Shown here one piece after another: positions 1 to 64,000 of a stretch of 64,000 nt of DNA. A model generated the notes under the pieces. That model searched no databases and was not told the origin of the DNA. It saw only the letters and a program-made list of their open reading frames with translations. The translations under genes were made by a program, and so were the position numbers. Source of the DNA: Mesodorylaimus sp. YZB2_4 (lineage: Eukaryota > Nematoda > Enoplea > Dorylaimida > Dorylaimidae); NCBI GenBank assembly GCA_030248295.1, contig JASANH010000916.1:310001-374000 (forward strand). The letters are read 5' to 3'. The first letter of the stretch is position 1, and each line of letters begins with the position of its first letter.

Positions 1-141
1 ACAAAATACCTTGATGCGATAGCACCATTTTGAAAAACGATTTCAGATCTTTTTGCCATAAGTGACCGATTTGGCAGCCCTAGGTGGTCAAACATAGCCC
101 ATATTGTATCTTAGATTGTCAGCATATAAGGGAAAACATAC

Positions 142-2603
142 CAGTACAAGCTCGACCAGTATTATACCCAGCGACCAAATGTCCACTTTTGCACTGCATC
201 GAGTGTGCGTGTGCTTGAGATAACCCATAATTACTTCTGGTGCGTAATAATATGGATTCCTGAATCGAGTTTCGAGAAATGTCTGGTAGATTCTTGTATG
301 ATATAACATCACGCATACCCAATTGGAAAGGTCACGTCGGCTCCGTGATTGGTCATGTAATATAGCCCATATTGACTCATTTGCAAATCAGCCTACAAGT
401 GCACGCAGGCGGTTATAGACAAATGAGGTTTCACTACCATTACAGCTTACAGTACCTTTTCATTGAACGTGATATTTTCAGCTGACAGGTTCCTGCATAC
501 GATCCCTTGTTCGTGCAAATAAGTCAAGGCGAAGGTTAACTGGGCGGCCAACTGCGGGAGCAGGGCTGATCTACAATGTCACAGTACAGCATGCAGTACA
601 GGGTCAGACTGGCCAGAATACATGGAAATACCTTTGTTCAGCAGGAAGCTCAAGCATTGAGGTCAAATTGCGATGGTAGTGTTCACTGATGACGTACATA
701 CGTTCTGAAAGCAGACGAGCTTGAGGAATGCAGCAGGCGATGATAGATACTCTATCATGGCGGTTATATATCGGCTTACATTTTTACATCAGCTGCATTG
801 GCTTGCATCAGCTGTAACAGACTCATATAATTAATATCCCACGAAAATTAATGTTTCAAACTCATCTCGGGCGAGACTAGGGGTACCCTGTCCACCCCTC
901 TTTTCCCCTCGTCGCCCCCCCTTATTGTCGCCATCTAATTCATCAAGACAGACCTGAGTGATGGATGATGCAGGCCCGTCATACTGACTCAGGAGTTTAT
1001 CAAGCAAAGTTACTAGGAAGGAGCTATTCGATGATGCGATAAAGGAGTATTCAAAAACTGTACTACTGTACATTTATCTTATCTTCCACAAAAAACTGTA
1101 GGCCTGTAGGTTTCTCGGTAGGCCTACATGCAAAACGCTGCTTCAGTAGTGCTTCGGTCAAGCTAAAGTAGGTCATATGTACTGTGTACAGTATATGTAT
1201 ATGTTAATAATACGTAGCTTACGAAACATTTTTCTACGCCTACATTGAATGCCTATGACTCGAAGTATAAAAAATGGCACATATATTTAGCAACATGTGT
1301 GCATGAATGATCATGACATGTATGACAGGATTGACGTGCCAGCAAGTGTCACAATCACTCATGCATATGTTTTGCAAAGTTACCAATTATAGTTTATATA
1401 CTGTCGGTGATCAAACTTACAAAAAATGCGCTAACTTTCTTACTGATGGTAATGGCGAGGGCGCTACTATGGAGTTATGAACGGATCAATCACCCCCCCC
1501 CTCTGCCGGTCAAATCTGTGGACTCATATTCTGCAGTACAGGGGCATGCACTGCGACGTTTTTGATCGATATCTCCCTAAGCGATCAAAATTTCGCGAAA
1601 TTCCACGGTAGGGTTCTCGGGTACCATCTCTCGCATGTCGGGGTAAAGAATCATCGAAATCCTCGAGCGATTCTCGAATGGCGCGCCGAAAAACGCTCCC
1701 GTAAATATATAGAGTTCGTTTTAAACGTAAAGAGCTGTATTTTGTAGAGCAGCAAGAACTATCTTCTAGCACACAGGCATCTTACAGATCCTACTTCATG
1801 TTGCAAAAAGAGTGACCAGGCTTTTGTTTATGCACTTCTTTGGGGCTTTTCTGGCGCTATTTGAGCAGGTACCAAGCGATCGAGTTCGATAATTTGTCCC
1901 TACGATGCTACAAAACAATTTTTCAGGAGAATGAGTGATTGCAGAGTCAAGATAGGTTGGGCTCAAAAACCTAAGAGTTGGACCAACCAAGTAAAGAACC
2001 ATACATTTCAAACAGCTACAGTAGTTGAGTACATCACAGCTGCAGTCGACCTACACTGACATCCGCATGCCACCTTGTTCCAATATGTCAGCATTGTACT
2101 GGTATTTCCCACATTTTCTTACCATATTTTCCTCTCACAATATCCAGATATTTGCACAAAAAAGCATGATCAAGGCTTTTCAACCGCTGAAATCGTCCAA
2201 TAATGCGGATCGAGGCTGGCGTCAAAGGCAAACCTGAAGTGAATGATGTAACTAGGACTATGTGACTCCCGATTTTAGCTGCTATGAATAAGACTGGATT
2301 TCATGACTGGTTTTTTGATATTATTTTGATAACAGGGACGAAAATTTCGACAGAATGATGAGCTGGAAGATAACTGGAACTGGGTAGGGTTAGGCACTAC
2401 AGCACACTGTACAGTAAATGGCCACCGTCCATGACATACTGCACTTTTAGGGCTAACTTGCACAGCAATCTCAAGCAGTCTGTCGCGTATGTAATCAGAC
2501 GGAAGTACTTACCATTTGCTCCACATTTGTCGGCACCAGCAGTTTCTTCGCATAAACCAAAAAATGTAGAAACTCCAAATTGAGCATCGGCCAATAACTT
2601 CAT
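142..2603 (-). CDS. TBCK: TBCK (TBC domain-containing protein kinase-like), N-terminal part, cut by left edge
   Basis: Six minus-strand exons join in frame: 2603-2513 (start Met), 2233-2123, 704-632, 570-456, 392-319 and 259-142. All have GT-AG borders and compatible phases. The product begins MKLLADAQFGVSTFFGL, continues with GLPLTPASIRIIGRF and GLYYMTNHGADVTFPIG, and reaches SAKVDIWSLGIILVEL, which follows the TBCK kinase-like domain segment by segment. TBCK proteins have a pseudokinase domain, then TBC (Rab-GAP) and rhodanese domains; the family is tied to mTORC1 and vesicle-linked signalling. Those later domains lie left of base 1. The catalytic loop reads IVCRNLSAEN where active kinases have HRD, and no clear DFG is seen, so this looks catalytically dead, as in the family. 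The start Met is chosen because it gives the family N-terminus. tRNA-Gly lies 154 bp upstream in the opposite orientation. Confidence 0.9.
1505..1795. repeat. Dispersed repeat, copy 1 (pair with 51690-51925)
   Basis: This segment lies in the large second intron of TBCK. It shares the core cgatatctccct near its left end and gaactatcttctagca near its right end with 51690-51925, in the same orientation and with diverged sequence between. No coding potential is evident. The type of element is unknown. Confidence 0.55.
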
Positions 2604-2756
2604 GATTGTAACCTGATTATGCTTAAATTTGGCAAGCGCGGCTTGCGGTTTGCATTATCCTTCCAGCCAGTCATATTCGCGCTTAAAACAGACAAAATTC
2701 AGGGAATCTATATTATATGCAATGACAATTCGAGTGTTATTACTTCAATTTCAGCT

Positions 2757-2827
2757 GCGTCGGTGGTTCAGTGGTAGAATGCTCGCCTGCCACGCGGGCG
2801 ACCCGGGTTCGATTCCCGGCCGACGCA
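2757..2827 (+). tRNA. tRNA-Gly: tRNA-Gly (GCC)
   Basis: A 71-nt cloverleaf. The acceptor arm GCGTCGG pairs with CCGACGC and is followed by discriminator A. The A box runs through TGGTTCAGTGGTAGAATG, the anticodon loop is CTGCCAC (anticodon GCC), and the T arm is CCGGGTTCGATTCCCGG. A TTTT run about 10 nt downstream fits RNA polymerase III termination. It looks intact and functional. Confidence 0.95.
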
Positions 2828-2910
2828 GTGCCCTTTCATTTTGAAAGAAAGTCGCCACGACGGACACATTAGTCTGGAATGGGCTTAAAAGATGATAGGG
2901 TTGTTACAGA

Positions 2911-3090
2911 GCGAGCGTGATTTAGCACAACAATTTTTTCTGAGCGAAGCTTTAAAAAATTTTAAAAGATGGGCTAGGGAAAGAAAAAGCAAGTCGAATT
3001 CTAGACAAGGCAAGACAAACCTTCAGGTCGTCCGCATCCGACTTCCCTTCAATCGGGGAGCGTGCCTTCGAGCAACGCTTCCCGATCACC
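2911..3090. repeat. Dispersed direct repeat, copy 1 (pair with 6441-6625)
   Basis: Shares aaaaagcaagt, a run around ctagacaa and accttcaggtcgtcc with 6441-6625 in the same orientation, at about 80 percent identity by eye. The two copies bracket the BEL/Pao remnant. They could be its decayed LTRs or an unrelated interspersed family; I could not find LTR termini to decide. Around it, 3100-4250 holds no gene I recognise. Confidence 0.55.
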
Positions 3091-4259
3091 ATCCGCCTTC
3101 CAAATTTCGGCAACATGCACTTCCATCAGACCCTAAAACAGACGCATCCTCATCCACTCGTATCCCCCTCAAAAAACTATGTCATACTGTGGTTTTCATA
3201 TACAAAAACCAGTTGTCCTTGTTGGCCCCCTGGCTGCTGACGACCGAGAAGTGTTTGTAGCCTTGTTCGTGTGCTACTTTGCAGTGTTCACGACGTAATC
3301 GTGGTCCACTTTTATAAAACCATCCTAAAATAAGCACATCAAACAATCTTTTTTTGTTGTTATTTTATTATCATTCGTTTAGCACAGCAAGAGAAACAAC
3401 ATTCGGCCTTTTCCAGTTTAAACGGCGGATGAAAGCTATATGTAACCACACCATGTCTCATGATGAGTGGCTTGCCCAAGACACTTGGGAGCATGCCATT
3501 GATATAACAAGTGTCTCTCGAAGGTACATCGAAAAGCAGTAGTTGAAACCAGAAATGACAGCTCGTCTTTGCGTGTAGATGTTGTGTTTCGCAACTGGTA
3601 CAATAATAAGCCTTTCTCGCGTGGGACCAGGGATGGCAGACTCGATAAAGCCAAATAATAACTGCCCATTCTAGTGTCATGTCTTCTGTTCTTCCAAATT
3701 CGGAAAGGATGCCCCGCCATACGAGATAGGACAGTGGAATGTGACGAGCATATGCGCTATGGTGTCTAACTCACGATCAGCTCCACATGCATAACACTAA
3801 CTAGATTCAATCTGCCCCCTCAATACGTGGCGTTTTGAGGGAGCCGCCAAGACTCTGTGCAGGACTTATATTGACACATACACAGTTAATTCGGAACCCC
3901 CAAATTTTCGAGGTAGGGACTAGATTTTTTTCCCCAAGGCCAACTCGCAACTGGCGGGCGCAAAACGCACCACCGATCTTGCCCCGGCGGATATTTCGTA
4001 CCTTGAGTTTATATATCGTTGTTAGGCGCCATTGACTGATCGAGGGTGCAGGACTGGTTCTACTTGTCGTTGAGCCGACAAAGTTCAACGATGTGACATA
4101 TATTTGCTGAAATCACATAATCGACCGTCTTCGAGCCTATTCACAAAAAGTTCTGCCCTTATCACGTGCGCACAGTCATTCGGTCCTGCTCTTTACACTT
4201 CTTTGCCCTCTTTGTTCCCCGCGTCGTCGCGACACTCCCGCGCCTTGGTTGAAGTGATC

Positions 4260-5640
4260 TTAACTTCTAGCGGGTAGAGGTGCACCACTGATCGACTGAC
4301 TGTGACGACATTTGCCCTTCGACTGTCGTAGAACGTACAGTACGTGTCCATCGGCTGACTTGTTTGTTGACTTCCGTGATATCACAGATCCGCCCCAGAA
4401 CCTATTGTGCGCTTGGCCGGCTTTCGTCTTGGATGTGAACGAGCTCTCCCACTTGCAGCTCACAGTTGCGTCCTATGCGACCACATAAGATTTGATATAT
4501 GTGACCTTCCCGCAGCGCTGTGAGATACCCGTTTTGCCATATTAGCCAAAATCTATTCGCCACTTCTCGCCCCTTACGCAACATTTCTTGGAGAACCTTG
4601 ACTTCGTTGTCGCCGTTGACATTGATTACATCGGGACATTGCGGTTTGATGAAGCTGGATGGAGTTAGATATTCGACGCCTGGTTGATCATTCCCGACGT
4701 GTTGGGGGGGGGGGGGGGCGATTGTTGACCGCTTCCGATACCTCGTCCAGAACTGTTCGTATTTGCATCGTTGCCAGACGTTGTTGCCCCACTGTTTTCC
4801 GATATGCTTACTTGCTTGTGAATTAGTCGCCCGTAGAATCCACTCATCCAGGGAGCATTCTCAACGATAAAGTCCCAATGAATTCCGTTTTGTGCCACAA
4901 ATTCTGAACTATGGCCGACTTAAAATTGCCAACATTGTCGGATAAGACCAGGTGAGGTTTCCTTACCTGGCCATAAATCGCTTTAGAAGGAGGACCATTT
5001 GCTCGCCTGACATATCGTCGATCACATCGAGGAAAATTGCTTTAGTGACCATGCATTTAGCGATGCACATCCACTTCTTGGCCATCCGTCCATCCTTTTC
5101 TTTGACTACCATTGGTCCAAAGCAATCGATTCCGACGTGGGACAATGGCCTGGAGGGTATCACTCGTGCGCCCGGCAAATTTGGTGATGGGGGCAGCTTG
5201 AATGGACCTCCATCATACCGCCAACAAATTAGACAGCTTTGCAAACATCGAAACACCTCAGACTTACCACAGTGTACCCAGCATTGTTGGCGGAAACGAG
5301 CCAGCGCCCTAGCGACACCTGCGTGGAGCACCGGTGAGAAATGTATTCGATGATGAGTTTTGTGAGCTTGGACCCTCGCGGCAGTAGGATTGGATTCTTT
5401 GCCTCTTCTGGAATCGCAGCATTTCCCAATAGACCTTTGCACCATATTATTCCCTTGGCATCCAGGCATAGTGGGAGTTGACCAATGAGCCAAGCTTCCC
5501 AAGCTCTTCCCAAAATATTGCTCTCCTCAAACAGTACCGGCAGTAATCAGGTGCCAAACACACAGATATGTTCACTTGAAGATTCATAAGGTTCATAAGC
5601 AAGTCGAGAGCTACGGTTGCACAGGATACGCTAGTCATAT
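4260..5640 (-). mobile_element. BEL/Pao-type LTR retrotransposon remnant (integrase region, broken)
   Basis: Minus-strand reading frames give the C-terminal half of a BEL/Pao polyprotein in several frames. In order come an upstream motif ending NPILLPRGSKLTKLIIEY, then an integrase segment with RPLSHVGIDCFGPM (first catalytic Asp region), then LVLSDNVGNFKS and a WMSGFYGRLIH segment, then a downstream domain with FWLIWQNGYLTALREGH. Pao-type integrases are followed by such a domain. At least two frame changes (near 5400 and 4960-4900) and a stop interrupt the frame, so this is a fossil. No gag, protease, reverse transcriptase or clear LTRs were found. Confidence 0.8.
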
Positions 5641-6440
5641 TTTATCAGTTCCGAGCAGAGGAACAAAAAACACTGCTTAACAGCCAATCAATTGTTTTCC
5701 TGCGAGGCATTTTCGACGTAGTTTCAAATGACGCAGCCTACAATTATTATCAAAATCGTATGCAATTTGATGGCTGCAGTTGCTGCTGCACGAGAGTAGT
5801 GGCCCTTTGGGCACATGAAATGCACGCTCTCCCGAGAACTCAACGCGAATCTGCAGCCGAAACTGTTGTTTACGACACTGTTCGCATCGAGCTGAACTAG
5901 AAAGGAAAACTGAGGTTAGAGAACAGCGGGTCGCTGCTGTTCATTGCCTAAAAAGGGATTTTAAGGTTAGCAGCAGAAAGTTTGAAACAGGGCAGGCTTC
6001 ATTGAAAAGACGGCAGCGTAAGCTAATTTGAAGAGGCCGTCTTTCTTCAAGAAAAGGAGTTAATACCAGCTAAAGTACGGGTATTGTGTTTTGTCAGTAA
6101 TGTTGCATTGTGTTATTCGACGATTACTGCTAATTCAAATGGTGCTGCTGCCCCCGCACCACCTGCTCGACTCCCCTACTGCCCATTAGATGAGTGCTTT
6201 CGGGATGGCTGCGGAAAGTGACCCGCAAGTGCAGGTATGTCAAACTATTCGGAATATCTGTCCTCAGGGTGTCAAATCTATTTCGCAGCAGCCTGCAGGA
6301 GTTGGACTATTATACGAAGCAGTAGATGACACGACCTACAGCATACCTATGTGGTTCAACGACCCGCCGGGCCTATTTCCAGTTGCTTGTTTGTTGCCTT
6401 CCCTCAAATGGCCTCACAGATGGTAGGGTATTTAGAGTGC

Positions 6441-6625
6441 GAGTGTAAGCGTGATTTGCACGACAATTTTTTTTCTGAGCATGACTTTAAAAAATTTCAA
6501 AGGCGTGCTGGAAAGAAAAAGCAAGTGGAAATCTAGACAAACCTTCAGGTCGTCCACATCCGACTTCCGGGCATTTGCAAGCGTCCCTGCAATCGGACGT
6601 CGGGAGCTTACCTTTCGAGCACATC
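6441..6625. repeat. Dispersed direct repeat, copy 2 (pair with 2911-3090)
   Basis: Second copy of the repeat described at 2911-3090. It continues into cacatcaaacaatc, and the same 14-mer occurs near 3336, after the first copy. The interval 5640-6440 contains no supported gene. Confidence 0.5.
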
Positions 6626-6734
6626 AAACAATCGAACTCCTCCGCAAATCCTACAGGTAAGAAACAGTCCTGATGCTTAACTGACGTGTAAATCTTCTGT
6701 AGTGCTCATGACACACTTATTTGTGTGTCATAAA

Positions 6735-6900
6735 AGTCGGGTTTTTGGGCCTCAGAATCAAAGCACGACCCGACCCGAGCGAAATCAAACCCGACCCGAC
6801 CCGAACCCGACTTTTCGTGTCGGGTTTTCGGGTAAGGCTAAGGGTCTGGTACCCGATGTCGGACCTGGAAACCCATACCTGTACCCGGTTTTTCGATGAC
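6735..6900. repeat. Inverted CCCGA/TCGGG simple-repeat array
   Basis: A block dominated by cgacccgacccga on one side and tcgggttttcgggt on the other, able to fold on itself. Similar CCGAA-rich ends bound the hAT-like insertion at 40788-41944, so this may be a terminal fragment of a related non-autonomous transposon (inference). The interval 6900-7540 shows no gene. Confidence 0.5.
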
Positions 6901-7544
6901 TGCTCGAATGGAGTACAAAAACAGAAAATTCATGAAAATAATTCAAGAAAACCAGAGTTTTCAACGAAACTCGAACAATTTCCATAAAAGACTTTTTTGA
7001 AGCAGTAATCAGAGTCAAATGTTTTAGCGCTAAAAGCCTAAATAATGTCTATTTTTAGTAGTGTATTAATTTTTTGATCCTTTGGAAATAGACATCTCAA
7101 TCTAAACTTCAGTGCCTGAAGCTGACAACAAGACAATCTAAAACCCTGAATGAAACTGCATTCATGTTGGAGAGAGTGATGAATTTGAACTTGATAAGGA
7201 TTACCTTTCAAAATGTTTAGCTAAAGGCATTTGCAGTTATGGCTGACCTATGACCCAAAGGTGACCAATGCACACAGTCTACCAAAAATGAGCAGCTGCT
7301 CTATGATACCTAGATTCCTGACACAGCTACCTACATAGCGTGTTTTACTTTTGAGTAGTGTAGCTTGTTTGAAGAGGTCATCAACAGCTACTGTGGCTTC
7401 CACTATAAAGCAAGCTACAGTAGTTTGTGTGCAGGAGCCAGTTTCTCAATTAGATGAGACTTGTCTGATGGTGAATCGCAGGACATGCATACAAGAAACT
7501 CCTATACTGAATAAAAGCGACACTGCTGCTATAATCTAAGGAAC

Positions 7545-7712
7545 TGGGGTCGTGGCCTCGCGGGTTAAGGCGTCTGCCTCACGCTGGGTGCGCACTTACA
7601 GGTCCGACTCCCGCCTCGGTACAAAATGATTGTCGTTTAAAGTGTTCCTTAGTCCTCGAGTGCGCTGTATAGTGCTTGGCTATGGATAAAATATGGCATG
7701 ACATGACATGAC
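7545..7712 (+). mobile_element. tRNA-derived SINE, copy 1
   Basis: The head resembles a tRNA gene: GTCGTGGCC then GGTTAAGGCG (A-box region), then GGTCCGACTCCCGCC (B box). It does not fold into a complete cloverleaf. The body contains GTGCTTGGCTATGGA and ends in a short catga repeat. A second copy of both head and body lies in reverse at 57100-57252, which makes this a family and not a lone tRNA pseudogene. The head is closest to tRNA-Ser/Leu by eye. Confidence 0.75.
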
Positions 7713-7807
7713 AGCAGCATAGTACATACCAAAATCGGTAGGGTTTTAACGTGGTCCTAAAGTTGCCACGTTAAAACCCTACCGATTTTGGTATGTACTA
7801 TGCTGCT
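7713..7807. repeat. Perfect 42-bp inverted repeat, 11-nt loop
   Basis: Arms 7713-7754 and 7766-7807 are exact reverse complements over 42 bp, separated by 11 nt. The palindrome sits at the 3' tail of the SINE, and catgac flanks it on both sides (7707-7712 and 7808-7813). It could be a very small foldback transposon or the template of a long hairpin RNA. Confidence 0.85.
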
Positions 7808-8061
7808 CATGACAACCGCTGACCTAAGAGTGAAAGTGACTAGGATCCTGCAAAGGGTCAGGGTTGCTGCACTGGTGCATATCTGTCATATGCAAGTATG
7901 GACTCCTTGCGCCACACCGGATTGCGCCTCCAAGGATTGCGCCATAGCGACAGAAAACCAGGTTCTTTTTTACAGTAAACAACCATTTTCAAATCTCAAA
8001 AACGCTTTACTATCTTTTCATCGATATATTGGTTGTCAAAATATATGTTTTCATATAACCC

Positions 8062-8327
8062 GTTTTCTTTGAGAATACACGCTCTTCACGTGCCACGTGT
8101 ACATTCCCAAAGAAAACAGATAGAGCTATGGAGAGCCCAGAACATATGAATATGGATATTAGTTCGATATTGACATTATTTTGATATTGATATGTCAAAT
8201 GATATCAATATCCGACGATTAGACATAGATATGGATATCCAATATCAACAGTATTATCTGTTTTCTTTGGGAATGTACACGCGGCCTGTGCGGTAACGCG
8301 GAGGGCGTGTATATTCTCAAAGAAAAC
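8062..8327. repeat. Pair of foldback units in inverted orientation
   Basis: Unit 1 (8062-8117) is a hairpin with arms beginning GTTTTCTTTGAGAAT and ending ATTCCCAAAGAAAAC. Unit 2 (8260-8327) is the same unit inverted: GTTTTCTTTGGGAATG to ATTCTCAAAGAAAAC. The 142 bp between are rich in gatatc and atcgat-type words. The structure is a palindrome of palindromes, as expected of a foldback or MITE-like element. Confidence 0.75.
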
Positions 8328-8464
8328 AGCTCATACTGTTGTAAAAGCTAGCCTCAAAATAGCAGACATCCGAACTGTTTCGCTAAAACACGGTCACACA
8401 ATGCATAAGGATGCAAATTTGCAGCGCTGTCATAAATATGAATAAAAAAATTTAACAAGAGCGA

Positions 8465-8600
8465 GTGCCCGTACGTATACCCGTACCCGGCGACCCTTAC
8501 CCAAACCCATACCCGTACCCAGCGCCTCTTACCCGTACCCATACCCGCCGGGTACGGGTGGGTATGGGTACGGGTATGGGTACGGGTATGGGTACCCATG
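8465..8600. repeat. Palindromic array of (ACCCGT/ACCCAT) hexamers
   Basis: About 70 bp of acccgtacccatacccg-type hexamers are followed by the complementary gggtacgggtatgggta hexamers, so the array can form a long imperfect hairpin. G-runs every 6 nt on one strand after 8550 also permit G-quadruplexes. No gene lies here. Confidence 0.8.
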
Positions 8601-8618
8601 CAGGACTCTGCTTCCAAG

Positions 8619-8800
8619 CCGTTTTGCTTATAGCCGGCCAGCAGTCCTGACGATAAGCGAGACCGTGAGGTGACCAGCTCTCACGGCAGCTTCCCTCTGA
8701 CGATGAGTCCACCAGGAGCACTTCCACACGAGGGCATTTTGCCTCCACTAGTATCGCAGGATCGTGTTCATGTTGGGGCCTCCCAGTCAGGGCTGCTGGC
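8619..8800. repeat. Dispersed repeat, copy 1 (pair with 63010-63150)
   Basis: Shares a ccgttttgc..tagc.ggccagcagtc block and a gagcac.tccaca block with 63010-63150 in the PTDSS2 intron, same orientation, diverged between. The element type is unknown. The interval 8800-9740 shows nothing I can support. Confidence 0.45.
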
Positions 8801-9747
8801 CCAAGCAATGCGGGACCAAAGCGAACCAGCTGCGGCACCGCGGCTCCTGGAACTAGATCTGATCGTTAGTGCCTAAGATCCACTGAAATACGACCGCCTA
8901 CTGTCTGAATCAGATTCAGACGGGGGCTGTAAGAATGATCAATAAACCCATTTCATTTACCCACGTCCCATAAACCCAGCAAAAACAGGATCGTGAAGTA
9001 ATTAAAAATAATGGCATCTTGTTGGCATCAATAGAAGGTGTGGATGATGTCTGGACAAAATTATTCACAGCTTGATCGGTTCCTGCTACGGAAATAGGCT
9101 GCCAATGTTGGCACAGCTCGATCTGAGGCTTTATGTACGGGTAAGTAGGCGCAGAAATATCAAGGCGAGGGAAGAGGATGCATATACGAGTATTTTGTAG
9201 GCGCAGCTGCCCCTATCTTGCTGAAAGGCTCGATGTAGTTGTAGGTGTCGCTTTGTAATTGCCTTTCAGTTACCGCGAAATATTTATGCATTGTCGACAA
9301 GGGCTTATCAAAACTTGGCAAAAACCGGGCCAGCACTAGTTCAAAGTCCATTTTAGAAACCAGAGTCAGCCGATTTGTACGTTTTTTGTGAATCACGCCG
9401 AATATTGACTATTCTTTGCAATTGACTATTCAAAAAGGTTGCCATAAACAGGAAGTTTTTTAAAATTGAGCGTAGCAAGTCAGCCGTAATATTTCCTGGT
9501 GCTTAGTTTACTTTTAGCAATGATGTACAGTTCTGGGAGTAAAGGGAACCAATAAGTAACAATCAAGGGCCGAGAAAAATACGTATGCTTGAGATAAATC
9601 AAATCACACTCATGCATTGGCTGATTATTTAAGTACTGTAACAGCCGCTAAGAAGAAAGCATTATGGGAGCACAGAAAAAAGTATTTGGTAAGCAAAAAA
9701 GCATGTGGATTTCTGTCAACGCGATACATAGGTGTGATCGCACCACA

Positions 9748-10797
9748 TTAGGCTCCGCACATCACTTGTTCTCCCGCATAGTTTTCCAAAAGTGACGTTA
9801 TCTTCTGCGCATGTGGAATCTCAAAGCGGTACCAATAACTGGAAGCGCGGTCCGATGGTTGCGCGTGCTGGAACCCTTTTTTCTGGCCTTTCTGCAACAC
9901 TTTCACGTATGTGGCTTCATCGACTAGAAATGTGTATCTTTTGAACGAGGAATAATACTTTCAATCGCCGTCTACTGTACATATTCATAGCCACCTGCCG
10001 TGTGCAGCCATTCCCATGAACCTCCATATTTCGAGCAGAAAACCCATGTCCATGTGGCTAAAATGTGGGACGTACAGGATGGTAAAACGATTGTCCTCAT
10101 ACTGTACAAGCTGACATACGCGGCGGGTCCTCTTTAGCGTGCCGTTTTCTGCATTGGCTATCTCCACATCTGAAAGACAAATGTAAAAAATATTTCCACA
10201 GATTGACGGAAATTTTGCTGAAGGCTTAATTTCGGATGTATTAGCTACAGCTGTTGATTGGGGCAAGCCTTGCGCCATAGCCAGAAAAACACAACCCTAA
10301 TTAAAAGATTGATAAGACTAAACATTTTGAAAAACTAAAATAATGATTAAAGAATTCTCCTGACAAGACTAGTCAGAACTTGGATATCAGCTTGCGCCCA
10401 GGAAAAGGAATCAGGTTTGAAAGCTGTAACTCTCTGCGTTTCCCCCCTTTGAAAGCTTCATTTAGTACTGTATTCGCTGCGTGATAATGTGGTATCGTCA
10501 TGAATCTAACTCCAGGAACAGAGAGTCACCAGCTAGCAAGCACATCTGATTGTTCACTTTCGTGGAAAATTTGGGCCTCTGTTCGCTTGAGCCAGAAAGT
10601 TTGTCAGAAACCTACATGCTTACGAGCTTCGTCATAGGTCTCGGCATGGCGAAGCAAACTTCCCAAATGTCTCTTTCCGGAATGGTCACTTTTAGTGAAA
10701 GTATCTTTTTCCGGCCCATCGGGACACTACTGTATGCGAAGAGAAGCTCGAAAGTGGTATTCACAATGCCAATGAGCAACTTTCGAACCTTCTCAAA
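9748..10797 (-). CDS. Unrecognised protein, three exons joined in frame (3' end of a gene)
   Basis: Three minus-strand exons fit by splice sites and phase: 10797-10624 (phase 0 to 0, donor GTAAGC), 10296-9995 (ends phase 2) and 9937-9748 (stop TAA). They give 221 residues including KILSLKVTIPERDIWEVCF, RFTILYVPHFSHMDMGFLLE and RASSYWYRFEIPHAQKI. The composition looks like a folded soluble protein, with no signal peptide or membrane segment in this part. I do not recognise the family. The third-exon acceptor (caaaag) is weak, and another acceptor seven bases further on would not keep frame. A start codon and upstream exons were not found. Confidence 0.5.
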
Positions 10798-12182
10798 CTA
10801 AAGAAAGGTAAGAGCAGGTAAGAGATGGGGTCGCGCGAAAAGTTCCTACTGCATGGCTCCATCAGCAGGAGTCAGAGATGTTTACGACGGCGATAAGTAC
10901 AGGAGCATGCAGGAATTGTTCTGGTGGTCGAGTAGCCTGCTGGATGGGATATGGTTTGTTACACACAATCGACCTTTTGAGTGAGCTATGGATTTATTTT
11001 AACTGTCACAAATCATATCATCGCCAGATGGTAGCAGAGAGTACAGGGCTGGCAATATAGGCCTACGGACTTGCAACTCAAATAATTCACGCGTTTTTAA
11101 AAATTTGAAAACGATACTTGAGAATCACTTAGTACGCAGGACGGGATTTTGTTTTCGAGAAAATTTTAAAAAATTTTACACTGTTAAGCAATACGAGTCA
11201 GGAGTGGGCGCTCGACATGCTAATGAACTGTCGAGCTGATCGAAGGTGCCTTTGAGAATATCGTAGTGGAGTATCTTTGCAGTAAGTTATCCTGTGGAAG
11301 ATTTATCTGCCATTGAAGGAGATCTTACAAGTCAGGGCTGGCGTGACTGCGGCTCGCACCTTCGAATTGACATCTTTGACGCAGAAAGTTACAGTATGAA
11401 TAATAATGGCGAAGATTCTTTGCGGCGGTGACGTTCAATAATCCATTAATCCCAGACCAGCCGTAGCGCAAATTCAACAAACTTACGGCGATTTGGACGA
11501 TGACAGTTTTGAACTATTGGAAAAGTTTCTGAATCAATCAATCGATTAGGAACCAATCATCAATTAGACCCGGTAAGTTGACACCTGGTCATATTTCATT
11601 TCATGCTGTATTGGTTTAGGGGTGTTTCACTCGCAGATTTGGACCTTCAGGACGGTGCAAGAGCGTTGTTGAACCTTTGCCGCCCATCGACATCTCCTAT
11701 TCCGTCTTTTTCTTCGTTCGCCTTGTCGGTCAAAGAACATCGCCTTCTGGTCGGCGAACTCGTTGGCTAGACACAGTGAGTGAGGTTGAACCAACAGTAC
11801 TAAGCATCAAATAAAAAGCCAATTTCTTTAGGGACAAACCTTGGCCACAATTCCAACTTTGGGGCGAATGGGTTCCCTGATTTTTTGGGAGCGACAGACA
11901 GAGAAGCAAGAAATAAGACCAGTTATGACTTGGTTTATAGCTGATATTGCCAGGTTTCGAAATAAATGCTACAAAAACTTTGTCGCCCTTGTAAGGCATC
12001 CAGTGAAATGGTGAGTTAAGCCCTCAAATTTATAAAAAATACTCAGTGAAGCAACCTAGATGGTACGTTGGTCTGATGTTCTGATCAGAAAATGATGCAG
12101 CAGAATTCAGAGTTTTCTCTTTGGAGGCACAGAGCAGATACGAATCAAAGAATAGATTGCATTAGTGTGACACATTTTGTTT
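10798..12182. other. Stretch with no assigned gene
   Basis: No complete gene is supported here. A 46-bp minus-strand segment (11564-11519) has good splice-like borders and could be an upstream exon of the unrecognised gene at 9748-10797. A minus-strand open segment starting at 11999 (MPYKGDKVFVAFISKPGN) is Tudor-like only in a very loose sense. Neither could be linked by phase. Confidence 0.3.
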
Positions 12183-15029
12183 CTACACTTCCCTACTTCT
12201 ACACAAATCTTTCATATCTTCACTGCAGTCGTCCTGGGCTCCGTTATTTGTCAGTACAACAAAGCTCGATTGCAAGGAATGCATGCGTCGTCGTGGTGTC
12301 ACAGGCGCAAATTGTTCTCCCATGGTCCCGCCATTCATTTTCCCGTTTTCCCCTCCATTATTCAGAATTGGAGTCAATGGAATTTGAGTCAAATCTACTC
12401 CCATTCTCAGTCGATCCACCGAAGCTGACATGAACGGGGTGGTGGCCTCCTGTTGGTCTTCGGTCATTGTATAAGCGTCTTGGCTCGAACGACGTTCACT
12501 GACGCCATTACTCTGAGATGGAGGATGAAGATGATTGTCAGGCGTCACAGGGCGTTTTACTAAAAGATGATGTTTCAATATTTGAAAAGCAAAGCAAAGG
12601 AAAGTTAAAAGGTGCAAACTCACTCGGCGATCGACCTGAACCACCTACCAGTTCGAGAGCATGAATGCGTGCTTCCAATTCCGTCACACGATTGCCAAGA
12701 ATTCTGAAAGGTCCAGTATGCCAATTTGAAGAATGGGGACCTACTATGTGTTGTTTCGCTGTGATAAGAACTATTCCTTGCCTAGCGGGTCTCTTATGAA
12801 TCCTATTCCCCTGATTGGCCAGTTTAGTGCCAGTGGCTGCTCCTGACTTGCTAATCTGGTACCAGTTGCTGCTCCTGATTGGCCAGTTCTCTAATTAGGG
12901 GCTGGATAACCGACAGTCTTACTTGTGCTAAATGATTGACTCTTGATTGACTCTAAGTACAATGATAGTACCTAGATTGTGTCAGTTACGAGCTGTCTTA
13001 GTTTCTGATTGATCAGTTCCTTGATTCAGACGACAGATTAGCAGAACTTTGCCTGCCCTCTATCCGTAACAGTTTCCATCACCTATTTTCTAATCAGGCG
13101 TACTGACAGGCTCTTACTTATTGGCTTTTCTTTGATGTGATAATGCTAAATTCCTGTCATTCAGTGCATCATTCAAAGCCGATGCCAGTGTTCGATAATC
13201 GACGGGCACATCGCTGCCATCTTGCGACAACTGAAGTAATTGCCGAACTAAAATAAACTTAGCTTAGAAATTTGGGCAGCTGCCTTTTAATCGAACGTAT
13301 TGTCTACCCTGTTTTGGTGTAATCAATGGATAAAGCCCTTCAGCCAACATGGCGGCTGCTGTTGCCGGTCCTCCTGTGGCTGCAGCTCGACCATTCTGAC
13401 CCGCGCCAGATGTGGAAGCCATGCCACCACTGGGTGATCGTAGCTCGCTTAGTTCCATGGATTTTGTTGCGGACATTGATGAAAATGCGCTTTTTAAAAT
13501 CGGTTTTCTCTTTTCTAAACAACTTTTATATTTCGATAATTCAGCTTTACGTAAGCCATTCTCTTCGCGTGCGTGTTGAAGTTGCTCTTTTAAGAAACGA
13601 TTTTCTGCCACCAACTGGTCAACATCGGCCACGACTCGTCGATCATCACCGTTTAAAATGTAATTCAATTCTTTGTTTAAACGTTCGGCTTTGTTCTTGA
13701 AAGCATCTCTTTCAATGACCAGCTCCTCTTTTTCACACAGCATTGATTTCAGATCTCGTTCCAGCTGGGCATGCTAAAATGAAATATGAGCACATTTTTA
13801 ATAAACAGGTGGGCGTAAATTTAAATTTGGCGGGAATTAAGAATTTTAAACTTACCTCAATTTTTAAACGTTCAAATTCGTCAATAATAGCTGCTGTAGC
13901 CACTGCGCTGTCATCTTTCGATGTACTTCTTGACAGTGGTGCCACGGGAGCGATGACCAGCGTCGTCAAATCAGTTTCATCTTTCGATGCAGCCGACGCC
14001 GAAGAAGACATGGATTGTAATTTATATCTAGCTAATTGCTGACGTAATAATTTGTTATCGCCTCTCGATTCTTCTATTTCGCCTTTCATTTTCTCCAATT
14101 CGCGTTGTAATGACCTATTTTCTTCATTTATACGATTTAAGAGATCAAGTAAATTTTGATGTTGTTCATCAGCAACTGTTTCTTTGCGATTACGTTCACG
14201 TTTCTGTGCCAATAAAGCTGATTTTAAAGCTCGAGTACGTTCGGAATAGTCGATAGCTTGGGCCTTATATTGATCACGTTCCAACTGACAAGTGGCCAAT
14301 TCTTGACTAACGGCTAATAAGGCTTCGACTTTGCTGTCGAATTTTCGTTGCAGAGTTTGGTACTAGAATATAAAAGATTTTGTGGATTTTGATGATGTGT
14401 GCAGCGTCAATGTGTTCGAACAGAAAGTTCCATGAAAATCGTTTATACGTGGCATATAGTAGAGTACATCTAATTGTCAGAGGAGAGATATTTCCCCGAG
14501 AATATCAGCAAATATCAGATTGAAGTAAACAATTTTTTTGTAAAGCGATTTGTTTAAATGGAGCCTACTGTAGTGTCCTGTCAGTACAGCCCATATATAT
14601 ATAAATATATCCACAGCAGCATATATACAGTATATATATATATGTACGAATACGAATATGTATACGTACATTACTTATACATATATTTCATGACCTCGTA
14701 CAAGGTTTTCGAATCATCTGCGGACTGTACATATATAAAACTAGCGAAGAAACTAAAATATGATGTCTCAACATTGAGTCGCAGCAGGAAGAATTCGTGT
14801 GCCTATGGCCAGACTTTCTGCTAGGGGCTCATCATTTTCAAAGAGATAAACGACCATGATTTTTTTAAAAAGTCCGAATTTATAACTACTTCCGTAATTT
14901 AAACCCATCGTCAGATATACATATTTATTTTTAAAAAAGGCAAAAAAATACCGAAAGCTGTTTTACCTCACATAATAAGTCTCTATATTCTGTTTCTGAA
15001 TGAGATCGATGCCCATCAGAAGACGCCAT
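12183..15029 (-). CDS. CCDC149: CCDC149 homologue, complete, six exons, 540 aa
   Basis: Exons 15029-14967, 14362-13856, 13773-13308, 13247-13118, 12703-12624 and 12559-12183 join with GT-AG borders into a 1623-nt frame ending in TAG. Diagnostic stretches are SKVEALLAVSQELATCQLER, KAERLNKELNYILNG and KILGNRVTELEARIHALE, which match coiled-coil domain-containing protein 149 in order. Residues ~20-265 are heptad-rich coiled coil and the last ~130 residues are Ser/Pro/Gln-rich and probably disordered. Length is close to vertebrate CCDC149. The family's molecular role is poorly defined. For exon 5 the donor at 12624 (GTGAGT) was chosen over one at 12649 because only it keeps phase with exon 6. The final exon is least certain because the C-terminus is not conserved. 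Confidence 0.88.
14595..14690. repeat. AT microsatellite in CCDC149 intron 1
   Basis: Runs of atatatat and tatacgta-type words within the first intron. Simple-sequence DNA with no other signal. Confidence 0.7.
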
Positions 15030-18000
15030 AATCGAGGGATATAAATTTATATTTTAGGTTGATCGACGAGATGTAACGTTTTATAAAAGGTTGTCACGAC
15101 CAGTGAAAATCGAGAAACCTAACGAAATGTCACGAAAGAAGCCTTTTAAAGTCCTAAACAGCACGAGCTCGTTTTTTAAATGAATATCGTTTTCGCCGAA
15201 TGAATGAAGGAAACGTGTGCTGACGCATGAAAACGAAGCGTCGAGCCGTCTTCTACCATGTACGTACGGACAGTAATATATGGGAGAATGTACACAAACG
15301 GACTCCCGGCCGACGCGAATGAGAGGAAGGCGGCTAGCTGATATGGTCGCTTCGATACACGCCAGTCCAACCCACGCTTCCACAAAGCCGGCTTCGTTCA
15401 TTCGTGCATCCAAAACACGGCTTCGTATTGATCGAGCGCTGCTGCTCGTCCAGGCGTGACGTACATGGCCATGAAGGGGGCTAGGGTGTCTCGTGGGCCA
15501 AGGAAGGCACGGCGAGGAACTGAGGCACCGTCAGGGTACTATAAAAACACTGTCCTCTATTGGTGGACTAGTTTGGTTGGTAATGAGGTTAGCCAACATG
15601 AAAGAGACCGCAAAGGGAAATGCTTTAATTATGCACCCAGATGCTTGTCAGGGTGAATCGAATTCTGATGATTTTTTGTCGTGAAACAAGGACACCATGC
15701 TTTTATAAAATTAGCCCAATAAAATGTTTTGTCGCCTTTTATTATAACCATATCTTATCGCCAGCAGAAAACATAAACACGTGAGCACCGGAGACCCTGG
15801 CATTTCACCCCCCCCCCCCCTTCCGCTTATAAGCAGAGATGGAATGGCTGTCTGATCACACATTTTAGTGTCTTTAACCTCCCAAGTGCATGTATTTAAA
15901 CTATTAAACTGTAACCACGTTAGTTATGCCTACAATTATGCCTAGCGCAGGGTTTGATTCAGGACCCTCATGCAAATGTTGTGGCTGAAAGGATTTAAAA
16001 AATGATTATAGATGCGTTTGGTTTCACAGCCAAGAAAGCTCTTATTTTTCGCAATTAGATCTTTCAAACCATGATCACAATAAGGCCTGGCTAGTGCTGC
16101 TAATGGGTGCCAACATTCCATCCAAATGTATGCATAAAAGTTTCTTTGAAACCTGAAATTTAGAACTTTTGAGCTGTTAGGATTTCAGCGTTGATAGAGG
16201 TTGGGAATCCCAAAAAAACAGTTGCTTTTTGGGAACAAACCCAAAGAAAACTTGATAATGGATCCACTTCCTGGCAAATACTCGCGATCAATGTCAGATC
16301 AGTCGCTGAAGTGAAACCGAGCCAAGAAGTAACATATCGCATTGGCAGATTGGATACAGTAGGAAGCTGAGGCTGTTGGACATCTCACAGTCACACTCCT
16401 TGCCAACGACATTGGAGGAAGCTTGCGGGCCTGATCACCCTGGTCGACTGGGGGTTTCTGACAGATCAGTTTGAGCGGGCGACCAGATTCATGATCCCGG
16501 TGTAGTTAAGCCACATTTTGGAATACATAGTAATAGTAGCAGAATTGCATTTTCGAAAGACAGGGTGATGCGACCGGAGCAGCTAGCAATGCTCCCACCA
16601 TTGTCATTGACGGGGTATCTGATCGTGAGTAATGGCCAACAGGTTGACCTTCCAGTCTGTGAATGCGATCTGTTGCTTCTTGGCTCGCCTACCTCAGCGA
16701 CTACTTTGAGATTGATCATGAGTATTCGCCAGTCATTGTATCCACGATCCGTTTTTCTTTGAGTTTGCTCCCAAAAAAGCAGCTGGTGCGAGCCCACTCA
16801 TATATCAAAGACCCTGCACCAACGTTCATTTATTTATTTTTTCTTATCTTCAATCTACAGTATGTACGATTTGACAGTCTGATCTAACAAATCGAATGAC
16901 GTACTGTTTATGGCCAGACTGAACGAATGGCTATGATTTCGCAGATTGGATACTTTGGTCATGAGACTTACCTGGTTGAAGTGATCTTGTGCGCGGGAGA
17001 CAAGCAAAAATTATGCATAGCCGTAACTTCATGCCAATCTGGCTATGACTGATCGTCTTCGTTGCTTGGGCGCATGCCACTTTGTCATACTTCAGCCACT
17101 GCAATAAGAAAGCCAGAAATAAAGGCAATCTCATGTGCAAGTCCAAAGTCTTTTGGAGAAAAAAGGGGCACGGTATGCAAAATTTTCGACTAGGACAAAT
17201 TGGAAACCGAATTGGTTACTTTTTGTAGGATATTATTTGAAGTCTTGACATTTTTCAGCAAGATTAAAATGTAGTCATCGCAGATTTTGCTGAAGCACAC
17301 TTTGATGTGGGTCTTAATATGTTTCTGATAAGAAATAACGGCTTGGCGGGACTGGAAAACACTGGGACAACTTTGGTAGCGACAATGAAAAAGATAGCAC
17401 AAACCTAATCATTACTTTTAGAAGAGGTTCTGTTCAGTCCTCTGTCAAATTGTGGCAGTGGAAATGGCGTGGTCACCACGACCATGTCAACCAAACACTT
17501 TGCCTTCCCTTCTGCCTTCTGTTCACTCACCATCCTTCTGTACCCCATGTATCGTCAATCAGAGATCATTTGCAAAATATATGCTCATATTCAAAATAAT
17601 TTAAAATAATAACAAGAAAATACATACTGTGTATATCCTTGTTTAATTATCAACGAAGCAAGATTTCATGTTAGAAAATGCTCAGCATAAAACTTTTTCA
17701 TTTTTCCGTCAAGTAAAATTTGCCGCTAGGAAAATTCCCATACCGGAATAAACCTGTTGTTCTCACCTGTGATCTTAATTCGCATTGACTGAAAAAATGT
17801 AGATTACTCGCAGGCACACCTGATTTCGTGCGACTTTTCATGTGTCTTTCATATGCACCCCTAGTCCACACATGACCGTATAAGGACGAGTTCTTTGCGA
17901 AAGACAGATAGGCCGACGTTGACCAGACTTGAAGATACTATCGCATGGATGGCGCCCGTTACGCGACCTACAATCGTTGTGCGCAGAAGAGGAAACGGGC

Positions 18001-18342
18001 ATGACGATGTCATTAGAAAGAAGGGGGAGATGGTTGGCTCCACCGCAAATTATCGCACCTTGGACTACAAAAAGTGCTCGCGTGCAGTGTACAGTTCGTA
18101 CAGATCATACCCCGCCCAGACAGTCCGCATTGCATGGCACCAGCCAGTACAGTGCGCACCTTATACGTCTATATATAGATGCCCCAGAAAAATTACTAAA
18201 CGTTTGTTTCGTCGTGTCTGCTCGGCTTGCCCTGCAATTGCCGATCGTAGACGCCTACTGTTTAGTTAGTTGACTAGTGGCCAGGTCAGGTGCGCAGTGC
18301 AGTGTGGTGACTTGATTTGGACATTCGTGTAATCCGAGAGCC
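15030..18342. other. Intergenic region between CCDC149 and P5CS
   Basis: CCDC149 (minus) and P5CS (plus) diverge from this 3.3-kb spacer, so it must hold both promoters. I see no coding region. It contains a C10-plus homopolymer near 15809 and the diverged inverted repeat at 16219-16785. A tata-like cttatacgtctatatatag lies near 18158-18178, about 165-185 bp upstream of the P5CS start codon, which is compatible with a core promoter plus 5' UTR. Confidence 0.45.
16219..16785. repeat. Diverged inverted repeat with ~135-bp arms
   Basis: Arm 16219-16355, reverse-complemented, aligns with 16651-16785 at roughly 75 percent identity by eye. Shared words are cttcttggctcg, ctcagcgact and tttctttgagtttg/tttctttgggtttg. 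The ~295-bp centre is unique. This looks like an old foldback or MITE. Confidence 0.6.
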
Positions 18343-24107
<5,765 letters not shown>

Positions 24108-25350
24108 ATGAGGAGAAACTCAAACATTTTGACTTGAGCAAATACATAACTGGAAAAAATTGCTTTGCTGGTCCAAGTGCAAAATATTGCCATATTTTAA
24201 TGTTATGTATTTTATTCTCTAATTTTTCCTGCGCCTGGCTTATGGTCTACTGGATGGGTATACAATAAGGTTCATTTTTTGAAGTTCCCAGTGTCCTGGG
24301 GCTCTAAATCCTGCGTTCCCAGAACTAGCAAATGCATACTCCCACAGATATGTTGCTGCACGCAAAGGCACAAGCGGTGGTCCCGAATACAGGAGCACAT
24401 TCATTCATCAAAAAAATAGCTGGATTGAACGATGTCTGGGTCTTGCAGCAAACATGGCTTCTCGGCGCAGTCTTGCGGAAAGCCAAGTCAGATAGCTTTT
24501 ACGGCCCCCTGGAGAAAAAAAATGTTTTTTCTGTGGGCTCTTTCACTGCTAGCCTAGTCTACTAAAAAAGGCCCCACAGCCTAGGTTGCTAAAAGGTAAG
24601 GAGCTTATCAGCCGCTCGATACCACAAAGCTGCAGTAGTTTGTAAACAAGGACCTAGGCGGGGCTGTCAATCACAGAGGATTCATTCAGGCGTAGGAAGC
24701 CGCAGTAGCAGCGAGTAACAACACTCTCGCATGTTCCACTCGAAGGTTGTCCTTATTACAGGCAGTGGTTGACTAGATTTGATGCGATATGTGCATTAAA
24801 CATTGGGTACAGTAAAGTATTTCAGGTTCCAGTGCTGGTATTGGTGCTTCTTTGGCTATTCGATTTTCGGCTGAAGGGACGAGCGGACTGATCATTCATG
24901 GCCGGAATGAGGCCGCGTTGCAAAAGGTTGAAGAACAGTGCTTACAAGCGAATGGAAATACACAAGTACGGCTTTCTGTGGCTTACTGCTACAGCCCAGC
25001 CAGACCTGCTGTGCTATCATATGCGCGGCTGTCTCCCCGACAGATTGCCTCGTAAAAATCCCCACATATAAACATGCAGTTTGCCGCAGGCACTTCACGG
25101 AGTACTACGTAGGGATAGCTCAGAGACTTCTGACTCGAGCCTCTGTGCTCTCTCGATTGGTTTGTGCTTGTTTTCCATTTACTGTCGTCTACATGAGAAA
25201 ACAGAGTTTTCGAACACCGGTTGCCCAAGGCCATATTTTTTTATGTCTGTTTTCTGGCAGGTAAATAATGCTGCTATATGGGATCCTAGTAATTTCCAAC
25301 AGTCCACGACGGAGCTCTTATGATAAATTGTTTTCCGTCAATGTTCGATC

Positions 25351-25690
25351 TGTAATAGTCGACAACTTGCTAACCTCGAAACGTTTACTCAAGTCCCCAA
25401 GCATATGAAATACGGCAGTGTACATATAAGGTTAAAACATCATCGCAACTGGTTACAGGCGGGCCATTCTCGACCATTGTCCGCAATCGATAATGGCGGA
25501 CAATGGCGGTCCATATACGGCTCGTTGGTTTGCATAGCGCCGCATGGGGTGGGCGAGGTGCGGCCTAACACTAATACCTACGCGGACACGCACTTACATA
25601 CTTACGTTTACGGAGGACATTAATGATCATACACGTACTGTACAGCATCTAGGCTTACTGTACCAGCTAGGAGGAGGGATATCTATTACA
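25351..25690 (-). repeat. 3' LTR of the Gypsy element
   Basis: 340 bp, beginning TGTAATAG and ending CTATTACA, so the termini are 8-bp inverted repeats. It matches 33400-33739 base for base as far as I could read. On the coding strand it is preceded by a short purine run (GGGAGAA), the likely polypurine tract. The pol frame runs 64 bp into it. Confidence 0.95.
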
Positions 25691-28443
25691 TTCTCCCGGG
25701 CGGGTGACGAGTTTGCTCCTGCCGAGTGGCCCGGAATTTGTCGTGGTCGCAGATTGTAGTGTCGCACAGTGGAGCTCGGGGGTTGTCGTTTGATCGTCGG
25801 CTTCCGGTTAGTCGTGACGGTGGTAGGTTCCGTGGCGGTTGGTGTTGGTGGTGGCTGTGGCGTTGAGTCTTGGAGATGGCGCGGTCGTGGCGGTGGTGCT
25901 GGTTTAGTACGATTGACGTGGATCCAGCCTATCCGGAATTTGGAGTGCCGAACCGAAATGTTTGGGCCACGGACATCCTTTATGACAAACGGTCCTGTCC
26001 AGCGGTTTTGTAACGCTTTACTGGTGCCAGTTTTCGCGGCTTGGTTTTTGACCAACACTTTTTCACCCGGCCGATAGTGATGCATTCGCGCGGTCTTGTC
26101 GTATTGTTTCTTCTGTTTGTGCTGCGCGTGCACAATGTTTGCGTGAGCTGCCTCGTGTGATTTCGTTAATAGTGCTTTCACGGTTTCTGCATAGCTGTCC
26201 ATGTCAACTAAATATGGTTGCGGTTGAGGCGGCATTTGAAACGCTCCCGGGGTTCGGGGGGTTCTGCCGAAGTTAAGTTCGAACGGCGAATATTTGGAGG
26301 ACGCGTTAACAGACGTATTATGAGCATATACCGTATATGGCAACAGTTCGTCCCACATTACCTGCATATCGGGGTTACGTTTGGTGCGGGCGTATATGCG
26401 CAGCATGGTACCCAGACTTCGATGCCATCGTTCGATCAGGCCGTCTCCTTGGGGGTGATAAATGGATGAGTAGTTGTGCGTGATGCCAAAAATTTCGCAG
26501 ACGTCCTTCAGCGTGCTGGCGCGAAGGTTACTTCCATTATCGGAAATGAGGCGTTTTGGTGGTCCGTGCCGCAGTACGACTAATTCAATGAATGCTTTTG
26601 TCAAGGTTGTGGTGGAGACGTCGGGTACGGCGATTGCTTCGACATAACGTGTGAGATAATCGATGAAACTGATCGTGAAGCGATTGCCCGTTTGTGTATG
26701 ACCCTTGATTGGGCCTTTGATATCGACTGCTACGAGGGTCCATGGTGTGGTTGGAGGTGGGATCGGACATAACGGCGCCTTAATATAGTTTCGTGGTGCT
26801 TTCTGTTTTGCGCACTCAAGACATGTACTGCAGTATTCCTTGATATCTTTGAGCATTGTGGGCCTAAAAAATAGCGGTTTCAAGCGAGCGACGGTTTTCT
26901 GTGTGGCCATGTGTCCACAGAATGGGCTGTCGTGATAGAGCCGTAGAATTGCTGGCACTAAGGTGGATGGTACGCATAAACGTTTTTCGATGTCGCTGAC
27001 GCAGTGGTACAGGAGCCCATTTTTAAACTGAAAATTGTTATTTTCGTGTGGGTTTCCATTCCTTTCTCTTTCGATAATTTCTTGGATGATGATGCCGAAA
27101 ATACGATCTCGTCTTTGTGCTGCAGCCCATTCTTCCCAGTCCACAACTGGAGCCAGTAATTGCGGTAACCCTGCAATAATAGTGTTTGTCCATTTTTCTG
27201 TGGGCTTGGTTTCTGACCATTCTGCTTGTGATGTGCTATTCGGGGCGGATGGCGACTGTGCTGCCCCAAGTGCGCCGGGTAAATAAGTTTGAACAAACGA
27301 GTGTGCGTTCTGTAATGCCGCCCACAGATAATTGACCATTTCTTCCGCTGGAATAGCTGTGGTGACCTGATTTGGTTCCTCTGACTGATGATCCGTGGGG
27401 CATATTGGTGGTCGTGACAAGGGGTCGGCATTATTTCTGTTTCCAGGTCGGTATTGGAACGTGATCTTATATTGCTGTACTAGCATACCCCATCGTGCCA
27501 ATCGTGGGTTTGAGTGTTGTTTTTCGAAGATGCTTTTAAGAGCCTGGTTATCCGTGACGACCGTGATTTCTTGTCCATATAAAAGCGTACGGAAGTGCTC
27601 TAAACTGGCTACGATCGCCAATGCTTCCAATTCCCATATGGCGTAGTTTCTTTCGTGCTTGTTCAGTGCCCTTGCGTAGTACGCCACTGGGTGATCCCCG
27701 TCGGGGTATGGTTGGGATAGTACGGATCCCAAGCCCGTGATTGAGCTATCTGTTTGTAGAATCCATGGCTTTTTGAAATTCGGATGTGCTAAAATTGGCG
27801 CGTTCACGAGAGACTCTTTTATTTTCCAAAATGCTTGGTCTTGCTGCTGCCCCCATTCGAACGGTGTATTTTTGCATAGCAGTTTGTGCAGTGGGCGAGC
27901 GAGCGATGCGAAATTTTTGATAAAACGTTTGTAATAGACTGGCAACCCCAGGAATGATCGCAGCTCCGTTGCGTTTTTGGGTGGCTCACATGTTTTAATC
28001 TTTTCGATTTTCTGGGGATCGGGCTGGACACCATTCTGGCTGATCTGATATCCGAGGTACCGCACTTCTTCGCATAGGAACTGACATTTTTCAGGGCGTA
28101 GTTTCAGTCCCGCTTCATACAACCGTTCCAGGATGGCCTCCAGACGCTCATTGTGTTCTTGCATTGTGCGGCCGAATATGAGAATATCGTCCAAATAGGT
28201 CAGACACGTCTTGAATTGCATCCCAGCAAGGATGAGGTCCATTAGTGACTGAAAAGTGGCTGGTGCCCCTTTTAGTCCAAAAACCATGCGCGTTGGCTGA
28301 TAGTGGCCTGTGTGTGTGACAAATGCTGCTTTCTGTTGTGCACTATCGGATAGTGGTATTTGGAGGTACCCCCAAGCTTGATCTAACGACGTGAAGTACT
28401 GGCTTTCGCCGACAGCGTCGATCAGATCGTCGATTCGTGGCAT
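25627..28443 (-). CDS. pol: Gypsy pol: reverse transcriptase, RNase H and integrase (938 aa open frame)
   Basis: The frame opens within the reverse transcriptase. The active-site box is YLDDILIF at residues 83-90. RNase H follows at ~225-335 (LQTDSSITGLGSVLSQ, TDNQALKS). The integrase zinc finger is at ~505-545 (YHDSPFCGHMA to CSTCLECAKQK), its core has VAVDIKGPI, ISDNGSN and GLIERWHRSLG carrying the three acidic residues, and a GPF/Y-like end reads NRWTGPFVI. The frame ends inside the LTR. The first part of the reverse transcriptase is in another frame (28343-30388), so a break lies near 28500, upstream of the first Met at 28443. Whether it is a programmed shift or damage is unknown; a shift inside the polymerase domain would be atypical. 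Confidence 0.93.
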   Translation of the reverse strand: MPRIDDLIDAVGESQYFTSLDQAWGYLQIPLSDSAQQKAAFVTHTGHYQPTRMVFGLKGAPATFQSLMDLILAGMQFKTCLTYLDDILIFGRTMQEHNERLEAILERLYEAGLKLRPEKCQFLCEEVRYLGYQISQNGVQPDPQKIEKIKTCEPPKNATELRSFLGLPVYYKRFIKNFASLARPLHKLLCKNTPFEWGQQQDQAFWKIKESLVNAPILAHPNFKKPWILQTDSSITGLGSVLSQPYPDGDHPVAYYARALNKHERNYAIWELEALAIVASLEHFRTLLYGQEITVVTDNQALKSIFEKQHSNPRLARWGMLVQQYKITFQYRPGNRNNADPLSRPPICPTDHQSEEPNQVTTAIPAEEMVNYLWAALQNAHSFVQTYLPGALGAAQSPSAPNSTSQAEWSETKPTEKWTNTIIAGLPQLLAPVVDWEEWAAAQRRDRIFGIIIQEIIERERNGNPHENNNFQFKNGLLYHCVSDIEKRLCVPSTLVPAILRLYHDSPFCGHMATQKTVARLKPLFFRPTMLKDIKEYCSTCLECAKQKAPRNYIKAPLCPIPPPTTPWTLVAVDIKGPIKGHTQTGNRFTISFIDYLTRYVEAIAVPDVSTTTLTKAFIELVVLRHGPPKRLISDNGSNLRASTLKDVCEIFGITHNYSSIYHPQGDGLIERWHRSLGTMLRIYARTKRNPDMQVMWDELLPYTVYAHNTSVNASSKYSPFELNFGRTPRTPGAFQMPPQPQPYLVDMDSYAETVKALLTKSHEAAHANIVHAQHKQKKQYDKTARMHHYRPGEKVLVKNQAAKTGTSKALQNRWTGPFVIKDVRGPNISVRHSKFRIGWIHVNRTKPAPPPRPRHLQDSTPQPPPTPTATEPTTVTTNRKPTIKRQPPSSTVRHYNLRPRQIPGHSAGANSSPARENVIDIPPPSWYSKPRCCTVRV

Positions 28444-30388
28444 TGGGTATGCATTGAATTTCGTTTGAGCGTTGAGACGTCTCAGGTCGCAGCATACAGA
28501 ACGCGGAACGTATGCGGAACGTTTTGTCCTTCTTGGGGACTACCACGATGGGGCTTGCGTATGGGCTATCGGATACCTTGATCCATCCTAAGTCAAGTTG
28601 TTCCTTGATTTGTTTTTCTACTTCTTCGCGTAAGACTGGTGGTAATCGATGTGGGGGCTGTTGGAATGGTGGGTTATTGCCCGTATCGATCTCATGCTGA
28701 ACGAGTGGGCAAAATCCAATGTCGTTTTTGCTGCGTGCGTAGAGCCATGGAAATTTTGCCAGTATCTGCAAAAGTGTTTCTTTTTGTTCCTCAGTTGCTT
28801 TTGATTTATCCCATTTTACAGTTTGTGTTAGCCATGCGTAGACTTTCGAGTCGGGCTTATCGCGTTTTCGATGCTGAGGCGCTGTTGGATTGTTTGTCAT
28901 TTTCGGCTCGTGATTTGGATCGTCAGAAATGGTTAGCACCGCAGCTTCGTTGGTAATTGTGGTGACTGTACCGATACGACTGTTTGCGTAGACTGTAGCG
29001 TCTGTGCGTCCGACGTCCGTGATTTCGACGAGTATTTTGCCGTCTTGGACTTTTGAAACTGTCCTGGCGTAGCGTAGGCCCATTGAGTCCTGGTTGCTAT
29101 GGGGCTCAAACATGATTGTGGCGCCGTTTGGGGCGGAGACCGACAAAACAAAGTACTGTGTATGCTGCCCAGGTATCGTGAATGTATTCGCAACTTTTGC
29201 AATTTCTTCGTCGATTATTGGCTCGACTCCTCTGAGCTCGACAGTCCATGCCCCACCCAGGTCCAGTGTTTTGTTGTTAAAATCGAAGGCTGCGTACGGA
29301 AACCGATACAGAAAATCAGTTCCGAGGATTACGGGTACCACCAAGTCTTCGGCGACTAGTGCAACGATTGTTTGCCTATGGCCTTCTATGTCGATGTCTA
29401 GTGCTGTCATTCCTGCTAACTTGAGTTCTTCACCGTTTGCTACCTTTGGCCCGTCTGGTGCTGCGAATAGCGGGTTTGCGATTCCGAGCGACTGCATGAA
29501 TTTGTATGTATTATGCGCCAGCAACGTAACGCAGGAACCTGTGTCCCATAATGCCATAGCGCCTGGTTTACCATTTATTGTGACGACGCTCCAAGGTGTT
29601 TGTGGTTTCGCGTTTTGTAGACTGAGTACTCTGTATACGTCGTCGACAGTTTGTGCTTGACGTATTCCTGACTCCCGGGGACTCTGCCAGTGTAAGGCTG
29701 GGTAAAGCGGTTTGCTTTTTGGTTGTTTCATTTGGACCACTAAGTCAGCGATGGTAAGTGTCGTTGGGCCTTTCCAATGGCTGTAGTCGTTTGAGGACGG
29801 AAGCGCCGGGGCCGATGGTTTGTGCGCTACTAGTGCTGGCGTGGGTCCATAGTTTGTTTGGGCTCCTTCTGATAGTCTGCATGTCGGTGTATCCGTTGTT
29901 GATGTAGCGATCTGCGGTTCTTGTTCTGGGTCGGTGTGATCCGCGTCTGTGTGCCAGTCTCTGTTGCATCCATAGCAGTGTAAGAACAAATAAATGGCGA
30001 AGATAATAGCTCCAAGAACGAATAAGATTATGACGGTGGTGATGATGGAGTGCAGTGGCCCTCCTAACAGCTTATTTACTGATTCCGCTCCATTTTTGGC
30101 TATACCTCCAAACAATTTTCCGATACCGTCGCCTGCTCCTGTAAGAACGTTGCCTATGCCGTTCCCTACACCACTTAGAGTTTGGTACACTGCGTCGGGG
30201 CTCCATGACATATCAGCTGTGTATCTTATGACTCTATCCAATGCTTGTGCAATGCGTCCTGTATGTGTTGCATAGTGTCTTAGCATTTGGATTGCGCTTT
30301 CGACGCCCAGTAGTTGATCATGAAACAAAGCCGGTTGATCGAACAGAAACGGTTGCGATTTGTCTTTCCATGCGAGTTCGATTACCAA
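28343..30388 (-). CDS. Envelope-like membrane anchor fused to aspartic protease and start of reverse transcriptase (681 aa open frame)
   Basis: The frame carries, in order: a segment with SAIQMLRHYATHTGRIAQAL (residues ~31-50); a glycine-rich stretch GVGNGIGNVLTGAGDGIGKL at ~73-92; a hydrophobic membrane segment at ~115-137 (IITTVIILFVLGAIIFAIYL), then a Cys-containing juxtamembrane HCYGC; a ~140-residue linker; an aspartic protease with ALWDTGS at ~279-285 and VILGTDFLYRF; and the start of the reverse transcriptase (SPIVVVPKKDKTFRI). A glycine-rich region directly before an anchor is common in viral glycoproteins. Having the anchor in the same frame as protease is the odd feature. The open frame extends upstream of the first Met to a TAG near 30440. 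Confidence 0.8.
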   Translation of the reverse strand: MVIELAWKDKSQPFLFDQPALFHDQLLGVESAIQMLRHYATHTGRIAQALDRVIRYTADMSWSPDAVYQTLSGVGNGIGNVLTGAGDGIGKLFGGIAKNGAESVNKLLGGPLHSIITTVIILFVLGAIIFAIYLFLHCYGCNRDWHTDADHTDPEQEPQIATSTTDTPTCRLSEGAQTNYGPTPALVAHKPSAPALPSSNDYSHWKGPTTLTIADLVVQMKQPKSKPLYPALHWQSPRESGIRQAQTVDDVYRVLSLQNAKPQTPWSVVTINGKPGAMALWDTGSCVTLLAHNTYKFMQSLGIANPLFAAPDGPKVANGEELKLAGMTALDIDIEGHRQTIVALVAEDLVVPVILGTDFLYRFPYAAFDFNNKTLDLGGAWTVELRGVEPIIDEEIAKVANTFTIPGQHTQYFVLSVSAPNGATIMFEPHSNQDSMGLRYARTVSKVQDGKILVEITDVGRTDATVYANSRIGTVTTITNEAAVLTISDDPNHEPKMTNNPTAPQHRKRDKPDSKVYAWLTQTVKWDKSKATEEQKETLLQILAKFPWLYARSKNDIGFCPLVQHEIDTGNNPPFQQPPHRLPPVLREEVEKQIKEQLDLGWIKVSDSPYASPIVVVPKKDKTFRIRSAFCMLRPETSQRSNEIQCIPNATNRRSDRRCRRKPVLHVVRSSLGVPPNTTIR

Positions 30389-30396
30389 TGGTGTTA

Positions 30397-30714
30397 CTAC
30401 TGCTGGGCCGGTTGTGGTATACCAATGCGTGTTCTTCTGGACTGGAACCTACCGATCATGTGATGACCACATGGTATTGTTGTGTGTTGGGTCGTAAGGT
30501 CTTTAGTGCCGGGGATTACAAAGTAAGTGAGATTGCCAATGCGCACGGGTAATTCTGCATAGCAGGTATCATCGATCCTGTATGACCAATATATTTGAGA
30601 ACTTCGATTTACGGCTACGGATTTACATTGCCATATGAGTAATGCTTCCCCTGCAAAGGCAGCGTGAATGTCCGTGCGCTGCAATAGGGCTCTTGCTCCT
30701 AGGGTGGCATCCAA
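30397..30714 (-). CDS. Envelope-like segment continuing the gag frame after a TGA
   Basis: This frame is in register with the gag frame; only a TGA (followed by CAACTA) separates them. The first Met is at 30714 but the open segment continues from directly after the stop. It has four Cys, including AGEALLIWQCKS, DDTCYAELPV and TIPCGHHMIG, and reads like a glycoprotein ectodomain. It ends about where the membrane-anchor frame becomes open, indicating a frame change near 30400-30450. The TGA could be read through or be a mutation; I cannot tell from one copy. Confidence 0.6.
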   Translation of the reverse strand: MDATLGARALLQRTDIHAAFAGEALLIWQCKSVAVNRSSQIYWSYRIDDTCYAELPVRIGNLTYFVIPGTKDLTTQHTTIPCGHHMIGRFQSRRTRIGIPQPAQQ

Positions 30715-30726
30715 CCGAAGTAGTTG

Positions 30727-33216
30727 TCAGATGATCTGTAACTGTCGGGCTGCTGTTTTGCAGAGTTCCATCCAAACTTGGCGGAAGTTCGCTTGCTCGA
30801 GTTCCAGTATTCTGAGTTCTAAGTATTGCAGTTTTGGGTTTTCTGGGTCAAGAGAATTGAGCATTTGTCGCTTTTGCCGAGTTGAGGCTGTTATGCTTGT
30901 CATGTGTTGCGTCAATGCAGGTGATCGTAGATAGACACCTTGTATCGTTTTATGCATGTGTGTTTGATTGCATAGTGTGCTGGGTCCACCGTAAGTCAAC
31001 GCTGCTTGCAGCGAGTCAATAATGATCGCTTTGCCGTTTATTTTTAGCGTGACATCTTCTTTATACATCAATGGGCAAAAGTGCGAAAATACATTCTCTT
31101 TCCAAACCACAGTGTTATGTTTGGTCACACATGCTGTCATATTCTCTTCGCAGTTCGATAGATCGTCCAAGTCGCTCCATATGGCGTGCCCGTCATTTGT
31201 TGCGACTGATCCGAGCTCTAGAATGAAATTACTGCTTGTTTGGCAGACTTCCTTGCAACACCATGAGGATCCTATTTCCAAAGTGTCCAAAGCTGTCCAT
31301 TTGGTGCACTTGACGATGTTTGGGTCTTGGTGTTCGCTCTCATTGTCTGCGACCGACTCCGCTGGCGAGTCTGGTAGAAACTCGATGAACTCTGGCGTGA
31401 TGTCGAGTTCGTCTCTTTCGGCTTGGGCAATGGTTGGCTGCGTGCGAGGTTCAACGCGTTCTGGGTTGATTTCGATTTTTAGGGCTGTCTCCAAGTTCGG
31501 TTCGGTTTGGTCGTGTTGCCGGTGTAGTGGCTTTAGTTGTTGTAGCTCGAGTCGCTGCTGCTGAGGGGACTGGGTTGGTGATGACGATTGGGTCTCGATC
31601 ATCGTCAGCGGCTGCTCGTTGGTCCTTTCTTTAACTTGTTGCTCCTTTGGTGCTGGCGGCGTTGGTAGCAACGTCTTTCGTTTCGTGATACTGCCGGCAT
31701 AGTTAACGAAAGCGGCTTCGTCGATCGGCTGCCAATTTTCGTTGGTGGCCATGTTTTGTATGGTGGCTGCGTTTGCATTTCGGCAATTCCTGGCCCAATG
31801 TCCTTCTTGGTTACACTTCCGGCATTGGTTATCGTTGGGTCGTTTTGCTGAATTGGTCCCTTGGAACAGCTGTTGGTGCGGTTGGCGTGTTGCGGGCCCA
31901 TTGAACAATCGTGGGTCGCGGCAGCTTTTTGCGTCGTGCCCCCGGCGGTCACACAGCTGACACTTGGTCTGGAATCGGCATTCCTGACTGCTATGCGATT
32001 TCCATGCTCGTCCATGCTTCTTGCATTCGTCGCATCCCATTGTGTCAATACGTCGATTACTTGTCCCACTCATTCCGGCCTTTTGACCTAAAACGTTGGC
32101 CATTAAACTGAATGCTTTTAACAGTGATGCTGATTCATCCGTGGACGCGTTCGCCGATCCTAACTTTCCCCCTGGTTCCCACAGTTGCATAGCGCATGCT
32201 TTGCGGATGTAATCATCCAGCGTAGGATTATATATGTCCATACTGCCCACCATTTGCCTCATCTGTGCGGATTTTAACCCTCTGAGAAACTGTGATTTTA
32301 CTCTGCTTTCTTGTTCAGCGTTCGTGGAATTACGAAATGCTTTTCTTGCCAATTGTTTCAACTCATTTGCAAATGCTTCTACTGTTTCTCCTTCTCTCTG
32401 TACCCGTTGCTGAAGTTCTAGATCTCTTAGAGCGGCTGCGCGATTCTCTGGGAATCTCTCAATGAACTGCTGGCGATAAAAGGCCCAAGTGGGTGGATTG
32501 GGAGCTCCAATCATGATGTCCCGGTATGCTATTTTTGCGGACCCCATTACGGCAACATCTAGGAAATCGATTTTTGCTTGCTCATCTAATTGCAAGCGGC
32601 GAGAAAATCTTTCAAAATCGTCCAACCAGTCTGTTACGCTTTCATCGATGCTACCTCCGAATATGGGCGGTGTGCCTCCTAGATTGATTTTTCCCAGAAG
32701 ACCCATCAAATTTCCTGGTGTGTTAGCCTGTGCGATCCCATCCTGAACCTGCCTTATGGTGGCTTCTGCTAACTCTGCTCTCAATTGCGTGGCTAACTGT
32801 TCCATTCTGTTGTCCGCTACTATCTCCGTATGTACGTCTTGCCTTATGTGTCTGCGTTGCTGCGTTATGTTAGTTTGTGCCTCTTGGGCTGTCTCTGCTA
32901 CTTCCTTAACCTTATGCGCTGTTTCCTCACTGCTGTTATTTGCTATCTCCTCCTCTTGCGGGTCCTCAACCGTACTACTGAAGCTTGCCTCTTGGCTATC
33001 CTGACCGTCTACTGTGCTGCTGAAGCTTGTCTCTTGACTTTGCTTTTCCTTTTGTGGATCGTTCAAGCTAGTCTCTTGGCTTTGATGATCCTTTACAATA
33101 CTGTTTGCTTTTTTATTCTGTTTGGTTTGGCTTTTGCCTATACTTCCTTGTGCTCCGGCCGTATGAGTCCTATTTCTCGTGGCCCTGTGTGTGGTTCCAC
33201 TGGCTTGCTCCTCCAA
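30727..33216 (-). CDS. gag: Gypsy gag with in-frame envelope-like ectodomain (829 aa)
   Basis: Residues 1-~130 are Ser/Gln/Glu-rich with SQETS repeats. Residues ~165-345 resemble the retrotransposon gag capsid (DWLDDFERFSRRL, ERFPENRAAALRDLELQQR, EGETVEAFANELKQL). Two CX2CX4HX4C zinc knuckles follow: CQLCDRRGHDAKSC at ~419-432 and CRKCNQEGHWARNC at ~465-478. After an acidic linker, residues ~637-780 change character: about eight Cys, sequons NMT and NQT, and segments such as SSWCCKEVCQTSSN. A furin-type RQKR sits at ~780-783, followed by a helical LELRILELEQANF. That tail is unlike any gag I know and looks like the surface part of an envelope. No signal peptide is seen before it. Confidence 0.85.
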   Translation of the reverse strand: MEEQASGTTHRATRNRTHTAGAQGSIGKSQTKQNKKANSIVKDHQSQETSLNDPQKEKQSQETSFSSTVDGQDSQEASFSSTVEDPQEEEIANNSSEETAHKVKEVAETAQEAQTNITQQRRHIRQDVHTEIVADNRMEQLATQLRAELAEATIRQVQDGIAQANTPGNLMGLLGKINLGGTPPIFGGSIDESVTDWLDDFERFSRRLQLDEQAKIDFLDVAVMGSAKIAYRDIMIGAPNPPTWAFYRQQFIERFPENRAAALRDLELQQRVQREGETVEAFANELKQLARKAFRNSTNAEQESRVKSQFLRGLKSAQMRQMVGSMDIYNPTLDDYIRKACAMQLWEPGGKLGSANASTDESASLLKAFSLMANVLGQKAGMSGTSNRRIDTMGCDECKKHGRAWKSHSSQECRFQTKCQLCDRRGHDAKSCRDPRLFNGPATRQPHQQLFQGTNSAKRPNDNQCRKCNQEGHWARNCRNANAATIQNMATNENWQPIDEAAFVNYAGSITKRKTLLPTPPAPKEQQVKERTNEQPLTMIETQSSSPTQSPQQQRLELQQLKPLHRQHDQTEPNLETALKIEINPERVEPRTQPTIAQAERDELDITPEFIEFLPDSPAESVADNESEHQDPNIVKCTKWTALDTLEIGSSWCCKEVCQTSSNFILELGSVATNDGHAIWSDLDDLSNCEENMTACVTKHNTVVWKENVFSHFCPLMYKEDVTLKINGKAIIIDSLQAALTYGGPSTLCNQTHMHKTIQGVYLRSPALTQHMTSITASTRQKRQMLNSLDPENPKLQYLELRILELEQANFRQVWMELCKTAARQLQII

Positions 33217-33379
33217 GGCTGTCCTAATTGCTTGTCTCTGGATTTCCAGAAACTGCTCGTGTTTGCTGCTTTTCCTAGCTGTTGCTAGTCTCGTATCTCG
33301 TACTTACTCAGTAATTCCGCCTATTGGCGCTATCGTAGAATAATAACTTCGATTTGGCTGCTTGTCTTCGGAGTTCGTA

Positions 33380-33397
33380 TCCCGTGTGCGGGCCCCA
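33380..33397 (-). promoter_or_regulatory. Primer binding site of the Gypsy element
   Basis: Two bases inside the 5' LTR the coding strand reads TGGGGCCCGCACACGGGA, starting with the TGG expected opposite a tRNA CCA end. On the opposite strand the complement is preceded by gagttcgtat, which resembles a T loop, so pairing may extend past 18 nt. I could not assign the tRNA. Confidence 0.65.
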
Positions 33398-33399
33398 GA

Positions 33400-33739
33400 T
33401 GTAATAGTCGACAACTTGCTAACCTCGAAACGTTTACTCAAGTCCCCAAGCATATGAAATACGGCAGTGTACATATAAGGTTAAAACATCATCGCAACTG
33501 GTTACAGGCGGGCCATTCTCGACCATTGTCCGCAATCGATAATGGCGGACAATGGCGGTCCATATACGGCTCGTTGGTTTGCATAGCGCCGCATGGGGTG
33601 GGCGAGGTGCGGCCTAACACTAATACCTACGCGGACACGCACTTACATACTTACGTTTACGGAGGACATTAATGATCATACACGTACTGTACAGCATCTA
33701 GGCTTACTGTACCAGCTAGGAGGAGGGATATCTATTACA
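33400..33739 (-). repeat. 5' LTR of the Gypsy element
   Basis: 340 bp, same sequence as 25351-25690. As the 5' LTR it should hold the element's promoter on the minus strand. GATC follows at 33740-33743 as target duplication. Confidence 0.95.
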
Positions 33740-34129
33740 GATCCCTGATTGCACTGACCAAGTTGGCCCTGCCGCACTTGCTCGAATCCAAGGGTAACGT
33801 CGTGAATATTTCATCTGAAACTGGCCAAGCTGCCACTGAAAGGCGCCTGTTTTATGCGCTGACGAAAGCCACGGTTGATCATTTCACTAGGTGCCTAGCG
33901 AAAGAGTTTGGTCCAAAAGGTGTGCGAGTAAATGCGGTCAGGTAAGAGTAGATTCATTTTGTCTGCTTGAAACAGTGACTTGTGTTACGTTTCAGCCCAG
34001 GCTATATTCCCGAAACTGACCTTCTGAGCCGAATTGGATATACTGATAGTGATAAGGAGGTGAGATTCTGTTGACTTGTGCATCCGAGTGCATGCAATAT
34101 ACATTATCCCTACCGTCTGATATGGTTTG

Positions 34130-34275
34130 CGGAAAGTTCGTCCCCCACATTTCGTCCCCCACAATTCGTCCCCCCGCAATTCGTCCCTGCACAGTTTGTC
34201 CCCGAGTAGTTTCGTCCCCAGCTGTTTCGTCCCCCCCCCCCCACATTTCGTCCCCAGACCATTCGTCCCCAGAAA
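34130..34275. repeat. Degenerate tandem repeat of TTCGTCCCC
   Basis: About nine copies of ttcgtcccc or a close variant are spaced 9-20 nt apart by short variable words (cacat, cgcaa, agctg), with one 12-C run. It lies in the last intron of SDR copy 1, about 200 bp from a MULE transposase remnant, and could be that element's end (inference). Confidence 0.8.
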
Positions 34276-34435
34276 AATTATTGTATTCATTGTCAAGGAA
34301 ATCATAGCATTACCCTTACCATAGCAACACAAATATTGTCCTCAAGAATACGCAATGATATATGTAGAATATAAGCCAAGATACTCAGAACTGGAAATTG
34401 TATGCGATACCTAGAACAAAATCGATCACATTTCT

Positions 34436-34477
34436 ATTATCAAAGTATGTTATATGTGTATAACATGCTTTGATAAT
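34436..34477. repeat. 42-nt near-perfect hairpin
   Basis: ATTATCAAAGTATGTTATA and TATAACATGCTTTGATAAT are inverted over 19 bp with one mismatch around a TGTG loop. It sits between the TTCGTCCCC array and the MULE fragment. Confidence 0.75.
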
Positions 34478-34489
34478 AGTATGTACGTG

Positions 34490-34935
34490 ATGTGTATGTG
34501 CAAGTGTGTAAAGTCCTCACAAATCCGTTTGACTCTAGCCGAAATCGCAGCGTATTTCTTATTCCTCAGATTGCCTGGGTTACCAGCTATCATATGAACG
34601 ATTTCGTGATTATGAACGCCTTGCTGACTTCTGAGAGCGTCGATAAATCTGTAGATATTTGGAAATATCGCACCACACGTTTCTTGAAATCCACGGTGCC
34701 ATCGCACCGACAGATGCTGGCCGTCGAGTGTGCGTTGATTCACAGAACATTCCACAGAGCGATAGGGAACTGCGGGACTTTTCGTCCACGTCGCAACCTT
34801 CGTCCGGTGTAGGTGTCCTCGAAATAATTGGCGATTGGGCGTGCATCATCTGGGAAATCTGCGTTCTCGACCAGATCTTCGAGTGCGTCGGCGACATTGG
34901 CAGGGCGCACAAATGCCAGGGCCGGTAACATACGA
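34490..34935 (-). mobile_element. MULE-type transposase remnant
   Basis: Two minus-strand frames give consecutive pieces of a Mutator-like transposase C-terminal region: ANYFEDTYTGRRLRRGRKVP then PIALWNV in one frame, and SVRWHRGFQETCGAIFPNIY then RFIDALRSQQGV in the other. A frame change near 34745 separates them. Animal MULE transposases have the comparable series of a YxG block, an LWNV block, an EGWH block and a PNIWKFI block. No DDE core or terminal repeats were identified, so this is a fossil fragment in an intron. Confidence 0.65.
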
Positions 34936-36354
34936 ATCCAGCGAGCGAATTCATGATCATGCTCCTAGCGCGCCTAGAATTTAAATCAGGATAATATGAA
35001 TAAGACTAAATAGTGGTCTAAATGATTGAATCATGACTGCTTACCTGAAGACCTTCATTCTGAACCTTTCTCCATATTTTCGAATCTTTCTTTTGAGTGA
35101 ATCTTTTCGTGGCAACAGGATAGCTACATCGGCGTGAGCTTCACCTGCAACAGTGGCAATGATCTGTTGTGGTTTCTCATGCGTTGCGGTTGCACGTTCT
35201 TTTATTTCATTCGAACTGCTTCAGGGCGAGCTGCTTGAGCGGCGATCCGATCCGAACGATCCAGTTCGATAATAAAAGCAAGAAAAAGCTGACTTTGACA
35301 GCTCCGAATCTGATTCAACTTCGTGAATGAAATGCAAAAGCACAGAAAAAACGCGTGCGGACTGCTCGCAAGGGCTCCCCAAAGATGTTGTGATCCACAT
35401 GGAGCTCTCTTCCCATTCCTAGTCTCAGTCCACATCAACATACCACAAAGAGAACAGGTTTCAGACAAGAAAATATGGACAACTTATCACCAATGAAGAT
35501 CTGTATGGGTATATGGGTGTGTGAATAAGCATACTACGCAGACAAGTACATCTTAAAAACTGGAGCTTACAGTAGGTATACTCCATATGTACATGTACCG
35601 TACATAGACACTGCTTCGACATCATGTATCGTTATACAAATAGTCATCATACTTCTTACCTAAGCAGATGCATGCTCTTAATTGGTGGGAGCGCACCAAA
35701 GGTCAGCCAAAGCTCATACCCGGAATAAAGTCGCCATCACAAAGGCAGAGCGGAAATCTTTACTCCTCGCCAGACAGTGATTACGCACAACACAGAACCA
35801 TACATGGTATGTGACATGTAATAAGTATATACAAGTGCAAAAGTCACCATTAGCGAGAAAGCCAGACTGTCACTGAACTTATTGGGTGGCGGGGTATTGC
35901 AGGGTGCTTATTGCATATACCGCCAAAATCTTGGGAGCATACTGCTTTTATTCATTGGTGCCCCTGATGTGTGAGCTGACAAAGTGATCAGGACTGCAAA
36001 TTCACAAAACGAACCCCCCTGACTATTGAATGAGCTAGCATAAATTTACTGCAAACTTATAATTTGTAGCAGGATAAACTCAAAGTGAAAAACCCACTCT
36101 ACTGTATGCTGCCTGCTGCATGCGGACCCAAATTTTAAATATCATCGAGTCAGTATTTCTATCAATTTATTCAATAGCGCTGTAATTATGTTTTTTTTTC
36201 TTCAGCGCCTTATAAAAAGGGCAAGCGAAAATTATCCACTTCAACGAACGGGCACGTTGGAAGAAGTGTGCGACAGTGTCATTTTATTGCATCGTATCTA
36301 GCTGAATTCACGACTGGTGCTCTCTCACCCGTCGATGGTGGTGCTACTTTATAG

Positions 36355-37483
36355 AAAATCAGATCATAGAGATTAAGGGAGGTATAAACATAAGAGCACA
36401 TAGCTACAGCATACTGTACGTGCCCTAGGATTGTACTATATTATTTACAGCTTGTGGTATAAAATGCCGCTTTGTGATGGAATGCCCTGAACAAGAAGAA
36501 GTCAACGTCGAATGAAAAATACTGTACTCGGCTGTGCGAAGCTTGGTGATTTGCGTACAATGCCAACCAGATTGTACTGATGGACCATTAAAATTGTTAC
36601 TCTGTCAGAGTGGAACTACTCTGGAATAAATTCGCCTCAATAAACATCATGCCGACTGGTAAAAATCTGAGAACACACCACCAGAAGAAAGCTAACACTG
36701 TCATTGCCAGCGCTAGTGCGACCTTGATGTTGATAACTAATTAGGTGATCGGGGAGACGAAGTCACAAAACAAACACCTGCCCATAGGGTTAGTTAAAGC
36801 GATAGCTTGTTGAGACGTAGCTGACTGCAGGAGACTAGCTGTAAAAGTTTATCTTATTTTCACTGTGTTTTTGTCGAAAGTGATTGCAGTGACAGGTAAG
36901 CAATGGCATTGGGTGCTCTATGAATGTGTTCGAAGTGGCTCTGTGGGCCACAGATTCTTTAAAAAGTAACAGTAAGTCAGGTTTGTCCTGTATACGAGCG
37001 TATTCGCTATCGCTTTATGACTGACGATGAGATTGTTTCGCTATTTTCCTCGCCGGATCATAGGCTCACGTGTGACGCTAAATGACATACCAACTTTTAC
37101 TCGATATGTAAACTGAAAACGCATGATAGAATCTTTGTACTTGCAGAACAACTTTATGTGCTGTAAAATTTATCTGACGCAACCTTGCCGTGCTCATCAT
37201 ATGGGTCTAACGTCATAGTCTCACGTTGCATTCTTTGTTTGACGCTAATCCTTATCCGTCACGCGCCTTCCAAACACCGCTTTTACTGATTACATTTGCT
37301 CATTCACGTGCTCGGTGCAAGTTTTGAGTTCCCAAGAGGGCTGAACCAGTTTATATTGGCTCTCCGCTAGCAGCCAAACTGTGCGTTGCGCGGCCAGCTA
37401 TAACATTTTGAAGCCAGCTGTATTCTTACCCGCCGTTTCTTCATTTGCGTCTGTCTTGTTGCCGTTTTTGAATACTTGTAAGA
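36355..37483. other. Spacer between SDR copies 1 and 2
   Basis: No coding region seen. The right end must contain the SDR copy 2 promoter; see 37347-37358. Confidence 0.5.
37347..37358 (+). promoter_or_regulatory. TATA-like box upstream of SDR copy 2
   Basis: cagtttatattg lies 126-137 bp upstream of the ATG. The related cagtttatatattg is found 162-175 bp upstream of SDR copy 3. Conservation between paralogues in otherwise different sequence supports a core promoter element. I found no equivalent before copy 1. Confidence 0.5.
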
Positions 37484-39272
37484 ATGACGTTCAACGGGAA
37501 AGTTGTACTTGTGACTGGTGAGATTTTTGTGGAAGTTTCCGCATTTCTGAAATTTTTTGAGAGCAGCGTTGTTGGTGGTTTTTGGAAAGGGCGAATAAGA
37601 ACTGCAAGTCAGACTCCAATTTCCAGCCGTTTACTTTGAATTTCAGGCTCCAGTACTGGCCTCGGTGCACATATAGCCGTGCGTTTGGCAGCAGCAGATG
37701 CCAATGGCCTCGTCATTCATGGAAGAAATGAGCCCGCCTTAAAAGAAGTCAAGGAGAAATTGAACAAGACAAACCCAAAAACCAAGGTAATCCTCACTTC
37801 TTTCTCCAATCCTCAGTGTGTTCAGAACATGACAAATGCAAAACCAAAATAAAATTTCCAGGTTCACACAGTGGTTGGGGACATCGGTGATGAAAGTGTT
37901 CGACAGAAACTGGTGAATGAAACGATTCAGCATTTTGGAAAGCTGGATGTTTTGGTAAGCTACACACACTTATCTGTTGCGGGAAATCTTCCCCACATAA
38001 CTCCAGCAGATTTTGCTGTAAGCATGTGGGAAGATGTTTTATCACCCTCCTGTGCTTGAAGGTTGCTTTGTAAGGGCTATACGATTTTAAAGATCAGAGA
38101 TGGGACAAGGTAGCTCCAAATTAAGCATATTCTCCTAAGCATTATTCTCCAAATAATGCAATTTTCATTCTCTCGAGTATCACTTATGGCAAGTACCAAA
38201 ATTTACTGATCAGGTTTCAAATTTCAAATATTTCTTCTACTATATGTATTTTGTCATTCTGACGTCAATGTCAATTTTCACTGATCAGGTCTTATTGACC
38301 TACTCGATTTTATTATAAGCTCTGCCACCAAAAACTCTTGTCATTGTTTTAAAACTGTGCGTCTGGGCCTGTACTGCAATAAAAGAAGTGACCAGTGGAT
38401 CTTTGCTGACTGGCTCAGACTCCAGCTCTGGTTCCGTGCAGAAGATCGATTGCCAGACCAGCCTCTGTACCGTCCTGATTAGGCTCCATCACCACCACTT
38501 GGACACTGCAGGGTCTGTCTGGAGATGATCGATACCTCTTGCTGATTCCAGAATGATGGTCATCTGATCACCTGGACATGTCCAGTCTGGTCATCGCACT
38601 TTATCCTCTCTCATTCCAGATCAACAATGCAGGCATCTGGACCCCCAAGTCGTTCAGTGATTCACCAATCGAAGACTATGACAAGGTGTTCAATGTGAAC
38701 GTGCGCTCAGTATTCGCCTTGACCAAGTTGGCACTTCCTCATTTGATTCAATCGAAAGGGAATGTAGTGAATATTTCGTCGGAATTAGGGAAGAAACCAT
38801 TAGGTACTTCCACTTTCTACGGATGCTCGAAAGCAGCCTTGGATCACTTTACTAAATGCTTGGCCATAGAACTGGGGCCGAAGGGTGTTCGAGTGAATTC
38901 TGTCAAGTGCGTTCCGACTTTGATTAGCTCGCTCATGGTAATTGAAGCATCCTGTTTCAGCCCGAGTACTCTGCCAGAAACTGACGTGTTTAGCCGTGCT
39001 GGCGTGGGCGACTCGCAGAAAGAGGTAAGCTCACGATTGGAAAAACCGTTTGAAATTGAGACTCGCTCAATTGAGTTGAGCTCAACCGTTTGAAACTAAG
39101 AGGATTTCTGCTTTAGCAATTCGTTCAAAGAGTCGCTGGGCTTTACCCGCTTCGTCGAGTCGGTACCTTGGACGAGGTTTGTGATTCCATCCTATACATT
39201 GCTTCGGACAAGGCTACTTTCGTGACTGGAGCAATCTTCTCAGTCGATGGCGGATCCACCCTTGTAGGCTGA
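37484..39272 (+). CDS. SDR copy 2: short-chain dehydrogenase/reductase, intact, six exons, 257 aa
   Basis: Exons 37484-37517, 37647-37786, 37862-37954, 38620-38906, 38961-39024 and 39117-39272 join to 774 nt. The product is a classical SDR: VTGSSTGLGAHIA (TGxxxGxG cofactor loop, residues ~11-18), LVIHGRNE whose Arg suggests NADP(H) preference, VVGDI before the adenine pocket, INNAGIW, VVNISSELG (catalytic Ser), FYGCSKAALDHF (YxxxK) and FSVDGGSTLVG at the C-terminus. Length is usual for the class. It is probably cytosolic, as no signal or anchor is seen. The substrate cannot be told from sequence. It is flanked on both sides by damaged copies in the same orientation with the same intron positions, so it may be the only working member here. 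Confidence 0.93.
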
Positions 39273-40440
39273 ACTGCCAAATAAGGTTGGGCGCACAGCA
39301 CTGTGCTATCCAATCAAGTGATAAAATCAAGACTAATATCAACTTATTTGTTAGAGTTTTATATTTTTCGATTCCTTTTTGAAAGTAAAATAATTTTTTA
39401 AAATTGTTAACAAGGACAGGATGACAATTCTGTAACTTCTAAATGCCAGGTTAAAAACCAAATCTAAAAATTTCTGGGTAATGATCTACTAATCCAAGCC
39501 GAAAATATCAACAATGTGTAATGTCCAAAAATATCAAGTTTTTCCTGGTAATTATGCGATAAGGGCAAACGTGATGTTCTGAAAAATGGTGGAATCAAGT
39601 AGTGACAAAAGCAACAAATTTAAAAAATTGATCTGCTGATTAGTCAGAAAATACTGTAAAATTCAGGTTTCCGAATTGATTTGTTGTGGCTCATGTGAAC
39701 CACTTACAGATTAGTTGCAGCTAGTTACAAAATCACAATGCTCCCAGCTATGCAAAAAATGTTAAGTGACTTTCGCATCGTTTTTGTGCTAAATTTGGTG
39801 GCGATTTTCAAATCATAATAAAAATTACAAATATTCGAAGAAAATTAGTTGATGCATCTAGAATCGTTTCAACCATCCGAATGGCAATTACCTGCTGTGC
39901 AACCACATATCCAAAAAAACTGGGGAATGAGCATGCGTTGCAATAAGCTTAAATGCATGTACGTGAAGTCGACTGTATCTCTCAATTTTCCATGCAGCTC
40001 GTGACAACAGTCATTTTCAGCATTGTCTGCACATCGTTTTCTTCATGAAAAGGTCAGCAATCCAGGTTTAGCAATCCCATCACAAGTTTTGTATCACTGC
40101 ATATCACTTACCATTTACATACAACTCGCCTCCGCTCCCCCAACTCTACTGACGCTAGCCGTCACAAGCATCTTGACGTAATCCTCCTTATCTAGCGAAC
40201 CTGCTATTGTGCAATTCACCTTTATCTCTTGCAGCGAATGGGCCGGGACTATGGGGAGGGGAAAGCAGTTTATATATTGAGCTAGTTCTGTTAGCAGATA
40301 ACTCATCAAGCGCTGCCTCGCCGTCCTAATCTAAGGCCGCGAGTTTGATTGCCCAGCAACGCTATCAAGCTGCTATTATTCGTAGCTGATAAAGCCAGCT
40401 TGTCTCTACATTGCCGCAGTGAGCAACCAGTAGATTGAAG
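39273..40440. other. Spacer between SDR copies 2 and 3
   Basis: A/T-rich DNA without coding signal. The right end carries the conserved TATA-like box of copy 3. Confidence 0.5.
40266..40279 (+). promoter_or_regulatory. TATA-like box upstream of SDR copy 3
   Basis: cagtttatatattg, 162-175 bp upstream of the copy 3 ATG, matching the box before copy 2. Confidence 0.5.
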
Positions 40441-40787
40441 ATGTTTAAGGGAAAAGTCGTTATTGTTACTGGTAAGTTATTGGTGTGAGATTGCTGGCAG
40501 GTCATGTGGTCTCAGCCATTTCCTCGAAACAGCTAGTAGATTTCTTCAACATGCTGTGACACTCCTAAAACTCTGGAGCCACTGCCTTTTCTATAGTAAA
40601 TGCAAAACGGCGCAACGTTGCAAGCTTTGGGAATGAAAGATAAAGCAAAAAGCAATAAGCTACGGTGTACGCATGTGGGTATAAGGAAACTATACGACTA
40701 AATCTACAATCTGAAACCTCAGCGGTGCCATACTGCCCTCATGTACTACATTTAATATCATTCTGCATCATCTAACTAGGTTCCAGC

Positions 40788-41944
40788 CCAGGATCGACTG
40801 AACACAGTTTTTGCACCGAACCGAACCTTACCGAACTTTTTCTCAAATCTCACCGAACCCGAACCGAACCGGACCGAATTTTCTATGTTCACCCTTAGCA
40901 CATCCAACATAAAGTATCATCTTCTATATCGAGTGCCAGAAAGAATGACCCGCTAATGTTTCGTCTTCTACCAGTTTTGCCTCTACCAGCCTTCTACCAG
41001 TTATCGCGGTAAATTTGATACCATTGTGTTCAGCATTCGATTCCGAGTCAGTTTGACCTATTTTGCTAGCCATTATATTCACCATTCGTTTTTAAAACGC
41101 GATATAGCCGAAGCACCAACTGTCACAACTTTTTTCACAATATCCAAACGAATTCGTTTCGGCAAGCTTTAACTCAGCTTTTTGAGTTGCTTCGGACTTT
41201 ACTCGATCCCAGTTCATTGCATAAGCAAATTCTTCCCAGACTGAGTAGTCTAATGGTTCAAATCGGGACTATTCAGAGGCCAACGCTTAGCTTCGATAAA
41301 ATCAGGGAAAGTGATCCCTGCACCATTTCTCTGAATCTTTGTGGGGTTGAGCCTTCGCGCCATCTTGCTGAGATGTCCAGTTGTTCCCAAATACCTTTCT
41401 TCCATATTTCTCAGCTGCTGGCAAACCATTTCCATATGAACGGAATCATTGACTGTAACTTTACCCAACATGACCAGCGGTGTAACCAAAGTTCTGAGGT
41501 CTCAACTTTTCATTTGTTGTACAGGCAACAGTTCAGTATTATGGACACTGATTTGTGAGTGCACTGCCTGATGAAGCAAATGCTATGTCCTTCCTGTGTT
41601 AGTGTAAAGTTTACTACAACGCGACTGCTTCCGTAAAAAACTAGCCATTTATGTTAGTGTCATTCTTTATGGCACCCGATATTTTCAAAATATTCAGAAG
41701 TCACTCCTTTTTAACCATTTTTCAAGTTGAAATTTTGAAGATAGTGAAGAATGGACTAGATAATTAAGAAAAAGGGACAGAGAAATTTATAGCCAAAACG
41801 AAACCTCAAACAAAATGACCGCGTTTTTCCCAATATAAGGGGGATTGTTCGGTTCGGTGGTTCGGTCCAAAAAAGCCGGCTCGGTTCGGTTCGGTAAAAA
41901 TCGCCAATCCGGTGGTTCGGTTCGGCCGGTTCGGTCGATGCTGG
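40788..41944. mobile_element. hAT-like non-autonomous element with CCGAA-rich ends, 1157 bp
   Basis: Terminal inverted repeats start CCAGGATCGACTGAAC on the left and, read in reverse, CCAGCATCGACCGAAC on the right. Both ends continue into ccgaaccgaacc arrays. Exact 8-bp target duplications GTTCCAGC lie at 40780-40787 and 41945-41952. An 8-bp duplication is the hAT hallmark. Deleting the element and one duplicate leaves tag|GTTCCAGCACTGG, a normal 3' splice site and exon start, which validates the boundaries. No hAT transposase is encoded. A decayed mariner fragment lies inside. Confidence 0.85.
41140..41490 (-). mobile_element. mariner-type transposase fragment nested in the hAT-like element
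   Basis: The minus strand reads TFPDFIEAKRWPLNSPDLN, the conserved C-terminal block of Tc1/mariner transposases, and in a neighbouring frame LDYSVWEEFAYAMNWDRVK, the continuation. The preceding MVTPLVMLGKVTVNDSVHM resembles the segment before the catalytic core. The frame is broken and both ends are missing. Confidence 0.7.
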
Positions 41945-42985
41945 GTTCCAGCACTGGTATCGGCGCGCACCTGGCTACTAGATTCGCTGCCGAAGGTGCA
42001 AGTGGACTGGTCATTCACGGCAGAAAAGAAGGCGCTTTGCAGGAAGTCAAACAACGTTGTGAAAAGGCTGGTAATGGAATCACAAAGGTAAGGCTTCTTC
42101 AAATTGGGTCAACTACGCTTTGCGAAACATATCCTTGCGTTATACAAAACGAGAAGACACATCAAAAAGAATTATTTTAGACAGATATTGTAATGTAAAG
42201 TATGGTTTAGTGCACAACAGCATTAGAGACCAGCTACAGTCACATGCTTACGTTCCGTACGCAAGTAGTTCATGTTATTATCTCCAGTCACCTTTTCCCA
42301 CGCCGACCACTGACCATCAAAAATTAACTCATACAATATGTAGATTTTGTTTCATTAAACCATCACGGAAATATTTATATCTCCTTTTACTTCAGGTTCA
42401 CCATGTAGTCGGTGACATATCGGTTGCAGAAGTGCAACAAAAACTGATCAAGGAAACTGTCCAACACTTTGGAGAACTGGATGTTCTGGTAAGCAGCTCA
42501 ACTTTCATGAAACCTGATTCATGAAGTAGTATGTAATATCTGCTCAAGTTTTCGATGACAGGTGAACAATGCTGCTCTATACGATCCCCGGTCATTCTTT
42601 GCGTCACCAATGGACTTGTACGACAAACTGTTCACAGTCAACGGTCGTTCTCTGATCGCCTTGTGTCAACTAGCAGCTCCAGAACTGATCAAAACGAAAG
42701 GGAATATCGTCAATGTCTGATGTGGCCATAAAACCAGTCACTTGGGCGATGTTCTATGCCTTGATCAAATCGACGGTCGATCACTTCACGAAGTGTTTAG
42801 CTGTGGAATTGGGACCGAAGGGAGTTCGAGTCAATGTTGTCAAGTAAGTGCAAACTTGTTCCTCACTGAGCAAAAGCAGATCAGCACGATTTACTTGGTA
42901 CAATGGTAAGAAATTAGCTGTCCTTCAAGACTGAGAAAGGGATTGAACGTTCACTTCTACTTATATCAAGCACCACAGACGCACT

Positions 42986-43142
42986 CAGGGAGAAAAACAA
43001 AAACAAAAAGCGAAGCACCAAAAACCAACCCACAAAACCCCGCGAAAAGGCCAGCAACCCCCCCCCACAACCAAAAAACCCCCGAAAAGCGCCAAAACCA
43101 CCCCCGCCCCCAAAACCCCCCCCCCCCCAAAACCACACCACC
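42986..43142. repeat. 157-nt stretch without a single T
   Basis: In intron 4 of SDR copy 3, bases 42986-43142 contain only A, C and some G, moving from aaaaacaaaaac words to C8-C14 runs. Such strand asymmetry could form i-motif or triplex DNA, or reflect slippage growth. Confidence 0.85.
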
Positions 43143-44660
43143 TTTTTGTTTTCTCTGTGATAGCTACTGATAATAATCTGTTGAGATGCCATTCACTATG
43201 ACCAATAGGAAAATATGGGCGAGTGCTGATACTGTAGTGTTTTGATAGATATGATGACACAGGGAAGCGCTAGGCCGTCTCAGGGTGTAACGGTGGAAGG
43301 CGTCTATCAGCTTGCTTGGAGAGCTGAAAACCACTAGTTTTGGAATTCCACCTGCCAGACAACGCAGTATATGAAGTTCTGTCTGCGCCTTGCACGCCTG
43401 GCCTGTTGGTGGATGACTGATGGATCCTTCATCCATAGAGGGTCGATAAACAAGGAGAGCCCACTAATCTGGGTCCCAGGCGTGGGTATGGTAACACAGA
43501 GAGCAACCACAGGCGGTACTACAGACGTCGCTCATCGTCAGTAGCGACAAGCACGCGCTGATGCTCGGCATGCATTAGAAAGATAGAAGGCCTGTGGGAA
43601 AACAAATTGCTGCAACGACTAGGATGGGAAAAGCTTCATCAGGGCCAGCTAATACAGTTATTTTTGCCATAATCCTGTCCTGCGCTTTTTCACCTTGCGA
43701 GAAGTCGACAGTGAGCACAAGACACACAGGTTAACCCTCCAGCTGCACTCTCTAAACAAAAAAAGCAGTCAGTTACAGTTATCTGGTCAGTCGCTGCATC
43801 TTTTTTCAGCCCTGGATTCTTTCCAGAGACATATGAACTAAGCCGCGCTGGAATCAATGACAACGATCAGCAGGTAATGTACAGTCCAGAAACTATTAGG
43901 GTATTTTTCCACTTGCAGTTCTCTTCGTTTACAGTGGTGCGTGAAAATGGCCAGTGAGGCCTACCCGTTGGGCAGGACGGGCAAATTAGACGAAGCCTGT
44001 GATGCAATATTGTACCTGTCGTCAGAGCAAGCCTCCTTTGTCACTGGCAATCTGATGCCAGTCGATGGCGGCAATTTGGCGCAGATTGCACGATCGTGAC
44101 GGAAGGGCACTGTCGTGTAGGCGCAGTGGAAGTAGATGTTGTTAACACGACATAGCAGAATTACGTGGATGCCGTGCGTCGTGTTGATTGGAAAGGCTGA
44201 GAGGCACAACCATTCGCTAATGAACCCAAAGTCTCAAGAGAACAGCAAACCATAAACAAGGGCCTCCTGCAATTACATGACAAAGAAAACCGGTATATTT
44301 CCTATTATCAAAGGGTGAGGTGGATAGGTGGTCTTATTACAAGGGCAAAGGGCAGGTAGTCTGACAATGTCAATAAAGAAGAAACTGAAATAAGTGCGCT
44401 AGAACTCGCGAGTGTATCTTCGCGACAGGCACAGAGGCATTGATGATGATTGTTTTATAAAGATGAGACGTATTGAAGATTTTCGTTGAAAAGACCAACA
44501 CATTGCTCGTTTTTCAATGACTTTTTCTTTTTTACGATTTTGTTAAAAACGCTGAATTGTGACAATAAAACGTTCCAACTTGTGTGAAGATGATGACTAT
44601 TAGAAACGCGCTTGAACAAAAATGCAAAACACAAAGAACGAAAGTCAATACAAAAACGTT

Positions 44661-44732
44661 AGGTTCCACCGAGATTTGAACTCGGATTGCTGGATTCAAA
44701 GTCCAGAGTGCTAACCATTACACCATGGAACC
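44661..44732 (-). tRNA. tRNA-Gln: tRNA-Gln (TTG)
   Basis: On the minus strand: acceptor GGTTCCA with TGGAACC, discriminator T, A box TGTAATGGTTAGCA, anticodon loop CTTTGAA (TTG), T arm CGAGTTCAAATCTCG. A T5 run 7 nt downstream fits termination. Intact. Confidence 0.95.
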
Positions 44733-45673
44733 GAAGCACAAGTGGGAATATATTTTGGGCAAATATGTTAGAGGTGTTTCAGGGCAATAGCAATTTGATG
44801 GCAGTGATTTGATGTCCGTAGATACTACATCGGCAGCAGTGGCGGCCCATGGATGAATTGTGGGTAGGCCCATATGCCTCCTGGCCCCTAGAAATCTTGG
44901 ACCATGTAAAAAATTTTGAAGGATCCTCCTATTCATTATGGCAAGATATTGTCCCCCCTCCATTCTCAAATATGCCTAGGATGAAGTACAAAAGGTGGGG
45001 AAAGTAGCCGCAAGGTTTGGAGGCAAGGTTAAAGGCGAGCTTACTACCGTTGCAAAAACTGCAAAACTTCTAGTTTTACGCATAAATTCTGATGAGAATT
45101 AAACTCGAAAAGCATACTTACAGACATGTCGTGGTTGGAGATATGGCCCGCCTAAAAGCCGCTGTAGATTTGTGTACCTACTGCAGCTGTTCTCTAAACG
45201 ATGTAGCAAAATAGGGCCTGATGAAAATTTCAATTTGATGGTCATGGCTAAACAATTTTTTCTCTCGCACACAGTTCAGTAACAAAAAGAGCTTCTCAAA
45301 GCCCGGTAACATGATAGTTTGTACTTACAGCGCACATTTTCAGGAAACACGTATCAGTAGAATCATCGTCTCCTTGCAAACGTACAAATCCGAAAATGTT
45401 AGCGAGGCCATCAACTAGAAGCTAAAACTCTGTATTCATTATGACGTAAAGCCCATCATAGATGTTTGGCTGTCGGCGGTAAAGACGCTTACTTACTGTA
45501 GTTGTTAGCAGCCCCCAGAACACAAATTCAACTTTTCGCGCGCGAATCTAACTTTTACCCAAAAATTCGCGCCCGACGCGGCTGTGCGCGTTTTAAATAT
45601 TGAACCGCCCTTTTCAAAACGGGCTGTATAGGTACTGCCTGCACATTACGAATTACGATGTGCTACAATCAAA
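44733..45673. other. Stretch with no assigned gene
   Basis: Nothing coding is supported. The right end (about 45535-45600) is CpG-rich with cgcgcgcgaat and cgcgcccgacgcg words and could be a promoter for the small candidate gene that follows. Confidence 0.3.
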
Positions 45674-45993
45674 ATGCGGGATAACTGCGAAAAAGCTACT
45701 TTTGAGAAAGTCGTGGTTGAAGTATTTGAGACGGCCGTGCCCGCACGACTGGCGCACACCAGGTATGTCGCTAAAATGCAGATATGTCTGCATACAATGC
45801 AGTATATCTCATTTTACAGAAATCAGTTATCCCATTTTGATTGCAACACATCGATTAGAGTTAAAAAAGGAGGATCAGGTCCCTGCTGTTTTTTTATGCC
45901 AACCTGAAACACCCAAAGTATCCTTGCTCGAATCGAAGCGCCACATACCTAAACGCTTTAGGGCGAACTGGAATATATCTAAAATATTAATTT
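45674..45993 (+). CDS. Candidate small two-exon gene, unrecognised
   Basis: Exon 1, 45674-45762, begins MRDNCEKATFEKVVVEVFE and ends at donor AG|GTATGT. Two acceptors close by fit: 45820 would end at 45907 (58 aa in total), and 45827 would give a longer tail with RLELKKEDQVPAVFLCQPET ending at 45993 (about 85 aa). The longer form has more protein-like composition. I know no relative. Support is only the splice signals, the open frames and the CpG-rich DNA just upstream. Confidence 0.35.
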
Positions 45994-46087
45994 AACGCCC
46001 TCGCTGATTGATGCATCGCATTAAACTACGTATATTTCCAATATATCTTTAAAAAAGGAAACAATTTGAAAGTAGGATCAAAAGTTC

Positions 46088-46159
46088 TTCCCATGCCGGG
46101 AATCGAACCCGGGCCGCGTGGGTGAAAGCCACGAATCCTAGCCACTAGACCACATGGGA
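46088..46159 (-). tRNA. tRNA-Glu: tRNA-Glu (TTC)
   Basis: On the minus strand: acceptor TCCCATG with CATGGGA, discriminator A, A box GTCTAGTGGCTAGGA, anticodon loop CTTTCAC (TTC), T arm CCGGGTTCGATTCCCGG. A T4 run downstream. Intact. Confidence 0.95.
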
Positions 46160-49100
46160 GGATATCCGAGTCAGCTGTGCACCAATAATCAAACATATCT
46201 GTTATAGCCATCAACAGCGCAAAGTAGCACCCAGTTTGGCCACCTACGTGGAGGACATGCACGAGGGGACTAGCAGACATAACCCGGTGGTCATGGACGA
46301 GAACTTCGCCAGGCACATACGGCTGGGAGTCAGGGAATACTGATGGAGTGGAGCCACGATCAAAAATTGTGCTCTGCTTTCGAAACGCCGAGCATGCATC
46401 GTGCGCTAACAACAAGCACATTTTTGCTGTATGCAAAATGGCGATTCAACTCAAAGTCTACGTCGTGTTTTCGGACTCTATGAATAGGATATGCCTTATT
46501 CGTCCGCATGAGTATGTGGTTGATCGGCACAGCGTTTTTGAAGCCGCTGCGATCTGGATTGACTCGAAAATAAAAATATCATCAGAATAAACTAAGCATC
46601 TCATATACGTTAGGTTCGCTAAAACTAAAGTCATAAGTCAGCTGGTGAGTCTAAGCCCTAAAGGCAAAACCTTGAATTTAGTTGTTGCGCCTGCCACAGA
46701 CACAAAATGCTGTCTCCTCTTTATCGCCATCCTTTATCTTCATCTGCCAATATCCTCAGATAAGGTCAAGGTTTCAAAAGAATTTTCCTCCGGCATGGAT
46801 CAGATCGTCCATATGCGGCAGCGCTTTTCTTCTCGTATAAAGCAGTGTTTGTTGAGTGTAACAGATTACTGCTTTTTGGCAAGGTCAGGACACTGCGTTA
46901 CATGTATTTGTAGAATAAGCAAGACGCGAGAAATGAAGGGAGAAGTTCAAAGGGCTGGACGGATTGACTGTGCATATGTTACTCATGTTCATGTTCATGT
47001 TTATTACATCAGCAAACGCTCATGCGCACTCGAGGACTAGGGCAGAATGGTTCGTGAATGGGCTCAAAGATGGTCGATTATGTGATTTCGGGCAAATGAA
47101 TGTCGCTCTGTTGTGCTTCGTCGACTCAACGACATAAATAAAGGTAGGCTTCTAGTAAACTATTCTGCTAACAACCATATTGCGAAATATATTACCGTAA
47201 AAAATATGCTTTGCTAACGCACGAAAAGAACCCATTATCCAGAAGCGATTGTAATATCTATTACATCACAGATGTACTGTAAGTGCATGGCTAAAAACTC
47301 TAAAGGTGCGCATCTACTTTGTGACTATTCACTTCTTATCCTGGCTGCCCCAAAATAGGAATGCTACTCGCATAAAAGGAACGCATGGAGTCGTCTTACT
47401 GTCCGTTCTTGTGTTCGCACTGCCTTCGATGCTAAAAAAGGCAGAAAAAGTTAACCGAAATTGAGTTCAGTCAGATGTGTGTTATTGTCCTCAAAATTAT
47501 GTATGTTTCATTTATGGGCACACAAGTTTCATGTTGGGAGAACGATGTAAAACAGGTCTTTTTGGATTCTAAAGTTTGCTTTTTTCAGGAAAATTCAAAC
47601 TTCTTTGAATTGAGTAAAGCGCCAGCCACCCCTAACAGTACGGCGTGTGCGCTTGCTATGTACGGGCAGCCTTGATACAGTTTGGAATAATTTTCAGTTT
47701 CAGTTTAGTAACTGAATCTCCAAATGTGTCAATTAAGTGGATCTTAAAAGATTTAGTTGACTGAATTTAACTGAATGATTCAGTTTTTCTGGCAAAAAGT
47801 CTTCGTATCTAAAAAATGAAAGCTTGCTGAGCAAAATCTCCACATTTTCTTCAAATCTCCTCAGCTCCAAATTTTCTTCATGCAGACTTGAACCTCACAA
47901 GGGAATCTTGTTAACCGTTAAAGTCAAACTTGACATCGGCAATGATTGTAACTTGTGTAGGCGCAAAAGAAAGCAAGGCATTGGGGCCGTCTGGCCAATT
48001 GGTCAGCAGTGGTCAGCACCCTAAGTCCTGCGAGTTTTTTGAAACTTTCCTGCCTTGTCGGGTCTTCTGTGGAAAAATCCCAAACTCGAGTGTTGGAACA
48101 CGGAGCTCAAAACCCCAACGTAAACCGAGTTCAGAGAAGCTCTGCAAGTTTTTCCAGTTCTCTGTTGTCCAGTACTCTGCCTTCTTGTCACATAGGGATT
48201 CAAAAAGAGCAGGACTTTAGTCGCTGACCAGCTTTCCAGGCGGGTCCAATTTTTTCAAAAGGCTTTCTTTTGTGCCTAGGAAAAAATTACAGTCGTCGGA
48301 GGACTTCGTGATGACATTAATTTGATAACATCTAGTTTACACTTTACCAATGGGTGAGATTTTTTAGAATAAAAAAATTTGCGCTTCCCAAAACCTTTGT
48401 TTTAATATCGCTTTTAATCTCTGCCTCTATCAATGAAGATACAAAGCACAAGTGAAAAGAACAAAACAAAACTCGAGAAGTTCGAAGCTACTGAAAGTCG
48501 CAACTACAGTAAAGATAAGAAGCAGCCAGCAAACGAGTCTACGCCAGACAGGACAAGCTTCAAAACAGCAACACTGCCTGTCACAGCGGGCATAAAGTTG
48601 GTAATCAGAACAGACAGCCCAGCTGTCATCATGACCGACCGTCGGACCAACGATGACCCGTGAGAAGAAATTCAAAGTCGGCTTTCCGCACCATGGGCAA
48701 AAACGGTTCAAGTTCTGTACACTTTGAAGCCGTCCTAAAAAATATTGAGTTTCTGTTAAATGCGACCAATCAATACGATTTATCTGACATACTGTAGCCA
48801 TGGCTACAGCTATAGTCTATCTGACACATCTGTGGTCATACTTTTTCAACGTGTCCTCAAACTATCGGAACCTGCTCAGCACTGCTGCCCTTATCAAGAC
48901 CCTTTTAGGACACCTTTTCGATGTTTCGACACACTATTTGAATATTCGACACACTGAACAAAATGGTTTATGACTTTGTGCATTTTTAATAATGTGCTAA
49001 TGTACCAACAATAAAGCTGGAAACAATATAATTCTGGCAAGGCATACAGCGGCACAATCAGCACGTGGACAATATTAACACTAGTCACTTTTCGTATAGC

Positions 49101-49937
49101 GAGAAAAGTTTTCTCCACCTTTGAATATTCTTCAGAACATAATTTTCAATGAATAATTTCCTTATTTTTATTCTTCCGTTTTATCCGACAAAGCTGTGGT
49201 CATGCTTTTCCAAAGTGCCCTCAAACTATCGGAACCTACTCAGCTCTGCTGCCCTTATCACGGCCTTTTTATGTGCTTCTGATTACACAGTATTTTAATA
49301 TCTCAAGTGCACAAACTGGGGCACGATTTTGTCATCTGACGATTACATGACACAGGCAGTTCAATATCAACGGCAGTTGCACTCTCAACACAGGTGGGTG
49401 GCGAGTAATAGAATCCGCCCTAGAACAAACTGTGCTGTACACAAAAACTGATTGGACCATCACAGTGAATCTCACGTGTCAGCATCTCAGCTCAGTACAC
49501 CCTTCAAATGAATGATACATAGATTGTATATCACATGCAAGGTTACGTTTTTCATATTCTGCTCTGTGGACTATTCAGTCAGCCAACAATATACACACTG
49601 TAGCAACCACACAATACACCTGTATGCATGCGTGTGCTGTACATACAGTTCAAATGGGTTTATACAGCACGAAATCCGTTTTCGCTGTACCAAATATACC
49701 ACTGATCCAGTAGATCACATATCGATTTATAAGTAGCTTCGAAAAAAGCTGTGCGATAAAGTCTTTTGCAAACACCATTGCTTACAACAGACTCAAACGT
49801 GGGAATGTCAACTACAAGAGAGTAAAACTATACGAAGCCTTTTTTCAAATTGCAAATTCGTAATGGAAAACCACACTGACATACAGTATATACTGTATAA
49901 GATAACTGTCAAAAGCGCCCACCGTACTCCTTCTCCA
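46160..49937. other. Long stretch with no assigned gene
   Basis: No exon chain or known domain was found on either strand. A duplicated segment is described at 48818-49330. The right end is the 3' flank of the receptor gene. Confidence 0.4.
48818..49330. repeat. Tandem duplication of a ~140-bp segment
   Basis: 48818-48960 and 49190-49330 share ctcaaactatcggaacct and gctgcccttatca in the same orientation, ~364 bp apart, with about 70-80 percent identity by eye. Confidence 0.6.
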
Positions 49938-51188
49938 TTACGTTATCTCTTTCCCATGCCTAGCATACAAAAATTCAAAGCCCAATGCTATCCAGCTTAA
50001 ACTCATACCAGCCACATAAAAATACATAATTATAATAATTTCCCAAAATTCCACAAAAATATCATTTTGCGACGTTAAACACGCGCTGGTGGTGAAATAA
50101 TAAGAATCAATTTTCGTTTCTAAACCAGATTCACGAAAATAATCGGCCATCATATTGAACATGTGTAAAAGTTTAGTGTCATTTTTTCTCACCGCGAATC
50201 CGCAATTGTCGTCGTATGGCATTGCGACTACATAATATGAGCAGGCATCGGTTTTGTGGCCAGTTACATAATAACTAAAATCATTCATGGATGTTAACCA
50301 AACTAAATATTTTTGTTTTTCTTCTAATATAGTTCTGGCTAGCTCAGTTTTATTCCTAATAACTTTAATCGGGTTAGTTTTGAATGCAGCTTCCAGGCGC
50401 GTGGTCACACTGCTGCCAGGCACGAGAAGCAATTGCAGGTAGGAGGCTGATGGCGACGATACTAGGATACGGCACTGAGAGCTGACGACACAGTCCACCA
50501 TTTCGTTCATGTCCTTAAATGGAGGCTTATTGTCGGAGGTCATTTTTTGTGAAAATAATTCACCCGTATAAGCACTAGTCAATATTACGAATACTGTGGC
50601 CCATACAGTGATCAAGAGTACGGCTGAGCTAGGCCGCGTTTCGATAAAACCATATTGTCTAGTCATTAAAGCCAAACCAGTTTCGAAAAAGTTGAGTAAT
50701 TTTTTTCTATGCATACTATGATCGAGACCACCTTGAGCATAACTGACGAAGAGGCAGGTCAGGAATAGGCTGATCATGATCGACAGCCACGTTGGCCAGT
50801 CAAAGGCCAGAATGAAATTCCAATTCACATTTTCAAAGAAATGACCACTGGTCGGTGCTCGAGTAACGGCCACTACATCGGCGTAAAAGTAAGAATTGCT
50901 GAACGAGACTACCTTGTTACGAGTGTAGGTGGGGGTGAGGATGGGGATCGAGGTGTCGAACTGACCATCATAGATAGCTCCGATCAAACCGGTCACATTG
51001 CCACTGGTCAAGTTCAGGTCACCATACGATGGATTATTGAACCATTCGAAACTACAATTCAGGTTCAAATATTGGCATACGATCAAGGCTGCGTCGACGG
51101 CGTAACCACGAGATGTACAATTTCCCGAATCGAAAGCGCATGGATTGGCGATCGAGAGGCTTTGAATAACGCCAAATCGGACATTCAT
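49938..51188 (-). CDS. Ionotropic glutamate receptor-like channel, single exon, 416 aa
   Basis: One uninterrupted frame has the iGluR/IR topology without an amino-terminal domain. Residues ~1-115 form ligand-binding lobe S1 (LIGAIYDGQFDTSIPILTPT). TM1 is ~125-150 (WPTWLSIMISLFLTCLFVSY). A pore loop follows (LLNFFETGLALMTRQYG). TM3 is ~180-215, where SAYTGELFS replaces the canonical SYTANLAAF gate. Lobe S2 is ~220-370. TM4 is ~375-405 (IIIIMYFYVAGMSLSWIALG). Sequons such as NCS, NLT and NVT lie in S1. The usual glutamate-binding Arg could not be placed, so the ligand is unknown. The Met chosen starts directly at the lobe (MNVRFGVIQSL). No signal peptide is visible; an upstream exon could supply one. 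An intronless gene among intron-rich neighbours suggests retrocopy origin or intron loss. Confidence 0.85.
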   Translation of the reverse strand: MNVRFGVIQSLSIANPCAFDSGNCTSRGYAVDAALIVCQYLNLNCSFEWFNNPSYGDLNLTSGNVTGLIGAIYDGQFDTSIPILTPTYTRNKVVSFSNSYFYADVVAVTRAPTSGHFFENVNWNFILAFDWPTWLSIMISLFLTCLFVSYAQGGLDHSMHRKKLLNFFETGLALMTRQYGFIETRPSSAVLLITVWATVFVILTSAYTGELFSQKMTSDNKPPFKDMNEMVDCVVSSQCRILVSSPSASYLQLLLVPGSSVTTRLEAAFKTNPIKVIRNKTELARTILEEKQKYLVWLTSMNDFSYYVTGHKTDACSYYVVAMPYDDNCGFAVRKNDTKLLHMFNMMADYFRESGLETKIDSYYFTTSACLTSQNDIFVEFWEIIIIMYFYVAGMSLSWIALGFEFLYARHGKEIT

Positions 51189-53450
51189 TTTTGTTGAATT
51201 CGAATTTATTCTCGATCCTTTATCAAATTGGTGGGCTTCAATAAATCCTGTTTTGAACAGAGGAAAGAGACAAGAGCGATCACAATCGCGGACGTTTTAA
51301 ATGTCTATAATACTCATTTAAAATATATTTCGAGTTGGTTACATTTTTTATCTACTTCTTCGACCGGAGGTCTGTCTTGCTTGTAGTATGTTAGCCGTAT
51401 TAGCCATGAGTAATGACATGATTATAAACTGTATATTTGTATCCTCGTCGTCACATTCTGACTCATTATCACTCACTGTAGAGTCGGCAATGCAAAAATC
51501 TAGAAAACCAGTTCAGATTTATCGTGCACAAGTTTTTGTTTATCAGCAGCTTGTTATCGCAGCTGTTTCTCTGCAGCTTCTAATTTGTTACATCACCAAC
51601 CGCAGGTATGGACTCGTACGCACTCTAAGGTTATCTCCGCATCCCTGCACTGACTAAATTTGCGGCCCCTTGTTCTATGAACAGTGCAGGGTCCGCACTT
51701 TAGATGAGGTATTTCTCGATATCTCCCTGACTAATCGAAAATCCGCGACATCCAGAAATCAATGGTTCTCGGTACGTTTCGGAAGTATGTAGACTTTTTG
51801 AAACGTACAGTATACTTTTTACTTTTTTAGACTTAAAAACGTAAAGTATACTGCATATTTCTGGAGAGCAGGAAGAACTATCTTCTAGCAGAGGCATGGT
51901 ACAGTTGCTTCTACACACAGCTGCACAAACAGGGTAACCAGCGGAGGACACACAGCTCAGTTCCCTGCTGAATTATGCTCTTTTTATCACTTTTCTAACC
52001 CAGCGCCTTATCGTCTTACGGTACAATTTATCAGGGTGCTCCTATAGTTTTCTTATCATCGCCTGTCTTTTCTCCTTGGTTCGCTGTTTAGCTCGTTCTC
52101 AGTATCTCCCTCATCAGTGTTCCTCATCTGTTACGGTCTTATACCTACTTCACCCCTGCTTCAACAAAACCTCTTATCAAATAAGTCTGAAAGTGGTTAT
52201 CTCACCTTATCAGTCTCCTTTTCCAGCGATTCTTCCTGATCACGACGATTTTCGCTTCTTTCAATAATTTAAGCCTCTCTGCTTATCACTATCACATCTT
52301 GGCGACACCATGTGTCACCATCTTCCTTATCTCATTTGCCCTTCCCAGCCAACGTCGGGGATGAGAGTGGGGCACTATTTGAGCAAAGTGGTCATAACAT
52401 GTTCCCAGTCAGTTACGGACGACCCTGGAGGATGTCTGCCCCAGAAATAGTCCAACATGCCAGCCCAGACACACTTAATAAGGACACGATCAACCAATAG
52501 CAACGCAAGATCGATCGGATAATTTCGATATCACAAGGCAACCATGAGAGTGGCAGAATATTCTAGTTGGTTGCTTGGGACAATCGATCTTCCTCCACCC
52601 AACCAGAACGCCCATTGTAGTTGATTGCCTCGAGAGGACATCGTCCAACAATGAAGATGTCCCCGGTGACTAGCAACTGCACAACCAATCGATACACTCA
52701 ATCAGTGTAATTCGTACAAAGAGCTCCTGACTTCCACCTTTGCTCTTTTGAATTATGGCCTCCCTCTAGTGCATTTATCTTATCCCTGGACCAGTGGTGT
52801 TTAGGGGTGTATGGGAAAAATATTTATGCTATTATGCTACATGATTGTAGATACTGGACAAGCACGGGCAGACTACTCACCGCAACATCTGGGATTTTGG
52901 GGCTGTAAGTAATTTTGTAGCCCCTAAAAATTTCTGGGATTTAAAGTTTTTATGCGCACTCCAAAAAACCAGCTCAAAATTTAAATTCTTCAAATATTTT
53001 TAGTAGTTCTGCATATTGCAGGGTGCGCACCGAGGCACTTTAACAGACCCCTCAACACTGACAGCGACATGGGCCAGTGACTGATACACTGTACCGAAAA
53101 CCTGGCCATGCGAATTGTCACGTGATTTAGGGGCCCTACAAAGGACACAAATCCCACTTTGCCAAGATTTTTCTCATCAAGCTAAACTTTGTTTGGATTA
53201 CCTACTGCAGAGACTGGCCAGCACAAATACCAGTATGCGAGAGACTTTACATTCTCTACCAATCAAATACCAATAGGAAGAGTACAATAACAGTCAAACC
53301 AAACCCAACAGAAAAAGGGGCTAAACTCGTACATGTAACCAACAATCCAAACTTAACCTCGGTATCAGAAACAGAAACGCTCAATGCGCGAAAGGATTGT
53401 AAGTAACACAGAGAAAGAAAATTACAGAATGTCCATGCATAGCACAATTT
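51189..53450. other. Stretch with no assigned gene
   Basis: No coding region is supported. It contains the dispersed repeat copy at 51690-51925 and is otherwise unremarkable. Confidence 0.4.
51690..51925. repeat. Dispersed repeat, copy 2 (pair with 1505-1795)
   Basis: Same orientation as 1505-1795. Shares cgatatctccct and gaactatcttctagca near the ends. A taaaaacgtaaagta block in the middle resembles ttaaacgtaaaga in copy 1. Confidence 0.55.
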
Positions 53451-53589
53451 CCTATAGTCTGGTAGAAAATCGACAAGGCTCAGTTTATAAAATGCGAACA
53501 GGGCAGCAAACGCGAAATACAGAGTCCTTCGCGATTAGGCAGAATGTATCTTCGGGGCATCGAGGTGGTGACCAGATGTCCTGTCCTTG

Positions 53590-54320
53590 ACCACACGCCA
53601 CGACAAGTTTTGTGACTGGATCCTTGAACGAGCTGGCCGTACTGCATTCGATTTTGCCTGGCTCTAGAAAAGGATGCTCGACTTACACAAAAAGTTTCCT
53701 GAGGCTCCACTGCCAACACTCTGTACGGTGCCGGCAGCTGAGAGCGTCACCCGTCAGAGCGATGTTTCAGCCACGGACTAGGTCGGAAGACTTGGTTAGC
53801 TTGGCTGCCCTGGGTTTCTGGCGTGGTGCAAAAGCTTCATTGGTCACTCCCTCCAGTAATAGACACCCAGTCGTAGTACAAGGCAATGGCCTGAGGATTC
53901 TGTGCGGCGAGTGCACAAGAAGTGTAGCGATAGGCATGGTGGCAGTGACTGCAAGGGCCTAAGCGAGCACTGTGCAGGACATTCTGATAGCTTCCTAAAA
54001 TGATCTCAGATGGGTCCTGCTTATGTGCTGTGCTGAGGCAGCAGTTTCTGATGTTCATCAGAGTTAGATCACAGCAGTTTCTGATATGCAGCAACTTCTG
54101 TGATCGACTTTCTCAAAAACTTTGATCTGACCACACTCCCATTCACGTTCAGACTTGAAATCACTCTGTAAAGTACAGTAGCGGTTCGTCTGGCAGTCGA
54201 TCCCGTGCAAGAAGCCTGCAGCTGAGAACCAGCCATGGACCAGGTTGAAACTTGGAAGGCTTGGTTGGCTGTTTTGGCGAGGTGCAATAACTTTACCAGG
54301 CATCCCTTCAATAACACAGA
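53590..54320 (-). other. Possible Cys-rich 3' exons and an internal duplication
   Basis: 53750-53860 and 54215-54312 are diverged direct copies (cagccacggactaggt/cagccatggaccaggt, then a ggcg.ggtgcaa block). A minus-strand frame around 53480-53640 contains PPRCPEDTFCLIAKDSVFRV followed by CC, a Cys spacing seen in extracellular modules. These may be distal exons of the mucin-like gene to the right, but I could not connect them by phase. Confidence 0.35.
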
Positions 54321-54528
54321 CTTAGACGTAATACAGTTTTGGGAAATTCTGAGCTATGTGCTTTGAATTCACTGGCCTTGAGAGCTTACGCTGAGTTGAA
54401 AGCGACGACGTCCTGTACATGTCAGACCAAGATTTCAGTATTTCCTCTGCTAGGGCTCCATTATTCTGACTTTTTACAAGTGCACTGATGAGTAGCATGT
54501 TTATGATAGCGCCGAGGAGTTCACCTAC

Positions 54529-57500
54529 TTTTGGAAAATAGCAAAACAATCTTGACATTTCTGGCATGCCTTGGCTCATCCCTGAAGCCTTGATCTGCAT
54601 CAGATACTGCAGAGTCGGTCTGATCGAGATACCCTTAGACATAAAAGACAAGGCCGCTAGACCCCATACACATACTATGCCCTCATTTACTACTTACCCT
54701 GACTCGTGCTAGCCACTCTAGCAGTCACAGTGGCGGCAGTGCTTGTCGAACTGACCACTGTACCTGTCGACCGATTTCCACTGACCTGCTGATCACTGAC
54801 CACTGTACTGCTAGCCGTCGTTGCCGACTGTGATGTCAGTGAGATCTCTTGACCAAATCTTGGACCTTGCGGTGCCACAGCAGACTCGACTGAGGCATTG
54901 CTGGCTAGAATCGGGCCCGCGTCGCCTTCGAAGCTGACATTGCCGACGGGAATGTACGGCGTTGGCAAGTCGATAAAAGGTGTGATCGTCTCTTCCTGGG
55001 CCACCGTAGTCGACGTGTCGTTCTCCCTTTCGGTCGTGGATGGCCCAAGAGTGGCACTGTCTTCGTGTTCCATCTCCAACAGATCCCCCGAACCATCAAC
55101 CCCGCTAAGTGCCCCTGGTGCAGGGGCCAGTGAAGTGGCATTGTCACCTTGTTCTGTCTCCTCGACCACTTCTGTAGTGTCGGGCGGTGGTGCCTCGAAG
55201 GGTGCCGTCGTCGTGGTCCGTCTCCTGGGCGGCGGCGGAGAGGCGGCGGGTGGTTGTAAGAAATGGGCGTGTGCTTTCACGATTGACTTGGAATTTGGTG
55301 GTTTGGGTATGCCTAGAACTTGGAATTTGACTGGATCGGGTTGTGCGAATCCGAATGAACGGTCCCCTTCAGTCGTAGGCTCCTCGGTCGTGGCCGCGAC
55401 AGTTGACGACTGTGTCGTAGTCTTCGTTCTCCTTCTCACTGGTGCTGGGGTGGCACTCGGGGGTCTGGCACCCGTAGTGGGCTCTGCACTGGCCTCAGTT
55501 TCGTATTCGTAATCTGATGTTTCCTCGCTCCTTTGCTCAGAGCTTGGGCGCGGTGTCCTCGAGGGGGTCGGTTTGAGTGTAGTGCTCTCCTCGTTTTCGG
55601 GTGCGGAGCTGGTCTCTTCTTCCACCGGACTGGTGTCTGGATCTGGCTGGGTGGTTGGCTCTGTAGTTGTGGCGACAGTGGTTGTGCTTGGCGTAGTCGT
55701 AGTTGTGGTCGTGGACGTGGACGTGGTTGTGGTCGTTGTCGTTGTTGGTTCGGTGGTAGTTCGGGGAGTGGTCTGTTGTGTTGTCTTATCATCCACCTTC
55801 GAGCCCGAGTCATCGATCACGTGCACGACGCCATTGCCTTCCTTTTTGGAAGCGGGTCCCGATTGCTGCTCTATTTCCTCACTGCCTGCGTACTCGTACT
55901 CGTAACTTGATGGAGTGGTCGTCCGCTGACGAGGACGGGCTGTTGTTGTTGTTGTGGTCTTGATGCGTGAAGTGGTCGAAGATGGTTTTTGTGCACTCAC
56001 ACCTGGCCTTTTTAGGTTGGTTTTCGGCGGGGGTTGTGGTCGTTTGGTCGTCGATATTGGCTCTAGTTCTCGAAAACGGCCAGTCACTTCTGAAAAAGTG
56101 GGTGCGATGATGAACGCCTACGCCTTCACAAAAATAGTACACGGCCCGGGGGCGTACTAGTATGGTGTATCCAAGCAAAACAGCAGAAAACAATCATAAT
56201 AACACTTACTCTTTTGAATATTTCCATTGCCAGTTCCTGGTCTACTAGCATTCGTCCGCTTAATTTGATCGGAGCCACCAAATTCAGTAAGAAGTAATGT
56301 TTGGGAATTTGCAAGAAATTCAGCATCCAATTCTTCTAAAATTAAGTCACACTGTTACAAGAGAATTTTGCGTTTAGTGATTGGCAGCTTCACCACTAAG
56401 CCACGCCTCTATTCAAATCATAGCTACAAGTATTTCTCACTCATAAAATTTTTCATTATGAACCGGTTCAAAACACTACTGTTTCCAACAAAAGGTGGCT
56501 AGAATGCGCGTATTCATCACCCGTCAAAAGTTCTAAAGCTAGCTTACGCCTAGACATGATTCCATAATCGCAAAATTGTCCAATCAATAATCCATCTCTG
56601 TAAAAATCTTTTTCACCCGCGGCACGGCCTGATCAAGTCTCAAGCTTACTTGAATCCCACCGAGCTGAGCAACCGTTTTCCATGCTCCACAATGGTCTGG
56701 GGTGCGTCAATAGTGGGCCATGGGAAGGTCATCGCCAGGCAGTCACCTCGTTTCCTGTCCCTTATTTTGCAACACAAGATGTTATACCTATGGCAGAAAA
56801 GATTTATTCTCGTCGCTGCGCGAGTTGAAAACTTTTCCACTTACTGGCCTAAATCTCGCCTAGAAATGCCTGACACGAATTCTTTGCCAGAGCAAACCGA
56901 TCTGATATCGATCTCTTTGCCAGGTATATCAAACACTGACGTCCAACGGCAAGATTCGTCCTGAGTAATAGACAGAGCAATAATTCCACTGGCATGATCA
57001 TCTGCTAGAAGTCATATGAGCAACCCAATATCACGCCTCTGTTGAACGGTTCCAGAATGTGCACTCATTGCGAACAGACCATTGCCACGAATACAATCAC
57101 ATCATGCCATGTCATACGTTGTCCATAGCCAAGCACTGTACAGAGCACTTGAGGGTTAAGGAATACTCGCTTTACCGAGGCGGGAGTCGAACCCTCTCTT
57201 GTAGGGATGAGTGGCAGACGCCTTCACCCGCTAGGCCACGACCCAGGTCTTAGCAAAAGGTGCTCATTCTCTTCTCATCAGTACCATATCATCATCAAGC
57301 ATGATCAAGCATCCTACCCTAATCACACCCGTCAAATGTCAGTCATTCTTGGCTGTCATCTCACTATCACTATCATCCAACAATGTTATTCTGTTCCTGT
57401 TCCATCCTATCACAAAATGCAGTACGCCCACTCGACGCACGAGGCGAAGGGACGCATCACACGCGATTGTTATCACTATCAATACGTTAAAGAATCAGTG

Positions 57501-57910
57501 CCAGCCTGATAGCATGGTTACTGATAAGACCTCGTGCTACGGACACACCTTATCGCTGAACCCGATAACTCTTATCATATCGGTCAGTTGTCACCATCAC
57601 AATCCTACTCTATCCTCGACCTTGCAAACACCCGGCTCACACTTACATTCGGCGAAGCGGTACGATCCCTGGGCGATGGGTGCAATTTCTTAACATTCTC
57701 ACAATAGGACGTTATCATAGTATCGATTCGGACTCCCTCCGAGCTCTCGATCCTTCTCAATTCCATCTTTACAATCCCGTGATAAAAAGGACATTCCAGT
57801 CTGAACGGATCGAATGGCGCTGAATTCTTGGCTACAGCTGCCCATGTTCCACTGACGAGTGATAACAGTGATAAGGCCAGTGATAACACTTTATCACGCA
57901 TCATTTTCAA
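54529..57910 (-). CDS. Secreted Thr-rich mucin-like protein with Cys-containing N-terminal domain (3' end unresolved)
   Basis: Exons 57910-57647, 56960-56845, 56787-56650, 56597-56548, 56335-56210, 56089-54698 and 54633-54529 chain with matching phases. Residues 1-~25 are a signal peptide (VLSLALSLLSLVSGTWA). Residues ~35-185 form a Cys domain (RLECPFYHGIVKMELRRIES, CSGKEFVSGISRRDLGQYN then ILCCK, LLIGQFCDYGIMSR), whose spacing recalls dermatopontin-type repeats only weakly. After that comes ~460 residues of Thr/Ser/Pro/Glu-rich sequence with poly-Thr, EYEYE blocks and sequons, typical of O-glycosylated mucins. The product is probably extracellular. The fourth exon's donor is ambiguous (56548 or a later GTGATG in the same phase). 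A further exon is likely near 54360-54430. Confidence 0.72.
57100..57252 (-). mobile_element. tRNA-derived SINE, copy 2
   Basis: Reverse-complemented, it reads GTCGTGGCC, GGTGAAGGCGTCTGCCAC, then GGTTCGACTCCCGCCTCGGT, and the body CTGTACAGTGCTTGGCTATG, matching copy 1 at 7545-7712 from head to tail. It lies in the first intron of the mucin-like gene. Confidence 0.75.
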
Positions 57911-59661
57911 GCTGTCAAAAACTGAACTTGAAATCGGATTATTTTATGAGAGCTATGGACTGGCCCGACAGCGCACCAACAAGTCGGTCGAGCGTGGCTG
58001 AGTCTGATGACGAAACCAAGTTTAGGAAGGTGCAGTGACGGACGGGCGGCCAGGTGGAGGCCAAGAGTATGTGTTGGCTGACAGTTAAAAATCCGTTACA
58101 TAACCAAAGTAGAACAGTAAATTGAGAAAAGATGAATTGAACAAGTTGTTGTCTTCTGTTTCGTTTTCTTATTCCACCATTTCTGTTCATTCGTTTTCCA
58201 AATCCCCGCTACGTCAGCCAGTCAGTTTTGGTTTCGATGGAGCAGTAGGTGTGTGCTGATTGGTCTATTCTAGGTTACCAGGCGTCGGCCCATTCCTTCC
58301 CGCCTCCAGGCAACAAATGCCCTGCATTTTCAGTTTCTGGGTCTTTCACTTTTGTCAAGACAAATTCATCGATGGATGCCCCCTTTAGGCACATCTTCAA
58401 AATATGATTAACCCCAATATTTGAAACTACATCGTTTAAATATGAGTCCTTAATTCTTTTGACAGCGCTTATTTCCCTCATTCAATGGTTAAGACAGTTC
58501 AAAACTTGTGCCCTGGGTGGGAGTCGAACCCGCCTTTCTGAACCTACGGCCATGCAAAACATACAAAGCTTCATATTCGACCAGCAACCACATGATCAGA
58601 TTCTTGCAGACTTATCCAGGTGGTATGTGTGTCGCATTCTTATTTAGATGTTTCAAGACTCCGCTGCAACCCCTCATTTCCCGGCGCGGGTGCCTCCTGA
58701 TGGCGATGACCCCTAAGCGTCGTGGGCGGGGTGTCACCAATCCGTCGGCCTGAGCACCTTGGAATTAGTCAAATTATGGAACGATGGCACACTACGATAA
58801 AACTGGCCTAAAAAACTTGGCACGCTCTAAACAGAATGTACGCACGACGAGAAAACGGGTCCAAGAAACTGTTCGACACCGCGCTCTACATAAGAACATG
58901 GCAATTATTGTAATCGTCAATTAGGGCTCACATTTAAAAGGTCACGATAGCCCGGCCTGACCGCAAGACTCATGCGCTCATTACAGCAGCGCACACAAAA
59001 TACCAGAACCACACACACCAGAGTTCGACTCCCACCCAGCCCAACGCTTTTTGAAAAAACTTATAAGTCGAGACTTGGTTTGCAGTCCAGTTTACGAGAT
59101 ACTGTCGCATTGGGTAGGTATTTATTCAACATCCCTCAAAGTCAATAAGACATAGACACCTTTGAGCACTTTTAGAAACATAAGCCACCAGATTGAAAGT
59201 CACAACATAGCCGCTCCATTCCTAATATCAGCCACCTTCATGCTCATTCTGCCACCTATCTTCGAATGTGACTAGTTCCAGCAGCCAGACAAAAAGTAAT
59301 TTTACGATTAGTAACTATCCATAAAACCTATCCCCACTAGCAGACTACACGGCACAAAGCATCAGAAAACAGAAAATGCAGCACAAAAAGATGACTTATA
59401 CATGGCACAAGAAGTCATAGACCCTGCTCACTCAATCCTTACACATTTGCACCATCAAAAACACGGCCCACTGTAAGTGACCATCCAATACACAGGACTG
59501 ACACCCCGGCATTGGCTACTGTAGGCTATAACAAGCCAGTCAATGCCCACATTGACCATAAATTAGAAATCTCATCTAACTTTACACAATCTTTAAAACT
59601 CACTGGCAAGCAAAGACACTGAAAGTGTTTAATTAAGGCATCCCTCCAGTTCAACCGCTGC
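57911..59661. other. Spacer with an inverted repeat carrying B-box-like ends
   Basis: 58511-58532 (ccctgggtgggagtcgaacc) and 59021-59042 are inverted copies of about 21 bp, and each contains a gttcgactccca word like a pol III B box. They bracket ~490 bp. They may be two opposed SINE ends or a foldback element. No gene is seen elsewhere in this spacer. Confidence 0.4.
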
Positions 59662-62600
59662 CTACTCCATTTTCGGCACCACACGTCGTTTCGTATGATA
59701 ACTCTGCCTTCCATTTATCACTGCCTTATCGCCCGTCTGATAATCAAGCATACTCGATTTGGCCTTGCTCAATTCCATATCACCTTCGAACGACACATCG
59801 GTCGAACCATCTTCTTGGTGCTGAAATGAAAATCGAACAGTTTCAACGAGTGACAAATACTAGACCCCGGGAGGCGGAGCTAAAAGGGGCAGGGCTTACG
59901 GCGAGCCCCAATGGGCCAATAAAATAAAGGCGTGGCTTAGAGATAATCAACCAATCAAATCCCGTAAAACGATACCCGCTATCAATGCTTACCCAAAGCA
60001 ATGGTTTCAAAAAGAAATACCACACTGTCCAACCGGCCAACAAAAAACTTCCCACCGACCAAAATATGATCACGTGATATGGTAAGGGCTTCGTAATAGT
60101 ATCCCAGCCGAATTTAGCGATGACCAAAAATTCCGTGATGATAATTGCCAGAATTACCCACGATTGGCGACCAAACTTTTTGCATTCCCTGAAATCTCTT
60201 GCTTTCTTACATCAGAAAGAACACCCTTTGATATCAGGTTTCTGGAAAGGCTTCCAACTAATAAATCGAATAAGAAACACCCCCTTTTCGGTTTCACTCA
60301 GCCTACATGCCTGTGCAACATGTCCACTTACGGGTCATCCATATATTGAAACGTCTCGCGCATAGCCGCAGCGCCGACAAACATAAAGAAAAATAGGCGA
60401 AGTAAATTCAAATAATGAGGCGGTGGTAACCATAAAACGAATTTCAAATAAAACGTATTCAACTCGGCCAATAAAAACTAAAATAGAACAATGTAAAGTT
60501 TTTTTTCAAAATCACTCAAAAAAGCTTTCAAATTAATGTTTTTCTTCATCATAATCGATCAAGATGAACAAAAGTTGAAAAATCGATTCGCACCTACAAA
60601 AAAATTGAACCAACAATCTATTGTTAGAAACAACTAAAATCAATTTTAGCGCACCTACGTAAATTGGATTCCTATCTGCTTGTGTATTCAAATTATTTTG
60701 CTACCGCATTGAAATCAAGGATTATTAATGAGCGATCACTAGAAACCTACATGAATCTGCCCACACCAACCACCACACAGCATGGCCAGTCAAAGCAGCA
60801 ACTTTGACCGCTTGACTAAGACCCTTTCAATTGATCATTGGTCATGGGCTACACTGCCGATCAGGCATCACAGAGCCGATACTAATCAATCACCGCCGAA
60901 AAGATATCAATCAAGTCTCTCTGAATCACTATCGATTACTATTTGGTGAATCGATATCGATTAATCATCGATGTATCGGTATCGATATCGATTAATCATC
61001 GATGTATCGGTATCGATATCGATCAATCATCGATGAATCGCAGCGAACAAAACGTCTTATACAACAGCCAGACAAATCAATTGATGTTCAATTTCTGATT
61101 CCTAAGTCTCACGAAAACTCAAACCCAAAGAACTCACCACGAATATGACTCCTAACATGGCAATCCATCGTTTAAAACTTTCGAAAGGCCTCCAATCGTA
61201 TTTCATCCACGTATAAGGCGTAAATTGCAAGGCCACTCGTTTCACTTTGCCCCTGCAAGAAGAAGTGCGCAACTGCTGATCATCTATCTCAGAGAAAACA
61301 AAAACTCTATTTGAAACATCGTATCTACACGTATTTCAAATTCTTGCACTCAACACACTGAAAAGTGATTTTAGGTTTCTTCATACTCAATTTAGAGCCG
61401 AATTGAATACATGAATGAATTTATGATGTTTCGACTGTTAGTCCTTATTTAAAGCCATAGAAGGGTGCAGAGGTCTTGCACCCACTAGGGTATGAAAGAG
61501 CAGGGATCTCTGACAGTGTCAGCCTTCAAGGTTTCAAAAAGCCTGTGTCCCAAGAATTCGATGGGCCCCAATACCGCGATTTTCCCACCCGAAGATCCAA
61601 CAGGTTCAGTTTTGGTTTTTCTCTGAGTTGTATAATAAATGGAATCCCGACATCGAATGCTGCATGCTCCAACTTAGGCCAGATCGCACTGGGGCAATAT
61701 GTATATCCGTACCTGGTGCAGGAGCAGTATGCTCCACCGGGATGTCTCCAACGGGGTCCAGGCTACCAATGACATGACCGATATCAGTACTGATATCATG
61801 TACTCGTGTAACAACCCACCCTCACCTCCACCATGGTGCCAGAGTCACGGTGGTGTCAGGCTCAGAGATGGTGTCTGAGTGAGTTCATTGCATGTACCTA
61901 GGCAATTCCTGAACCTTCGACTACTGCAGTCAAAGACCAGTGAAACATCAACCTGACTGGTTAATGTGCCACGTCCTCGATCCAAGACCCGATCACTGAA
62001 ACACTGCTGGGTGCGTTACCGAATGCTCACTATGGTATCCCTCTCTCTACCACACTACGACTATGCATTTCTGCTGATTACGCTACTGAAACGTCCACAG
62101 TTCTGTGCCTTGTGTCGTCTGTGCTCCCTTCGTATCACAGGACGTGGAGCCATCCACATCACTGGTCCACTAATTTCAGCTACTCCTCTCCGCACACCGC
62201 AGCCTACATACCTGAAGGAAGTGAACGTCCACATCCCACGCCAATTGTATTCCTTCATGTCCAGATAGCGCAATGTTCGCATACCGCAATAAATGCCCAG
62301 TCCATTGCATATCAAGGCGTCCATAATCCAATGGTCCCACCAACATTCGCTAAAGTTCGGCAACTGGTGCTCCAACGAATACTCTAATATCTCGAACATG
62401 ATCGACAACACTGTGCACAACCAATAATCACGCAGCATCAAGGTCTGAAAATAAAATAACCACAAGTCACATTTTCTTGCCCACAGCTCAGACAACAACA
62501 CATTTTCAAATCCAATTTCTTCACATTGGTGAAGTAGGTGTGCTTGGCCTGTGGAGAAGGTAGTGTGTCTGGTCGCATTGACTGGCCGCCGCATAGGGTG

Positions 62601-63696
62601 TCTCAGTGGCCTTCGTTGACCGCTCGGTAGACTCTCTCCAGGCGAGGCAGAAACCCGTCGGGTTGATGTCTCTGCCTTCTACGACTAGGAGGCCTGCCCT
62701 GAGGGTTTTTGAGGGCCTGCCAATCTGATCCCCTCGGTATCTTCTCCACTACAGCTATTCCGCCTATTACATAGAGCTCAACAAGCACATTCCATGCCCG
62801 AGAATGTCCTAGGGAAATATAAACTTGTCAAGCACCATTTCTGAATTAAAGTTTCATCATTCCAATCACATTTTCAATTTTCAAATCATGGATGCCATTC
62901 TCAAAAAAAACAGCATAATCAGCGTGGGAATCTTACAGACTGGCCAAACATGCACGATACTGTACACTTTGACCACTGATCAGTCAATACTTCAAAACAG
63001 TTTTTGGCCGAAGCCCGTTTTGCCTCTAGCTGGCCAGCAGTCAAAGGTTCTAGGCCATGCTGGGCGGGGACCAGCACACACAGCCTCCACTGGGAGCACC
63101 TCCACAAAAGGGCATCCTGGACTGGACACCAGTGACGAATGGGTTGTGAACCCTGTTAGTCAGCCGAGACTGTCTCCTAGTTTGGCTTCCGTCTCTCCAC
63201 TTGGAGCACCTCGACGGTACCGGGTGAGTCACCCACGGCCTGACGTGCAAGGCCAGCGAGGGTTTATGGTTCGCAAACCGACCTTCATGACCGGGGATCA
63301 AACCTGGGACGAGTCCAGCCACTCGCTTCCAAACGATATGGAGCGACGAATGCCGAACCGCTCTGCACCACCCACCCGCGGCTACTGTACCCAAAACAGT
63401 GGTTAAACCGTCCTGGGTTCATACCTTCTCAAAATTTTTCCAGAACTTGGGGAAGTAAAAAAAAAAGAGGGAACAGAGAATTCAGCTCAGAATCCACCAT
63501 TGCACCTTACCTTAACCCAAAATCCCACAAAGTGCGTGACCACGAATCCGTCAATTTTATCCCAGATATTATGGAACGGATCAGTCGGCATATCCGGATC
63601 GTACAGCCGACAGTTGCCGCCGTAATCCTTCTCTGGCAACGGTTGGCCGAGGCCACCATCGAAATGTTTGAGAACTTTACGAGCATCATCGACCGT
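59662..63696 (-). CDS. PTDSS2: Phosphatidylserine synthase 2, C-terminal exons, cut by right edge
   Basis: Exons 63696-63511, 62444-62212, 61252-61138, 60477-60332, 60188-59993 and 59820-59662 join to 1035 nt (344 aa plus stop) in one frame. PSS2 swaps serine for ethanolamine on phosphatidylethanolamine in the endoplasmic reticulum. Diagnostic runs are [67 protein letters not shown] and [24 protein letters not shown] and [10 protein letters not shown] favour type 2 over type 1. Several hydrophobic membrane spans are visible (for example [20 protein letters not shown]). The first exon starts in phase 0 after an acceptor at 63697, so N-terminal exons lie beyond 64000. The C-terminal tail after ~290 is hydrophilic and family-specific. 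Confidence 0.93.
60951..61040. repeat. 31-bp minisatellite, nearly three units
   Basis: Units at 60951-60981, 60982-61012 and 61013-61040 (the last partial and diverged) begin tcgatatcgattaatcatcg. Each unit is full of cgat/atcgat palindromes. It lies in a PTDSS2 intron (60478-61137). Confidence 0.9.
63010..63150. repeat. Dispersed repeat, copy 2 (pair with 8619-8800)
   Basis: In the PTDSS2 intron 62445-63510. Shares the ggccagcagtc and gagcac.tccaca blocks with 8619-8800. Downstream, 63240-63370 has a B-box-like word on the minus strand (ggtttgatcccc), so a decayed SINE may be present. Confidence 0.45.
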
Positions 63697-64000
63697 CTGA
63701 AAAACACAAATTCCGCACTAAATGAAGCCTCAATCAGTAAATACATGACAGAATTTCCAAAACTGTCATCAATTTATGCAAATTATCGATTGTTAATCGG
63801 AAATTTTTTTTTACGACTGCCCCAGAGAACAATTCAATTCACCATAGCCACGATTTTGTCGCCTAATTTCTAAGGATACAATCAATCGATCGATCAATTT
63901 AAGACCCCAAAGCTGCGATCGATTTTTCAAAAAACTCCTATGCAAACTGCTTACAACTGTAAATATCAATTTAAAAAATCTGTACTTCGACCGATCGATA

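What the first reader, a model, noticed from the sequence alone, without database searches (positions are those of the whole stretch)
28343..33216. Gypsy element with the envelope between gag and protease, not after integrase
Seen: after the zinc knuckles the gag frame continues into a Cys-rich, sequon-bearing segment with an RQKR furin-type site. After a TGA the same frame carries more Cys-rich sequence. The next frame holds a Gly-rich stretch, a ~23-residue membrane anchor and a cytoplasmic linker leading straight into the aspartic protease. Known: env-bearing Metaviridae and retroviruses place env downstream of pol. Inference: an envelope was captured or rearranged into the gag-pol junction. 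I know of no described family with this order.
Basis: partly seen in the sequence, partly recalled or inferred. Interest (0 to 1): 0.88.

Follow-up and report, generated by a model that had tools for sequence, protein, structure and literature searches.

The report
Envelope inside a retrotransposon's Gag-Pol
A family of virus-like jumping genes in this genome carries a viral membrane-fusion protein in the middle of its capsid-enzyme polyprotein instead of as a separate gene at the end; the copy in the window is young but broken.

Summary
The window carries an LTR element on the minus strand (25351-33739): two identical 340-bp LTRs and a GATC target duplication. Its order is Gag - glycoprotein - transmembrane anchor - protease - RT - RNase H - integrase.

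The order recurs. Of 12 stretches fetched around Env matches, 8 have Gag upstream, 9 have PR or RT downstream, 5 both, none has Env after integrase. Two lineages run from Gag through signal peptide, Env, TM and PR into RT in one open frame (1,887 and 1,861 aa). Of 21 assessable elements of this RT clade, 18 have Env 1.2-2.3 kb upstream of RT and 2 keep Env remnants between NC and PR; none of the 125 other listed RT rows does.

Env is a class III fusion protein of the chuvirus/mononegavirus type (PF24664; gB-like fold), under purifying selection between subfamilies; one lineage appears to have swapped it as a cassette.

The window copy is broken: an 834-bp in-frame deletion removed the signal peptide and Env N-terminus; it also has a TGA and two frame changes.

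Best reading: Env is an internal, membrane-threaded segment of a Gag-Env-Pol polyprotein. This is inferred; RNA evidence is missing. Gypsy with class III Env was known; I found no report of this position, but could not read the key survey.

The parts
33400..33739 (-). 5' LTR, 340 bp, TGTAATAG...CTATTACA
   Evidence: identical to the 3' LTR over 340 bp with no mismatch or gap; 4-bp GATC on both outer flanks
25351..25690 (-). 3' LTR, 340 bp
33370..33397 (-). probable tRNA primer binding site starting TGG, 2 bases after the 5' LTR
   Evidence: sequence read; tRNA not identified
32272..32550 (-). Gag capsid core (Retrotrans_gag)
   Evidence: PF03732 E=4.3e-5, exactly at its cut-off
31783..31962 (-). 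two CCHC zinc knuckles of nucleocapsid
   Evidence: PF00098 E=5.4e-5; motifs located
31282..31286 (-). junction of an 834-bp in-frame deletion that removed the signal peptide and Env N-terminal part; ACAC microhomology
   Evidence: alignment to L042, L043, L050; the same junction in L011 (C184)
30730..31281 (-). Env ectodomain, first remaining piece, with RQKR at 30868-30879
   Evidence: homologous to the Env of L041/L040/L043
30727..30729 (-). TGA stop inside Env; kin rows that cover the place in A3 have an amino acid here
30400..30723 (-). Env ectodomain, second piece; the frame changes within about 30400-30448
   Evidence: PF24664 E=8.2e-12
29981..30440 (-). Env C-terminal piece: Gly-rich stem (30101-30172) and membrane anchor (29981-30049)
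29306..29584 (-). aspartic protease
   Evidence: gag-asp_proteas PF13975 E=6e-5, 24.0 bits, under its cut-off of 28.2; LWDTGS
28343..28539 (-). overlap in which the reading frame changes at the start of RT
   Evidence: one frame in L041
25630..28539 (-). RT, RNase H, integrase
   Evidence: PF00078 E=4.6e-29, PF17917 8.8e-33, PF17921 4.4e-16, PF00665 1.6e-9

Best explanation
The locus is a young but broken copy of a clade of Ty3/gypsy (Metaviridae) elements whose ancestor took up a class III fusion glycoprotein of the chuvirus/mononegavirus type into the gag-pol frame, between nucleocapsid and protease. Kin encode Gag - linker - signal peptide - Env ectodomain - TM anchor - cytoplasmic linker - PR - RT in one open frame, with RH and IN behind. 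SHOWN: order, recurrence, open frames, hydrophobic signal-like and TM segments, Env homology, selection, association with one RT group. INFERRED: the ribosome makes Gag in the cytosol, the internal signal peptide threads Env into the ER, the TM anchor stops transfer so that PR-RT-IN are again cytosolic, signal peptidase frees Env at its N-terminus, and the element's own protease cuts at its C-terminus, much as flavivirus polyproteins are laid through a membrane. Env would then serve entry or cell-to-cell spread without a spliced env mRNA. The window copy comes from a deletion variant that lost the signal peptide yet has at least one sister copy, so Env in that variant is probably dispensable or supplied in trans.
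For: Order: one search fetched 12 stretches chosen for an Env match (so all hold Env by choice); 8 have a Gag match upstream, 9 PR or RT downstream, 5 both, 0 Env after integrase. One frame carries gag CA through Env to RT in L041 (1,887 aa) and L040 (1,861 aa, RT incomplete). Signal-like segments before Env and TM segments before PR in three lineages. RT clade of 24 elements at 53% identity or more to L041 among 150 listed rows: 3 sit at contig edges; of the other 21, 18 have Env 1.2-2.3 kb upstream of RT on the same strand, 2 keep Env remnants between NC and PR, 1 has Env about 6.5-6.9 kb upstream; of the other 125 listed rows none has an Env match within 3 kb upstream on its strand. Env identity: PF24664 at 4e-23, 5.5e-14, 4.8e-16 in three lineages; profile to gB 2e-5; fold to gB 1.4e-18 and to negative-strand virus glycoproteins 5.6e-27. 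Selection: dN/dS of Env pieces 0.08-0.33 between the two subfamilies, RT 0.11-0.14. Env rows labelled element split from four stand-alone Env with 100/100. No Met directly before the signal-like segment in two of three lineages. Recent mobility: LTR identity 100% (window), 99.4% (L042, LTR cut by the fetched edge), 98.9% (L049); TSDs GATC and GAAC.
Against: No RNA or protein data. In L041 a Met lies directly at the signal segment; donor-like sites lie just upstream of it in L041 and L042, and in L042 such a donor and an acceptor-like site would remove 1,725 bases, a multiple of three, so splicing is not excluded. The fold model is of middling confidence (mean pLDDT 62.5, pTM 0.33, TM-scores about 0.3). 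The RT group is only weakly supported as one clade (67/66 and 64/49). Within subfamilies Env dN/dS is often higher (0.22-2.2, few changes). Copies with decayed Env exist (C70:89778, C480), and the deletion variant has a sister copy, so Env is not needed for every transposition. The 18 of 21 rest on coordinates; PR between Env and RT was seen only in fetched stretches.
Confidence: 0.7

Rival explanations
1. Env sits in the gag-pol frame but is expressed by RNA processing: either a spliced message starts just before the signal peptide, or env is spliced out as an optional intron to make Gag-Pol.
For: Insect errantiviruses make Env from spliced subgenomic mRNA (PMC12992720, passages). Donor-like sites just upstream of the signal segment in L041 and L042; Met at the segment in L041. 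In L042 the donor-like site at 2829 and the acceptor-like site ending at 4553 would excise 1,725 bases, in frame, spanning signal segment to TM region (a one-in-three chance).
Against: No acceptor-like site with a pyrimidine tract between NC and the signal segment in a simple scan of three lineages, and no Met there in two of three. In L041 the only such pair is not in frame (494 bases) and L040 has no acceptor-like site in the scan. No stop after the TM anchor in the intact frames, so a separate Env would still run into protease. The scan uses no host-specific splice model.
Confidence: 0.24
2. Env in this slot no longer serves entry; it works mainly as a membrane anchor that brings Gag-Pol to membranes, or is a passenger.
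For: The deletion variant without signal peptide has at least one sister copy (window and C184). Members with decayed Env exist. Within-subfamily Env dN/dS reaches 0.5 to 2.2, on few changes.
Against: The ectodomain keeps cysteines and a gB-like core and is under purifying selection between subfamilies; an Env cassette exchange between lineages suggests that the ectodomain matters.
Confidence: 0.1
3. A single chimeric locus or an assembly error.
For: Several lesions in the window copy.
Against: Recurs on many contigs and in several lineages, with independent target duplications in the two copies checked.
Confidence: 0.01

Closest known systems
Env-carrying metazoan gypsy elements / errantiviruses, some with type III glycoproteins (Chary and Hayashi 2025, not readable here; PMC13172572, passages seen)
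   Same: Ty3/gypsy Gag-PR-RT-RH-IN with a captured viral fusion glycoprotein; type III known in mosquito gypsy
   Different: In insect errantiviruses Env is a third frame made from spliced RNA (PMC12992720, passages). Here it lies between nucleocapsid and protease in the gag-pol frame
Anakin (BEL/Pao with chuvirus glycoprotein, PMC7642597, passages seen)
   Same: Glycoprotein of the chuvirus type in an LTR element
   Different: Pol here is gypsy type with no Peptidase_A17 match; the passages seen did not state where the glycoprotein lies in Anakin
Cer-7, Tas, Roo (BEL/Pao; named in a passage of PMC7642597)
   Same: LTR elements with captured env, Cer-7's said to come from a herpesvirus
   Different: Env downstream of the polyprotein, BEL/Pao pol
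Jingchuvirales/Mononegavirales glycoproteins (PF24664)
   Same: Significant Pfam and fold matches; signal peptide, gB-like ectodomain, Gly-rich stem, TM
   Different: In those viruses G is a gene of its own (recalled); here an internal polyprotein segment
Stand-alone Env frames in the same genome (L051, L058, L060)
   Same: Same protein family, with own signal segment; L051 and L058 also with TM
   Different: Separate frames with own Met; no match to this clade's Gag or Pol in the 7.5-kb stretch of L051 (for L058 and L060 only about 2.4 kb was held); across a 100/100 branch
Flavivirus-like polyproteins (recalled)
   Same: Works like: envelope threaded through the ER inside a polyprotein that starts with the capsid
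   Different: No common ancestry claimed; retroelement with integrase

Membership tests
Metaviridae (Ty3/gypsy) | PR-RT-RH-IN order with gypsy-type RT/RNase H and integrase | tested here: met
   RVT_1, RT_RNaseH, Integrase_H2C2, rve in order; PR match 24.0 bits, under the 28.2 cut-off, but LWDTGS present
Metaviridae (Ty3/gypsy) | LTRs TG...CA with short target duplication | tested here: met
   window GATC, L049 GAAC, both 4 bp
Metaviridae (Ty3/gypsy) | Gag with capsid and CCHC nucleocapsid | tested here: met
   PF03732 at its cut-off, PF00098 above it
Errantivirus (insect type) | Env as third frame downstream of pol | tested here: not met
   Env lies between NC and PR
Errantivirus (insect type) | F-type (class I) Env | tested here: not met
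   class III by PF24664 and fold
Belpaoviridae / Anakin | BEL-type pol (Peptidase_A17) | tested here: not met
   no PF05380 match in P0003/P0004 at E up to 1
Monjiviricetes fusion glycoprotein (PF24664) | Pfam gathering score | tested here: met
   81.7, 51.5 and 58.3 bits in three element lineages, 44.3 in window piece P0002; cut-off 27
Herpesvirus gB (PF00606) | Pfam gathering score | tested here: not met
   best 28.6 bits (stand-alone L051) and 15.7 (L040) against 43; same fold, not a member
Class III fusion protein | gB/G-like multidomain fold | tested here: met
Class III fusion protein | bipartite fusion loops and trimeric post-fusion state | not tested
   model not precise enough; monomer predicted only
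Infectious retrovirus-like agent | particles that enter cells through this Env | not testable with these tools
   needs wet-lab work

The most novel reading that the evidence does not exclude
A lineage of LTR retroelements that makes its envelope as an internal, ER-threaded segment of a single Gag-Env-Pol polyprotein, with no separate or spliced env gene: another way of building an enveloped reverse-transcribing agent, with Env fixed 1:1 to Gag-Pol before processing and exchanged between lineages as a cassette.
Probability: 0.5. Interest if true: 0.87.

Novelty: new variant of a known kind. Interest (0 to 1): 0.74.

Why it matters
Retroviruses and env-bearing LTR elements are usually described as gag-pol-env, with Env set apart by splicing so that far less Env and Pol than Gag is made. 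An in-frame Gag-Env-Pol order breaks that rule and asks how Gag, Env and enzyme amounts, membrane topology and particle assembly are managed from one protein. It also shows that capture need not add a gene at the 3' end, and gives a natural setting (many copies, several lineages, a deletion variant, an apparent Env exchange) in which the steps from intracellular transposon to enveloped agent can be compared.

Tried and rejected
Chimeric single locus: rejected by recurrence. Programmed readthrough at the TGA or programmed frameshift in the window: not needed, since kin rows that cover the TGA have an amino acid there and L041 and L040 run in one frame. Class I fusion protein: the listed fold matches are class III. 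Window deletion as a spliced intron: the junction lacks GT...AG and shows ACAC microhomology, more like template switching. Stand-alone Env as parts of BEL/Pao elements: none of the listed Peptidase_A17 matches (150 candidates scored) lies on the contigs of L051, L052, L058, L059 or L060. Outgroup element C78 (frame of 2,917 aa) hiding another Env between Gag and PR: in the 1,484-residue part read, a linker leads from CCHC to PR in which I saw no signal peptide or TM (no hydropathy run on it).

No relatives found: protein database with an Env piece and with a stand-alone Env, 7,994 candidates scored each, none at E up to 0.001; viral contigs with Env and RT, none; alignment query A3 not accepted. 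First fold model from six rows too poor to use (mean pLDDT 39.4). One search read minus-strand loci in the wrong orientation and is replaced. Host not identified. RQKR is not general: seen in 6 of 30 loci, all window-family kin. Rows dropped before counts: Env tree used 18 of the 20 rows of A3, two short ones left out; RT tree left out sources whose RT match was short or held a stop (L005 was not given; L049, L050 and L030 gave no row). Literature: 10 searches; in their listings and in the passages opened I saw no report of env between gag and protease; only open-licence PMC papers are held.

Full report
WHAT IS THERE. The element lies on the minus strand, 25351-33739. Its LTRs are 340 bp and identical, begin TGTAATAG and end CTATTACA, and are flanked by a GATC duplication. 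Four open stretches follow: gag with a Cys-rich tail (33303-30730), a continuation after a TGA (30723-30400), a third in another frame (30448-28346) and pol (28539-25630). Pfam finds Retrotrans_gag and CCHC in the first, Monjiviricetes_fusion in the second (E=8.2e-12), a retropepsin-like protease in the third (below its cut-off, but with LWDTGS) and RT, RNase H and integrase in the fourth.

IT RECURS. A search of the same 145-Mb genome with P0002 gave 82 matches; a search with a full Env from another lineage gave 82 rows. I fetched 12 stretches around P0002 matches, so all hold Env by choice, and searched them domain by domain. A Gag match lies upstream in 8 (L040, L041, L042, L043, L047, L048, L049, L050), PR or RT downstream in 9 (L039, L040, L041, L042, L044, L045, L046, L049, L050), both in 5. 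None has Env after integrase. In L041 one frame of 1,887 aa runs from Gag through Env and PR to RT; in L040 one of 1,861 aa does the same, with RT incomplete. These two lineages share 37% of Env residues.

ASSOCIATION WITH ONE RT GROUP. RT of L041 against the genome lists 150 rows with a step: 25 rows, 24 elements, at 53% or more; the rest at 50% or less. Three of the 24 begin at a contig edge. Of the other 21, 18 have an Env match 1.2 to 2.3 kb upstream of RT on the same strand (C10, C476, C356, C113, C324, C101, C838, C90 twice, C85, C44, C595, C12, C657, C40, C437, C436, C96; coordinates). C70:89778 and C480 keep Gag, NC, broken Env pieces with the TM end, and PR. C411 has Env 6.5-6.9 kb upstream. 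Among the other 125 listed rows none has an Env match or 94 within 3 kb upstream on its strand. One control from the rest, C78, goes from CCHC to PR with no Env that I could see. In RT trees the Env-bearing rows fall on one side of a branch, but weakly (67/66, 64/49). C85 and C184 are contig ends that overlap with one mismatch in 1,219 bases and may be one element.

THE WINDOW COPY IS BROKEN. Against L043 and L042 it lacks 834 bp, in frame, with ACAC at the junction; the lost stretch holds the signal segment and Env N-terminus. L011 (C184) shares the deletion, so this variant has at least one sister copy. The window copy has in addition a TGA and two frame changes. It is young by its LTRs yet cannot make the full protein as it stands.

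SELECTION AND EXCHANGE. In the window family, pairs between the two subfamilies (window, L043, L044 against L042, L050) give dN/dS of 0.08-0.33 for Env pieces, 0.11-0.14 for RT, 0.07-0.12 for PR and 0.08-0.11 for gag CA. Pairs within a subfamily rest on few changes and are often higher (Env up to 2.2 for window against L044; RT up to 0.59). In an Env tree of 18 rows, 14 labelled element split from 4 stand-alone Env with 100/100; of the 14, 9 come from copies in which this clade's Gag or RT was seen in place, one (C411) has RT 6.5 kb off, and 4 have no listed RT. For lineages in both trees the Env and RT trees agree, apart from C838 and C113: their RT groups with C476, C480 and C70 (99/98) and then L041 and the window family (99/97), with 59-61% identity to L041 against 44-46% to C12; but their Env groups with the C12 lineage (100/99; C838 57% to C12 kin L040 against 42% to L041). 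In C838 the closer relative changes from C12 to C10 type between TM and PR. I read this as an exchange of the Env cassette within its slot.

HOW IT LIKELY WORKS. If read as one polyprotein, Gag is cytosolic, the internal signal threads Env into the ER, the TM stops transfer, and PR-RT-IN are cytosolic. Signal peptidase and the element's protease would cut. This is inference from anatomy. Two of three lineages have no Met directly before the signal segment, and a simple scan found no good acceptor there, which argues against a separate env message. Against this, L042 has a donor-like site just before the signal segment and an acceptor-like site 1,725 bases on, in frame, so removal of env by splicing stays open; L041 and L040 show no such in-frame pair.

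ELSEWHERE IN THE GENOME. Stand-alone Env frames with own Met and signal segment exist (L051, L058, L060). One outgroup gypsy copy, C322, has a broken Env fragment between integrase and 3' LTR, absent from sister copy C291. It could be a remnant of an env in the usual place or an insertion.

NOVELTY. PMC10084718 (passages) states no clear evidence of Jingchuvirales glycoprotein capture by Gypsy. PMC13172572 (passages) speaks of gypsy elements with type III glycoproteins in mosquitoes and cites Chary and Hayashi 2025, which I could not read. PMC12992720 (passages) describes spliced env in insect errantiviruses. PMC5408684 (passages) describes env-like ORF3 downstream of pol in rotifers. Ten searches, of which I saw listings and some passages, showed no report of env between gag and protease. 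I therefore call it a new variant of a known kind.

Noticed in passing
L030 (C838), L061, L029/L062 (C113): RT (C838, C113) and PR (C838) are closer to the C10 lineage but Env to the C12 lineage, with the change between TM and PR in C838: an apparent Env cassette exchange.
   Followed up: yes
L055 650-2411 (C322:79149-80910): A gypsy copy of an outgroup RT group holds a broken class III Env fragment downstream of integrase, inside the element; the sister copy C291 lacks it.
   Followed up: partly
L051, L052, L058, L059, L060: Separate Env frames of the same family, some with own Met and TM (L051 662 aa, L058 612 aa), without matches to this clade's Gag/Pol in the 7.5-kb stretches of L051 and L052; L051 also has a second, 78% similar piece 2.2 kb on. 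They may be host genes, viral insertions or parts of unknown elements.
   Followed up: partly
C353:61168, C301:3960, C881:13943, C1044:9301, C608:693: Dispersed Env fragments that share the same kinds of stops, as if spread in broken form by duplication or in trans.
   Followed up: no
L067 (C78) and C92, C123, C435, C271: Gypsy elements with single frames of 2,842-3,108 aa at 45-46% RT identity; the part of C78 read shows Gag to RT start without Env.
   Followed up: partly
window 33676-33945 (+): An open frame that looks to me like a short-chain dehydrogenase (recalled, no search) abuts and partly overlaps the 5' LTR; whether the insertion hits a host gene was not tested.
   Followed up: no
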